A DNA stretch of 55,623 nucleotides from Planctomycetota bacterium (lineage in GTDB: Bacteria > Planctomycetota > Planctomycetia > JALXBF01). Numbering within the stretch: position 1 is the first letter of the stretch; the number at the start of each line of letters is the position of its first letter. Shown here one piece after another: positions 1 to 55,623 of this stretch. The notes under the pieces were generated by a model. It did not search any database and was not told the DNA's origin. It saw only the letters and a program-made list of their open reading frames with translations. Position numbers and translations under genes: made by a program. The stretch covers positions 1-55,623 of the forward strand of contig JALXBF010000106.1 in assembly GCA_026991575.1 (NCBI GenBank), read 5' to 3'.

Positions 1-608
1 TTCAGGACGCAAAGGGGCTGGGAATTCGAGACTGGTTTGAGCGAACCAACCCGTTTGCTTTTCAGGAGGTGACGGAGATCCTGCTCGAAGCAGCGCGGAA
101 AGGCTACTGGAATGCCGACGAGGAGACCCTGCGCACGGTAGCGATGGCCTATGTCGAGTCGGTGCGCCGGCACGGTGAGGGTGAGGGGCTGCGCGGTGGC
201 GGCAACGTGAAGTTAACGCGGTTCGTTGAGCGGATCCTAATCCGCGCAGGACACCGGGAACTGCTGGCCCAGTATCGCGGCGTCCGCACCGGAGCGCACG
301 ATCCGCACAGCGGCGGCGAGCCGCCTGCTGCCAGCGCGGCACCCGGGCTCGGCTCGCCATCCCCTGCTCGGCCGGCCGCCGACAACAGTCCGGACCAATC
401 GCTGCAGCCCCGGCAACGCGAAGTCGTCGGCACCGAGTTGGTACCGTCAGCCGAAGACGAGCCCACGAGGGAGCACAAGCTAACGGGCACACCAGCGTCA
501 ACCCGGCAGCCCATCTTGCCGCTCTGGGCAATCGTCGTGGCCCTGGCGCTGGCGACCCTGGCAGGCGGCGCGGCACACGCAGCCTGGCGTCACCGCCGGA
601 GGGGATAG
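1..608 (+). CDS. CobN/HmuS-type metal chelatase subunit, C-terminal part (5' end outside window)
   Basis: The open frame runs in from the window edge (first full codon at base 3), so only about the last 201 residues are seen. The first 75 match the C-terminal helical region of the large cobaltochelatase CobN family: an NPFAFQEVTE segment, a short acidic helix, then VKLTRFVERIL. A Pro/Ala/Ser-rich linker of about 75 residues follows, then one hydrophobic helix (LWAIVVALALATLAGG) and a basic tail (WRHRRRG). I read this as a membrane anchor with the chelatase domain on the far side of the linker. True aerobic CobN normally has no such anchor. The next two genes (ExbB-like and DUF2149) are those that accompany CobN-like HmuS in hmuSTUV loci, so a membrane-tethered haem or tetrapyrrole chelatase or dechelatase fits better than B12 synthesis. 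The substrate is inference. Confidence 0.75.
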   Translation, partial: QDAKGLGIRDWFERTNPFAFQEVTEILLEAARKGYWNADEETLRTVAMAYVESVRRHGEGEGLRGGGNVKLTRFVERILIRAGHRELLAQYRGVRTGAHDPHSGGEPPAASAAPGLGSPSPARPAADNSPDQSLQPRQREVVGTELVPSAEDEPTREHKLTGTPASTRQPILPLWAIVVALALATLAGGAAHAAWRHRRRG

Positions 609-612
609 CACG

Positions 613-1347
613 GTGCACCAGATCTATGCCTTTCTCAGTGCCGTTTCGGTTGTCCTGCTGATACCCGTGATTCTCTTCCTGCTGGTCACGGCGTTCGTGG
701 TGCTATGGCAGCTCGGGGCTGTCGCCTATGAGGCCTGGCTGCGGCGACGCACCGCCGGCTCTTACCGGACGACCTTATCCCGGCTGCAATGCGCCGGGAC
801 GGTTGATGCCATCGGCTTAGAACGAGCGGTCACCGGCCCGCGCCTTCTCCGAGAGTGGCTGAGCCGCTGCGCAGCGGAAGGCGACGTCCTTGCGGCGACA
901 CCGCCGGACGGATCGGCGGAAGCTGCGCAGCGAGCATTGGACCTGGTGGAGCTTTCTGCCATGGTCCGTCTTGAGCAGCTCAGGCTGCTTGCGCGGCTGG
1001 GGCCAGCCCTGGGGCTGATGGGCACGCTCATCCCTCTGGGACCGGCCCTGGTCGCCCTGGCACAGGGCGATCTTCAAACGCTGGCCGAGAACCTGGTCGT
1101 GGCCTTCGGCACGACAGTCGCCGGACTGTTCGTCGCCGTACTCGCGCAGCTACTGGCGACGGTCCGTGCCCGGTGGTACGCGGAGGATCTCCTGGACCTC
1201 GAGCACCTAACGACGCGTGCCAACCGCCAGCAGCAGCCCCGCCACCACGGCACAAGCTGGGAAGCAAGGAACGGCTTCGCGAACTCCTCCAGGGGCGACG
1301 GGGAACGCGAACCAGCCGCAGGCAAGTTGGCGGGGAACGAACCATGA
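613..1347 (+). CDS. MotA/TolQ/ExbB-type proton channel protein
   Basis: A 244-residue membrane protein with the TolQ/ExbB plan: one N-terminal membrane helix (about residues 8-30), a cytoplasmic stretch of about 90 residues, then two helices around GPALGLMGTLIPLG (about 128-145) and FGTTVAGLFVAVLAQLL (about 165-185). The Gly/Thr-rich second and third helices are the family signature for a proton-conducting stator. It begins at GTG 613, four bases after the chelatase stop, with a strong GGAGGGG ahead of it. Its end overlaps the DUF2149 start by ATGA. By analogy with HmuU-like proteins it probably couples proton motive force to the chelatase or an outer-membrane receptor. No TonB is seen here. 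A generic ExbB role cannot be excluded. Confidence 0.8.
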   Translation: MHQIYAFLSAVSVVLLIPVILFLLVTAFVVLWQLGAVAYEAWLRRRTAGSYRTTLSRLQCAGTVDAIGLERAVTGPRLLREWLSRCAAEGDVLAATPPDGSAEAAQRALDLVELSAMVRLEQLRLLARLGPALGLMGTLIPLGPALVALAQGDLQTLAENLVVAFGTTVAGLFVAVLAQLLATVRARWYAEDLLDLEHLTTRANRQQQPRHHGTSWEARNGFANSSRGDGEREPAAGKLAGNEP

Positions 1348-1721
1348 GACGTAGGCGGTTCCGAACACTGTACGGCAGCAGCCTCGGCGACCCGGGCGGC
1401 GATCCGCTTGCCATCGTGGCAAACTTGTTCGACGTGGCCGTTGTGTTCGCTGTGGGTCTGCTGGTGGCCCTGGCACTCAGTACCGTGGGGCAGCTCGTCC
1501 CGCAAGAGCCCGACAGCGTCACCCCGGCAGACTATCGCCGCCTACCGCGCTATCGCATCGGCTCGCGCACCCTGCGCGGCGAGGCGGTCCGGCTCGGTAC
1601 GGCTTACCGGTTGGCCACCGGTGAGGTGGTCTACGTGCCTGAAACGCCCGAGACCGTCGGCTCAGCCGAGCAGGACCACGCGGCTCGGCCGGCGCAAACC
1701 CCTGGGGAGGCACGTCCCTAG
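1344..1721 (+). CDS. DUF2149 family membrane protein (HmuV/ExbD-like partner)
   Basis: A 125-residue protein with a basic N-terminus, a DPLAIVANLFDVAVVFAVGL stretch that forms the single membrane helix (about residues 20-46), and a soluble tail of about 75 residues. The DP-x5-NLFDVA-x-VFAVGLL pattern is the DUF2149 signature. These small proteins sit beside CobN-like and ExbB-like genes in many bacteria and methanogens. The single N-terminal helix plus soluble domain recalls ExbD/TolR, the usual partner of the preceding channel. I chose ATG 1344 because it overlaps the previous stop (ATGA); the frame is open further upstream, but only inside the ExbB gene. Its molecular role is not established. 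Confidence 0.75.
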   Translation: MRRRRFRTLYGSSLGDPGGDPLAIVANLFDVAVVFAVGLLVALALSTVGQLVPQEPDSVTPADYRRLPRYRIGSRTLRGEAVRLGTAYRLATGEVVYVPETPETVGSAEQDHAARPAQTPGEARP

Positions 1722-1853
1722 CGGCAGAATCATCCGGCACGGTAGCCCGGGACACTGGTCCGCGCCTGCTGTGCCCTTGCGTTCCACTTCCGAATCGGGT
1801 ACAAGTCTGGCCGAGAAGTTCACTGGCCAAGATATTCCAACGAGGACCGCGTG

Positions 1854-2864
1854 ATGAGTCGCGTACGCCGGGCAGTGTGCTGTTCCTTCGGCTTGCTCGC
1901 AGTACTTCTCGGCCTGAGCGGGAACGAGGGTCGGCCCCAGGTCGTCTACGTCAACAACGTTGTAGGCAGCGATCACAACGACGGTAGCACCCCGCAAACC
2001 ACCAGCCCCGGTGTCGGTCCGGTAGCCACGCTGGAACGAGCGTTTCGGCTGGCCCGTCCCGGCGAAACTATCCGACTCGTCAAGACCGACCGCCCTTACA
2101 GCGGGAGCCTGACCGTGGGCACCCCGGGCCGGGGCGGAATCGCCGGACATCCGATCATCTTGGACGGCAACGGTGTGGAGCTCCGTGGATTCGCGACCGT
2201 GCCGGCTTCCGTATGGCAGTACGTCGGCCAAAGCACCTACCGAATGCAACCCTATCGCAAGGGCTACTACCTGTTGGTGGTTGAGGGGCAGCTGGCCGAG
2301 CGTGTCCCGTACCGCCAGGCCGAGAAGGGCAGCGACCGTCCCGCGCTACGGCCATTGCAGTGGACCGTGCACCGCGGCCACATCTACGTGAGGATCCCTG
2401 AGGGGAAGTACATCGATCAGCTGACCATCGAGATCCCGGGCGCTGACATCGGACTGAGCCTGTATTCGGCCAAACACGTCGTCATCCGGGACCTGACCAT
2501 CACGGGCTACCGGTTAGATGGTGTGCATGTGTTCGGGAATTCGGAGGCGGTGATCCTGGAGAACGTCATCTGCAGGCTTAACGGCCGTGCGGGCATCGCT
2601 GCAGGAGGCACCTCCAGGCTCGTTGCCCGCGGCTGCCAGTTGCAAACCAATCTGGTCAGCGACGTGTACACGTATGGCAGCGCCACCGTCCACCTGAGCA
2701 ATTGTAAGCTCTTGGGCGGCGGCCGGTACCTGGTGTGGGCACGCGGCGGCCGTGTTCTTCTGGAGAATGTCACGCTGGGCACGTACGGCACGAGCCGCTT
2801 CTTCGAGAACGGTGGCAGGATCCAACAATTAGGCGAGGCCCCTGAGGCAGATCGAGCTCCCTGA
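1854..2864 (+). CDS. secreted right-handed parallel beta-helix protein
   Basis: A protein of about 336 residues with an N-terminal signal peptide (hydrophobic core [12 protein letters not shown]). Next comes the start typical of DUF1565/pectate-lyase-fold proteins: [14 protein letters not shown], then a Pro/Thr loop and [17 protein letters not shown]. The rest has the short-strand repeats of a beta-helix ([50 protein letters not shown]). No catalytic residues can be assigned, so it may bind or cleave a polysaccharide or be a surface protein. ATG 1854 has GAGG eight bases upstream; GTG 1851 is an alternative. It lies 132 bases after DUF2149 and 43 bases before the macrodomain gene. Confidence 0.7.
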
Positions 2865-2907
2865 GCGGCCGGACCTCGGCAGCGGCCGTACCGCGGGAGG
2901 CGCGAGT

Positions 2908-3459
2908 ATGAAGGTCACCATCAACGGCACCACGCTGGAATTGGTCCAGGGTGACATCACGAAACAGCAGGTGGATGCGATCGTCAACGCGGCCAACAGC
3001 CGGCTGGCCGGTGGTGGCGGCGTCGACGGCGCGATCCACCGCGCCGGCGGCCCTTCGATCATGAAGGAGTTGAAGGAAAAGTATCCGGGTGGTTGCCCCA
3101 CCGGATCGGCAGTGATCACCGGCGCGGGCGACCTGAAAGCTAAGTACGTGATCCACGCTGTTGGCCCAATCTACCGGGGCGGCACCCATGGCGAAGCGGA
3201 AAAGCTTGCGAGCGCGTACCGGGTGAGCCTGGAGCTGGCAAGCCAGCACGACTGTCAGTCCGTGGCGTTCCCTTCCATCAGTACTGGTGCCTATGGCTAC
3301 CCGGTCGATGAAGCAGCTCGTGTGGCTCTTTCCACGGTCATCGACTTCCTGCGCACCAGTGACCGGAAGCCGTCGCTTGTCCGGTTCGTGCTCTTCGACC
3401 GGCGCACCTATGAGGCTTATGAGGACGCCCTCCGCAAGCTAACGGCCCAGGCTTCGTAG
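2908..3459 (+). CDS. macrodomain protein, O-acetyl-ADP-ribose deacetylase type
   Basis: A 183-residue single-domain macro protein of the YmdB/MacroD class. The ADP-ribose pocket is plain: [17 protein letters not shown] near residue 15, the Gly-rich loop [16 protein letters not shown] at about 32-47, [26 protein letters not shown], and the phosphate loop [12 protein letters not shown] at about 113-124. These enzymes hydrolyse O-acetyl-ADP-ribose or remove ADP-ribose from acidic residues or nucleic acid ends in the cytosol. Length and motif order are those of the family. GGGAGGC precedes ATG 2908. No partner ADP-ribosyltransferase or sirtuin is nearby, so the physiological substrate is open. 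Confidence 0.9.
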
Positions 3460-3621
3460 ACAGCGCTGCGGCGACCGCTCGCGCACTGTCGGGGACCTCG
3501 GCCGTCTCAGGCACGGTGCCGCCTCCGACCTGCGCTCGCGGGCGTATACTGCGGCAGACACCACCGACACCGCGGAGCGATGCGTGCCACACGGGCAAAC
3601 TGTTGTTGTCAAGGAGCCGTC

Positions 3622-4821
3622 ATGAGCAAGCGTGTCTCTCTTGCCTTCGTCTCTTTGACGTTCGTAGTGGCGGTACTCGCATCGGCACTCGTTGCCGGGC
3701 GGCGCGATGGGGCGGAACCGATGGTGGCGGATCCAGCATTGCTGGCCAAGGCACGGCGCATCCTGGACGATGCGATTCTCATCGATGGCCACAACGACTT
3801 GCCCTGGACCATCCGCGAGCACACCAACGGTGATTTCGACCGCTACGACATCCGCAAACGGCTGCGTTTCGGCCACACCGATATCCCCCGACTGCGGGAC
3901 GGTCGCGTGAAGGCCCAGTTCTGGAGTGTGTTCGTACCGGTGCGCTATGCTGAGCAGGGAACGGCCGTCCGCACGACGCTAGAACAGATCGATCTTGTCT
4001 ACCGGATGATCCGCCGTTATTCGGACACGTTTGAGTTGGCCCGCTCGGCAGCCGACGTGCGCCGTATTGCTGCTGCAGGCAAGATCGCCTCGCTGATCGG
4101 CGTCGAAGGCGGTCATTCGATCGACAACTCGCTCGGCGTGCTTCGCATGTACTACGAGCTCGGCGCACGCTACATGACGCTTACCCACAGCAAGAACACC
4201 GACTGGGCCGACTCGTGCACGGACAAACCAGAGCACGGGGGTCTGACCGAATTCGGCGTTCAAGTCGTCCACGAAATGAATCGCCTCGGCATGCTGGTCG
4301 ACATCTCGCACGTTTCCCACGACACGATGCGTCACGTACTCCGTGTGACCAAAGCCCCCGTAATCGCCTCGCACTCCTCCGCCTACGGCGTGGCCCCGTT
4401 TGCCCGCAACGTGCCCGACGACGTGCTGCGGATGATCCGCGACAACGGCGGTGTTGTCATGGTAAACTTCTTCCCGTTCTTCGTGCACCCAGAAGCTGCA
4501 CGGACGCTGGCCCAGGGGAAACGCCCGGATCCAGTGCCGCAGACCACCATCGAGCACGTGCTTGACCACATCGACCACATTGTCCGCGTTGCTGGTATCG
4601 AGCACGTGGGGTTGGGTTCCGACTACGATGGCATCCCATACACCCCACAGGGGCTTGAAGATGTCTCCACGTTCCCGAACCTAGTCGCCGGCCTCTTGCG
4701 CCGTGGCTATGACGAGCGGGCCATCAAGCTGATCGTCGGCGGCAACGTCCTGCGAGTGCTCGAAGAGGCTGAACGCATCGCTACGAAGCTGCAGGCCGGG
4801 GAAACGACCGTCGCCCCGTAG
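3622..4821 (+). CDS. membrane (renal-type) dipeptidase, peptidase family M19
   Basis: A zinc dipeptidase of about 399 residues, exported by an N-terminal hydrophobic segment (VSLAFVSLTFVVAVLASALVAG). Family M19 metal ligands are visible in order: HND in DGHNDLPW (about 57-59), the bridging Glu in IGVEGGHS (about 160), SHVSHDT and IASHSSAYG (about 230-255), and the Asp of GSDYDG (about 332). It would hydrolyse dipeptides, including L,D or D,D pairs, outside the cytoplasmic membrane. ATG 3622 is preferred over ATG 3580 because AAGGAGC lies just ahead of it and the signal peptide follows directly. It is convergent with the MurNAc-salvage operon, so a part in using wall peptides is plausible but unproven. 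Confidence 0.9.
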   Translation: MSKRVSLAFVSLTFVVAVLASALVAGRRDGAEPMVADPALLAKARRILDDAILIDGHNDLPWTIREHTNGDFDRYDIRKRLRFGHTDIPRLRDGRVKAQFWSVFVPVRYAEQGTAVRTTLEQIDLVYRMIRRYSDTFELARSAADVRRIAAAGKIASLIGVEGGHSIDNSLGVLRMYYELGARYMTLTHSKNTDWADSCTDKPEHGGLTEFGVQVVHEMNRLGMLVDISHVSHDTMRHVLRVTKAPVIASHSSAYGVAPFARNVPDDVLRMIRDNGGVVMVNFFPFFVHPEAARTLAQGKRPDPVPQTTIEHVLDHIDHIVRVAGIEHVGLGSDYDGIPYTPQGLEDVSTFPNLVAGLLRRGYDERAIKLIVGGNVLRVLEEAERIATKLQAGETTVAP

Positions 4822-4963
4822 CAGTCGCGGCTGCGGGCGCGTCCGCGCTGCCCGCCGCCAGACTCGCCCCAGTGACGTCTCCTGTTTGCATGTCGAGGAC
4901 CCGTGGCTTCCGTGGATGACGGCGACTTGCCGTGCGTCCCCGCGCGGCCGGAGGCATGGCTGG

Positions 4964-6217
4964 TCAGTCCTCGTCGTACAACAGCACGCTGGCCCGCCGC
5001 GGCAGGAACGCACGAAGCTCTTGCTGACAGTGCGCCATGATCTGCTCGAACGGAGCTGCCTCTTCAATCAGGCGATACACGCGCGTATCGGCCAGCAAGC
5101 GAATGTAACGGCGATGGTCCCACTTTTCAGGGTGGGTCAACCGCAGTGCGTGAGCGATGGCCAGTCCGGTCCGCACCGGCTCGAACTCGGTGCGGTCCGT
5201 TACGATCACTTCCAGGCCGTAGCACAGCTCTCCGGCAAACTTGCTGGCCGACGGCCGAAAGCTCACTGGCACAAACACCACGCCACGCAAGCCGTACCGT
5301 TGCAGCGCCCGCCAGAGCGCGAAATGATCCAGCCACGGAGCCCCGAAACGCTCAAACGGCGTATCCGTTCCCCGGCCGACGCTGAGGTTTGTGGTTTCCA
5401 GCAGGCCAATCCCTGGGTACAGCAACGCCTGACGGAGCGAGCGCATGTTCGGTGACGGGTTCACCCATGGCTGGCCGGTACCGTCCAGGTACATCGTTCG
5501 ACGCCAGCCCTCCATGCGGACGACCGCGAGCCGGACGTTGGGAAAACGCTCGCGGCGATATAGCCGGGCGATCTCACCAACGGTCATGCCGTGACGCACC
5601 GGAAGCGTGTGAAACCCGACGAAGCTTTCCATGCCGTGATCCAGCACGGGCCCGGCCACTGCCGTTCCCCCAATGGGATTGGGACGGTCCAGCACGAGGA
5701 ACTGGACACCGGCCTCTTGGGCAGCTTCCATGCAGAGACCAAGCGTGGAAATGTACGTGTAGAAACGGCAACCGATGTCCTGGATGTCGAAGACCAACAC
5801 GTCCACGTTCCGAAGCTGCTCGTGCGTCGGTTTGCGGCGTTTGCCGTAGAGGCTGTAGATGGGCACCCCCGTTCGCTCGTCCCGGCTGTCCGCCACTGCC
5901 CCCTCGGCAACGGCCCGGAAGCCGTGTTCCGGCGTAAAGATTGCCACCAGGTCGACTTCCGGATGTTGATGCAGCAAATCGACCAGGTGTTGACCTTCGG
6001 GGGTGATAGCCGTGCGGTTGGTGATCACAGCCACTCGCTTTCCGTGCAGCGGTCGGAAGTCTCGATCTCTTAGGACCTCCAAGCCGCTTCTGACCGGCAG
6101 ACCCGCTGCCCGCCTGGTCATCAGGATAGGTGCAAGGGATACCGGTTCCGCAGCCTGTGTCGCTACAGCAGCGCACAGCACGGTGGCGAACGCGAGGCAG
6201 TTCAGGCGGTGCTTCAT
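4964..6217 (-). CDS. namZ: exo-beta-N-acetylmuramidase NamZ-like (DUF1343, GH171)
   Basis: A 417-residue secreted protein with signal peptide (LNCLAFATVLCAAVATQA). The DUF1343 fold shows as RVAVITNRTAITPEG (about 61-75), IFTPEHGFRA (93-102), VFDIQDIGCRFYTY (142-155), VLDRPNPIGG and MTVGEIA. The family includes the Bacillus subtilis and Tannerella NamZ enzymes, which release MurNAc from the non-reducing end of peptidoglycan fragments (GH171). It is the last gene of a minus-strand block: its ATG overlaps the symporter stop by one base (TAATG). With that symporter and the MurQ-kinase fusion upstream, the assignment to wall-sugar release is strong. Linkage specificity is inferred from family and neighbours. 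Confidence 0.88.
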   Translation of the reverse strand: MKHRLNCLAFATVLCAAVATQAAEPVSLAPILMTRRAAGLPVRSGLEVLRDRDFRPLHGKRVAVITNRTAITPEGQHLVDLLHQHPEVDLVAIFTPEHGFRAVAEGAVADSRDERTGVPIYSLYGKRRKPTHEQLRNVDVLVFDIQDIGCRFYTYISTLGLCMEAAQEAGVQFLVLDRPNPIGGTAVAGPVLDHGMESFVGFHTLPVRHGMTVGEIARLYRRERFPNVRLAVVRMEGWRRTMYLDGTGQPWVNPSPNMRSLRQALLYPGIGLLETTNLSVGRGTDTPFERFGAPWLDHFALWRALQRYGLRGVVFVPVSFRPSASKFAGELCYGLEVIVTDRTEFEPVRTGLAIAHALRLTHPEKWDHRRYIRLLADTRVYRLIEEAAPFEQIMAHCQQELRAFLPRRASVLLYDED

Positions 6218-7632
6218 TAGAGCAATCTCCGAAACACGAGCCCGCCCAGTCCCGTTGCGACGACCCCAATGAGGCTAAGCCACGGGAAGGCAACATCGCT
6301 AAGCCCCCAGGCAGCGAGGGCCGCGCCAAGTCCGACGCAGAATGCTACGGCTGCGGCTCGGGTGGAGACGCCCTCCATCAGCGTCAGCGCGAGCAGGCCG
6401 AGAACGACACCGGTTGTCAGCGAGGCCACCGTGAGAATCGGTCCGATGACCGGGCTGTCCCGGTCCAGCCAGTGGATGGCAGCCAGCGCCACGGCTCCCT
6501 GAGCCACCCCGGCAGCGACCGTTGCCAGCCGCGACCACCACAGGCCTTGGCTGCCACCGCGCTCGTGATCGAGCTGACGGGCCATCAAGTCGCCGACGAC
6601 GGTGGAAGCGATCGAGTTAACGGAGCTGGACAGGGTGCTCATGGCTGCCGCCAGCGCTGCTGCGACCACGATGCCGCGGGCCCCAAGCGGCATCGCCTCC
6701 AGAATGAACGTCACGAACACCTCATCCGCCCGCGCCGCGGTGTAGTCCGTGCGGTAGCGGTACCACAGTCCGACGCCGATGAGCAGGAACAGGGCAAACT
6801 GCACGAAAACCAGCACACCGCTGGCCACGAGCACGAGGCGGGCGCGGGTGAGCGAGCCGGTGCACAGATAGCGCTGCACCATGAGCTGGTCGGCGCCATG
6901 GGTGGCTGCGGATAGGAACGCCCCCCCGATGACGCCTGACCAGAAAGTGTACGTCTCGGTCAGGGACAGGCTGAAATCGAAGACGCGCAACTTTCCCGCC
7001 GCTTGCGCCTCGTACCACAGGCTCTGCCAGCCCCCGGCCCCGCCGACCAGTAACACCAGTGCCAGCACCGCGCCAAGGATGTAGACCACCAGCTGGATCG
7101 AGTCGGTCCAGAGCACCGCGCGGATTCCGCCCGCGAATGCATAGGCGACGGTCACGACGGCAACGACCAGCACGGCCCAGTCCAGCGACACTCGCAGCAT
7201 CGCACCGACCAGGATAGCGGTCAGGTACAGCCGTAGGCCATCGGCCACGGTGCGGGTACCCACGAACAGCAACGAAGTCAGCCGCTGCACGGAGCTGCCG
7301 AAGGCGGCTTGCAGGCGTTGGTACAGCGTCAGGTAGGGGCGATCGAACAGGGCCGGAAGCAACCACAGTGCGATGGCTACGCGACCCACGATATAGCCCA
7401 GTGGCAGCTGTAGGAAGCGCAGGTCAAACCGGAACCCGTGTGCCGGCACACTCAGGAACGTCACCGCACTGGTTTCCGTGGCCACGATCGAAAGCAAGGC
7501 CAGCCCGGCCGAGACCTGACGCCCGCCCAGAAAATAGTCCTCAACGCCGCGAGAACGGCCGCTGAGCGATAGGCCGGCAGCCAGCGTTACGATCAAGAAC
7601 AGAACCAACACGACCCAGTCGACGACGGTCAT
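6217..7632 (-). CDS. sodium:solute symporter (SSS family), probable MurNAc importer
   Basis: A 471-residue polytopic membrane protein with about 13 hydrophobic helices. Near the N-terminus it carries the SSS signature region: DYFLGGRQVSAGLALLSIVATETSAVTFLSVPAHGFR. Inside are YAFAGGIRAVLWTDSIQ (about 160-180) and a Ser/Thr-rich ALAAAMSTLSSSVNSIAST segment near the sodium site. In Tannerella forsythia an SSS protein (MurT) imports MurNAc and is encoded beside murK and murQ. Here the gene sits between the MurQ-kinase fusion (37 bases upstream) and namZ (one-base overlap). That makes MurNAc or MurNAc-GlcNAc the best substrate guess; SSS sequence alone cannot give the substrate. GGAG precedes the ATG at suitable spacing. 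Confidence 0.88.
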   Translation of the reverse strand: MTVVDWVVLVLFLIVTLAAGLSLSGRSRGVEDYFLGGRQVSAGLALLSIVATETSAVTFLSVPAHGFRFDLRFLQLPLGYIVGRVAIALWLLPALFDRPYLTLYQRLQAAFGSSVQRLTSLLFVGTRTVADGLRLYLTAILVGAMLRVSLDWAVLVVAVVTVAYAFAGGIRAVLWTDSIQLVVYILGAVLALVLLVGGAGGWQSLWYEAQAAGKLRVFDFSLSLTETYTFWSGVIGGAFLSAATHGADQLMVQRYLCTGSLTRARLVLVASGVLVFVQFALFLLIGVGLWYRYRTDYTAARADEVFVTFILEAMPLGARGIVVAAALAAAMSTLSSSVNSIASTVVGDLMARQLDHERGGSQGLWWSRLATVAAGVAQGAVALAAIHWLDRDSPVIGPILTVASLTTGVVLGLLALTLMEGVSTRAAAVAFCVGLGAALAAWGLSDVAFPWLSLIGVVATGLGGLVFRRLL

Positions 7633-7669
7633 TCGGCTACTCCGCTAGACCAGCGCGGCGTCGCCGGGG

Positions 7670-9604
7670 TCAGGCTCGTAACAGACGGGCGGCCAGCGTA
7701 ACGGCGCCGTGGGCTGCCTGACTGACCACGTGGACTGTCTCCGGCTCGACCACCCCTGCGAGCCGATCCAGCAGCCGCTGGCGCAGCGCTCGGCTCGCAG
7801 TCAGTAGCCCACCTGCCAGCAGTACCGGTCCACGCCACGGCGTGTTCTGGGCACGGCTGTCCGCAACTGCCTGCCTGACCTGGTCGGCCAACAGCGCGCT
7901 GGCTTCGTCCAGCATGGCCAGCGCCGCAGTGATCCCTTCCTCAGCCGCTGCCACAGCCGGCTTGGCCAGTTGAGCGATCCTGCGCACGGTATCTTCATCG
8001 GCGCGGGGGGTATACAGGAACGCTCGCACCAGCTGGGCGACATCGTGCCCGTCGTGGCTGGCTGCTAGCGGCCCAGCGGTACGAAGGAACGCAACCACGG
8101 CCTCATCGAGCGGGTCGAGCGGTTGGCCGCTATCCAGTCGCCGGCAGAGCCGCTGCAGGACTCGCCGGCCGAGCCAGTATCCGCTACCGGGATCGCCCAC
8201 CAGCCAGCCCCAGCCGCCGGCCCTGGCAACCGGTCGCCCACCGTCACGAACCTGAACCACTGTGCCGGTCCCCGCGATCACGGCAAGGCCTCGGTCCAGG
8301 CCTGCCGCGGCGTACACAGCGTCGATGTCGGTGTAGACCTGAATGCGATGGGCCAGTCGCAGCGAACGGAGCCAGTCTTGCCATTGCAGGGCGGTTTGCG
8401 ATCCTGCAGCGCCGGCGAGGCAGGCGGCCAGGCTCTCGACGGTCGCGTCCCGCTGGCGCGCCGCGCGGAGGGCCTGAAACACGGCTCGTGCCACGTGCTT
8501 GGCGGCGCGGGCAAAGCCGTAGACGTTGGCGTTTGCGCCCGGTTGCTCCGCTTCCGCCAACACTCGCCATGCGCCGGCCGCATCGACTGCGGCCACAACC
8601 GCGCGCGTTGCCGTGCCGCCGCCATCGATGCCCACAACGAGTCGCTCACCGGGGCGGAGCACGAGCCGGCCTGCCGGCTCCTCCTCCCCCAATGCCACCC
8701 GAACGTGTCCGCGCGCCTGCCGCAGCAGTGCACGTGCCTGTTCCGGCGAACAGCCCCGCTTGCCCACGACCAGCGCCGTCTTAACCTCCCAGCCGCAGCG
8801 ATCCAGCAGCGCCCGGGCCTGGTCGCGCGAAATGCCCAGCAGCTGGCTGACAATGCGGCAGGCGCGCAAGTGAAGTTTCGTGTTCGTGGCCTTCAGGTCA
8901 ACCATCAGGTTGCCGTAGGTCTTGCCGATCTGCACCATGGCACCGGTGGTGATCATGTTCAGCACCAGCTTCGTGGCGGTGCCGGCCTTCAACCTCGTCG
9001 AGCCACTCAGCACCTCCGGGCCCACCACCGGCGCAATCGCAATGTCGCACTCGTCTAGCACGAGGGCATCTCGGTTGCAGGCCAGAGCAATCGTCGTGCA
9101 CCCTCGTCCGCGAGCGTATCGCAAGGCAGCAAGCACGTAGGGCGTTCGTCCGCTGGTTGCGATGCCGCACACGACATCGCGCTCGGTGAGGTTCAGCTGT
9201 TCGAGATCCGCCACCGCTAGCTCAGCCCGGTCCTCGGCCCCTTCCACCGCACGGACCAGCGCGCGTGAGCCGCCGGCGATCACGCCAACGACCATCTCCG
9301 GGGGAGTGCCGAAGGTCGGGGGACACTCCGCGGCGTCCAGGACGCCGAGTCTGCCGGATGTTCCTGCCCCCACGTAGATCAGTCGGCCTCCGGAGCGAAA
9401 CGCCTGCGCCACCACCTCAATGGCCCGCGCAATCGGAACAGCCTGGCTGAGCACCGCCTCCGGGACACGGTGGTCCTCCTCGTTCATCAAGTAGACGATC
9501 TCCAGGGGGGTCAGCCGGTCGATGTCGCGCGAGGCGGGGTTTTGGGCCTCGGTCGTCAGCCCGTCGAGCTGGAAGATTCGCTGGTCAGCCGAATCGGAAC
9601 ACAT
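7670..9604 (-). CDS. murQ: MurNAc-6-phosphate etherase (MurQ) fused to BadF/MurK-type amino-sugar kinase
   Basis: Two enzymes in one chain of about 644 residues. The N-terminal 310 are MurQ: a SIS fold with VGAGTSGRLGVLDAAECPPT (family Glu at about 93), GVIAGGSRALVRAVEGAED (family Glu at about 121) and GIATSGRTPYV. It removes the lactyl ether from MurNAc-6-phosphate. From about residue 320 a BadF/BadG-type ASKHA kinase begins: VVGIDGGGTATRAVV (phosphate 1), an Asp-containing YTDIDAVYAAA, VIAGTGTVVQV and GDPGSGYWLG. MurK in Clostridium and Tannerella phosphorylates MurNAc with this fold. The fusion therefore makes MurNAc-6-P and passes it straight to the etherase. ATG 9604 was chosen; an in-frame GTG at 9646 would add 14 residues without family similarity. 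Confidence 0.9.
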   Translation of the reverse strand: MCSDSADQRIFQLDGLTTEAQNPASRDIDRLTPLEIVYLMNEEDHRVPEAVLSQAVPIARAIEVVAQAFRSGGRLIYVGAGTSGRLGVLDAAECPPTFGTPPEMVVGVIAGGSRALVRAVEGAEDRAELAVADLEQLNLTERDVVCGIATSGRTPYVLAALRYARGRGCTTIALACNRDALVLDECDIAIAPVVGPEVLSGSTRLKAGTATKLVLNMITTGAMVQIGKTYGNLMVDLKATNTKLHLRACRIVSQLLGISRDQARALLDRCGWEVKTALVVGKRGCSPEQARALLRQARGHVRVALGEEEPAGRLVLRPGERLVVGIDGGGTATRAVVAAVDAAGAWRVLAEAEQPGANANVYGFARAAKHVARAVFQALRAARQRDATVESLAACLAGAAGSQTALQWQDWLRSLRLAHRIQVYTDIDAVYAAAGLDRGLAVIAGTGTVVQVRDGGRPVARAGGWGWLVGDPGSGYWLGRRVLQRLCRRLDSGQPLDPLDEAVVAFLRTAGPLAASHDGHDVAQLVRAFLYTPRADEDTVRRIAQLAKPAVAAAEEGITAALAMLDEASALLADQVRQAVADSRAQNTPWRGPVLLAGGLLTASRALRQRLLDRLAGVVEPETVHVVSQAAHGAVTLAARLLRA

Positions 9605-9657
9605 GGAACCGTCGGAACTCTGATGCTGCAATCGCCGGTTGTGCACCGCTGGCGGCG

Positions 9658-9912
9658 CTAAGGGTACCTGGCCGCCCCCTCACGCACGCAGGGCAGTTCC
9701 TCGGGCGAGTTGATCCCGTCGGGCAGTTCAGCCTCTTCAATCAGCAGATTTGGGATGCCGTCGATGATACGGAAGACCGGGCCACAGCGGGTACAGATCA
9801 GCTTGTCTCCTTCCAGTTTCAGTTCCGCCTTGCCAAGGGGACAGACGAGGATATCCAGCAGATCCTTCGGAATCGGCAGATCCTGCGGTTCTTTCCGGGT
9901 TTCTTCCGCCAC
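9658..9912 (-). CDS. Trm112-like (UPF0434/YcaR) small zinc-ribbon-type protein
   Basis: About 84 residues. It matches the Trm112/YcaR family: PKDLLDILVCPLGKAEL, a basic turn, LICTRCGPVFRIIDGIPNLL. The zinc ribbon is incomplete: CPLG and CTRCG give three Cys where CPxC-CxxC would give four. Trm112 proteins stabilise methyltransferases; bacterial homologues are little studied. The start is uncertain: GTG 9912 has GGAG nine bases upstream and gives the family-length N-terminus, while ATG 9948 and GTG 9966 extend it. It lies 53 bases ahead of the MurQ fusion on the same strand and may be the first gene of that operon, or merely share its promoter. Confidence 0.75.
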   Translation of the reverse strand: MAEETRKEPQDLPIPKDLLDILVCPLGKAELKLEGDKLICTRCGPVFRIIDGIPNLLIEEAELPDGINSPEELPCVREGAARYP

Positions 9913-9969
9913 AGCGTTCTCCAACGATACCGATGGCCAATGTAGCATGCCAGCGGGCACTCTCACATT

Positions 9970-9997
9970 ATTATGGAGTAGGCAAAGTCCTCTGCAA
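9970..9997 (-). promoter_or_regulatory. possible sigma70 promoter for the Trm112-MurNAc block
   Basis: On the minus strand TTGCAG (9997-9992) and CATAAT (9975-9970) are 16 bases apart, in the most AT-rich patch of the divergent region shared with the SecA-like gene. The -10 is five of six to consensus; the -35 keeps only TTG. The predicted start lies a little upstream of all three candidate Trm112 starts except GTG 9966. Confidence 0.3.
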
Positions 9998-10127
9998 CGG
10001 CACGAGCTAGTCGCCCTGGCCGGCAGCTGCCGGGGTGGGCATCATCAAGAGGGTTGCTCCAGCCTGCCGCAGTGCTGCTGCGTTTTCGGGCCGAGTGGGC
10101 ATGAGGCACGCGTAGGGCAAGAAGCTC

Positions 10128-12200
10128 ATGTCGCAAGAAGTCCTCGAACAGACCGCCAATCAGCCGGCTCCAGGAACCGCGCCGCTGGAAACTGGGCCGA
10201 CCACGACGGCGCAGCGTCTGGGGCCGCGATGGCTGAACCGGCTCCGCGCATGGTTCGGGGGACCGATGACCCGCAAGCGTGGCCGGTGGTCGCTGCTGGT
10301 GTATCGAATCAACGAGCTGGAGCGGAAGATGCGCTCGCTGAGCAGCGGCGAGCTGTATGCGTACAGTCGCGAGCTGCGGCGGCAGGCCGGCGAGGGGGTA
10401 CCGCTGGAGAAGCTACTCGTCGAGGCGTTCGCCCTGGTGCGCGAAGCAGCTCGACGCACCACGGGGCTTCGCCCCTACGACGTGCAGATGCTCGGCGGCA
10501 TCGCGCTGCACTTCGGCTGCATCGCGGAAATGGACACCGGTGAGGGCAAGACACTCGTGGCGGTCGCGCCCGCGTACCTGAATGCGCTCACCGGCCGCGG
10601 CGTCCACATCGTGACGGTCAACGATTACCTGGCACAACGTGATGCCGAGTGGATGGGGCCAATCTACCGAGCGCTCGGGCTGACCGTGGGCTGTATTGTC
10701 AGCGGCATGAGCGATCAGGACCGGCACAAGGCCTACCGGTGCGACATCACCTACGTGACCGCTAAAGAGCTCGGCTTCGATTTCCTGCGCGACCGCTTGC
10801 GGCTGGCGCGGCGGCGTGCCGCCGACTGGATCTCTGTGCTGACTGGTAGGGGGGCACCGGTGTTCACCGTCCAGCGCGAACACCACTACGCGATCATTGA
10901 CGAGGCCGACAGCATCCTGATTGACGAGGCGCGGACGCCGCTGATCATCGCCACTCAGCCCAAGAAAGCTACGGCCGAGATCGCGGCTCGGTACGTGTGG
11001 GCAGACCGCGTGGCACGAAAGCTCGAAGAGAAGAAGCACTACAAGTTCGATCCTGTGCAACGCAAGGTGGAGCTGACGCTCGAGGGCTGCCGGGTAGTGC
11101 GCCAGCATCTGAACGATCCTGCCGTCTTCCGGCTGGGTATGGAGGCCATCTACGAGTTCGTCGAGCGGGCCGTGCTGGCACACCGGGCCTACCTCCGGGA
11201 CCGGGACTATGTGGTCATCAACGGCAAGGTGGTCATCGTCGACGAGTACACCGGGCGGATGATGGAGGGCCGCGAATGGCAGAAAGGAATCCACCGCGCG
11301 GTGGAGGCTAAGGAGGGGATCCCGGTAACCCAGGAAACGGGTGAGGCAGCACGGGTGACAATCCAGACGTTCTTCCGCCGCTATGAGAAGATTGCCGGCA
11401 TGACAGGTACGGCCGTAACCCAGGCATTCGAGTTCCGGGGCATCTACAAGACGCCCGTGTTCCGAGTGCCCACGAACCGGCCCGTGATCCGAAAGATCCT
11501 GCCGCCACGCATCTTCGCGACAGCCGAGGAAAAGTGGCAGGCCGTCGCAGACGAAGTCGAGCGAATCCATCGCACGGGCCGACCAATCCTGATCGGAACC
11601 CGGTCGATTGAAAAGTCCGAACGTCTGAGCGCCCTGTTGAAGCAACGGGGCATCCCCCACCAGGTGCTGAACGCCAAGAACCACGCGCGCGAGGCGGAAA
11701 TCGTGGCCAAAGCAGGCCAGCGCGGGGCCGTGACGGTAGCGACCAACATGGCCGGTCGCGGCACGGACATCAAGTTGGGTGAAGGGGTGGCAGAGCTTGG
11801 CGGACTACACGTCATCGGTACCGAGTTCCACACCTCGCGCCGCATCGACCGACAGCTCATCGGCCGTTGCGGCCGGCAGGGCGATCCGGGTAGCGCTCAA
11901 TTCTTTGTCTCCCTGGAAGACGAGATTCTTGAGTTGATCGCCTCCGGAGAGCGGATCGAGGACAAGATGCAGGCGGAAGTAGCCCGGCGGCGGTTAGAAC
12001 GATTGCGCCGATGGGCGCGTTCCGTGCCGAATGAGCGACTGCAGACGCGTGCCATGCTCCGCGTCTTCTACCGCGCACAACGCCGGCTGGAACGGCTGTA
12101 CTACAACCAGCGCCGCCAGCTGATGGAGATCGAAAAACGCTGGGACGAGATCAAGGAACAGGTCGGGCTTGATCCGGTCCTGGACTGGCGCCAACTCTGA
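10128..12200 (+). CDS. SecA-like preprotein translocase ATPase, short form (probable paralogue)
   Basis: A 690-residue protein with the SecA motor. Walker A is MDTGEGKTLVA (about 135-145), VNDYLAQRDAEWM follows, Walker B is IIDEADSILIDEARTP (257-271), the preprotein cross-linking region spans about 285-390 with VDEYTGRMMEGR, and NBD2 has GMTGTA, ATNMAGRGTDIKLG (538-551) and GRCGRQGDPGSAQF (579-592). Canonical SecA continues through helical scaffold and wing domains and a Cys-containing tail to 830 residues or more. Here only about 95 mostly helical, Arg-rich residues follow NBD2, with no zinc tail. An extra 45-residue Pro/Thr-rich N-terminus precedes the family start. It looks like an accessory SecA rather than the housekeeping copy. 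No strong ribosome site precedes ATG 10128. Confidence 0.88.
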   Translation: MSQEVLEQTANQPAPGTAPLETGPTTTAQRLGPRWLNRLRAWFGGPMTRKRGRWSLLVYRINELERKMRSLSSGELYAYSRELRRQAGEGVPLEKLLVEAFALVREAARRTTGLRPYDVQMLGGIALHFGCIAEMDTGEGKTLVAVAPAYLNALTGRGVHIVTVNDYLAQRDAEWMGPIYRALGLTVGCIVSGMSDQDRHKAYRCDITYVTAKELGFDFLRDRLRLARRRAADWISVLTGRGAPVFTVQREHHYAIIDEADSILIDEARTPLIIATQPKKATAEIAARYVWADRVARKLEEKKHYKFDPVQRKVELTLEGCRVVRQHLNDPAVFRLGMEAIYEFVERAVLAHRAYLRDRDYVVINGKVVIVDEYTGRMMEGREWQKGIHRAVEAKEGIPVTQETGEAARVTIQTFFRRYEKIAGMTGTAVTQAFEFRGIYKTPVFRVPTNRPVIRKILPPRIFATAEEKWQAVADEVERIHRTGRPILIGTRSIEKSERLSALLKQRGIPHQVLNAKNHAREAEIVAKAGQRGAVTVATNMAGRGTDIKLGEGVAELGGLHVIGTEFHTSRRIDRQLIGRCGRQGDPGSAQFFVSLEDEILELIASGERIEDKMQAEVARRRLERLRRWARSVPNERLQTRAMLRVFYRAQRRLERLYYNQRRQLMEIEKRWDEIKEQVGLDPVLDWRQL

Positions 12201-12262
12201 CCCCCCGTCACCGCTACACCCCGGCCCGCACTCCCGACCGTCGCGACCGGTATCCTGGAGTG

Positions 12263-12285
12263 TGGCCGATCGCTCTGGTCGGCCA
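12263..12285. terminator. hairpin between convergent genes, possible terminator
   Basis: TGGCCGA (12263-12269) pairs perfectly with TCGGCCA (12279-12285) around a nine-base loop, in the 189-base gap between the convergent SecA-like and beta-helix genes. No T-run follows on either strand, so intrinsic termination is doubtful. Confidence 0.2.
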
Positions 12286-12389
12286 ATTCCGGTGGTCCGG
12301 GCGGTCGCCGATACCGAAGTCACTGCGTAGTCGAGACGCTCTGGCGTACTAGCTGCTCGGTAACGGACGGCCGTCCCGTCCGATTTCGC

Positions 12390-13568
12390 TCACGGTTGCG
12401 GTGCTGCGCTGCGCTGGCTGCGGCCCGGTTGGTCGACGATCAAGTTGCCCTCTGACACGACAGCCGCGTCCTCTGGCACGCTGGCCTGGATCATTGCTGG
12501 GTTAACACCAGCGAACACATTCCCCACGACGACGATCTCTCGTGTGCCCTCCAACACAAGACCGCCGGCGTGCCGGTCGCCCGGAGGTCGTCGCCAGCGG
12601 CCTTCCCCGATGTAGCTGTCGGAAAAGTTGTTGCCGGTGACGGTGATCCGGCCCGAGCCGGGCCCAATGCGCAGGGCGAAGGACCGCATGATCGTAAACG
12701 TGTTCGCACTGACCGCACAGCCATGTGCGTCCCGCAGGTCGATGCCTGCCGCATTATGGGCAATCACGTTCGCGGACAGGGTGATGCCATAGCAGTCGCG
12801 GTCCAGCACAATCGCTGCCCCCCGGCACTCCTCGATCATGTTGCCGGACACAACGGAGCCGTAAGTGTTTTCGATCACGACACCGTCGCCCAGGTGATCG
12901 TCCAGGCAGTTGCCGGTCATGCACAGGTTGAATCCGTCTGTGCAGCGTACGCCATCGCCGTTTTCCTCCAATTGGTTCGCGGCGACGACAATGTCGTGGC
13001 ATCCGATCAGGTTGAGCCCGGTTCCTGTGTTGTAAGTGATCAAGCAGTTAACGATCCGCGGATCCTCGTAGCAGTGGTCCAGCACGATGCCATCAGCCCC
13101 GTTATGGCTGACGGAGATGTTCTCGAGCGTCAGCTCGTTGATTCGGTTGGCAACCAGTCCGGGGCCGCTCCGGTCGTTGCCCGTGATCCGCAGGTCCTGA
13201 ATGGTGATGCGCCACAGCTGCTCGCTGCGTGGCACCGCTTTGCCACTTGGGTGTTGCAAGACGATTGCCGGTTTCCCGTTACGATTGACGTTCTTCAGGT
13301 GGGTTGCCGTACCACTGCCTCTGAGCGTCACGTTGCCGCGGCGGATGAACAACGGTTCGCTCAGTTCGAATTCGCCCGGCGGCAGCACGACAATGCCACC
13401 TTCGGGCGGCAACGCGTCAATTGCTGCCTGAATGGACGGATAGTCTGCTGCGTCGATTTGCGGCCGCGCGCCGGGTAGTTCGACGGCCGCTCGGGGCACA
13501 AGCAGCGCTGCGCTGAGCCCCCCGGCCAGGCTGACCACGACAGCACACAAAGCAGGTCGGCCCACCAT
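12390..13568 (-). CDS. secreted right-handed parallel beta-helix (NosD/pectate-lyase-like) protein
   Basis: 392 residues: an N-terminal signal or anchor (ALCAVVVSLAGGLSAALLVP), then DYPSIQAAIDALPPEGGIVVLPPGEFEL, the usual entry to glycoside-type beta-helices (Pectate_lyase_3), followed by many short coils of the NISVSHNGADGIVLDH and NVIAHNAAGIDLRDAHG kind (Beta_helix/NosD). No metal-binding or catalytic set can be named. It probably acts outside the cytoplasmic membrane on a carbohydrate or as a structural protein. GGAGGT lies eight bases before the ATG. It is unlike the beta-helix protein at 1854 in length and repeat sequence. The next minus-strand gene upstream is the NUDIX gene, 39 bases away. 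Confidence 0.75.
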   Translation of the reverse strand: MVGRPALCAVVVSLAGGLSAALLVPRAAVELPGARPQIDAADYPSIQAAIDALPPEGGIVVLPPGEFELSEPLFIRRGNVTLRGSGTATHLKNVNRNGKPAIVLQHPSGKAVPRSEQLWRITIQDLRITGNDRSGPGLVANRINELTLENISVSHNGADGIVLDHCYEDPRIVNCLITYNTGTGLNLIGCHDIVVAANQLEENGDGVRCTDGFNLCMTGNCLDDHLGDGVVIENTYGSVVSGNMIEECRGAAIVLDRDCYGITLSANVIAHNAAGIDLRDAHGCAVSANTFTIMRSFALRIGPGSGRITVTGNNFSDSYIGEGRWRRPPGDRHAGGLVLEGTREIVVVGNVFAGVNPAMIQASVPEDAAVVSEGNLIVDQPGRSQRSAAPQP

Positions 13569-13607
13569 GGTTCTACCTCCGAAGGAGATTGTTAGCGGCT
13601 AGCCGGT

Positions 13608-14012
13608 CTATTTCGGACCGGCATCCCCTCTCAGCATGCGGACCACCGGCTCGTTGGCCGGCGGGAAGCATGCCGGGTCGAGGCGGGCGCACGGGTACCA
13701 GAGAAAGGGCGGCAGCGGCGGCAGGTCACTGAGCGGCGTGCATTGGATGAACTCCAGCATGTACCGGCAGCCATCTCGCTCGAAGCTGGACCGGTGCAAC
13801 ACACGCCCGGCGCGGACGGGCATGCGCGCTTCCTCCCAGGTCTCGCGTTCCGCGCACCGCTGTGCCGTCTCGCCCTTCTCGACCTTGCCCCCGGGAAACT
13901 CCAGCAACGCGCCATACGTCGGATCATGACCCCGGAACCCGACCACCACGCGACCCCCGTGGCAGATCACGGCGATAGCCACATGCACCGTGCGCACTGC
14001 ATCCGCGTTCAT
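13608..14012 (-). CDS. NUDIX hydrolase, MutT-like
   Basis: 134 residues with one NUDIX box at about 42-64: GGKVEKGETAQRCAERETWEEA. The catalytic RExxEE core is intact, but the Gly near the end of the consensus box is Arg here (EEARM). The flanking LLEFPGGKVEKGE and a Trp-Tyr near the C-terminus are typical of MutT/8-oxo-dGTPase-like (d)NTP pyrophosphatases. The substrate cannot be read from sequence. Its ATG overlaps the fabI stop (ATGA), so the two are probably translated together. Confidence 0.88.
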   Translation of the reverse strand: MNADAVRTVHVAIAVICHGGRVVVGFRGHDPTYGALLEFPGGKVEKGETAQRCAERETWEEARMPVRAGRVLHRSSFERDGCRYMLEFIQCTPLSDLPPLPPFLWYPCARLDPACFPPANEPVVRMLRGDAGPK

Positions 14013-14836
14013 CGCGCCTGGAGCTTATCGACGAACTCCTTGAACGACTTACCAGGGGCGCCCATGATGTTGTAGCCGCAGTCGACGTGAAGCACTTCCC
14101 CGGTCACCGCCGAGGAGAGGTCCGACAACAAGAACGCAGCTGCCTTGCCCAGCTCCTCCTGGGCAACATTTCGGCCAAGGGGAGCGATCGTGCGGTGCAA
14201 GCTGAGCATCTGGTCGAAGTCACCCACAGCTGACGCTGCCAGTGTCTTCATCGGACCGGCAGAGATGGCGTTGACTCGGATGTTCCGCGGCCCTAGGTCA
14301 TAGGCCAGGTATCGCACGGCACACTCCAGGGCAGCCTTGCAAACCCCCATCAGGTTGTAGCCGGGTACAACCCGCTCACCCCCGAAGTAGGTCATTGTCA
14401 GGATGGCACCGCCCGATTCCATCAGCGCCGAAGCCGCACGGGCCGTAGCGATCAAGCTGTACACGCTGATGTCCATGGCGATATGAAAGCCGTTGCGGCT
14501 GGCTTCCAGCGTCGGGCACTGGATGTCCTCTCGAGGGGCAAATGCGATGGAGTGCACCATGAAATCGATCTTCCCATAGGTGTCCTTCACCGCAGTGAAG
14601 AACTCCTGGATGTCCTCGTCCTTCGACACATCGCACGGCTTGATCAGCTTGGCACCGATGGGTTCGACCAGACGCCGTACCCGCCGTTCCATGCGTCGCC
14701 GCTCGTCCTTGTCCGGCAAGTGATTGAACGCCAGATCGGCACCTTCCGCGTGCAGGTACTTGGCAATCTGCCACGCGATGCTGTACTCGTTAGCCACGCC
14801 CAGAATGACGCCGACTTTCCCGTCAAAAAGCCCCAT
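14009..14836 (-). CDS. fabI: enoyl-[acyl-carrier-protein] reductase, FabI type
   Basis: A 275-residue short-chain dehydrogenase that reduces trans-2-enoyl-ACP with NAD(P)H in the last step of each fatty-acid elongation cycle. The FabI nucleotide loop is [13 protein letters not shown] (about 13-25). The Tyr and Lys of the Y-x6-K pair appear in [12 protein letters not shown] with the preceding [10 protein letters not shown], and [12 protein letters not shown] marks the substrate loop. The catalytic spacing matches E. coli FabI. The C-terminal extension [16 protein letters not shown] is slightly longer than usual. A GGAGG-type ribosome site precedes the ATG. It is divergent from the sigma54-type regulator, with about 180 bases between. 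Confidence 0.95.
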
Positions 14837-15018
14837 TTACGGACCTCCTCGTGGCAAGTGTTCCAACCGGCCATGGCACTATTATCGGTGAGGACGGCCG
14901 TGCTGAACAGCACCAGGGCCTCTGCCGCTGGCATTGCCGCTTAACGGTCAGCGGGTGGTCGCGCATAATTGGTTATCCAACGGGCAATTCTGGCCTTCGG
15001 TGCAGACGAGAGGATACT

Positions 15019-17046
15019 TTGGCCGGCACAGTCTCGTGGTACAGCACTCAAGGGGCAAGCAGTCCAACCGCGGTGGTGACCGCGTTGCGCATCGTCGAGG
15101 ACGCGCTGGCCGCGGCCAGGAATCCCGATGCTGGACCGGCAGCACTGCAGGCCATCCTGGATCGGCTTGGTGCAACGGCCGCCTGGCTGTTGAGGCGGAC
15201 GGACCGCTGGGTGGTCTATCAGGCGGCGGGCCCGGCCAAGGATGATCTGGACTGCCTGCAGCGGCACGAGCGGCTGTTGAGCGAGGCGCAGGAGCAGGAC
15301 GCGGTTGGGTACGTCCGCCTTTCGGAAGCTGCTGAACAGCAGACCGAAGATGCCAACGCCTCCGGAGTGCTCATCCTCTGCCCGTTCGATGAACGTCTCT
15401 GCCCCAACACCGCCCTGGTCGTCCGCCTTGGGCCGGCTCGCGCCAGCGCCGAGGAGCTGGTCTCGGCTCTGGCGGTCGCCCGCCGGGCGCTGTCCGGGGC
15501 AACGTACCTGCTTGAAGAAGGCAAGACGCTGCGCCGGCAGGCGCTGGATCTGCGGCTGCTGCTGGAGACGACCCGCCGATTGGGCACCTGCCGCGATACG
15601 GCCGAACTGCTCGAAGCGATCGCAGCTGCAGCCACCGAGATGCTGGACGCGGAGCGTGCGAGCATCTTCATCTGGGATCGTGAGGCGCACGAGGTCGTTG
15701 CGCGTCCTGCTTTGGGTATCACCGGTCAGGATCTGCGTCTACCTGATGATTACGGCATCGTCGGTCAGGTGCTGCACAGCGGCGAGCCGCTGATCGTCAA
15801 TGATGCTGCCGCCCACCCTGCATTCCGAGCGGACGTAGACCGTAAGACAGGCTTCCGCACCCGCAGTCTTCTGGCGGTCCCTCTGGTCGACCCGGCAGGA
15901 AGCACCCTGGGCGTCTTCGAAGCGCTCAATAAGCGCTCCGGACCGTTCACCGCTCGAGACCGCTGGCTGCTGGAACGACTGGCCGAGCAGGTCGCCGTTG
16001 TGCTACAGAACACGGAGGAGCGGGAGCGGTTAGCCCGCGTCGCCACCAACTATGCGGAGCACCAGGCCGAAGCGGCCATGATCGTCGGCACGAGCCGGGC
16101 AACGCGCGAGCTGCGGGCAACGATCCAACGGCTGGCGCAAACCGACTTACCCGTGTTGATCCAGGGCGAAAGCGGCACGGGCAAGGAAGTTGTGGCACGG
16201 GCCATCCACCTGCAAAGCGCGCGGAGCCGCGGTCCGTTCATCGCCGTCAACTGCGCGGCCATTGCGGAGACGCTGCTGGAAAGCGAGCTGTTCGGGCACG
16301 AACGCGGCGCGTTTACCGACGCCCGGGAATCACGCCCCGGCAAGTTCGAACTGGCCGAAGGAGGCACTCTGTTTCTGGACGAAATCGGCGACATGTCGTT
16401 GCAGGGCCAGGCAAAGCTGCTGCGCGTGCTAGAAGAGAAGGGCGTCTACCGAGTTGGCGGCACGAAACTGATTCCCGTCAACGTGCGTGTCATTGCGGCC
16501 ACGAACCGCGACCTGGCGCAGCGCGTCGCCGATGGTCAGTTTCGGGAGGATCTGTTCTTCCGGCTCAGTGTCGTGACGATCCAGCTCCCCCCGTTGCGCC
16601 AGCGACGTGAGGACATTCTGGCCCTGGCCGACTACTTCCTCGCACGCTTCTGCCGCGATGCAGGACGGTCGCCGCTGCGTTTAACGGACAAGGCTCGCCA
16701 GCGGCTGCTCGAGCACGACTGGCCAGGAAATGTCCGTGAGCTACGGAACCTGATGGAACGTCTTGCGTTCCTGGCGCCCGGTCCGACCATCGACGTGGCC
16801 GAAATTGAGCAGATCCTAGCAGCCACCACGCTTCGCAAGGAAACGCCCGGCGTTGGCGTGCCCGCCGGTCTGACGCTATCGCAAGCGACGGCGGAATTTC
16901 AGCGGCGATACATCCGCGAAGCCATCGAACGAGCCGGCGGCAATGTCGCCGAAGCGGGCCGCCTGTTAGGAATCCATCGGGCAAACCTGTACCGCAAGAT
17001 GAAACAGCTCGGCATGAACCGCTCCCCCAAAGACACACAAGACTAG
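15019..17046 (+). CDS. sigma54-dependent activator with GAF, AAA+ and Fis-type HTH domains
   Basis: About 675 residues if started at TTG 15019, which has GAGAGG just ahead; the frame is open back to ATG 14851, but that part lacks domain character. Order: a GAF-like N-terminal region (about 15-140), a clear GAF domain (about 195-340, with ASIFIWDR and [12 protein letters not shown]), the AAA+ domain (about 365-600: [34 protein letters not shown]), then a Fis HTH ([24 protein letters not shown]). No receiver domain is seen, so the GAF domains probably sense a small ligand. The sigma54-contact loop reads GAFTDA (bases 16306-16323), not GAFTGA. Target genes are unknown; I saw no convincing -24/-12 promoter here. 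Confidence 0.9.
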
Positions 17047-17276
17047 CCGGAAGCCACACGCCGTAACCGCGATAGCGTCCCAAGATGCCTGCTGCGGCCC
17101 CCCTTCAGTACGGGCCGGTTTCAGGTCAACACCGTGCGGAGCCATTCGTCGCTCGTCTCCCCTGAAGCTAGGGGCACATTTCGGATCGTCCCGCGGCCAT
17201 CGGGCGCGTGGTAGCGGACGGGGTGCCTAACGGCGGCCACTGGGCCCGGGGCCCGGCGGCCGGCTTGCGGCCCCAG

Positions 17277-17285
17277 TGCTACAAT
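17277..17285 (+). promoter_or_regulatory. possible extended -10 promoter ahead of aconitase
   Basis: TGCTACAAT lies 45 bases before the aconitase ATG: a TGn extension joined to TACAAT (five of six to consensus). No matching -35 is seen at 17 bases, as is tolerated in extended -10 promoters. The remaining upstream 230 bases back to 17047 are GC-rich and hold no supported gene. Confidence 0.35.
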
Positions 17286-17329
17286 CCTTTGTCTTGCAGT
17301 ACGCAAGAGGAGTTGTGAGGTAAGGACCC

Positions 17330-20086
<2,757 letters not shown>

Positions 20087-20113
20087 CCAGCACAGCCCCG
20101 CGCCCCAAGACGC

Positions 20114-21694
20114 TCAGCGCACGACCGGTTCGACGCGGCGTGCCATGACTTCGGCCGCCGCCCCAGCAGTCGGCGACAGGATCCGGCCCGTGATCCGGGT
20201 GAGTTTGCCTACGTAAGGATCAAGCCGCAGACCCGGCGCCTCGACCACATACCCCAACGCTCGGCCAGACCGCGGATCACGCACCACGTAGCGGCGCCGG
20301 CCCTGAGGCGTCCTGCCCGCCGGATGCAGAACGCCGACCACGGTTCCGTAACCCGGTGGTAAACCGGGCGCCGCGGCAAGCGGTTGGCCCGCCATCGCAT
20401 GCTGCCCCCCATACCACAGGCCTTGTCCGGGCACAGGGGGTTGTCCCATCGGGGGCGGCATGCGTGACGGTGAGCGGTCGACGCCATGCTGCGGCGCCGG
20501 TCGAGCGGCGGTGGTGGCAGCAGGGCGCGAAGACGCGAAACCGGGGGCAAACGGATCGTCGTCGGACACGTCCCGGTCTCCCTCGAACGCAAACGGATCA
20601 TCAAACCAGCGGTCAAAATCATCGCTGGCCGCGGTCGCATGCGCCGGCGGGAGAGCCGGTCCGGCACCGGCCGATGGGCTCCGCTGCCCGGCGGTCGCCG
20701 CGGGCATGGTCGCTGCGGATGGTTGCGCTGACCGACGAGCGAGACCAAGCAGTTCGCGGTCCCGTGCCCGTGACCGCTCCAGGAGCTGCAGGAATTTTCG
20801 AGCGTATCGTTCGCGAATCTCCTCGCGCTCCAGCAAACCGAGACGGGTGTGGACCACCTTCCGCAGCACGGGGTTCTGGGTCAGGCGAAGCACCTGCTCA
20901 TACTTGGCCTTCAGCGGCAGGATGTCGCGCTGACCGACGGGCTGTTGCATCAGATCCCGGTACGCAGCCTCTGCCTGCTCGAACAACCTCCTCGCGAACG
21001 CCTCGTCCGTTTCCTGGGCACCGCTCTGTGCGTCCGGAGGCGGAGCGGTCATCTCTTCGACGGATTCTGCTTCCAGGGCACCGGCTGCGCCCTCGCGTGC
21101 CGGCGGCGGGGGCACGTGGGCGGCGTGTGCCGAACCAGGCTCGTCGTCCTCGAAGCGAAGGTACTCGGCCTTCACCCAGCGCACCTCGCCTTCCGGTGGC
21201 TCGATCTGCAGCCAGACCCGCTGCAGTGCGTCCTCGGCAAACACACTGCTTTTCAGTATCCGGACACGCTGTCCTTTCTTGAGCCGCACCTGGCTGTGGT
21301 CCAGGCGAGGCGAGACGGTGCTGCCGATCCACACCCATACGCCGTCCTCGGTCGCTTCCCCGATGCCAGGCTCCACGATGCGTACAAAGTCACCGCTTAC
21401 CCAGCAAAACGACCCTTCCGGTGGCACGATTGCCGCCCAGCCATCGGGTCGGACCTGGACCACTTCGACGCGTTGGCCGCGTTTCAAGACTGCCGTGGGG
21501 TAGTAGTTCGTCGATGGGCCGCAGCGGGCGTAGACCTTCGGCGCCGTGATGATTGCGGTTCGTGTAACTGCGCGGCCCGCATGCCCAGAAGCCGGCATTC
21601 CCGGGTCAGAGGGGGGGCTGGCCTGTTGGGCCCAGGCCACCGCCGTGCCCAGTGCTGCAGCTACGCAGACCAGTTTTCCGACGTGCCCCATCAT
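20114..21694 (-). CDS. secreted SH3-domain protein with Pro-rich middle
   Basis: About 526 residues. A signal peptide (LVCVAAALGTAVAWAQ) is followed by two bacterial SH3 repeats, VYARCGPSTNYYPTAVLKRGQRVEVV (about 50-110) and a second around SQVRLKKGQRVRIL (about 130-195), each ending in a W-V/aromatic turn. A Pro/Ala-rich linker leads to a helical region (about 230-300, EAAYRDLMQQ), a long disordered Pro/Gly/Met-rich part, and a final beta-rich domain (GTVVGVLHPAGR, GRALGYVVEAPG, GKLTRITGRI) that may be a third SH3-like or OB fold. It probably acts at the envelope; no enzyme motif is visible. ATG 21694 has GGGAGGA ahead, so the nine codons upstream are dropped. Confidence 0.75.
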   Translation of the reverse strand: MMGHVGKLVCVAAALGTAVAWAQQASPPSDPGMPASGHAGRAVTRTAIITAPKVYARCGPSTNYYPTAVLKRGQRVEVVQVRPDGWAAIVPPEGSFCWVSGDFVRIVEPGIGEATEDGVWVWIGSTVSPRLDHSQVRLKKGQRVRILKSSVFAEDALQRVWLQIEPPEGEVRWVKAEYLRFEDDEPGSAHAAHVPPPPAREGAAGALEAESVEEMTAPPPDAQSGAQETDEAFARRLFEQAEAAYRDLMQQPVGQRDILPLKAKYEQVLRLTQNPVLRKVVHTRLGLLEREEIRERYARKFLQLLERSRARDRELLGLARRSAQPSAATMPAATAGQRSPSAGAGPALPPAHATAASDDFDRWFDDPFAFEGDRDVSDDDPFAPGFASSRPAATTAARPAPQHGVDRSPSRMPPPMGQPPVPGQGLWYGGQHAMAGQPLAAAPGLPPGYGTVVGVLHPAGRTPQGRRRYVVRDPRSGRALGYVVEAPGLRLDPYVGKLTRITGRILSPTAGAAAEVMARRVEPVVR

Positions 21695-22368
21695 GGCTTC
21701 CTCCCTACAGCGCAGCACCTGGCCGCTGCCTGCCGGAACCTGCCCTTGTCTCCGGCGTTAGCGACGTGGACGGGCACTATGGCGAAGCCACCGGAAGAAA
21801 GCAAGACCAACTCGGAGCGCCGGGTCCACTCGGTCCTTGTATCGCGAGTACAGGGGCGGACCGACAGCGGCAATCCTTTCGGTGGCCGGACCGGTAGGGC
21901 TGACGAGGGCGGTTTCGTGCTGTGGCTTGCGTGCCCCAGACGGGCAGCAGGCCTTTACGCGTTGCCTCCGCAAGGGCGATCAGGCAGCGCCGGTAGTCCC
22001 CATACCGTGCGCCGCCGGGGCGGTCTGCCCCGGCCAAGCCGAACGATACCAGCCGACGTACTGTTCGCAAGCTGCAGCTATGCGACCGCGCGATACAGAG
22101 CGGGGGTGGCGAAGCCATGCCACGATGGCGCGGAGGTCAATGGCCGGGCGCATCGCGACAGGTTCACGCGGGCACGAGGGGCGCTGCTGGCTGAGCCTGC
22201 TGTCCGGGGGAATCGGCCCGCCGGCTGCTGGTCTACTGAGGCTTCGTTGCCGGAATCCGGACGATGTCCTTGCCTTGGAAGCGGTCCATCCACGCCCTTG
22301 TCGCCTGGCAGTCGGCCGCGGCGGGGCACGTTCGCACAAGCTGGACCGCCCCCGTCCTCCCGGCCCGA
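21695..22368. other. gene-poor stretch of about 670 bases
   Basis: Long open frames exist on both strands, but none has a ribosome site, start and composition that convince me. The longest, minus strand 21980-22567, reads through the tRNA antisense. A minus-strand piece around 21960-22060 reads plausibly as a short helix (YRRCLIALAEATRKGLLP) and could be a decayed gene. I found no RNase P, tmRNA or SRP RNA core. Confidence 0.4.
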
Positions 22369-22398
22369 TTGACCGCTGCGGCAACCGGAGCATAGCAT
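22369..22398 (+). promoter_or_regulatory. probable promoter of tRNA-Pro
   Basis: TTGACC (22369-22374) and TAGCAT (22393-22398) are 18 bases apart. The -10 ends 12 bases before the mature tRNA, which puts the transcription start near the tRNA 5' end. Confidence 0.5.
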
Positions 22399-22410
22399 AG
22401 GTACGTGTTG

Positions 22411-22485
22411 CGGGGCGTAGCGCAGTTTGGTCAGCGCGCCTGCCTTGGGAGCAGGAGGTCGCCGGTTCAAGTCCGGCCGCCCCGA
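22411..22485 (+). tRNA. tRNA-Pro (anticodon UGG)
   Basis: A complete cloverleaf. Acceptor CGGGGCG pairs with CGCCCCG, with discriminator A at 22485. The D stem is GCGC/GCGC, the anticodon stem CCTGC/GCAGG encloses CTTGGGA (anticodon TGG at 22446-22448), and the T arm is GCCGG-TTCAAGT-CCGGC. CCA is not encoded. The gene reads proline codons. Confidence 0.97.
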
Positions 22486-22596
22486 CTGGTAACAAACACT
22501 TCAGGACGGCGTCACCATCAGCTCCCCGTCCTATGCCGCAGCTGCCGGGCATTGCGCATGCGCCCATACACCGCGGACCGCCCGAGCTTCAACGGA

Positions 22597-24948
22597 TCAG
22601 TCGCCCGAATCGTCGTGCGGCAACGGACCAACCGGGAGCGGGTTCTCGAGCAGGTAGCGGCGCAAGAAGCGAAACGTGCCGACGGCGTTGATGCGGTGTG
22701 GTCCGTCAAAAAACTCGATCTCGGTCCGCTCCGGAATGCCCAACCGGACGTAGAGCCGCCGCACCCGGGCATACTCGTAAGCCACCCACTCGTCCGGTGC
22801 TACCCCGTCACGGTGGCCTCGCTCAACCATGAACGGCCTCGGTGCGATCAGGGCGGCCAACTCGCCATAGTTGAACGTGTTGCCCAGATCGAATTCGAAC
22901 ATCTCGTACTCGATGGTAAACACGTAGCTGTACCGGTCCGTGTATGACGTGTTCTTCCAGATCCATTCGTTGAAGTCTGCGGAGCAAATCGACAGGCAGT
23001 ATTCGTCCTTCAGGATTGCCGGCACACGCATGGCGGTCTTGCCGCCGTAGGACAGCCCGTAGAACGCAATCCGGCTCGGATCGACAAACGGCAACGTTCG
23101 CAGCCACTGGATCGTGCGGCGGTGCTGCTCGACGATGAACGAGAACAGGCTCAGACCGAGCGGATTGGCACGACGGTTGATCACACGGAAGCGGTCCCGG
23201 CCAATGTAGGGATTCTGCGGCGCGTACACCACATAGCCCTGCTCGGCCAACCGAGCCGCGAACGCCTGGTACGCGCCGAAACCGGGACCAGACCGCGTGA
23301 TCGTGTCCTCGGGCCGCCCTTCTAGACCGTGCTGACACACGACGACCGGTCGGCGGCCCGAGACGTTGCGGGGCACCAGAAGGATGCCGTACGCGAACAC
23401 GTCGGGCGGGTACACGTCAAGCATCACCTCGTAGCCGATCCAGCCGGGCTCCTCCCGCCACTTGCGGGTCCACACGCCGTACTGCGGCGCCATCTCGGGC
23501 AGCTTTCCGATCACCTCTCGGTGCAGGTAGTCGCGGTACCACTGAGTGGTTTGCAACCACTTCTCCAAGCTGCTATGGTCCGCTTTGCGCCAGAACCGCT
23601 CGCGCTGCTTCTGGCTTTGCCACCATGCCCAGTGCGTGTGGTCAATCATCTCCTGCAGCTGTCGTTGTTGCCGGTCTGCGGGGTCGGGGAGCGTGCCGAA
23701 CAGGCGCCATTCGGGCATGTGGGCGTCACGCAGCGCCACGCCCAGCGAGTTCGCGAACCGCTCCAGGGCCGCTTGGGAGCCGGGCGTTGGGGGATCAGGC
23801 TGGACCAGCTCGACGAACTCTGCTGCCAGGCCGGCTGCGCGTGCAAGCTTGCGTGCGAAGTCGACTTCGGACCGGACTGCCTCGATCGGGGGCGTGCGAA
23901 TCGCGCCGGGCGCGGCGCCGGCTCTGCCGTCCCGCGGCCTGGGCGGACCGTCGACTGCCGGATGCGCGGCCGCCTCTACGACGACAGGCCTTGGCGCGAT
24001 CAGAGACAACACCTCCGCGTCGCCGAAGTCGCGCACCAGCGTCCAGACGTTGCGGTAGATGGGCTGAGCCCAAAGCGTCTCGCGCGGCCCGACGTAGCCG
24101 CTGACCAGCGCCGCATCGATCCGCTCGTCGACGGCGGCCGCGTAGAGCGTCAGCAGCCCCCCTTCCCCGTAGCCCGCCACGGCTATCGGCAGTCGGTCAG
24201 CATCGCCGCTCTGCTCAAGCCAGTCGATCAGGGCAAGCACCTTGAGCAGCTCGTAGCCGATGACGTGACGCCCAAGTTCGTAGGCACCGCGGTAGACGAA
24301 TTCACGATGCGGCTGGTTGGTGAAGCGGACGGCAGGGTTTCCCGAGAAGCGATCGTCGCGACTAATCAAGCACGGCACAAAGACCCGGCAGCCTGAGGCC
24401 AGTAGCGGTAGCACAAACCGGCTTCTTTCCGATCCGCCCGCTGCCAGCCCGGCCGCTTGCTCCGGTAACCAGTCCGCATCAGGCAAGAAGATGACGTTTG
24501 CCCGGACCGTGCCCAGCGGCTCCAACCACAGCCCCTCACCGTGGACCCGCCCGAACGCTCTCCAGCGGATCCGGTATGCCTGGCCAAACCTGCCGGCCGC
24601 GATCGCCTGCGGCTCGCCCGGAATGCTGAGCACTTCGACTGCCGGCCGGTCAACGCGGTCGTCGCGGACACCGAGGATGCGCGCTAGCCGCCGGCGCGCC
24701 GCCCGCCGAAACACGTCCCTCCGGTCACCGGCCATGGACCGCAGCCAGCGGTTCCGACGCTCCGACCGGACGCGCTTCGTGTGCTGCTCCAGCCACCGGT
24801 TGATGCCGTCAACCATAGCAGCAGCGGGGTCGTCCTTCAGCTCGAGGGCCCTGGTGCCGGGCAAGCGGTCAGGCGGTTCCGCCTCGGCAATCAGCGCACG
24901 GGGGCAAACGACAACAAGACACAGGGCAACAACAACCTTGCGGGCCAT
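22597..24948 (-). CDS. double alpha/beta-hydrolase (acetyl-xylan-esterase-like) secreted protein
   Basis: A protein of about 783 residues with signal peptide (KVVVALCLVVVCPRALIAEA). It holds two hydrolase-like halves. The second is intact: a cap with VVVCQHGLEG, nucleophile elbow FYGLSYGGKT (Ser about 633), LIAPRPFMVERGHRDG (Asp about 714) and DGPHRI (His about 751), as in bacterial acetyl-xylan and related esterases. The first half has the same layout (IAVAGYGEGGLL at about 257-268, then SLIAPRPVVVEA), but the nucleophile position in G-x-S-x-G is Gly, so it is probably inactive. ATG 24948, with GAGGT ahead, was chosen over upstream starts. It follows PrsW by 11 bases, likely in one transcript. 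The substrate is unknown. Confidence 0.8.
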   Translation of the reverse strand: MARKVVVALCLVVVCPRALIAEAEPPDRLPGTRALELKDDPAAAMVDGINRWLEQHTKRVRSERRNRWLRSMAGDRRDVFRRAARRRLARILGVRDDRVDRPAVEVLSIPGEPQAIAAGRFGQAYRIRWRAFGRVHGEGLWLEPLGTVRANVIFLPDADWLPEQAAGLAAGGSERSRFVLPLLASGCRVFVPCLISRDDRFSGNPAVRFTNQPHREFVYRGAYELGRHVIGYELLKVLALIDWLEQSGDADRLPIAVAGYGEGGLLTLYAAAVDERIDAALVSGYVGPRETLWAQPIYRNVWTLVRDFGDAEVLSLIAPRPVVVEAAAHPAVDGPPRPRDGRAGAAPGAIRTPPIEAVRSEVDFARKLARAAGLAAEFVELVQPDPPTPGSQAALERFANSLGVALRDAHMPEWRLFGTLPDPADRQQRQLQEMIDHTHWAWWQSQKQRERFWRKADHSSLEKWLQTTQWYRDYLHREVIGKLPEMAPQYGVWTRKWREEPGWIGYEVMLDVYPPDVFAYGILLVPRNVSGRRPVVVCQHGLEGRPEDTITRSGPGFGAYQAFAARLAEQGYVVYAPQNPYIGRDRFRVINRRANPLGLSLFSFIVEQHRRTIQWLRTLPFVDPSRIAFYGLSYGGKTAMRVPAILKDEYCLSICSADFNEWIWKNTSYTDRYSYVFTIEYEMFEFDLGNTFNYGELAALIAPRPFMVERGHRDGVAPDEWVAYEYARVRRLYVRLGIPERTEIEFFDGPHRINAVGTFRFLRRYLLENPLPVGPLPHDDSGD

Positions 24949-24959
24949 CGCTACCTCAG

Positions 24960-25682
24960 CTACAGTTCTTTCGCGATGCTGGCCAGCAGCACCAGTCCGT
25001 TGTAGGCGGCGTGCACAATGATGGCAGCAACCAACCACCGAAATGCTCGCCCCGGCTCCGGTCGGCGACCTTCTTGCCAGGCGCGGTGCCATTCGGAGGC
25101 AAGTCCCCAGCCGGTCAGCGCAGTGGCTGCCAGGTGGACAGACGTACAGACGATCCAGCGGTACAGGACCAGCATCCGCGTGGGGCTGGCCGCCGCACCG
25201 AGGTAGACCAGGTTCTCGATCGCGGCAAACGATAAAGCGCTGGCCAACGCGCAGAAGAGCACCTCGGCCCGGTTGCGAAACAGATACGGTTTCGCCTCAA
25301 CTGCCAGCGCCACCAGTAGCGTCTTGGCGATCTCTTCGATGGTCGGTGCCAGGAAAACGACGCCAACCGCGCCGATCGCCAGCCACTGGCCCTTGCTGAT
25401 CGTTTCGATGATTACTGTAACCACGGCGACCGGGCCCGCAACCACTGAAATGAACAGCAGACTGGCCAGACGAGCCACCCCAGGCAGCCGCTCGGCCCGA
25501 GCCTGCCACCAGTGACGAAAGCTCTGCGGTCGCTGCTCCGGCGACAGATGTGCACCCAGCGTGGGCTCGTCCCACACGGCGAACAATTGAGCCTCCTCGC
25601 GGTCACCGTCACGTTCGGTCCTGGGACGCATGTGAGGTTCGTCGAAGACCGAATTGCCCGGTTCCCGTCCGCGGCCAGCCAC
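24960..25682 (-). CDS. PrsW-family intramembrane metalloprotease
   Basis: About 240 residues. A soluble acidic N-terminus of about 55 residues is followed by five or more membrane helices. The PrsW/CAAX-protease-like motifs are there: FLAPTIEEIAKTL (paired Glu), AAIENLVYLGAA, SVHLAATALTGWG and, near the end, IVHAAYNGLVLL, giving the Glu and His expected for an embedded zinc site. PrsW cleaves anti-sigma factors in Bacillus; here the substrate is unknown. GTG 25682 is preferred: it is preceded by GGGGGGAAC and lies two bases beyond the stop of the upstream gene, so coupling is likely. ATG 25631 is an alternative. Confidence 0.82.
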   Translation of the reverse strand: MAGRGREPGNSVFDEPHMRPRTERDGDREEAQLFAVWDEPTLGAHLSPEQRPQSFRHWWQARAERLPGVARLASLLFISVVAGPVAVVTVIIETISKGQWLAIGAVGVVFLAPTIEEIAKTLLVALAVEAKPYLFRNRAEVLFCALASALSFAAIENLVYLGAAASPTRMLVLYRWIVCTSVHLAATALTGWGLASEWHRAWQEGRRPEPGRAFRWLVAAIIVHAAYNGLVLLASIAKEL

Positions 25683-25684
25683 GT

Positions 25685-26179
25685 TCAGTTCCCCCCCTGC
25701 TGCGGGACAACCTGGTAGGCAGTGCCGTAGACGTAGACTTCGCTCATGATCGTGCCCGGGCGGCCGAACGCCTGGCCAAGATCGGACATTTCGATGCGGA
25801 TGTTCGTGATGGCGTTGTAGCCTCGGCGACGTGCCTCCTCCACCATGCGCTCCAACGCCAGGTAGTACGCCCACTGGCTCAGGTGGCGTAGGAAACCGAG
25901 CTCGCCACCGAAGAGCCGCCGCAAGTACGTCAGTCGCCTTACCACCGGGTTGGCAGTCACGACTGCCTGGCCGATGACAAGCGCCGGCGGCAAAGATGGC
26001 CGGTCGACGGCACCAGGAAACCCCTTGCTGTTGGTGAGCACCATGTCTTGGGTGAGTGTCGCGAGCCGCTCGACCGTCCGCCGGACACCACGTCGCGGCT
26101 GCGTCAGGTAGACGATGGTCAGCACGATACCTGCGAAGGCAAGCAGACCTAACACCAGCAGGACGATGGATACTCCCAT
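25685..26179 (-). CDS. membrane-anchored YbjQ-like protein
   Basis: 164 residues. One N-terminal membrane helix (VSIVLLVLGLLAFAGIVLTIVYL) and a basic stop (TQPRRGVRR) precede a domain whose C-terminal half echoes YbjQ/UPF0145: helix LERMVEEARRRGYNAITNIRIE, then a strand ending VYVYGTAYQVV. The same helix and strand pattern occurs in the next gene upstream (ERMMAQAEQLGANAIVNVRF, ELYAYGTAVLV). I infer a membrane-tethered relative, probably from duplication and divergence. Ribosome site GAGGGG precedes ATG 26179. The gap to the upstream YbjQ stop is ten bases, and PrsW starts right after its stop. Confidence 0.68.
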   Translation of the reverse strand: MGVSIVLLVLGLLAFAGIVLTIVYLTQPRRGVRRTVERLATLTQDMVLTNSKGFPGAVDRPSLPPALVIGQAVVTANPVVRRLTYLRRLFGGELGFLRHLSQWAYYLALERMVEEARRRGYNAITNIRIEMSDLGQAFGRPGTIMSEVYVYGTAYQVVPQQGGN

Positions 26180-26189
26180 GGCAGTCCCC

Positions 26190-26549
26190 TCATGCCGTAG
26201 GTTCAGCCTCGCCAGTCTCCTCAGCTGCTCCTTCTGGCTCCACCAGCACGGCCGTGCCGTACGCGTACAGTTCGGCAGCACCGGCTGCCACGCTGCTGGT
26301 GCTGAACCGGACGTTGACGATGGCATTGGCCCCGAGCTGTTCCGCCTGAGCCATCATCCGCTCGACGGCCTGCCGCCGGGCTTCCGTGAGCAGTTCCGTG
26401 TACGACTTGATTTCACCGCCGACGACATTCTTCAAGCCGGCTAGGATATCTTTCCCCAGGTGCTTTGCTCGAACCGTGTTTCCTTGTACCAATCCCAAGA
26501 CCCGACTGATGCGATATCCGGGAACCGTCTCGGTATTGACAACAAGCAT
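26190..26549 (-). CDS. YbjQ/UPF0145 family protein
   Basis: 119 residues, the usual family length. Motifs: VVNTETVPGYRISRVLGLVQGNTVRAKHLGKDI at the N-terminus (given here in part), SYTELLTEARRQAVERMM, LGANAIVNVRFSTSS and AELYAYGTAVLVEPE. YbjQ forms pentameric rings in structures and is annotated as a heavy-metal-binding domain, but its role is unresolved. ATG 26549 follows GGGGAGGAG closely. The frame stays open upstream to 26843, with a CPLC pair at about 26760, but composition there is poor and the ribosome site decides the start. Confidence 0.85.
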   Translation of the reverse strand: MLVVNTETVPGYRISRVLGLVQGNTVRAKHLGKDILAGLKNVVGGEIKSYTELLTEARRQAVERMMAQAEQLGANAIVNVRFSTSSVAAGAAELYAYGTAVLVEPEGAAEETGEAEPTA

Positions 26550-26991
26550 GGCTCCTCCCCCACATGGGACGTTGCCAACCTGATCCGTGAAGAGTGTATC
26601 GAATTTGCCCGGGGGATGTGCAGGGGCAGGTCGGCCGACGTAGCGTGGGCCGTTCTGGGAGGACGATACGCTGGAGGCGATCCAGCACTCCGCGCGGCCA
26701 TGTCCGTGGCTGGATGGAAAGCTCTTGGAGTCCACGCCCGAGCTGAACGCCCTGCGGCACAGCGGGCATTCAGCGTCTGCGGGCATCCCTGCTCCTTCGC
26801 CCACTCGCTTCCCGCGACCATCCGCTCGGCGCTTGTGGGCCACGACGCGGCAGTGTGGGGTGAGGGGGGCGCTGCTAACGGGCCCGCCGGGGCAGCGTGC
26901 GGAAGTCGGCCGCTTCCTGTGCGACCGCGCTGGCCGAGCGTGCTCCGGCGCTGGTCGCTCGCGGGGCCGCCTTCCGGCCGACAGAGCAAGG
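26550..26991. other. stretch of about 440 bases without a supported gene
   Basis: It lies between the NfeD stop and the YbjQ start, both minus strand. The YbjQ frame stays open across 26550-26843, but without similarity or a good start. A GC-rich plus-strand frame also crosses it. I see no RNA fold or promoter that I would defend. Confidence 0.35.
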
Positions 26992-27525
26992 TCAGCCCGC
27001 CGCAGGCTCCTGTTGCTCGCCCGTCAACGGCCGGTCGCGCACCGGCCTCACCACCACCGTGATCCCTTCAACGCGGACCACGCGAACCGGTGTACCCGGT
27101 TCCACCATGATGCCTTCGGTGACCGTGTCCAGCCGTAGGCCGTCCAGCTCAACGATGCCGGCGGGCCGGAGCGGTGTAACGGCTACCCCGATGCGTCCAA
27201 CCAGGTTCTTCAGCCGCTCCTCACGCTCGTCCATCGCACTGGGTATCTCTTCCGGCTTGGGCGCCTCCAGAAAGAACCGTCGGCCCAGTCGCGTTCGCCC
27301 CCAAAGCTTCAGGCCGAACGTGATGACGAAGGGCAACCCGAGGAGAATGATTGCCAGGATGGCCAGTCCAAAAGTGAAGCTCTGGCGAAAGGCCATGACG
27401 ACGGCGGCGACCAGCGCAGTCGTTGCCAGCACGCTGATGATCCCCCCGGAGGGCAAGAACAGCTCGGCGAGCACCAGCAGCATTCCGACCACCAGCAGCC
27501 CAACCGTCCAGAAGGTTGCCGACAT
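26992..27525 (-). CDS. NfeD-like membrane protein with C-terminal OB fold
   Basis: About 177 residues. Three or four membrane helices fill residues 5-85 (TVGLLVVGMLLVLAELFLPSGG, IISVLATTALVAAVVMAF, AILAIILLGLPFVITFGL). A charged linker follows, then an OB-type beta domain (LVGRIGVAVTPLRPAGIVELDGLRL; PVRVVRVEGITVVVRPV). This is the NfeD1b/long-tail type that usually partners a membrane ClpP-like protease or an SPFH/flotillin protein. Neither is adjacent. ATG 27525 starts at the first helix; the ribosome site is weak, and the 27 upstream Arg-rich codons to 27606 are less likely to be translated. Confidence 0.8.
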   Translation of the reverse strand: MSATFWTVGLLVVGMLLVLAELFLPSGGIISVLATTALVAAVVMAFRQSFTFGLAILAIILLGLPFVITFGLKLWGRTRLGRRFFLEAPKPEEIPSAMDEREERLKNLVGRIGVAVTPLRPAGIVELDGLRLDTVTEGIMVEPGTPVRVVRVEGITVVVRPVRDRPLTGEQQEPAAG

Positions 27526-27745
27526 CGCCACGGCCTCTCTCGCACGTCGCTTCAGGCGGACTCGTCGCCGGGCAGGACGGGCGGCGTACCGCAGACGGAC
27601 ATTCACTCAATACTAGCTCAGTAGCATCCGCCCACTGTTCGGCGATCTGCAAACACCGTTCCATAGCCATCGCGCGGAGCATAAACTTGTCCGTGTTCAA
27701 CACCGCACGGCAACCCGGCCGGATACGCGCGACGGAGTCAGCCGC

Positions 27746-29227
27746 ATGGTCCATTCGTCACGACCGCTGTACGGAGCGTCGCTGGCACTTTTGACGGACC
27801 TCTACGAGCTAACCATGGCCTACGGCTACTGGAAAGCCGGCATGGCCGACTGGTGGGCAACGTTTCATGTAACGTTCCGCAAGAACCCGTTTCACGGCAG
27901 CTACGCCGTAGCCTGCGGCCTGCACTCGGTCATCGACTTCGTCGAAAGCCTGCACTTCAGCGAGGACGATCTCGAGTATCTCGCCTCGTTGCGCGGCCAC
28001 GACGGCACGCCGCTCTTCGACGACGACGGATTTCTCGACTATCTCAGCCGACTCACGTTCCAGGGCGACCTTGACGCAGTCCCTGAAGGTACCGTCATCT
28101 GTGCCAACGAACCGCTGGTTCGGGTCTGCGCCCCGCTGCCTCAGGCTCAGATCCTGGAAACCGCTTTGCTGACCCTGCTGAACTTCCAGACCCTGATTGC
28201 CACCAAAGCCGCCCGCGTCTCGCTGGCCGCCGACGGCGACCCGGTCCTGGAGTTCGGCTTACGCCGTGCGCAGGGAATCGACGGCGGCGTCAGCGAAGCA
28301 CGGGCAGCGTATGTGGGCGGCTGCTTCGGTACGTCGAACGTGCTGGCCGGCAAGCTCTTCGGAATCCCGGTACGTGGCACTGTGGCCCATAGCTGGATCA
28401 TGGCGTTCGACGACGAACTGGAGGCATTCCGGCGCTATGCAGAGGCGATGCCTAACAACGTCATCCTCCTGGTCGACACCTACGACACACTGACCGGCGT
28501 TCGGCATGCGATCGAGATCGGGCGACAGCTCCGTGCACGCGGCCAGCGTCTCATCGGCATCCGACTCGATTCGGGCGACCTGGCCGAGCTGAGCAAACAG
28601 GCCCGACGTATGCTGGACGAAGCCGGCTTGACCGACGTAGCCATCGTGGCTAGCAGCGAGTTGGACGAGTACGCCATCGCTGAGCTCAAGCGCAAGGGAG
28701 CCCCGATCCAGATCTGGGGCGTCGGCACCAAGCTAGCGGTGGCATACGATCAGCCGGCTCTCGGTGGCGTCTACAAGCTTGCGGCGGTGCGGCGACCAGG
28801 AGGCCAGTGGGAACCGCGGATCAAGTTGAGCGAAGAGCCGATCAAGATCTCGCATCCGGGACGCATACAGGTACGCCGCTATGCCCGCGACGGTCGCTGG
28901 GCTGTCGATGTCCTCTACGACGTCTCCGAACCGGAACCGTCCCGGCCCGTCGTCGACTTCTACCATCCTGGGCGCACGATCGATCTAGCCGGCCTACAGG
29001 ACTGCGGCGAGCTGCTGGTACCAGTCTTTCGCGGCGGCAAGCTGGTCTATGAGCGGCCGGCGTTGCCGGAAATCCAGCAACGGTGTCGGGAGCAGCTCCG
29101 GCGCCTGCCGGAGGCGGTACGACGGTTCGCCGCGCCGGAGCCTTACCCGCTGGGCGTTTCGGCTCGGATGCAACGCACGAAAGAGGAATGCATCCGGCGG
29201 GCTCGCGCACGGCTGAGGCAGCCATAG
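27746..29227 (+). CDS. pncB: nicotinate phosphoribosyltransferase
   Basis: 493 residues. It converts nicotinate and PRPP to nicotinate mononucleotide in NAD salvage. The family run is clear: ALLTDLYELTMAYGYWKAG at the start, FRKNPFHGSYAVACG, LEFGLRRAQGIDGG (about 170), GGCFGTSNVLAGKLFGIPVRGTVAHSW (about 190-217, with the catalytic His region), LVDTYDTLTGV, GIRLDSGDLAEL and WGVGTKLAVAYDQPALGGVYKL. It has the length of the longer bacterial NAPRT. It stands alone, with a 139-base gap to the 5' end of the upstream open frame. No NAD-pathway partner is in the window. Confidence 0.95.
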   Translation: MVHSSRPLYGASLALLTDLYELTMAYGYWKAGMADWWATFHVTFRKNPFHGSYAVACGLHSVIDFVESLHFSEDDLEYLASLRGHDGTPLFDDDGFLDYLSRLTFQGDLDAVPEGTVICANEPLVRVCAPLPQAQILETALLTLLNFQTLIATKAARVSLAADGDPVLEFGLRRAQGIDGGVSEARAAYVGGCFGTSNVLAGKLFGIPVRGTVAHSWIMAFDDELEAFRRYAEAMPNNVILLVDTYDTLTGVRHAIEIGRQLRARGQRLIGIRLDSGDLAELSKQARRMLDEAGLTDVAIVASSELDEYAIAELKRKGAPIQIWGVGTKLAVAYDQPALGGVYKLAAVRRPGGQWEPRIKLSEEPIKISHPGRIQVRRYARDGRWAVDVLYDVSEPEPSRPVVDFYHPGRTIDLAGLQDCGELLVPVFRGGKLVYERPALPEIQQRCREQLRRLPEAVRRFAAPEPYPLGVSARMQRTKEECIRRARARLRQP

Positions 29228-29602
29228 CCACGACGAACACAGAGCAGGCGGACCAGCGAATGCTCCCGCCGCAGGCTATCGCACGGTGGCGCGCTGCCGT
29301 GATACTCCGCATCCGCGTAAGTCGTGCGATCGGAGCAGCATAGGCATGCTCGTCCGCGACAACGCAACGCCTCCGTTCTCAAGCACGGAAAAACCACCGG
29401 ATCGAAGCGATCAGGCGTACGTCCGTGACGCCCAGCGCGCAGACGCGGCCCCCCGGGCAGGGCATGCCACCCCGCTGCGGGAACACTACCCGGTCACGCG
29501 GGCACATGTTAACATACGTAAGAGTTCCGCTGGTTCGGTGCGGCCCGCCGAGCAACCAACCAGGGCAATCCCTCCGTCGCACAGCCCCAGAGGTACTGTG
29601 TC
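29228..29602. other. gap of 375 bases ahead of the LRR gene
   Basis: No supported gene. Frames crossing it lack start signals and family character. An AT-richer patch at about 29507-29522 (CATGTTAACATACG) is the only promoter-like spot, about 85 bases before the next ATG, without a recognisable -35. Confidence 0.35.
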
Positions 29603-30550
29603 ATGGTCGTCGGAACACGCCTTCTCACGCTGCTGACCTGCCTGATACTGGTCTCGTCCATCACTGCTCGGGGCCAAGAGAAGAAACAGGCCGACAAGCC
29701 AAAGGAGCAGGCCAAACCGGCTCAGAAGGACAAGCAGGCGTCTAAGCCGAAGAGTATCTTCAAGGACAAGAATCTCGAAGCAGCCGTACGGCGGTACGTG
29801 TTCGAGAAACGCTTCAGTGACGCGCCGATCACGGCCGAGGACGTAAAGCACATTTCCTCCATCATCGCACGCAACAAGGGCATCAAGGACCTGTCGGGCC
29901 TGGAGCACTGCGTAAACCTGGCCGAACTGGACCTGGCCGGCAACGAGATCACGGACCTGACGCCGATCCAGAACCTGGACCTCATCCAGCTCCTGGACAT
30001 CTCACGCAACAAGGTCAAGGATCTCAGGCCTTTGGCCAAGTTGAAGAATCTCCAGTATCTCAACGCAGAGTACAACCAGATTGAAGACATCTCGGTCATC
30101 AAAGAGTTACCGAACCTGAACTCGCTGTACCTGTCGTACAACAAGATCAAAGACATTCGACCTGTGGCCGGGGCGAAGAAGCTGTGGAGCCTGTACTTGC
30201 GAGGCAACCTGATCCAGGACATCATCCCGCTGAAGGATCTGGTTTACCTGGCCAATCTCGACCTGGCTGAGAACCGCATTGAGGATATTCGTGCGCTGGA
30301 AGGCATGCGTGAACTCCGCTTTCTGTTCCTGGAACACAACCGCATCAAGGACCTGTCGCCGCTGGTGAAGGCCATGCAACGGGATGTGTCCGGCCCGCGG
30401 GTCATGGCACCGTTTCTGAAGCTATTCGTCTACGGCAACCCCCTGTCCGACGAAGCGAAGAAACAGATCGAGACGCTGCGTAAGCTGGGTGTCCGTGTTT
30501 ATGATGAGCCGCTCAAGAAAGGGAACCAGAACGGGAAGGACAAGAAGTAG
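29603..30550 (+). CDS. secreted leucine-rich-repeat protein (internalin-like repeats)
   Basis: 315 residues. A signal peptide (LLTLLTCLILVSSITARG) is followed by a Lys/Gln-rich linker (about 23-50), a cap (NLEAAVRRYVFEK ... ITAEDVKHISS) and seven tandem repeats of exactly 22 residues (66 bases each), about residues 109-262. Unit examples are NLAELDLAGNEITDLTPI, NLQYLNAEYNQIEDISVI and ELRFLFLEHNRIKDLSPL. The consensus LxxLxLxxNxIxDIxPL is the SDS22/internalin type. A basic Lys-rich tail ends the chain. A solenoid binding protein outside the membrane is likely; the ligand is unknown. AGAGGT lies eight bases before ATG. The ROK gene follows 41 bases on. Confidence 0.85.
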   Translation: MVVGTRLLTLLTCLILVSSITARGQEKKQADKPKEQAKPAQKDKQASKPKSIFKDKNLEAAVRRYVFEKRFSDAPITAEDVKHISSIIARNKGIKDLSGLEHCVNLAELDLAGNEITDLTPIQNLDLIQLLDISRNKVKDLRPLAKLKNLQYLNAEYNQIEDISVIKELPNLNSLYLSYNKIKDIRPVAGAKKLWSLYLRGNLIQDIIPLKDLVYLANLDLAENRIEDIRALEGMRELRFLFLEHNRIKDLSPLVKAMQRDVSGPRVMAPFLKLFVYGNPLSDEAKKQIETLRKLGVRVYDEPLKKGNQNGKDKK

Positions 30551-30591
30551 CATGCCGTCGCCGGCGGCGGCCAGGACAGTGGGAAGTAGCG

Positions 30592-31626
30592 ATGGCCACA
30601 GGATCCGTCACGCCCCCGTTCTACGTGGGTATCGATCTCGGCGGCACCTTGATCAAAGCCGGTGTTGTGGATGACGCCGGCAAGCCGCTACTGGAGGAGC
30701 CGGTCGCAGTGCTTACGGAGGCTGACCGGGGCGCGGAGATCAGCCTGGAGAACATGGCCAGGGCTGCCGAGCAGGCGGTGGCGCGCGCTGGTGTCCGCTG
30801 GGACGATGTTGCCGCCGTCGGACTGGGGTCGCCGGGCACCATGGACATTCCCGCCGGGAAGCTGCTGGAGCCGGTGAACCTGCGCGGCCCTGGTTGGCAG
30901 AACTTTCCGATTCGGGATCGGTTGGCCCAGCGGCTCGGCAAGCCGGTGGCGTTTCAGAATGATGCCAACGCGGCCGCTTACGGCGAGTATTGGGCGGGTG
31001 TCGGTCGGGGTGTGCACAGCCTGGTGCTGTTCACGCTGGGTACCGGCATCGGCTGTGGCATCGTCATCGATGACCAGATTGTCGAGGGGCGTCACAGCCA
31101 CGGGGCCGAGTGTGGCCATGTGGTCATCTGCATGCGTCAGGAGGGCCATCCGCTGCCTCGCCAGTGTGGCTGCGGGCGATACGGCTGCCTGGAGGCGTAC
31201 GCGTCGGCCACGGCGCTGGAGAAACGGGCAGCGGAAGGGCTGGCAGCCGGAGCCGACACGCGCCTGAGGGAGTTCTGGGAGGCGACCCCCGCGGAGGATC
31301 GAGCCCGACTCATCGACCAACTCAGCAAGGAGGGCGACGCCTTTTGCCGCAAGCTTATGCGTGAGACGGCGTATTACCTGGCCGTCGGTGCCACCAACCT
31401 GATGCACACGATCGACCCGGACATGGTCGTCTTCGCCGGCGGCATGACGCGCTCGGGCGAGCAGTTCCTAGAGTGGATCCGCGAGGACATCCGCCGGCTG
31501 GCCTTCCCCACCCCGGCCGAAAAGACTAAGGTACTCTACGGCGTGCTGGGCAACTCGGCTGGTTTCGTCGGTGCGGCCGGGTGGGCACGTCGTCAGCACC
31601 GGCGTGGACTGCTAACAGGCTGCTAG
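30592..31626 (+). CDS. ROK-family sugar kinase (glucokinase-like)
   Basis: 344 residues. ATP loop GIDLGGTLIKAGVVD (about 9-23), VGLGSPGTMD, catalytic Asp in FQNDANAAAYGEY (about 122-134), LGTGIGCGIVIDD (about 149-161), and the ROK zinc motif HGAECGHVV ... CGCGRYGCLEAYAS (about 175-208). This is a full ROK kinase, and the zinc set argues for kinase rather than repressor, since there is no N-terminal HTH. It probably phosphorylates glucose or a related hexose in the cytosol; the exact sugar is not readable. It follows the LRR gene by 41 bases. The window's other sugar genes (galK, MurK fusion) are not linked to it. Confidence 0.9.
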   Translation: MATGSVTPPFYVGIDLGGTLIKAGVVDDAGKPLLEEPVAVLTEADRGAEISLENMARAAEQAVARAGVRWDDVAAVGLGSPGTMDIPAGKLLEPVNLRGPGWQNFPIRDRLAQRLGKPVAFQNDANAAAYGEYWAGVGRGVHSLVLFTLGTGIGCGIVIDDQIVEGRHSHGAECGHVVICMRQEGHPLPRQCGCGRYGCLEAYASATALEKRAAEGLAAGADTRLREFWEATPAEDRARLIDQLSKEGDAFCRKLMRETAYYLAVGATNLMHTIDPDMVVFAGGMTRSGEQFLEWIREDIRRLAFPTPAEKTKVLYGVLGNSAGFVGAAGWARRQHRRGLLTGC

Positions 31627-31769
31627 GCCGCTGCCTCGATGGGCAGCCGACGCAGCCGCCTGGTCATCCGGACACGCCGTCTCGATTAGCGACGGCTGTC
31701 TACCGGCTCCATCCGTACGCGCAGGGCGCTGCGTCCCGGCACTGGGACGGGACCGGTTACCGGGCCGTC

Positions 31770-31775
31770 TAGAAT
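31770..31775 (+). promoter_or_regulatory. TAGAAT, possible -10 element ahead of lepA
   Basis: The hexamer is five of six to TATAAT and lies 45 bases before the lepA ATG. No -35 is seen at 17 bases. The same hexamer occurs ahead of rsgA, feoA and tRNA-Ser. Confidence 0.3.
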
Positions 31776-31820
31776 GAGCAGAGGGTAGGCAGCCGAGGTG
31801 TTCTCCTTCTTCGAGCAACA

Positions 31821-33629
31821 ATGGACGTCCCTCAGGACCGAATCCGCAACTTCTGCATCGTCGCGCACATTGACCACGGCAAGAGCACACTGGCCGACCA
31901 ACTCCTGCTCCAGACGGGCGCGATTTCGCTGCGCGAGTTCCGCGAGCAGGTGCTCGATGACATGGATCTGGAGCGAGAGCGGGGCATCACGATCAAGGCC
32001 AGTGCCGTGACACTCTATCCGGAGATTGACGGCGTCCGCTATGAGCTGAACCTGATCGACACCCCCGGCCACGTCGACTTCCACTACGAAGTGTCACGTG
32101 CGCTGGCCGCCTGCGAGGGTGCTGTGCTGTTAGTGGATGCAACCCAGGGCGTTCAGGCTCAGACGGTGGCCAACGCCTATGCTGCGCTAGAAGCGGATCT
32201 GGTCATTGTGCCCGCGATCAACAAGATTGACCTCGCGCAGGCCCGGCCTGAGGAGGTCGCCGAGGAGATGGATCAGACGCTGGGGATCAAGCCCGAGGAG
32301 ATCCTCTACACCAGCGGGCGGACGGGCCAGGGAGTTCCCGAACTGTTGCGGGCGATCGTCGACCGGGTACCGGCGCCGCAGGGTGATCCGAGCGCGCCGC
32401 TTCGTGCCCTCGTATTCGACTCGCAGTTTGACGAGTATCGCGGCGTGGTGCTGTACGTTCGTGTCAAGGAGGGCACGCTGCGCGTTGGCCAGTCGATCCG
32501 ACTGATGCAGGCAGAGCGAAACTACGAAGTGCTGGAACTGGGCAGGCTCAGACCGCGGCGCACCAAGTGCGACGTGCTCCGCGCCGGGCAGGTCGGCTAC
32601 GTCGTCGCCAACATCAAGGCGATCCAGGACGTGCACATCGGCGACACCATCACGGACGCCGAGCGCCCGGCGGCCCGGCCGCTGCCGGGCTACCGGCGTC
32701 CCAAGCCAATGGTATTCTGTGGCCTGTACCCCGCGCAGCAGACGGAGTTCGAGGACCTGCGCAAGGCGCTGGAACGGCTGGCGTTGAACGATTCGAGCTT
32801 TGTCTTTGAGCCGGAGACGTCCGAAGCACTCGGGTTCGGGTTCCGGTGCGGCTTCCTGGGCATGCTGCACATGGAAATCATCCAGCAGCGGCTCGAACGG
32901 GAAAGCGGCCTGCAGCTGGTGCAGACCGCGCCGACGGTGACCTACGAGGTCGAAACGACGCGCGGCGAGGTGCTGCACATCACTAGTCCCGCGAAGCTGC
33001 CCGACCCGAGCGTGATCCGGGAAATCCGGGAACCGATCGTGAAGGTTTCTTTCATTGTGCCCAGCGAATCAATCGGCGCCATCATGACGCTCTGCGCCGA
33101 TCGGCGCGGCCGCTACGTGCACACCGAGTACCTGGGCCCGGCCCGGGCGTTGCTCGAATATGAGCTCCCGCTGTCGGAGGTCATCTACGACCTGTACGAC
33201 CGCCTGAAGTCGGCCACGCGGGGTTACGGCACGATGGACTACGAGTTCGTAGGCTATCGTGCGTCGGACCTCGTCAAGCTCGATATCCTCGTAGCAGGAA
33301 AACGCGTCGACGCGTTGTCGATCATCGTACACCGCAGTCAGGCCCAACGCCGTGGCCGAGCGTTGGTTAAGAAGCTGCGGGAGGAGATCGACCGGCATCA
33401 GTTCGAGGTGGTGATCCAGGCGGCGATTGGCAGTCGGGTCATAGCCCGCGAGAGCATCCCGGCGCTGCGCAAGAACGTCACGGCGAAGTGCTACGGCGGC
33501 GACATCACACGGAAGCGGAAACTGTGGGCGAAGCAGCGTGAGGGCAAGAAACGGCTCAAGCAGATCGGTCGCGTGGAAATCCCACAGGAAGCGTTTCTTG
33601 CCGTGCTCCGCGCCGACGAGGATCGCTAG
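31821..33629 (+). CDS. lepA: elongation factor 4 (back-translocating GTPase LepA)
   Basis: 602 residues, the family length. Translational GTPase motifs: G1 AHIDHGKSTLADQ (about 15-27), G2 ERERGITIKAS, G3 DTPGHVDFHYE (about 77-87), G4 INKIDLAQA (about 133-141). The LepA-specific C-terminal domain shows as NVTAKCYGGDITRKRKLWAKQREGKKRLKQ near the end (given in part), including GGDITRKRKLW. It binds ribosomes and affects initiation and stalled elongation. The signal peptidase I gene starts 24 bases after the stop. The lepA-lepB order is known in many bacteria, so one transcript is likely. Confidence 0.97.
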   Translation: MDVPQDRIRNFCIVAHIDHGKSTLADQLLLQTGAISLREFREQVLDDMDLERERGITIKASAVTLYPEIDGVRYELNLIDTPGHVDFHYEVSRALAACEGAVLLVDATQGVQAQTVANAYAALEADLVIVPAINKIDLAQARPEEVAEEMDQTLGIKPEEILYTSGRTGQGVPELLRAIVDRVPAPQGDPSAPLRALVFDSQFDEYRGVVLYVRVKEGTLRVGQSIRLMQAERNYEVLELGRLRPRRTKCDVLRAGQVGYVVANIKAIQDVHIGDTITDAERPAARPLPGYRRPKPMVFCGLYPAQQTEFEDLRKALERLALNDSSFVFEPETSEALGFGFRCGFLGMLHMEIIQQRLERESGLQLVQTAPTVTYEVETTRGEVLHITSPAKLPDPSVIREIREPIVKVSFIVPSESIGAIMTLCADRRGRYVHTEYLGPARALLEYELPLSEVIYDLYDRLKSATRGYGTMDYEFVGYRASDLVKLDILVAGKRVDALSIIVHRSQAQRRGRALVKKLREEIDRHQFEVVIQAAIGSRVIARESIPALRKNVTAKCYGGDITRKRKLWAKQREGKKRLKQIGRVEIPQEAFLAVLRADEDR

Positions 33630-33653
33630 CGAGAACGTTCTGGACAAGCCCCG

Positions 33654-35468
33654 ATGAGTGGTTACAGCGGATCAAGAGCAAACGAGCAGGGTACCTCGGG
33701 ACCGTCACTGCTGGAGAAGCTGCGCCGCGTGCAGAAGACCGACCGGGACACTTCGGCGCGCGAGGAGGTGCAGGCCGGCGGCGCCCGCGAGTTCATCGAG
33801 AGCGTGGTGATCGCGCTGGTGCTGGCCTTCCTATTCCGCACCTACGAAGCCGAAGCATTCGTCATCCCCACCGGCTCCATGGCCCCCACCCTGATGGGCC
33901 GTCACCGGGACGTGGTCTGTAACCAGTGCGGCTTCCCGTACCAGGTTAGCGCCAGTGAGGAGGTAGGCGAGTACGGCAACCTGCTGCATCCGAGTTTCTG
34001 GATCGCCTACAGCCGCTGCCCCAACTGTCAGTTCGTCAACGACATTCGCAACAGCCAGCCGTTCAACGGCGACCGCATCCTGGTCTTTAAGTTCCCCTAC
34101 GACCTGGGCTGGCTGCTGCCCGAGCGGGCTGCTCGGCCGCAGCGTTGGGACGTGATCGTGTTCAAGTACCCTGAGGAGCCCGAGACGAACTACATCAAAC
34201 GGCTGGTGGTGCTGCCGGGTGAGCAGCCGGCCATCTACAACGGCGATGTTTATGTACGCCGAAGCGAAGGGGACCCGTACCGGATTCTGCGGAAACCACC
34301 GCACAAGATCCGGGCGATGCGTCAGGTCGTCTACGACAATAACTACATCCCTGCCGATTGGATCCGTCGCAACTGGCCGCTTCGCTGGCAACTGGAGCCC
34401 CCTTCCGCAGGGGAGATGTTCGACAACGGGAGGCGTTTCCGCGTGGTTGCAACGGGAGAGCGGAACACGGCCACGTTGCGGTACCATCACCTCACAACCG
34501 TGCGGACAACTGCCGAAGACCCCGAGCCGCCCAAGCACAGGCTGGTGCTGGACGAGTACGGCTACGACAACGGGCTGACAACCGGCCAGTTCATGGGCGG
34601 CCACATGCGACACCTGCGGCAGCACTGGGTGCCTGACCTCGGACTGGCCGCCACCGTGACGCTGCCGGAGATCCGCGGTAGCTTTGCGATCGAGATCGTC
34701 AAAGCGGGCGAGCGGTTCACCTGCACGTTTGACCTCGACAGTGGCGCCGCCCTCTTGCGCCGCGGCGACCGCGAGTTAGGCAGGGCCGAACACGGCATCA
34801 GCAAGCCGGGCAGCTGGCCGGTAGAAATGTACAACTTCGACTCGCAGCTAACCGTCATCGTGGACGGTAAGCCGATTTTCGGGGATGGGGTCCCGTATGA
34901 CGGCATCGGGCTGACGCCGGTGAAGCCGCCCACCCAATCAGACACGACACCGGTTGCACTCCATTTCCGTGGTTGTGAAGCTGAAATCACGGACCTCGTG
35001 GTCTACCGCGACATCTACTACACGCACGGCGACGGCTACGATGCGGCCTGGGAGTTGACCGACGAAGAGGCAGGAGACCCAGCCGAGTGGCACCGGCTCG
35101 CAGCCGTCGAACCGCGTGAATTTCCTCGCCTGGGCCCGGACGAATTCATGATGCTCGGTGACAACAGCCCCAAGAGCAAGGACAGCCGCGCATGGCTGGA
35201 GGGTGCCGAGGCGTGGCTCGGCTCGCTCCCGGACATGGATCAGTACAGTCTCGAACAGCGGCGGCAGATCGTGGCCGAGCGGCGGGGTGGTGAGGTGGTT
35301 TCGGCACGGAACTTCTTCGTGCACCGCCGCCTGCTGGTAGGCAGGGCGTTCTTCATCTACTGGCCACACGGCAAACCGTTCCGATGGTCGATCCCGTTGG
35401 GTAGCCACCCCGGCGCGGTTCGGATCCCGTTCTATCCTCAGATCAGCCGCATGCGGTTCATTCGGTAA
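33654..35468 (+). CDS. lepB: signal peptidase I with zinc-ribbon-like and large beta insertions
   Basis: 604 residues, about twice a usual type I leader peptidase. A basic, Ser/Gly-rich N-terminus (1-45) leads to a single membrane helix (IESVVIALVLAFLFRTY, 48-64). Box B is AFVIPTGSMAPTL with Ser about 75, box D/E NYIKRLVVLPGE has Lys about 182, and the C-terminal GDNS motif falls at about 500-503 (MLGDNSPKSKDSR), so the Ser-Lys dyad is complete. Two insertions stand out. Between Ser and Lys, CNQC (89-92) and CPNC (122-125) form a likely zinc ribbon. Between Lys and GDNS there are about 250 extra residues, largely beta and possibly a LamG-like sandwich. It cleaves Sec/Tat signal peptides outside the membrane. 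Its end overlaps the opposite gene by 11 bases. Confidence 0.93.
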   Translation: MSGYSGSRANEQGTSGPSLLEKLRRVQKTDRDTSAREEVQAGGAREFIESVVIALVLAFLFRTYEAEAFVIPTGSMAPTLMGRHRDVVCNQCGFPYQVSASEEVGEYGNLLHPSFWIAYSRCPNCQFVNDIRNSQPFNGDRILVFKFPYDLGWLLPERAARPQRWDVIVFKYPEEPETNYIKRLVVLPGEQPAIYNGDVYVRRSEGDPYRILRKPPHKIRAMRQVVYDNNYIPADWIRRNWPLRWQLEPPSAGEMFDNGRRFRVVATGERNTATLRYHHLTTVRTTAEDPEPPKHRLVLDEYGYDNGLTTGQFMGGHMRHLRQHWVPDLGLAATVTLPEIRGSFAIEIVKAGERFTCTFDLDSGAALLRRGDRELGRAEHGISKPGSWPVEMYNFDSQLTVIVDGKPIFGDGVPYDGIGLTPVKPPTQSDTTPVALHFRGCEAEITDLVVYRDIYYTHGDGYDAAWELTDEEAGDPAEWHRLAAVEPREFPRLGPDEFMMLGDNSPKSKDSRAWLEGAEAWLGSLPDMDQYSLEQRRQIVAERRGGEVVSARNFFVHRRLLVGRAFFIYWPHGKPFRWSIPLGSHPGAVRIPFYPQISRMRFIR

Positions 35469-37902
35469 TCCGATCGCGACCGCTCCGAGCAAACGGCACG
35501 GGGGCCACCAGCGCAGCCAGGACCAACAGCCCGAGTGAGGAGAGAGCCAGACCGGGGAGCAGCAGAGGGGGACGGTAGCGTACCACGACTTCATGCTGGC
35601 CTGGCTCTAAGTCGACGGCCACCTGCCCCCAGTAGTTCAGCCGGATGGCCGCCGGTTTTCCGTTGACTTCGGCCGTCATACCGGGTGCCCACGGTTCGGC
35701 AAGCTCCAGACGCGCCGGGATCGGACACTGCACCGAAATCCGCCAGCGTCCGGCCCGACCGGCGCGATCACGCTCATACGTCACCCGCACTTCTTTACCC
35801 CCGGGCAAGACCGTCCCGTCCACGATGGCAATCGCTGCCGAGCTGAATCCCGTGTACTGGGGGCTGCTGTACAGGCGAACGCGCGGAGCGGGCTGCAGGC
35901 GGCGCAGGACCGTGACCTGGCTCAAGGCGAGCGCCTCCGTCGCAAAGAGCCGCGTCTGATACCAGCCGGGCCGCTCCGGAAATCGGCGCTCCAGCCACTC
36001 GGGCGTCACGAGCAGCAAGTGCACCGCCCATGCATCCAGTGCCCGGTTGCTCCACGTAACCCGCGTCAGGGCCAGATCCCGATCGTACCAGGCGAACATG
36101 GCTTCTGGTGGCGCGCCCCCCGCTTCCAGTAAGGGCGCCGTCACGTGCTTGAACTGAAAGGCGTCGTAACCGGTGAGCTTCTCCAACCCGACCAGGACCG
36201 CGTCCGTGTCCGGCACATACGACGGCAGAGCCAGCACCCGGCACGGCTGCTCGGGGCAGTCGCGCAGCCGAACCTTGAACCGGTCCGCGGTCGTCAGCGT
36301 CAGCGCCTTGGCTCGCGGCAGCACCGGCAGCAGGTGGGTCGCCAGCGCAATCGTCTGCTGAATCAACAGGACCTGCACGGCAAGCCAGCAGCCGCCGGTT
36401 ATTGCGGGGATTGCCACTGCCGTACTCCGCAACACGGCCACCGTCACGGCGCTGACGGCCACGACCACGCCGACCAGACCAAGTACTGTCACGAAGTAGT
36501 CCAGCACTGTGAGCGATTGCTGCTCGATCGAACGTAGCGGATCGACGCCGCAGTGCTGGGGCCACGTCAACGCCAGCACACCGCCAATGGTCCATGCCAC
36601 CAGGGCAGGTACGACGAGCCGGTTTGCCCCCCCCAGCCGCTCGCTCAGTCGCAACCGCTCCGTTAGCCACCACACGCCTGCCGCGATAAGCACAGGAATC
36701 AGCGCGCCAAACCAGAACAGCATACGGCCCGGAGCGCGGAAGAGCGCCACCCCGGGCAAAAACTCGTACAGCACCTCAAAAAGCCGCCCTTCCTTGCCCA
36801 ACGCGAACCACACGGCAAACACGCACAGCAACAGGGCGCGCCGCAGACCACGGTGCCGCAGCCCCGTGATCGCACCGAGCACCGCGAACACGGCGGCAAC
36901 CAATCCGAGCCCCAGGTTTGCCTCCCAGTAGTTCCACGGGCCGCGGTAGTTGTCGTGTGCAGAGCAGCCAAGTGAGAGCGGCAGGACGAGCTGGACCAGA
37001 TTCTGCAACGACGTCGAAAAGCTCCACGCCAGGCGTAGTGGCAGCGCCCCTGAACGAACCGTGTACGGCAAGGTGGCCAGCTGGGGCAACAGCTGAGCCG
37101 CCGCAATTGCCACGGCCAGAACTGCCGCCGTTGCCAGCAGTATGACGTGGGTCGCAAGCCAGCGGATCCCGCGCCGAGCGATCCCCCGGACGGTATCTAC
37201 CACAACGAGCAGGCCCAGGCCGAGCGCCGCGTAGTAAACCTCCTGACCGTGACCGGCGAGAAGACACAGGGCCGCGAACAGCGCAAGCAGACCGACACTG
37301 CGTCGCCGTGAGCCCGTGCGGTCCACCACCCGTTCGTATGCCCACAACAGCCATGGATACCAGGTCGCCGATGACACATGCGGCAGGTGGCCTTCCTGGA
37401 CATGGCCGGCATAGTAGGGGGCAGCCGCAGCCAACACGCCCGCCAGCAAGGCCATAAGAAACGGCAGGCCGTAGTGGAGCGCCACGACATAGACGCCGAC
37501 GGCCAGCAGCCAGGTGTGTAGCGCCATGTTCCAGCTGAACACTGCCGGCCCAGGGCTCAACGCAAACAGCCATGTACCCGGGTAGAAGACCGCCGTCTGC
37601 GGGTTGGCAATCACGGGGCGGCCGGCAAAGGCGTGTGGGTCCCAGTTGGGCAGGTGGCCACTGCGGAGCTCTTCACCGACCAGCACCCGCTGGCCCAGGT
37701 ACTGCCGGAGCGCGTCGTTGTTGCGGCCCACTGGCGGATGGATTAGCCCCCCGGGCGTGAGCAGGAGGTTCTTGTAGCAGACCAATGTCGCGGTGGCCAG
37801 GACAGCAACGGCCAGCCAATGGCGAGCACCTTGGCGCGGGTGCGGCTCGGTGGTGGCAGCCATCGTCAGCAACGATTCCTGACCGCCCAGGCGGTGTGTC
37901 AC
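35458..37902 (-). CDS. YfhO-like polytopic membrane protein, GT-C type
   Basis: 814 residues with about 12 hydrophobic helices over the first 520, then a soluble beta-rich domain and one last C-terminal helix (LLLPGLALSSLGLLVLAALV). Near the N-terminus RNNDALRQYLGQRVLVGEELRSGHLPNWDPHAFAGRP matches the YfhO/bacterial membrane protein pattern (charged loop, then PNWDP, then NPQTAVFYPG). These are GT-C-fold glycosyltransferase relatives using polyprenyl-phosphate sugars. The C-terminal domain (VRVTYERDRAGRAG, ATVDLEPGQHEVVVRY-like) should face outside. The start overlaps the metG stop as GTGA, favouring GTG 37902; ATG 37863, with AGGA upstream, is an alternative that begins just before the first helix. 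Confidence 0.75.
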   Translation of the reverse strand: MTHRLGGQESLLTMAATTEPHPRQGARHWLAVAVLATATLVCYKNLLLTPGGLIHPPVGRNNDALRQYLGQRVLVGEELRSGHLPNWDPHAFAGRPVIANPQTAVFYPGTWLFALSPGPAVFSWNMALHTWLLAVGVYVVALHYGLPFLMALLAGVLAAAAPYYAGHVQEGHLPHVSSATWYPWLLWAYERVVDRTGSRRRSVGLLALFAALCLLAGHGQEVYYAALGLGLLVVVDTVRGIARRGIRWLATHVILLATAAVLAVAIAAAQLLPQLATLPYTVRSGALPLRLAWSFSTSLQNLVQLVLPLSLGCSAHDNYRGPWNYWEANLGLGLVAAVFAVLGAITGLRHRGLRRALLLCVFAVWFALGKEGRLFEVLYEFLPGVALFRAPGRMLFWFGALIPVLIAAGVWWLTERLRLSERLGGANRLVVPALVAWTIGGVLALTWPQHCGVDPLRSIEQQSLTVLDYFVTVLGLVGVVVAVSAVTVAVLRSTAVAIPAITGGCWLAVQVLLIQQTIALATHLLPVLPRAKALTLTTADRFKVRLRDCPEQPCRVLALPSYVPDTDAVLVGLEKLTGYDAFQFKHVTAPLLEAGGAPPEAMFAWYDRDLALTRVTWSNRALDAWAVHLLLVTPEWLERRFPERPGWYQTRLFATEALALSQVTVLRRLQPAPRVRLYSSPQYTGFSSAAIAIVDGTVLPGGKEVRVTYERDRAGRAGRWRISVQCPIPARLELAEPWAPGMTAEVNGKPAAIRLNYWGQVAVDLEPGQHEVVVRYRPPLLLPGLALSSLGLLVLAALVAPVPFARSGRDRITE

Positions 37903-39446
37903 TGGATGCGCGGAAACAGGGGACGGACCCGGCCCTTCTCGGTTGGAGCGGTTACCTTCAGATCCATAGCCAGCGGACCGGTCCGAGCGGCCATGTCCCA
38001 GTGGATGTCGGCAAAGGCCGGCGTAAAGTTGAATGCCGTATACAGCTTCTGGGCTGTCTGGGGCATGAACGGTGCGATGTACACGGCCGCGGTGCGCAGC
38101 GTACTGGCCAGATTTGCCAGGACTTCCTTACAGCGGTCCCGGTCGGTCTTGGCTAGTTCAAATGGCTTCGTGCGATCCACGTACCGGTTTGCTCGGTCCA
38201 GGATCCCTTCCCAGATCATGGCCAGAGCCATGTGGTACTCGCATGCAGCCATCCTGGCGGTCAGCTCACGGTGAAACGCCTCTAGGTCCAGATCGCCCAA
38301 GACCTCCTGCGGCACCAGCCCTGCGGTTCCTTCAAGGTTCCCCTCGAAGTACCGCAGGCACATGCTGAGAGTTCGACTGTAGAGGTTGCCCAGGTTGTTG
38401 GCGAGGTCTGAGTTGTACACGGAGACGAACTGGTCGAAGCTGAACTCGCCGTCGCCTGTGAACGGGCACAGGCGCAGCAGAACATAGCGGAATGCGTCCG
38501 CACCGAACTGGCCGACCAGGTCCATCGGATCGACGACGTTCCCTAACGACTTCGACATCTTGGCTCCTTTGATGAGCACGAAGCCATGCACTTGAACGCG
38601 GTGCGGCAACTCCAGACCGGCGGCCATGAGCATGGCAGGCCACAGGGCACAGTGAAACCGCGTAATGTCCTTTCCGATCACGTGCATCTCCGCCGGCCAC
38701 CAGCGCCGGAACTTCGCCTCGTCCGTGCCGTAGCCGATGCCGGTGATGTAGTTCAGCAGAGCGTCGAACCAGACATAGATCCGCTGCTGCGGGTCGAACG
38801 GCACCGGGATACCCCAGTCGAGGTTCTGGCGGGTGATCGAGATATCTTCCAGGCCGGACTCGACCAGCGCCACCACCTCGTTGCGTCTCGACTCGGGCTG
38901 GATGAACTCCGGATTGTCCCGGTACAGCTTCAGGAGCCGGTCCTGAAATCGGGACAGCGCGAAGAAGTAGTTCTCCTCGCGCACGGTCTTCAGTTCAAGT
39001 TGCGGATGCTGCTCACACCTGCCGTCAACTAGGTCCTTTGCTGTCTTGAACGCCTCACATCCCTCGCAATAGATGCCCTCGTACGCCTTGCGGTAGATGT
39101 AGCCGGCGTCGTGGACGATCTGGATGAACTTCTGGCAGCCGGTCCAGTGCCGCGGCTCGCTGGTCTGGATGAACTCGTCGTTGGAGATGTTCAAGTCGCG
39201 CCAGGCAGCCTTGAACACCTCGGCCATCTGGTCAACATAGCTCTTCGGATCGAGGCCGAGCTCGGCAGCACGACGCGATACCTTCACCGTGTTCTCGTCG
39301 TTGCCGATCAGGAAAAACGTCGGTTGGCCAAGCATGCGGCGGAAACGGGCCTGCACGTCTGCCCCGATCTTCTCGAACGCATGACCGATGTGCGGCTTAT
39401 TGTTCGGGTAGTCGATCGCTGTCGTGATGTAGAACTTTTCGGCCAT
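37899..39446 (-). CDS. metG: methionyl-tRNA synthetase
   Basis: 515 residues, a class I synthetase that charges tRNA-Met. The HIGH motif is NNKPHIGHAFEK (about 15-26) and the KMSKS loop is KGAKMSKSLGNVVDP (about 297-311). The zinc knuckle is of the single type: CEGCEAF ... GRCEQHP (about 126-146) with three Cys and a His in place of a full CxxC-CxxC pair. VWFDALLNYITGIGY and ISRFHCALWPAML-like stretches complete the catalytic domain. The anticodon-binding helices run to the end; there is no C-terminal tRNA-binding (EMAP) domain. The next gene starts within its stop codon. Confidence 0.96.
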   Translation of the reverse strand: MAEKFYITTAIDYPNNKPHIGHAFEKIGADVQARFRRMLGQPTFFLIGNDENTVKVSRRAAELGLDPKSYVDQMAEVFKAAWRDLNISNDEFIQTSEPRHWTGCQKFIQIVHDAGYIYRKAYEGIYCEGCEAFKTAKDLVDGRCEQHPQLELKTVREENYFFALSRFQDRLLKLYRDNPEFIQPESRRNEVVALVESGLEDISITRQNLDWGIPVPFDPQQRIYVWFDALLNYITGIGYGTDEAKFRRWWPAEMHVIGKDITRFHCALWPAMLMAAGLELPHRVQVHGFVLIKGAKMSKSLGNVVDPMDLVGQFGADAFRYVLLRLCPFTGDGEFSFDQFVSVYNSDLANNLGNLYSRTLSMCLRYFEGNLEGTAGLVPQEVLGDLDLEAFHRELTARMAACEYHMALAMIWEGILDRANRYVDRTKPFELAKTDRDRCKEVLANLASTLRTAAVYIAPFMPQTAQKLYTAFNFTPAFADIHWDMAARTGPLAMDLKVTAPTEKGRVRPLFPRIQ

Positions 39447-39519
39447 TGGCTCTCCGTCCTGCCGTCACCCGTGCACCGATCCTATCCATGGTATGCCGCC
39501 GTCGGCAGGCTTGGCGGGC

Positions 39520-39525
39520 TAGAAT
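39520..39525 (+). promoter_or_regulatory. TAGAAT, possible -10 element ahead of rsgA
   Basis: The hexamer ends 31 bases before the chosen rsgA GTG, in the divergent gap with metG. No good -35 at 17 bases. Confidence 0.3.
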
Positions 39526-39556
39526 TCCGCGAACCGAGCTAGCTGGAGTATGGCAC

Positions 39557-40750
39557 GTGGGTCGGAAGCACCGCAAGGGCAAGAAGAAGATCCGGGTCTC
39601 GTTCCGCAAGAAGAAGGAACAGAAGGGCCCCCGCGAGGACTGGACCCGAAAGTACAAGGAGCTTGGCGACGACGTCGGCGACGTGCCGACCTGGGAGACG
39701 GTGCGAGCCAAGGGGGAGCGGTCGCGGCGACGCACGATCATCGTCGACGCCGACGCCGACCTGGACCAGGAAACCGCACCGCTGGCGCAGGCGACCGATG
39801 AGAAGGGTACCTGGATCAGGGGCCGGGTGCTGGAGGTTATCGGCGCGCGGGCGCTGGTAGAGGGGGAGGACGGCCAGGTCTACGTCTGTGCCGTCAGCGG
39901 CGTGCTGCGGAGCGTGGCCATCGACGAGCGGAGCTCTGTGGTGGCCGGCGACCTGGTAGCCGTGCGACTGGCCGAAGGGGCAGTCTCCGGTCCAGACATC
40001 CGCGAACCCCAGGGCATGATCGAGCGGGTCGAGCCCCGCCGGACCATGCTCACGCGAGCCTACCGCGGCAAGGAGCAGGTGGTCGCGGCCAACGTCGATC
40101 AGGTGGTCGTCGTGGTGACACCGGCCGACCCACCCCTGAAACTCAACCTGCTGGATCGCTACCTCGTGGCCGCCGGTCAGGGGAATCTGGACGCGGTCAT
40201 CTGTCTGAACAAGGTCGACCTCGCAGAGTTGGACGAGTTCGTGAGCATCCTGGGGCTCTACGCGCAGCTTGGCTATCAGACCGTAGCGACCAGCGCCACC
40301 ACCGGCTTTGGACTCGAACGACTCAAGCACCTCTTGTCTGGCAAGATCAGTGTGCTGGCCGGCCAGAGCGGCGTCGGGAAATCCTCGCTCATCAACGCCC
40401 TCCAGCCCGGCCTGAACCTGCGCACCCGCGAGGTGAGCAAAGCAACGGGCCACGGTCGACACACGACCACCGTCACCCGCCTGTACAAGTGGCACTTTGG
40501 CGGCTGGGTGGTGGACACGCCGGGCATTCGCCAGTTCAGCCTCTGGAACGTCAAACCCGAGGAGCTCGAAGGGTACTTCGTGGAGTTCCGGCCCTACGTG
40601 CCGTACTGTCGCTTTCCCAGCTGCACGCACACCCATGAACAAGGTTGTGCCGTGAAACGAGCCGTGGCGCGCGGTGAGATCGACGCCGCACGCTACCAGC
40701 GCTACTGCAACCTCTATTTCGGTGAAGAAGAGAAGTTCGAAGAGGAGTAA
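39557..40750 (+). CDS. rsgA: ribosome small-subunit GTPase RsgA (YjeQ) with Lys-rich N-terminus
   Basis: 397 residues from GTG 39557, chosen because GGAG lies nine bases upstream; the frame is open back to 39446. A strongly basic extension (about 1-40, with KHRKGKKK and FRKKKEQKGP) and an acidic patch precede the OB fold. The GTPase is circularly permuted, as in the family: LNKVDLAEL (G4) before GQSGVGKSSLINAL (G1), then TTTVTRLY (G2) and DTPGIRQFS (G3). The C-terminal zinc motif is CRFPSCTHTHEQGC. RsgA tests maturing 30S subunits. The Lys/Arg-rich lead may strengthen rRNA binding, which is inference. It ends 50 bases before the cation exchanger. Confidence 0.93.
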   Translation: MGRKHRKGKKKIRVSFRKKKEQKGPREDWTRKYKELGDDVGDVPTWETVRAKGERSRRRTIIVDADADLDQETAPLAQATDEKGTWIRGRVLEVIGARALVEGEDGQVYVCAVSGVLRSVAIDERSSVVAGDLVAVRLAEGAVSGPDIREPQGMIERVEPRRTMLTRAYRGKEQVVAANVDQVVVVVTPADPPLKLNLLDRYLVAAGQGNLDAVICLNKVDLAELDEFVSILGLYAQLGYQTVATSATTGFGLERLKHLLSGKISVLAGQSGVGKSSLINALQPGLNLRTREVSKATGHGRHTTTVTRLYKWHFGGWVVDTPGIRQFSLWNVKPEELEGYFVEFRPYVPYCRFPSCTHTHEQGCAVKRAVARGEIDAARYQRYCNLYFGEEEKFEEE

Positions 40751-40800
40751 TCCCGGAAGCTTGCGCGCTCGCTGCTCGCACACGCCGCGACAACCGCACC

Positions 40801-41922
40801 ATGAACCCGATCTCACGAAAGCTGCTAGGCCTCGGCCTGAACTGGCTGCTGCTGCTTATCCCGGTCGCTCTGGTGCTGGAAGTCGGCCACAAGCTTGGCT
40901 ACGACTGGGCCAGCCCGACGGCGATTTTCGTCACCAGCGCGGTGGCCATCATCCCACTGGCCGGATGGATGGGACGCGCCACCGAGCACCTGGCCTCGCG
41001 ACTGGGCGAAGGGGTTGGCGGCCTGTTGAACGCCACGCTTGGCAACGCAGCGGAAGCAATCATCGCGCTGGTGGCCCTCTGGGAGGCGACCGATCCGGAA
41101 AAGCAGGAGCTGATGCATGGCATCGTCAAAGCCTCTCTGACCGGATCGATCATCGGGAACATCCTCTTGGTGCTGGGCCTGGCACTGCTTGTCGGCGGGC
41201 TTCGGCATCAGGTCCAGCGGTTCAACGTCACCGCGGCTCGAGCCAATTCGACCCTGTTGACCATCGCCGTTGCGGCATTCCTGTTGCCGGCGCTGCTGTC
41301 CTACATCGTGCCCTCCAGTGCCGAAGCGATCGATGCGCTCAGCGTCGAGATCTCACTCTTGTTACTCGTTGCCTACGGGCTCAGCCTCACCTTCTCGCTC
41401 GTGACGCATCGGCACCTCTACGAAGGGGCCGCCGCCGAAGAACACGGCCACGAGCAGGCATGGCCGGTAGCCAAAGCGATCGGGGTACTCGTGGCCACGA
41501 CCGTGGGCATCGCCTTCCTGGCCGAGTGGATGGTTGGGTCCGTGCAGGAAGCCGCTCACACGTTCGGCCTCAGCGACGTGTTTGTCGGTGTGATCATCGT
41601 CGCTGTTGTCGGCAACGCCGCCGAGCACAGCACCGCCGTGCTGGTGGCCGCGCGGAACCGGATGGACCTGAGCCTGGCCATCGCCGCCGGTTCTTCCATT
41701 CAGATCGCCATTTTCGTGGCGCCGGCACTCGTGTTGCTGAGCCACGCCTTTGGCGCCCCGATGGACTTCGTGTTCACGGTCCCCGAAATCGTGGCCGTGG
41801 CTCTGTCGGTATGGGTCGTGGACCAGATATCCGGCGACGGCCAGAGCAACTGGCTCGAAGGCGCCATGCTGCTGGTCGTGTACGCGTTGATCGCGCTGCT
41901 GTTCTACCACCTGCCGCAGTAG
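40801..41922 (+). CDS. CAX-type calcium/proton antiporter
   Basis: 373 residues with 11 or so membrane helices. The two alpha repeats of the CaCA family are plain: [18 protein letters not shown]-like [15 protein letters not shown] (about 77-91) and [14 protein letters not shown] (about 275-288), each carrying the GNAAE cation-binding Glu. [16 protein letters not shown] follows the first repeat, and [16 protein letters not shown] follows the second. Between the halves there is a short loop with [17 protein letters not shown], which may bind metal. It would exchange cytosolic Ca2+ for H+ across the inner membrane. The N-terminus [20 protein letters not shown] is the first helix. The upstream gene rsgA is 50 bases away. 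Confidence 0.92.
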
Positions 41923-42146
41923 CCCGTCTTGTAGGCTTCACAGGTCAAGCAGCGATTGCGGTTGCCAGAGATCGTGCGCCGTACAAACGCGGCCTCCCGA
42001 CACACCGAGTCGCTCCCTTCCGGCCGTCCGCCCGCCGTTGCCGACGACATGGGAAGCGCCCGGCGAACTGGGGGTCAGCGGTAGAATGGGCAAGCGAGGA
42101 GTTTCCGGACGATGTACCCAGGTGCATGGGTGCCGCGTGTCAGGGG

Positions 42147-42152
42147 TAGAAT
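42147..42152 (+). promoter_or_regulatory. TAGAAT, possible -10 element of tRNA-Ser
   Basis: The hexamer ends 11 bases before the mature tRNA, nearly the spacing seen at tRNA-Pro. A second TAGAAT sits at 42082-42087. The 240 bases from 41923 to the tRNA hold no supported gene. Confidence 0.35.
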
Positions 42153-42163
42153 AGGTGGGCTGA

Positions 42164-42250
42164 GGAGAGGTGCCAGAGCGGCCGATTGGGCCGGTTTTGA
42201 AAACCGGTGACCCCGCAAGGGGTCCGTGGGTTCGAATCCCACCCTCTCCG
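42164..42250 (+). tRNA. tRNA-Ser (anticodon UGA)
   Basis: An 87-base class II tRNA. Acceptor GGAGAGG pairs with CCTCTCC, discriminator G. The anticodon stem CCGGT/ACCGG encloses TTTGAAA (anticodon TGA). The long variable arm CCCCGCAAGGGG and T arm GTGGG-TTCGAAT-CCCAC are intact. CCA is not encoded. Confidence 0.97.
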
Positions 42251-42968
42251 CTTCCTCGGCTGGCTCCAGGCGGGTCATTCCATAGCAAGGTGCGCCTGGG
42301 TGCCCGGGGTGTACGCGCCGCAAGCGACTTCGCGCCACGCTTATCGCCCTTCGCAGCCTGGAGACCGACAGGCTCGGTGTGTGCTGCGCGCGTAAGGGAA
42401 GAGCAACTCGAAGAACAGCACACCGAAGGAGCTCACCCACATCAGTCCTCAGAGCAGCGGTTGCCCTATGGGCTGGTGAGGTCGCCGTCGCCATCAGAGA
42501 TCCGGATCTGTCCGAGCTGCCACCGTTCTTAGGTCCACCACGGGAGCCGCCCGAGGGAGCGTGTCCTGTGACGAGCGCCGTTTCGCAAGATCCGGCCACC
42601 CCCGGAAGGAACGCTACGCGGCTCCGACGGAACGCCTCCATCACCCGAAAAGGTCGACGTGCCACACACAGTCACACGCAACGCCACCACATCCATGCTT
42701 GCCAACGGCTGACGTAGGTTCGCTCACTGCGGCGGCGAGTCGGGGACTGGCTCCAGCCGGCACTCCACGTAAAGCCTTTTCCCCGTGTCCATCCGGCATC
42801 TCCCTGGTACACCGCCCCTCAACGCTGACCGGTATACGTTCTCCTAAGATGCTCCTCCTGTGGCAGGCCATGTCACCCTTCAGCTGCTACGGTCCGAGCG
42901 CATCCGCTCTGGGGGCCGGATCCCCTCGGGAGAGCTATCGCGAGTATCTACGGCGAATTTCCGGGCAG
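42251..42968. other. gene-poor stretch of about 720 bases after tRNA-Ser
   Basis: No frame on either strand has a convincing start and composition; the longest ones are antisense to the tRNA or to the next gene. One imperfect hairpin stands out: CGGTGTGTGCTG (42375-42386) can pair with CAGCACACCG (42416-42425), with a two-base bulge and a 29-base loop. It may be part of a structured RNA, but I recognise no family. Confidence 0.35.
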
Positions 42969-44189
42969 TTAGAAGTCCAGAGAGTTGCCGGTGCCGCGCT
43001 CCAGCCGAAATGCTCGATGGCACTGATTGCAGATGCGATTGAGCTGCGAGACTGCCTTGCGCGCCTGATCGCGGTCCTTCCGCCGGCTTGCCTCGGCAGC
43101 CTTCAGTGCCCACTGCTCCATGTCGCGTGCGTACTTCACATACGTTGGCTCGTTGCTCCGGTAGAAGGAGGAAACGCGCGACAGGATGGCCAGCAGCTTC
43201 GCTTCGTGTGCAAAGAGGTAGTTGTCCTTGTCGAACGTGGGGGTGTTTACCCCCCCGCGAATCCGCTTGAACCCGGTCTCAATCCGAGCCATCAGATCTC
43301 CCAGCGACGCCACGTCCTCCCACGTCACGGGCTCGCCAGCCTCCCCGCTACTCTGGCCGGACAGAAGCGCAGCAGCCTCCTCGTAAGCCATTTTGGCCTC
43401 CTCATAGTTTTCCGCCGATCGTTCCGAAGCGGCGAGCTGCAGATCCATGGCAAGCTCAGCCAGCGTGCGTGCCACGCGACGCAGCTTCCGATCCGCATCT
43501 GGATGTTCCTGAAGAATCACGGCCAAGATGCCGAGCACGGCGGCGTCGCCTTCGAGCTCCCGGAAGTACCGGTCGAAGTCTTTCCGCGTGCGCAGCTTCA
43601 GCTCCACCTGCTCCAGCAGGAACTGCAGCTCCTGGCGAAGCTCCTCAACCGAGATGTAGTCCTTCCAATCGACCGTTTGCTCACGGCCGTCTGCAGCCTC
43701 TTCGGCCGGCACGTCACCCTTCTCCGTTCCGTTCCTCTGTACCGACTCGCCGGCAGAGGCCACCGGTTCAGTGGCGGCACGATCGGCGTCGCCAGGAAGC
43801 TGCGGAGTCGGTTCTGGCGACGTGGGTTGGCGGTGCCGGCGGAGAATGATCCGCGGAATCTTACGTCGGCGCTTCGCAGGCTTCGCCGCGGCATCCGAAC
43901 CGCTACGTTTGGTAGCCCCCGCCGTCTTTGAACCGCCACGCCCTGGTCGGTCCGAACTGGCGGACTTGGCAGGCCGAGCCTTCGGCCGTTTTGATTCCCG
44001 GGCGTGGGCAGTCCCTGTGGCACCGGCTCCCGTGTCCCGCTGCTGAGAACTGTTCGTCTCACCCCGGGCAAGCATCCGATCGAGCTCAGGGGGCCGGCGG
44101 TAACAAGCAGCCAGCATCAGGCACACCAGCGCCGTCACCGCCAGGGCCAGCGTACCTAACGGCAGCCGCCATTCGGTGGTTCGCTTCAT
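42969..44189 (-). CDS. lipoprotein with C-terminal CxxCH, cytochrome c'/c556-like helical domain
   Basis: 406 residues. The N-terminal signal ends in a lipobox (LMLAAC, Cys about 29). A long basic, Pro/Ala/Ser-rich linker follows (about 40-150, with KPAKRRRKIPRIILRRHR). The rest is helical: about 155-400 with ELRQELQFLLEQVELKLR, RKLRRVARTLAELAMDLQLA, EEAKMAYEEAAALL and a last helix ending ICNQCHRAFR (CNQCH about 387-391). A single haem motif near the C-terminus of a helical bundle is the plan of class II cytochromes (c', c556). I infer a membrane-tethered, c-type haem protein. Redox or gas-binding function is not established. Confidence 0.7.
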   Translation of the reverse strand: MKRTTEWRLPLGTLALAVTALVCLMLAACYRRPPELDRMLARGETNSSQQRDTGAGATGTAHARESKRPKARPAKSASSDRPGRGGSKTAGATKRSGSDAAAKPAKRRRKIPRIILRRHRQPTSPEPTPQLPGDADRAATEPVASAGESVQRNGTEKGDVPAEEAADGREQTVDWKDYISVEELRQELQFLLEQVELKLRTRKDFDRYFRELEGDAAVLGILAVILQEHPDADRKLRRVARTLAELAMDLQLAASERSAENYEEAKMAYEEAAALLSGQSSGEAGEPVTWEDVASLGDLMARIETGFKRIRGGVNTPTFDKDNYLFAHEAKLLAILSRVSSFYRSNEPTYVKYARDMEQWALKAAEASRRKDRDQARKAVSQLNRICNQCHRAFRLERGTGNSLDF

Positions 44190-44306
44190 CGCCGCAGAAG
44201 CCTCCCCGGCTGTGAGCGCAACCCGGCGCGCCAGGCCAGGCCACAGCCGCTGATCAAGGCCGAGGCTGTCGCATGTGACCCGCTGCGGCGCCGCGGCAGC
44301 GGCGGG

Positions 44307-44438
44307 CTACTCAATGGGACCGTAGCGATCCCAGGTGCGACCAGGCATTGGCCGACGGAATCGCCCTTTGCGTCCACGGCGGCGCACTCCCTTCTTCGGC
44401 AACATAACGATCGTCCGGCGTCGTTTTCTCTTGGCCAT
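44307..44438 (-). CDS. small, very basic hypothetical protein (43 residues)
   Basis: ATG 44438 has GGAG seven bases upstream and opens a 43-codon frame reading MAKRKRRRTIVML, KKGVRRRGRKGRFRRP, then MPGRTWDRYGPIE. About 40 % of residues are Arg or Lys. The size and charge suggest binding to RNA or the ribosome; I do not recognise it as a known ribosomal protein. A longer frame reaches 45248 but only as antisense of the glycosyltransferase gene. It is divergent from that gene, with about 50 bases between. Confidence 0.5.
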   Translation of the reverse strand: MAKRKRRRTIVMLPKKGVRRRGRKGRFRRPMPGRTWDRYGPIE

Positions 44439-44489
44439 CACAAGCTCCGGATACTCAGCCACGGAATCAGGATTCCGACGTACATCGTA

Positions 44490-46421
44490 ATGATTGTGGT
44501 GGCAACGACCGGGGACAACCGGTTCGCCGCGTGCCGGTTGGGACAGCAGCAGCAGTCGACGGCAGTGGCTGCTGGCACGTGTGTGTCGCCAGCTGGATCC
44601 GAAGCCGCTCGCACGGGCGTCTTTCGGGCCCCCCTGACGACGGCGCAAGTTCCGGGCCCCGGAGTAACGCTTCTCACCGGGAGCCGTTCGCAGCAATCGC
44701 CGCCCGCAACGGCTGTGGATTTCCTCACGGTTAAGCAAGCAATCAGCTGGATTGGTCGCGCCGCTCGATGGTTCGCGGTGCCGCTGGCCGTGGCGCCACT
44801 GTTCTTCCTGTCGCTGGGAAGCACGCCGCTGTGGCAAGATGAGGCGCAGACGGCCCTGCTGGCGCGTCAGATTCGGCAGCATGGCGTGCCTCTGGTCGGA
44901 ACCGGCCACCAGAGCGCCTCGGCCCTGGCCGGTCGAGATATTGGCGCCCAGGGGCTGTTCGTCCACATTCCCCCGATGCAAGCATACCTGACGGCTGCTG
45001 CGTTTGAGGTATTTGGCGAAACGTCCTGGTCGGCGCGGCTGCCGTTTGCTCTGGCCGGATGGACCTGCGTGCTCTGCGTGCCATGGGCCATGCGGCGGGC
45101 AAGCAACACCGAGAAGGCCGTTGCCCAACTCGTGCTGGGCACACACGTGCCGTTTCTGCTGTACAGCAGACAGTGCCGCTACTACAGCGTTGCCGCCTTG
45201 GGGATCTTGCTGGCCTGTGGCGCAGCCCACGCGGTGGCCCAGGCGCACCGGGACGGCATGCGGCCGCGAACTGCCGACCTGATGATCGCCTGGGCCGGGC
45301 TAACGATTACGGCGCTAAGTTTCGAGTTTTCGTTTCTCGCCGCCGTGACGGCCGTCGTGAGCGCGCTGGTGGTCGGCGTCGCGGTCAACCCCCGCCTGGT
45401 CATCGCAGACCTGCGCCGGCTGCTAGCGGTTCTCGGCCCGCCCGTAGTCCTCTTCCTGGGCTGGCTTGCTCTCGCAAGAACCGCGCCGTCCCGCCGGCTC
45501 GGCCAGGGGTTCAACGACAGCGCACCGGACGTGCCATGGTTTTTCCTCGGGCAACTAAACGCCTATGGAATCCCCCTGCTGCTTCTGGCCGGTCTCCAGG
45601 CGGCGACGCTCGTCCGCGGCCTGTTGCGACGATCCCGGCTGGATGGCGTGGGGGAAGCCGCCGCATTCATGGCGCTGACATGCCTTGTCATGGCGGTGCA
45701 CACGACCGCAGCGACCTACACAACGCACCGTTTCTTTCGCTATGTCGTACCGCTCGTGCCCGTGGCGGTGGCGGCTGCCGTTGTTGCCGTGCAATGGGTC
45801 GGGCGGGTTTGGTCGCCGCGCCGACCATGGCTGGTAACCGTCCCGCTCTGGCTGATGTTGGTTACCGGCCTGTGGGCTCCCCGGCGGTCGTCCGACGGAG
45901 AAGCACTTTGGCCGTGGGACGCCGCGCTGGAGCGTGTCACGGCAGTGCGGTGGAGCCGCCGCAATGACGTGCACCTGGGGAGCTTCCTGGCCGAGCTGGC
46001 CTCCCCACCACGAGGCCCGGTTGCTGCGGTGATCGACTACCTGAACCGGCACGCAAAGCCGGGTGACGTGGTCGTCGCCGAGTATGGCGAAAAGCCGTTG
46101 AAGTTTCACACGCAGTGCCGGATCTACGGTGGCGAGACGGCTCAGTTACCGACCAGAGCACCGCAGTGGTTGTGGCGGCGGCATTTTCCGTCGCTGTGGT
46201 GGGAAGTGAAGCAGACGCGTCAGTGGGTGGAGGCTCAGCTCCGGTCGGGCCGGTGGCAGAAGATCATCCTCCACGGTACCGCCGACTCGCTCTGGGAAAA
46301 CCGACCGGACCCAGAGGTGCACATCTTCAGCAACCGGGCACGGTCCGGTCCGCCCGTCGTGCTCTGGCGGCGTGTCGCCGAGACGCGACGTGGTACGCCG
46401 CAGCGCAAGAGGCCGCGTTAG
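44490..46421 (+). CDS. GT39/ArnT-like polytopic glycosyltransferase
   Basis: 643 residues as an open frame. After a poorly conserved 80-residue N-terminus come about 10-11 hydrophobic helices and a soluble C-terminal domain. The first extracytoplasmic loop has LWQDEAQTALLARQI (about 110-124), the Asp-Glu site of GT-C/GT39 mannosyl- and aminoarabinosyl-type transferases. Later features are PPMQAYLTAAAFEVFGETSWSARLPFAL and LLYSRQCRYYSVAALG, the usual family order. It would move a sugar from a polyprenyl phosphate to a lipid or protein outside the membrane. The start is unsure: ATG 44490 is the only ATG but no ribosome site is clear; GTG 44715 begins closer to the first helix. Confidence 0.82.
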   Translation: MIVVATTGDNRFAACRLGQQQQSTAVAAGTCVSPAGSEAARTGVFRAPLTTAQVPGPGVTLLTGSRSQQSPPATAVDFLTVKQAISWIGRAARWFAVPLAVAPLFFLSLGSTPLWQDEAQTALLARQIRQHGVPLVGTGHQSASALAGRDIGAQGLFVHIPPMQAYLTAAAFEVFGETSWSARLPFALAGWTCVLCVPWAMRRASNTEKAVAQLVLGTHVPFLLYSRQCRYYSVAALGILLACGAAHAVAQAHRDGMRPRTADLMIAWAGLTITALSFEFSFLAAVTAVVSALVVGVAVNPRLVIADLRRLLAVLGPPVVLFLGWLALARTAPSRRLGQGFNDSAPDVPWFFLGQLNAYGIPLLLLAGLQAATLVRGLLRRSRLDGVGEAAAFMALTCLVMAVHTTAATYTTHRFFRYVVPLVPVAVAAAVVAVQWVGRVWSPRRPWLVTVPLWLMLVTGLWAPRRSSDGEALWPWDAALERVTAVRWSRRNDVHLGSFLAELASPPRGPVAAVIDYLNRHAKPGDVVVAEYGEKPLKFHTQCRIYGGETAQLPTRAPQWLWRRHFPSLWWEVKQTRQWVEAQLRSGRWQKIILHGTADSLWENRPDPEVHIFSNRARSGPPVVLWRRVAETRRGTPQRKRPR

Positions 46422-46482
46422 CGGCGGGCCTGGCAGGCAGTGGGGGAAGTGGGTCGTGGGCAGGTTGGCGCGCGTCCGGGAC

Positions 46483-46511
46483 TTGAACCTGGCAACGGGC
46501 CGGCCTAGAAT
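46483..46511 (+). promoter_or_regulatory. sigma70-type promoter of feoAB
   Basis: TTGAAC (46483-46488), exactly 17 bases, TAGAAT (46506-46511): the best -35/-10 pair in the window. The predicted start is about 60 bases before the feoA ATG. No clear Fur box is seen, although the intervening TGATACTGAGTCTCATTAGCA is AT-richer than its surroundings. Confidence 0.6.
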
Positions 46512-46576
46512 TGGACGGAAAGTGATACTGAGTCTCATTAGCAGGAAGGGTGAGCTGCGCCGGAGAGGACGCACCG

Positions 46577-46819
46577 ATGACACGGCTATCGCACCTGGCG
46601 GTCGGCGACCAGGCAGAAGTGCTCGACGTGCTCGGCGACGACGCTCTGGCCGGTCGACTCATGGAAATGGGCCTCACGCCCGGCGCCCAGGTCAGGCTCA
46701 TCGGCAAAGCCCCGTGGGGCGACCCGCTGGAGTTCCAGGTCCGCGGGTACCGGTTGAGCCTGCGACGAAGCGAAGCTGAGCGCGTCTGCATCCGGACCCT
46801 GGCCACCGCCTCCCGCTAA
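46577..46819 (+). CDS. feoA: ferrous iron transport protein FeoA
   Basis: 80 residues with the SH3-like FeoA fold: LSHLAVGDQAEVLDVLGDD, RLMEMGLTPGAQVRLIGKAPWGDPLEFQVRGYRLSLR (in part) and a final AERVCIRT. MGLTPGAxV and GDPLEFxVxGYxLSLR are the family signature. FeoA is a cytosolic partner of FeoB, needed for Fe2+ uptake. ATG 46577 follows GAGAGG; nine codons upstream in frame are dropped. FeoB starts 16 bases after its stop. Confidence 0.95.
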   Translation: MTRLSHLAVGDQAEVLDVLGDDALAGRLMEMGLTPGAQVRLIGKAPWGDPLEFQVRGYRLSLRRSEAERVCIRTLATASR

Positions 46820-46835
46820 CCCGCACGCCTGTGCC

Positions 46836-49103
46836 ATGCCGCCCGATTCCGCCGCCTCCACAGCGCACCGTACCATCCACGTCGCCCTGATCGGCAACCC
46901 CAACACGGGCAAGTCCACTCTGTTCAACGCCCTGGCCGGCCTGCGCCAACGTGTCGGCAACTACCCGGGAGTCACCGTTGAGAAGCGCGTCGGCTATTTT
47001 GAGCATGAGTCTCAACAGTTCGCACTCGTTGACCTGCCCGGCACCTACTCGCTCTCGCCCCGCTCACCCGACGAACTGCTTGTCTTCGAGCTGCTGCTGG
47101 GCAAACTCCCCGACCAACCGGCCCCGGACGTCATCCTCTGCATCGTCGACGCGTCGAACCTGGAGCGCAACCTCTACCTTGTCAGCCAGCTGCTAGAACT
47201 CGGCAAACCGATCGTAATTGCCTTAAACATGATGGACTTGGCCGAGCAGGCCGGCTGGCAAATCAACATCGAACAGCTCCAGCAGCGGCTTGGCGTGCCC
47301 GTCGTGCCGATCCAGGCGCACCGCCGCATCGGCCTGGACAAACTCAAACAGGAACTGCTCAACGCAGTGCACCAACCTGCGCCACCGTGCCCGGCCGTTT
47401 TCCCCGACGTGGTCGACCGGCTCGCCACCGAATTGCAGCGCACTCTCCGCGACACGCTACAGAAGAACGCGGCCTCATCGGCCTCCGCCCGCAACAGCGA
47501 CGGTGAACTGTCACTGTGCCTGGTCCGCCGTCTGCTGCTGGACGTTGGCGGAGCGGTTGAACGAACGCTTCTGCCACCCGACGAAAACACACTCCGGGTT
47601 GTGCGCGAGGCACGCGAGCAACTGAAGGCAGCAGGAGTCCGTCTCAACGCCGTGGAAGCCATCTCACGCTACGACTGGATCCGCAACCTGCTGGACGGCG
47701 CCGTTCGCTATGCCCCACCGTCTGAACTCACCCTCACGGACCGCGTCGACCGAATCCTGACGCATAAGCTCTGGGGTACGCTCGTGCTCGCGGCCGTGAT
47801 GTTGGCCGTCTTCCTGTCCATCTTCCGACTCGCTGAGTGGCCGATGGACTGGATTGACCGGACGATTGCCGGGCTGGGCGAGGCGCTGGCGGCTCGATTG
47901 CCTCAAGGCGCGATCCGGTCGCTGTTGGTCGACGGTGTGATCGCCGGGGTGGGAGCAGTCGTCGTATTCCTGCCTCAAATCATGTTGCTGTTCCTGTTCA
48001 TTGGCATTTTGGAAGACTGCGGTTACATGGCACGCGCGGCGTTCCTCATGGACAAGCTCATGCAGAGCGTGGGCTTGAGCGGCAAGTCGTTCATTCCGTT
48101 GCTGTCCTCGTTTGCCTGCGCCGTGCCCGGCATCATGTCGGCCCGAGTCATCGAGAACCCACGCGACCGACTGGCAACGATTCTGGTCGCGCCGCTGATG
48201 AGCTGCTCGGCTCGCCTGCCGGTCTACACCGTCCTGATCGCGGCGTTCGTACCTACCAACACGGCATTGGGCAGTCTGCTTCCCGGTCTGGTGCTCTTTG
48301 CCATGTACGTGCTCGGCATCGTCGTGGCCGTCGCCGTTGCCTGGGTCCTGAAGCGAACCTTGCTCCGCGGCCAGGGGTCACCGTTCGTCATGGAGTTGCC
48401 TGTTTACAAGGTACCCTCGCCGCAAGTGGTCTTCTTCCGCGTGTTCGACCGCTCGTGGGCCTTCCTGAAGCGGGCTGGCACGATCATCTTCGCCGTCTCG
48501 ATCGTGATCTGGGCCCTGAGCTACTACCCACGCGATCACAAGCTGATCAATAGCTACCAGCAGCGCATCGCAGCACTGACTTCAGCGATGCGGGACAGCC
48601 ATTCAGCGGAGCAGAGCGACAAGCTGGCAGCCCAGATCGAAACTCTCGAGGCAGAGCTACAGGCTGAATTGCTCAAGCGAAGCGTCCTGGGACGGCTGGG
48701 CCGAGCGATCGAACCGATTGTCAGACCGGCCGGCTGGGACTGGCGGATCGGCTGCGCCGTGGTCGCCTCGTTCCCAGCCCGTGAGGTGGTCATCAGTGTG
48801 CTGGGCGTCATCTACGGCGTTGGGGAGGTGGACACCGAAGATGAGAGCTCCGCAGGACGACTGGTAAGCAAACTGCGAAACGCACGATGGGACGACACGG
48901 GGGAACCGGTGTTCAACCTGCCGGTTGCCCTATCCCTAATGGTTTTCTTCGCGCTCTGCGCCCAGTGTGCGTCGACACTGGTCGTGCTGGCCCGCGAAGC
49001 AGGCCACTGGCGGTGGTCGGTATTCACGTTCACGTACATGACCGTGTTGGCTTACCTGGCTGCGGTGGCCACGTACCGCGTCGGCACAATGCTAGGTTGG
49101 TGA
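46836..49103 (+). CDS. feoB: ferrous iron transporter FeoB
   Basis: 755 residues. The N-terminal G domain: IGNPNTGKSTLFNALAG (about 15-31), PGVTVEKRVG (G2), DLPGTYSLSPRSPDE (G3), ALNMMDLAEQ (G4). A helical GDI-type domain (about 175-275) leads to the membrane part, with two Gate domains around residues 340-480 and 610-745. The Cys motif of the channel appears as SSFACAVPGIMSARVI and SCSARLPVYTVLI. FeoB imports Fe2+ across the inner membrane. It lies between feoA (16 bases) and a small Cys-rich gene (16 bases), so all three are probably one transcript. Confidence 0.97.
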   Translation: MPPDSAASTAHRTIHVALIGNPNTGKSTLFNALAGLRQRVGNYPGVTVEKRVGYFEHESQQFALVDLPGTYSLSPRSPDELLVFELLLGKLPDQPAPDVILCIVDASNLERNLYLVSQLLELGKPIVIALNMMDLAEQAGWQINIEQLQQRLGVPVVPIQAHRRIGLDKLKQELLNAVHQPAPPCPAVFPDVVDRLATELQRTLRDTLQKNAASSASARNSDGELSLCLVRRLLLDVGGAVERTLLPPDENTLRVVREAREQLKAAGVRLNAVEAISRYDWIRNLLDGAVRYAPPSELTLTDRVDRILTHKLWGTLVLAAVMLAVFLSIFRLAEWPMDWIDRTIAGLGEALAARLPQGAIRSLLVDGVIAGVGAVVVFLPQIMLLFLFIGILEDCGYMARAAFLMDKLMQSVGLSGKSFIPLLSSFACAVPGIMSARVIENPRDRLATILVAPLMSCSARLPVYTVLIAAFVPTNTALGSLLPGLVLFAMYVLGIVVAVAVAWVLKRTLLRGQGSPFVMELPVYKVPSPQVVFFRVFDRSWAFLKRAGTIIFAVSIVIWALSYYPRDHKLINSYQQRIAALTSAMRDSHSAEQSDKLAAQIETLEAELQAELLKRSVLGRLGRAIEPIVRPAGWDWRIGCAVVASFPAREVVISVLGVIYGVGEVDTEDESSAGRLVSKLRNARWDDTGEPVFNLPVALSLMVFFALCAQCASTLVVLAREAGHWRWSVFTFTYMTVLAYLAAVATYRVGTMLGW

Positions 49104-49119
49104 GCAGAGCGACCCTGTG

Positions 49120-49380
49120 ATGAACTGGCAAGACGTGACTGTCCTGGCCGCAGCAGCGCTTGCGGCCGTATACCTGGTTCGCCGCTTTGTGCGGCGCGGC
49201 GCAGCCTGCGGCGACTGCGCCGCAGCTGCATCCTCTTGCAGCTCCTGCCCCATCCTCACCCCATCGCAGTCCCTTCACCAGCTGTCGAACAGCCCCGCCG
49301 ACAGCAGACAGGCTCCCGGCCACCGCGGACCCGACGCGGGCGCCCCTGCGACAGAGCCGCACGACAACCCAAACACATGA
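49120..49380 (+). CDS. FeoB-associated Cys-rich membrane protein (FeoC-position)
   Basis: 86 residues. One N-terminal membrane helix (VTVLAAAALAAVYLVRRFV) is followed by RRGAACGDCAAAASSCSSC, two CxxC pairs, then a Ser/Pro-rich tail. The family found behind feoB in many bacteria has the same plan, a helix then a short Gly/Cys cluster; this copy has an extra disordered C-terminal tail of about 45 residues. The cysteines could bind iron or a cluster in the cytosol. ATG 49120 is preceded by GTG 49117 in frame. It converges on the aminotransferase gene 61 bases downstream. Confidence 0.7.
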   Translation: MNWQDVTVLAAAALAAVYLVRRFVRRGAACGDCAAAASSCSSCPILTPSQSLHQLSNSPADSRQAPGHRGPDAGAPATEPHDNPNT

Positions 49381-49441
49381 CGTCGTTCTGACCCGGTCGA
49401 ACCACGCGGGATCCACAAACCATGGACTGGGCCAGCAGCAG

Positions 49442-50689
49442 TTAGTGCGTGATCCGTTCGGCACGTAGGCAGCGCGAGATCTGCCGGATCGCCTGCCGGA
49501 TACGGTGTTCGTTCTCAACCAGCGCCAGCCTCAGGTAGCCTTCGCCGGCCGGTCCGAAACCGCGCCCCGGCGAAACGGCTACATTGGCTTCCGTCAACAG
49601 CTTGAGCGCAAAGTCGATCGAGCCCATCCGGCTCCGCCAGGGCTCGGGTACCGGCGCCCACACGAACATCGTGGCCTTTGGCGGCGTAACCTCCCAGCCA
49701 ATTCTGCGCAAACCGGCACAGAGTACGTCACGACGTCGCTGGTAGATCGCTCGCTGCCGCTCAACCGCATCCTCACAGTGTCTCAGCGCAATGATCGCCG
49801 CAATCTGAATTGGTGCAAAGATGCCGTAGTCGTAGTAGCCCTTGATCGTCGCCAGCGCCCGCACAATTTCCGCATTGCCGCAGCAGAAGCCCAGCCGCCA
49901 GCCGGCCATGCTGAAGCCTTTCGACATCGTCGTGAACTCAACGCCGACTTCCTTCGCACCAGGCACCGACAAGAAGCTCGGCGCACGGTAGCCATCGAAG
50001 CAGATGTCCGCGTACGCGAAGTCGTGGATCACGTATAGTCCGTAATGCCGCGCCAACCGGACAACGTCTTCAAAGAACGGCTTCTCCACCGTGACAGTCG
50101 TTGGATTGTGCGGGAAGTTGATCACGAGCACCTTGGGCTTCGGATACAGGTGTTCGCAGACGGTCGCGACGTTAGACAGAAAACGCTCCGGGTTGGTCAC
50201 GTCCAACGAAATGACGTTGCCGGCAGCCAGTACCACCCCGTAGACGTGCACCGGATAGGACGGAGCGGGCACGATCGCCGTATCGCCCGGTCCGAGCAAG
50301 GCCAGGCAAATGTGGCTGAACCCCTCCTTAGAACCAATCGTGGCGATGACCTCCGTTTCCGGATCCAGGTGCACGCCGTACAGCCGTTCGTAGCGAGCAG
50401 CAACATCGCGACGCAGGTTGTACAGCCCCCGGCTCGGCGTGTAGCGGTGGTTCCGAGGATCCTGTGCTGCCTGGCACAGCTTCTCGATGATGCGCGGGTC
50501 GGGTGGATCGTTCGGGTTCCCCATGCCCAGATCGATCACATCGTCACCCGCCCGCCGCTTGCGGTACATGAGCTCATTGATCTTGGCAAACAGATAGGGC
50601 GGAAGCCGACGCACACGGGCAGCAACGTTGATCTCAAACGGTTGGTCCCATTCCGCAGGTAGGCTGTCGTCAAACGCGTCGTTCCGCAT
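49442..50689 (-). CDS. class I/II aminotransferase, AlaC/LL-DAP-aminotransferase-like
   Basis: 415 residues, fold type I PLP enzyme. [19 protein letters not shown]-like lead, [16 protein letters not shown] (about 50-65), [32 protein letters not shown] (about 115-130), [27 protein letters not shown] and the PLP Lys in [16 protein letters not shown] (about 257-272). The sequence follows E. coli AlaC (glutamate-pyruvate aminotransferase) closely from the N-terminal RLPPYLF motif onward, with a 20-residue acidic lead. A role in alanine or related amino-acid synthesis is likely; LL-DAP transamination is possible. It is a lone gene, 313 bases from psuG. Confidence 0.88.
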
Positions 50690-51002
50690 GTTGCAACCTG
50701 CCTCCGCGCGTCATGCTCGTCCGGCGTAAGACCGGCACGCCACCCCCCTCTCAAGAACCCGCTGCCTTACCGCCCCCCCCTCTCTGCGTCACCGGATCCA
50801 CCATCCCCCACGTAGCTCTCGACTTTGGATGTGCTCGATCTAGCACCATCCTGCTGCGACCGGTTCCGCAGCACCCTCCTCCGAATAACTACTCGCTCAG
50901 ACCGGCCGATTGCGACTGAAGAACTTGAGCAATTGTATCGCTTCCAATTGGCCGTCCCCGCAGTCCGGAACGTCGACGTACAGCCTCCCTTTGGAAGCCG
51001 GC
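50690..51002. other. 313 bases without a supported gene
   Basis: Between the aminotransferase start and the psuG stop, both minus strand. The aminotransferase promoter should be here. The minus-strand TACAAT at 50937-50932 lacks a -35 and is about 240 bases from the ATG. C-runs near 50770-50790 are the only other feature. Confidence 0.35.
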
Positions 51003-51884
51003 TCACGCTCCGCCGGCCAGCTCAACGGCCAGCTCCGCAGCCAAGCAGGCATTCGCCACTACCAATGCATAGTTCGTCTGCACCGTTCTCCCCTCGCTCA
51101 GCTCCGCCATGCGGCGAAGCACGAATGGCGTCACGGCGGCACCATCCAAGCCGGCCTGCTTTGCATCGGCCAGCGCTTCGCTGACCCACGCTTCGACCAT
51201 CTCCGGCGGCAAGGCATGCTCCTCTGGAGGCGGCTGCACGATGAGCAGGCCGCCGGGTAGATCGTGCTGACGGTGGGCGTGCCAGATCTCCGCCAACTCC
51301 CGCACACTGGCGACCGACCAACGCAGGGCGATGCCCGTTCTAGCGGTGTAAAAGCCGGGCAGTTCCTCTGTTCCGAACCCGACAACCGGCACGCCCAACG
51401 TCTCCAGCAGCTCATGGGTCGCACGTACGTCCAGCAGGGACTTGATCCCCGAACACACCACGATAACAGGCGTGCGTGCCAGGATCGGGAGGTCGGCTGA
51501 GACATCCGGTAACCGTGCGAAATCACGGTGCACGCCGCCGATGCCGCCAGTTGCTGCGACGCGAATGCCGGCTCTGTGAGCCAGCAGCGCGGTAGTAGCC
51601 ACCGTCGTGGCCGCGTTGGCCCGCCGTGCCGCAAGCAGGGCCAAATCGGCCACCGTTGCTTTTGGCCATGCTCCGCCGTTCTCGCACAGCGGCGCCAGCT
51701 GCTTCGGACTATCCCAGAAAACCGGTGTGCCGCCGGCAATCGCCACAAATCTCGGCTCAGCCTGTCGTTCCCGCACGGCCGCCGCAACGTCACAAGCCAG
51801 CCGGAAATTGTCCGGCCGGGGCATGCCCTGGGCAAAGAGGCTGGTCTCAACGGCCACGCAGGCAGCAGGCTGTGTGCTTGTCAT
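51003..51884 (-). CDS. psuG: pseudouridine-5'-phosphate glycosidase (PsuG/IndA family)
   Basis: 293 residues. It would split pseudouridine 5'-phosphate into uracil and ribose 5-phosphate in the cytosol. The family run is intact: AVETSLFAQGMPRPDN at the start (Glu of the ALEST motif, here VETS), GATTVATT-like NAATTVATTALLAHRAGIRVAATGGIGGVHR (in part), DVSADLPILARTPVIVVCSGIKSLLD with Asp and Lys (about 147-172), and GVPVVGFGTEELPGFYT. The catalytic Lys (IKSLLD) is kept. The N-terminus is more diverged than in E. coli PsuG, and its usual companion, a PfkB-type PsuK kinase, is not adjacent. It follows an orphan protein and galK on the same strand with gaps of 26-28 bases. Confidence 0.85.
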   Translation of the reverse strand: MTSTQPAACVAVETSLFAQGMPRPDNFRLACDVAAAVRERQAEPRFVAIAGGTPVFWDSPKQLAPLCENGGAWPKATVADLALLAARRANAATTVATTALLAHRAGIRVAATGGIGGVHRDFARLPDVSADLPILARTPVIVVCSGIKSLLDVRATHELLETLGVPVVGFGTEELPGFYTARTGIALRWSVASVRELAEIWHAHRQHDLPGGLLIVQPPPEEHALPPEMVEAWVSEALADAKQAGLDGAAVTPFVLRRMAELSEGRTVQTNYALVVANACLAAELAVELAGGA

Positions 51885-51910
51885 GTTAGACGTAGCACTC
51901 CTCGGTGGTC

Positions 51911-52180
51911 TTACTGCACGGCGCCGGGTGGGATAGCGCCCGTCTTATGCCGGGGTCGATTAGCTTGCGCCTGCTTAATCTGCTTGTGTACCTTGTGTCC
52001 AGCGCCGCGCCACCGCTTCCGCTCCTCATCCAGGAAAGCCCGGTCGAACGAAATCGATCCGATGTGTTTACCACCGGAACTGACCTCGATCTCATCGGCG
52101 TCCTTAAGCAGGTCGCGGAACAGTTCCAGCATATCCTGGCTCAGTTCTTCCCAGTTCAGCTGCTTCTTCTTGCGGCTCAT
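51911..52180 (-). CDS. conserved-looking hypothetical protein, 89 residues
   Basis: I do not recognise a family. The chain starts MSRKKKQLNWEELSQDMLEL, continues as an amphipathic helix (RDLLKDADEIEVSSGG), a short beta stretch (KHIGSISFDRAFLDEE) and a basic tail (RWRGAGHKVHKQIKQAQANRPRH, in part). No membrane segment or signal. GGAGGG seven bases before the ATG, sensible codon composition and tight placement between galK (28 bases) and psuG (26 bases) argue that it is real. A small regulator or scaffold is possible. Confidence 0.6.
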   Translation of the reverse strand: MSRKKKQLNWEELSQDMLELFRDLLKDADEIEVSSGGKHIGSISFDRAFLDEERKRWRGAGHKVHKQIKQAQANRPRHKTGAIPPGAVQ

Positions 52181-52208
52181 GGTTTGTCCCTCCCGGGCCG
52201 GAAGCCCG

Positions 52209-53387
52209 CTAACTCAACCGCTGATAGCCTGCCCCGTCCACCGCCGTCACCGGAAACACCCGGGGTGTGCGGCCAAAGCTGCGTCGGAATGCACCGGCCA
52301 ACTCTTCTTGCACCCTGGTCGCGTCGGCGGCCGCCGCCAGCACGATGGCGCAGCCGCCAAAGCCTCCGCCGGTCATGCGCGCCCCGAGCGCGCCGGCCCG
52401 CTCCGCAGACTCTACAAGCAAATCCAGTTCCGCGCAGCTCACCTCGTAGTCATCCCGAAGCGACCGGTGGCTGTCGAACATTTGTAGGCCGAAGGCGCCG
52501 TAGTCGGCACGCACCAGCGCTGCCGCAGCTTCTACCGTGCGTTGGTCTTCGGTCACGACGTGGCGAGCTCGGCGATAGCGCAGCTCGCCAAGCTCATCCC
52601 GCAGTGCGTCGATCATCTCGATGGTCGCATCGCGCAGGGTCCAGACGTGAGGAAACTGGCGTGCCAAAATGTCAGCTGCCTCGCGACAGGCCCGCCGTCG
52701 GTTCGCGTACTCCGAGGTCGCCAGCTCGTGCCGAACCCCGGTGTCCGCCACCAGCAGCACGAACCGGTCCAGATCGACGGGCACGGGCCGAACCCGGTTG
52801 GTGCGGCAATCGATGAGCAGGGCGTGCCCCTGTCGGCCGAACGTCGCGGCGAGCTGGTCCATCAGCCCGCAAGGGGTACCTGCGAAGTGGTGCTCGGCCC
52901 ATTGACAGCCGAGAGCCTTTTGCAGCGGATCGAACGACTGCTGCGTAACGGCCTCAATCAGCGTGGCCACGGCCACTTCTAGCGCGGCGCTACTGCTCAA
53001 TCCGCCACCCACCGGCACGGTAGACACGAGCATCAGGTCGAGCCCCGGCAGCTCGCAGCCCACATGCCGGCTAGCCCAAGCGATAACCCCGCGGACGTAG
53101 TTTGCCCACGCCGGCTCCGCCGGCTCGATCGGGCTGGTCAACTCTACCGCCTCGCCCGGAAACTGGTCACTGAAAACGTACCAGCGTCGGTCATCGCGGG
53201 GCGAAGCGGTCGCGACGGTCCAGGCGTTGATGGCGATCGGCAGGACATAGCCTTCGTTGTAGTCGGTATGCTCGCCGATAAGGTTCACGCGACCGGGTGC
53301 CCACGCGGCCCACACCGGCTCTGTGCCATAGCGCTCGCGGTGCGCGACTCGTGCCCACCCCAGAAGCTCTTCGAGCTCCGGTCTCAT
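52209..53387 (-). CDS. galK: galactokinase (GHMP family)
   Basis: 392 residues. Signature 1, GRVNLIGEHTDYNEGYVLP (about 32-50), gives the galactose-binding residues. The ATP loop is VPVGGGLSSSAALEVAV (about 123-139) and motif 3 is MTGGGFGGCAIVLA (about 336-349). A conserved Asp for catalysis lies in CGLMDQLAATFG. It phosphorylates galactose at C1 in the Leloir route. ATG 53387 has GAGG eight bases upstream; a second ATG four codons earlier is less favoured. No galT or galE is adjacent. It is first of three minus-strand genes (galK, orphan, psuG), divergent from the TolC-like gene. Confidence 0.94.
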   Translation of the reverse strand: MRPELEELLGWARVAHRERYGTEPVWAAWAPGRVNLIGEHTDYNEGYVLPIAINAWTVATASPRDDRRWYVFSDQFPGEAVELTSPIEPAEPAWANYVRGVIAWASRHVGCELPGLDLMLVSTVPVGGGLSSSAALEVAVATLIEAVTQQSFDPLQKALGCQWAEHHFAGTPCGLMDQLAATFGRQGHALLIDCRTNRVRPVPVDLDRFVLLVADTGVRHELATSEYANRRRACREAADILARQFPHVWTLRDATIEMIDALRDELGELRYRRARHVVTEDQRTVEAAAALVRADYGAFGLQMFDSHRSLRDDYEVSCAELDLLVESAERAGALGARMTGGGFGGCAIVLAAAADATRVQEELAGAFRRSFGRTPRVFPVTAVDGAGYQRLS

Positions 53388-53536
53388 CTGCAGCCTCACT
53401 CCGCCGCTGCCGCTGCGCGGGACAACGCAGAGCAGCCGACGTGTCCGATTAAACCGGCCCGGGAGCCTGTGCCGATCCTAACGACTGGAACGGCATCTGT
53501 CCGGGGCCTGGCTAAGTACATTTCCGAGGACTACCG

Positions 53537-55150
53537 GTGGCTCGACCGCCGTGCAAGCTGTTAACGCTGATCGTCCTTTCCTGCGCCGTAACGGGCACAT
53601 CCACCGGATGCCGCAGTCCTGCGCTGCTGACCCCAGCCAGCCACCAGGGCCCGTCTCCTCATGAGCCTGCCCTATCGTATGCTCCCCAAGCACCGTCCTG
53701 GCTTGCAGGTCAGCCGCACGACGGTTCGGTCCATGCGGCGTTACCGGTTATCCAGGCGGCCCGCGTCGTAGTCGTTAGCGATCGGACGTCGGCTCAGCAG
53801 GCGGGAGACCGGCCAGCCTGGCGACCGGCTGCTGGCCGCGGTGCGGACGCCGCGGCTACCGAGAGTGGCGAGACGGTCTATCCCATTGACCTGCCCACGG
53901 CGCTACGGCTGGCCGGAGCGCAGAACCTGGACATCCGACTCGCCCAGGAGCTTCTGGCCGAAGCAGCAGCTCGCGAACAGTGGGCCAGTGTGCTCTGGTA
54001 TCCGACCATCCGACTAGGCACCGAGTACATCAAACACGATGGCAGGCTTCAAGAGACGGTTGGTCCGGTCCTGGAGGTGAGCCGCAACAGCGGCTTCATC
54101 GGTGGCGGTCTGTTCGCCGAGTTTCGCCTGGCCGACGCGCTATATGAGCCACTCGCGGCACGGCAGCAGACAGCGGCAGCCGAGAACCGGGTGGCTAGTG
54201 TTACGAACCAGGTGCTGCACTGGGTGACACAGGCGTACTTCGATCTGGTGGCCGCCGAGGCTGAACGGCTGATTCTGCAGGGAATCGTGCGCGAAGCCGA
54301 GAAGCTTGCCCGGCTGACCAGCCAGTTTGCCAGGACCGGACAGGGCCTGGAGTCCGACGCAGCTCGCGCGGAAGCTGAGCTGGCACGGCGCAAAGCGGAG
54401 TTGGCCTGGGCAACGGAGCAAGTGCGGATTGCCTCAGCCCGACTCGTGCGTTTACTCCGACTGGACCCGCGTGTGCAGCTGAGACCGGTCAATGCGCCGC
54501 TGGCACCGCTGGAGCTTGTTGAGGCGCAGCGCTCGTTGCGCGAGCTCATCGATCAGGCACTGAGCACGCGGCCGGAAGTGCGCGAGCAGAACGCGTTGGT
54601 GCAGGCGGCGCTGGCCAGGCTCCGCGAGGAGCGAATGAGAGCCTGGCTGCCCGAGCTGGCGCTGGGCGTGTCGGCTGGAGGCTACGGCGGAGGTGAAGGG
54701 TCGTTCTTCGGCAACTTTAGCGACCGGTCGGACGTGACACTGGGTGCGTTCTGGGCGTGGCGCAACCTGGGTGCCGGCGAAGACGCGGCGCGTAAGATCC
54801 GGGAGGCACGCTACCGCCAGGCAGCCATCGCGGCCAACCAACTCGCCGATGAAATCGCCCGTCAGGTCACCGTGGCATTCGCACGGGTCCACCATCGGCG
54901 GGTGCAGCTAGAGGCAGCCCGAACCGCTGCCGAAGCAGCACAACGATCGCTGGAATTGAACCTGCGACGAATTCGCGGCGCGGAGGGACTGCCGATCGAG
55001 GCTCTCGATGCACTCCGCACGCTGGCCGACACACAGCGGGGCTACGTCCAGGCGGTCACGGCGTACAATCAGGCCCAGTTCGAGCTGGCCTGGGCCACGG
55101 GCCAGCCCTTGGACCGGTTACTGCAGCAACTGCCCCCTGCCCAACCGTAG
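53537..55150 (+). CDS. TolC-family outer-membrane efflux lipoprotein
   Basis: 537 residues. A signal sequence (LLTLIVLSCAVTGTSTGC) ends in a lipobox, Cys about 25, then a Ser/Pro-rich stretch to about 110. IDLPTALRLAGAQNLDIRLAQELL opens the first OEP repeat. Long Ala/Glu/Arg coiled coils follow (EKLARLTSQFARTGQGLESDAARAEAELARRKAELA in part), then the second OEP repeat from about 350 (STRPEVREQNALVQAALARL), with the beta-strand region FSDRSDVTLGAFWAWRNLG between. It would form an outer-membrane trimeric channel for a transporter. No pump or adaptor gene is in the window. GTG 53537 has GAGG eight bases upstream. Confidence 0.88.
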   Translation: MARPPCKLLTLIVLSCAVTGTSTGCRSPALLTPASHQGPSPHEPALSYAPQAPSWLAGQPHDGSVHAALPVIQAARVVVVSDRTSAQQAGDRPAWRPAAGRGADAAATESGETVYPIDLPTALRLAGAQNLDIRLAQELLAEAAAREQWASVLWYPTIRLGTEYIKHDGRLQETVGPVLEVSRNSGFIGGGLFAEFRLADALYEPLAARQQTAAAENRVASVTNQVLHWVTQAYFDLVAAEAERLILQGIVREAEKLARLTSQFARTGQGLESDAARAEAELARRKAELAWATEQVRIASARLVRLLRLDPRVQLRPVNAPLAPLELVEAQRSLRELIDQALSTRPEVREQNALVQAALARLREERMRAWLPELALGVSAGGYGGGEGSFFGNFSDRSDVTLGAFWAWRNLGAGEDAARKIREARYRQAAIAANQLADEIARQVTVAFARVHHRRVQLEAARTAAEAAQRSLELNLRRIRGAEGLPIEALDALRTLADTQRGYVQAVTAYNQAQFELAWATGQPLDRLLQQLPPAQP

Positions 55151-55537
55151 ACGACCCGCAGCACCACAGGCCATGCCCATGCGGCTAATGACCCTGGCTC
55201 CGACGGACATGGGATGCCGGCTCAGTGCGGCTGGGCAGCTGGATTGGCCACGTGCCTGAGCCGGGTGGATGAGGCGGGCCATGGGATCTCAGCCCCCCTG
55301 TCCGCAAGGACCAGTGGGTACCGCCGGCGGCCCGGTAGAGTGGGTTCGCTTCCCTCGCCTTGCTGCTAGCGAGCATGGCCCGGCCGCGGCGCGGACACCG
55401 TGGCCGGCGGGGGTGCGATTCCGTATTTGTAGCACATAGCGTCAGTCGGGACGGTGTTCCGGCGTCGCGTCGGGCCAGCGGATGGGGTGGTGCCCGGCGT
55501 GGTCTTGGTGACAGGCGAACCGGAGACAAATCGGGCA
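55151..55537. other. 387 bases without a supported gene
   Basis: Short frames only, none with a start signal. A TAGAGT at about 55336 resembles a -10 but no gene follows inside the window. Confidence 0.35.
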
Positions 55538-55623
55538 GCCTACTTCAAACGGGTCGCGGGCAGCTTTACGCCCACCCGGCCGGAAGTTGATTCCATAGCG
55601 CCCGCGACCCGTTTGAAGTAGGC
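55538..55623. repeat. perfect 24-base inverted repeat ending at the window edge
   Basis: The arm at 55538-55561 (GCCTACTTCAAACGGGTCGC then GGGC) is the exact reverse complement of 55600-55623. The loop is 38 bases. The second arm ends on the last base, so the repeat may be longer. It may be a genomic repeat where assembly stopped, an element end or a foldback artefact. Confidence 0.85.

Follow-up and report, generated by a model that had tools for sequence, protein, structure and literature searches.

What does a CobN-type chelatase do when its C-terminus runs into a membrane helix and a proton-channel gene begins directly behind it? This question arises at the very start of the window, the stretch of DNA analysed here (55,623 nt; Planctomycetota bacterium, assembly GCA_026991575.1, contig JALXBF010000106.1, positions 1 to 55,623, forward strand). 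The first-pass annotation had recognized there a CobN-type C-terminal end, a proline-rich linker and a membrane helix, followed within four bases by ExbB and then by DUF2149, and all of these are present (PF02514, PF01618, and PF09919). A PF02514 search of the organism's own genome returned a single gene in two pieces, at window 24-131 and at C131:3-3236 on the minus strand of another contig. The first 127 bases of the window are exactly the reverse-complemented end of contig C131, an overlap expected of contigs adjacent in the assembly graph, and we therefore read the two pieces as one gene; the joined frame encodes 1386 amino acids with no internal stop. The join is supported by the matching gene order elsewhere, including single-contig genomes (L037 from the closed genome G389, L073, and L088). 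Recovering the upstream contig, as the first-pass annotation had advised, revealed no receptor and no cob gene, cobS and cobT included, among the chelatase neighbours. The features of the joined locus are:

Contig C131 (locus L003), 4683-4946, minus strand: 88-aa protein with a lipobox-like GC, overlapping the DUF1559 start
Contig C131 (locus L003), 3682-4683, minus strand: DUF1559 protein with a prepilin-type N-terminus, ending beside the chelatase start
Contig C131 (L003:3-3680), minus strand: remainder of the chelatase gene
Window 3..608, plus strand: 3' end of the chelatase gene, residues 1186-1386 of 1386 (PF02514, contig overlap, joined ORF)
Window 423..440, plus strand: juxtamembrane motif VVGTEL, pattern [VILM]xGxx[LM]
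Window 513..569, plus strand: C-terminal membrane helix ILPLWAIVVALALATLAGG, residues 1356-1374, followed by a basic tail (mean hydropathy 2.18)
Window 613..1347, plus strand: ExbB/MotA/TolQ-type proton channel subunit (HmuU-like), 244 aa (PF01618, E 1.9e-12)
Window 1344..1721, plus strand: DUF2149 protein (HmuV-like) with one membrane helix (PF09919, E 4.1e-13)

Window 3-608 matches profile positions 1055-1090 of the 1090 in PF02514 (E 3.8e-9), and in the joined protein the match spans residues 149-1228 (E 1e-297). By inspection, the N-terminus, VPRITGRLLRALGAAFWTLALCRAAPAAADA, is basic, hydrophobic, Ala-rich, and signal-peptide-like, and the linker near the other end holds 11 prolines per 84 residues. 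The chelatase TAG stop (606-608) and the ExbB GTG start (613) are separated by a four-base gap with nothing in between, and the ExbB stop and the DUF2149 start overlap. As the order chelatase-ExbB-DUF2149 is found again in over 20 planctomycete/PVC loci, the gene set is not a product of chance. Upstream on C131 lie, together with the DUF1559 and lipoprotein genes, genes for DUF6677, an ABC ATPase, and LarC.

One answer would be that the protein is a classical cobaltochelatase CobN of aerobic B12 synthesis, and both PF02514 and CobN models do match it. However, it is predicted to be exported and anchored, it scores under every NCBIfam CobN and BchH cut-off, and our trees place it outside the CobN clade. 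Moreover, a SUMT-HemD fusion and an orphan CbiE/T-like protein are the only tetrapyrrole methylases in the genome, which thus appears to have no de novo B12 pathway that a cobaltochelatase could serve. On these grounds aerobic CobN, which we regard as highly improbable, was rejected. The gene for the orphan CbiE/CbiT-like methyltransferase (G000:C109:27643-28209, locus L101) is followed by one for a URO-D family protein, and other corrin methylases are absent.

The relatives of the locus were collected from 84,980 species genomes, whose scan yielded 32 loci, mainly from Planctomycetota with some from Verrucomicrobiota and Lentisphaerota, most of them at 44-64% identity. DUF2149 was present in 43 of 392 genomes sampled across the phylum, and neighbourhoods were taken for 32 of these. 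The named comparison set was made up of twelve plasmid-borne relatives: Prevotella nigrescens (L103) carries a full hmuYRSTUV-like locus and Azospirillum a CobN-ExbB-DUF2149 set, and others include soluble CobN or BchH whose neighbours are genes for B12 or bacteriochlorophyll. In trees of 63 rows (quick) and 25 rows (careful), four anchored groups split from soluble CobN (support 100/100): group A is corrinoid-linked, B is proteobacterial and campylobacterial, C is HmuS, and D is the window's clade, which comprises a basal set (L039, L041, L050, L056, and L062) and an inner set with the window (100/100). C and D group together (91/99), and the window's planctomycete/PVC clade is thus probably sister to HmuS, although an AU test leaves D with soluble CobN (p 0.14) and D with A (p 0.08) unrejected. 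The first-pass annotation had looked to such a tree, and had considered clustering with aerobic CobN next to cobS, cobT and other B12 genes as the outcome that would speak against it; the chelatase was found outside CobN and away from cob genes. Soluble CobN and BchH/ChlH share the CobN-Mg_chel fold with it but are without signal, C-terminal helix and ExbB/DUF2149. Among solved structures, the best match to the chelatase was HmuS (516 bits), followed by CobN (427) and ChlH (391).

HmuS of Bacteroidota was recently shown to remove the iron of haem in the absence of oxygen, and what HmuT, HmuU, and HmuV contribute is still unclear (PMC12583661, PMC13227078). Nath et al. define HmuS by Met-79, His-254, a Met-rich insert, and body motifs, and His-538 is needed for turnover (PMC12583661). 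Mapping of these residues via a Prevotella alignment to PDB 9D26 (B. theta HmuS) gave a divided picture. The equivalent of the axial ligand His-254 is present in the window protein as His-275 in HTCHSR; it is found in 28/29 inner and 5/5 basal members of clade D and is absent from CobN and from the corrinoid-linked clade A. The site 2 residues His-538 and Glu-577 correspond to His-565 and Glu-604, a pair that is common to the whole superfamily and occurs in every clade D member except the aberrant row L058. On the other hand, the axial ligand Met-79 is missing (QHVR replaces AMG), the domain IV insert is missing (no Met in a 114-residue segment vs 31 in 265 residues of Prevotella HmuS), and site 2 Asp-1208/His-1209 is replaced by Lys-1083/Tyr-1084. 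The last region reads LDH in HmuS, NHH in basal D, and NKY in 25 of 29 inner rows; given the Asn-His-His of basal D, the Tyr is a change of the inner clade. These three absences suggest that substrate or chemistry could differ from those of HmuS.

The label HmuSTU(V)-like, given by the first-pass annotation, is therefore apt in part. The locus is of the HmuS/ExbB/DUF2149 type and shares with Bacteroidota hmuYRSTUV a predicted exported CobN-fold chelatase with a C-terminal helix and ExbB and DUF2149 neighbours (HmuS, HmuU, and HmuV). Unlike the Bacteroidota operon, however, it has no outer-membrane haem receptor (HmuR), no HmuY, and no HmuT, it has a His/Cys-rich head-neck and upstream DUF1559 and TRASH-like lipoprotein genes, and in the trees it falls in a separate clade and not inside that of HmuS. 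Because several of the features that define HmuS are lacking, we file the window protein apart from it; the best reading is an exported, PMF-coupled tetrapyrrole (probably haem) de-chelatase that is HmuS-like without being a strict HmuS. The CobN-like BtuS1/BtuS2 of Bacteroides fragilis, also among the closest known systems, belong to another phylum and operon.

Nearly all group A-D chelatases whose C-terminus is complete carry a hydrophobic helix there, which none of the soluble CobN/BchH proteins has; low helix scores were obtained for L077, L079, and L083, of which L077 and L083 lie at a contig edge. The fused anchor had been called unusual at first pass, which is correct for CobN but not for HmuS, where an anchor is normal and helices are found at both ends (PMC12583661, PMC13227078). 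Of 51 anchored relatives, 44 have the pattern [VILM]xGxx[LM] in the 45 residues that precede the helix, as against 0 of 7 soluble CobN/BchH proteins; it appears in 1.7% of shuffled segments, a figure that is descriptive as the motif was picked after the tails had been viewed. In ExbB, the Thr of GLMGT and the Thr of the TT-V-G stretch are conserved across relatives. In 58 DUF2149 sequences, Pro21 and a membrane Asp at residue 30 (window 1431-1433) are invariant, and the helix covers residues 21-51 in an AF2 model that is weak (pTM 0.33). A membrane Asp following a Pro is also seen in ExbD and MotB, and by this analogy DUF2149 probably fills the ExbD/MotB role. Homology to ExbD did not reach significance: profile comparison gave an hhalign probability of 0.6%, an hmmsearch against PDB sequences found no real match, and a fold search with the weak model found no significant match, so the comparison is kept as an analogy.

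Which protein the channel serves bears directly on the question. TonB is the usual client of ExbB-type subunits. In Bacteroidota, HmuR adjoins ExbB/DUF2149 (PMC12583661; Prevotella locus), and the published view is that HmuUV energizes the outer-membrane receptor (PMC12583661); by extension, ExbB/DUF2149 would merely accompany the chelatase. When receptors were scored by profile on all frames, one was found directly upstream of the chelatase in all five basal D loci as well as in L082 and L084. However, DUF1559 is upstream in 21 inner D loci, none of which has a receptor nearby, and ExbB/DUF2149 still follow the chelatase directly; six further inner loci have neither receptor nor DUF1559, some on short contigs. 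Overall, ExbB and DUF2149 lie beside the chelatase in 26 of the 27 inner D loci with enough downstream sequence (the exception is L074), whether a receptor is present or not. In the closed genome G389 nothing matches the haem-receptor model, and yet ExbB/DUF2149 come directly after the chelatase, and the juxtamembrane motif is common to anchored chelatases. Energizing a receptor is thus a doubtful account of the pair, and we infer that it drives the chelatase itself. The only TonB receptor of the window genome lies on another contig and most resembles the TOL_0244 type rather than haem receptors.

As for the substrate, the clade D receptors that were scanned (L039, L041, L056, and L082) have haem/haemoglobin receptor models as their top matches (E about 1e-52 to 8e-68, short of the curated cut-offs), whereas for those of clade A (L049, L060, and L066) the B12 receptor model ranks first (E 3e-49 to 6e-101), with the exception of L055, which scores best as haem. 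Planctomycete members of clade A (L044, L048, L049, L060, L063, and L066) have the same anchored chelatase, ExbB and DUF2149 but lie beside CbiZ, DUF2162, or B12-type receptors. They invite the alternative that the window complex acts on a corrinoid, as a periplasmic cobalt de-chelatase or corrinoid-remodelling enzyme. Clade A neighbours include a CbiZ-Peripla_BP_2 fusion and CobQ, salvage would be useful to an organism without de novo B12 synthesis, and the AU test tolerates D with A. Against this, the window clade has the His-254 equivalent that clade A lacks, its receptor-bearing members have haem-type receptors, and the window operon showed no gene of CbiZ or BtuF-like type; a corrinoid substrate is therefore unlikely. 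Two findings weigh against the haem reading: the genome encodes ferrochelatase, so the organism probably makes haem, and its sole TonB receptor is not of the haem type. The haem-type receptors in sister operons, the retention of His-254 and the gene content of the genome together favour haem over a corrinoid; the first-pass proposal of a proton-driven complex for haem or another tetrapyrrole has thus been narrowed towards a haem-like substrate, with the proton drive still conjectural. A corrinoid-type relative (L049 and L063) has the anchored CobN-like/ExbB/DUF2149 set next to a fusion of a periplasmic binding protein with CbiZ (demonstrated for L049).

DUF1559, a large and functionally uncharacterized family of planctomycetes, has 33 matches in the window genome. 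The operon-linked DUF1559 proteins from 15 loci form one clade (100% SH-aLRT), and the other paralogues of the window genome in the tree fall outside it, which indicates a dedicated partner rather than a random neighbour. Within the planctomycete subclade of the window, 14 loci encode the lipoprotein, in every case from a co-oriented gene upstream of the chelatase, and its four Cys are invariant. Single members weakly match TRASH, YHS or FCS-type zinc-binding models (best scores: zf-FCS 1.4e-5, Archaeal TRASH 9.7e-5). The domain model is confident (pLDDT about 95) and its fold search weak (best eL24, E 0.25; a solved TRASH domain ranked 12th, E 1.1), so that the TRASH-like label, which draws on weak Pfam matches and the Cys pattern, is a loose one. 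In three loci (L059:1339-3222, L072:338-2221, and L074:5987-7882), the upstream slot that elsewhere holds DUF1559 or a TonB receptor is occupied by a conserved secreted protein of ~630 aa (627 aa; without Pfam match in L072, the one examined).

Inner D proteins have seven further invariant His/Cys residues in the head-neck (H49, H92, H222, H225, H272, C274, and H290), almost none of them common to HmuS or soluble CobN, and one clade-specific invariant His/Cys in the body (Fisher p 1.5e-4, with the boundary at residue 300 set after the columns were seen). It is possible that they serve in bis-His haem binding or as a metal relay. This concentration, together with the four-Cys lipoprotein of weak TRASH similarity, could also be explained by a periplasmic metal inserter or delivery device, whose head-neck and lipoprotein load Fe, Ni, Co, or Zn into a tetrapyrrole or other proteins. 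Such a device would, however, need periplasmic tetrapyrrole synthesis, of which we know no case; class I insertion normally requires AAA+ partners, and the nearest characterized relative removes metal. We consider such a device quite unlikely.

Taken together, these data favour a tetrapyrrole de-chelatase complex that is tethered to the inner membrane and faces the periplasm. It would be a planctomycete variant of the HmuS system, and we give this reading a probability of about 0.5. In such a complex, the N-terminal signal would export the 1386-residue CobN-fold enzyme and the C-terminal helix would hold it in the inner membrane beside the ExbB-type channel and DUF2149. Proton flow through ExbB/DUF2149 would act via the juxtamembrane motif and linker on the chelatase body, supplying the conformational work that the AAA+ ATPases CobST and ChlID supply in soluble chelatases. 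The substrate, most likely haem, would be demetallated at His-565/Glu-604, and the iron would be received, relayed, and imported by the His/Cys-rich head-neck, the TRASH-like lipoprotein, and FeoB. In place of the TonB receptor, DUF1559 probably serves to present or guide the substrate. The fuller proposal of a PMF-powered chelatase, in which an ExbB/DUF2149 stator acting on the C-terminal helix replaces the AAA+ motor and DUF1559 and the TRASH lipoprotein replace TonB receptor and hemophore, is tentative. A possible route for released iron lies on the chelatase contig:

Window 46550..49103, plus strand: FeoA and FeoB ferrous-iron uptake genes (feoB TIGR00437, E 3.4e-161; FeoA weak, PRK09555, E 1.5e-6)

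With a small membrane protein that has a Cys-rich stretch, these genes make up one ferrous-iron uptake cluster (window 46550-49380).

Among the papers searched, none was found on such planctomycete operons. They extend de-chelatase-like systems beyond Bacteroidota and provide one DUF1559 subfamily with an operon context. As ExbB/DUF2149 have here been parted from the TonB receptor and kept with the chelatase, these operons make the client of the proton channel directly testable.

Directly downstream of the operon (window 1851-3459) are genes for a right-handed beta-helix protein and a macrodomain protein, which were not seen as conserved neighbours in the relatives. Farther on, the minus strand of window 4964-9646 holds a compact locus for the recycling of peptidoglycan sugar (MurNAc). 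It encodes a NamZ exo-muramidase, a sodium:solute symporter, and a fusion of a SIS-domain (MurQ/GKRP-like) protein with a BadF-type kinase.
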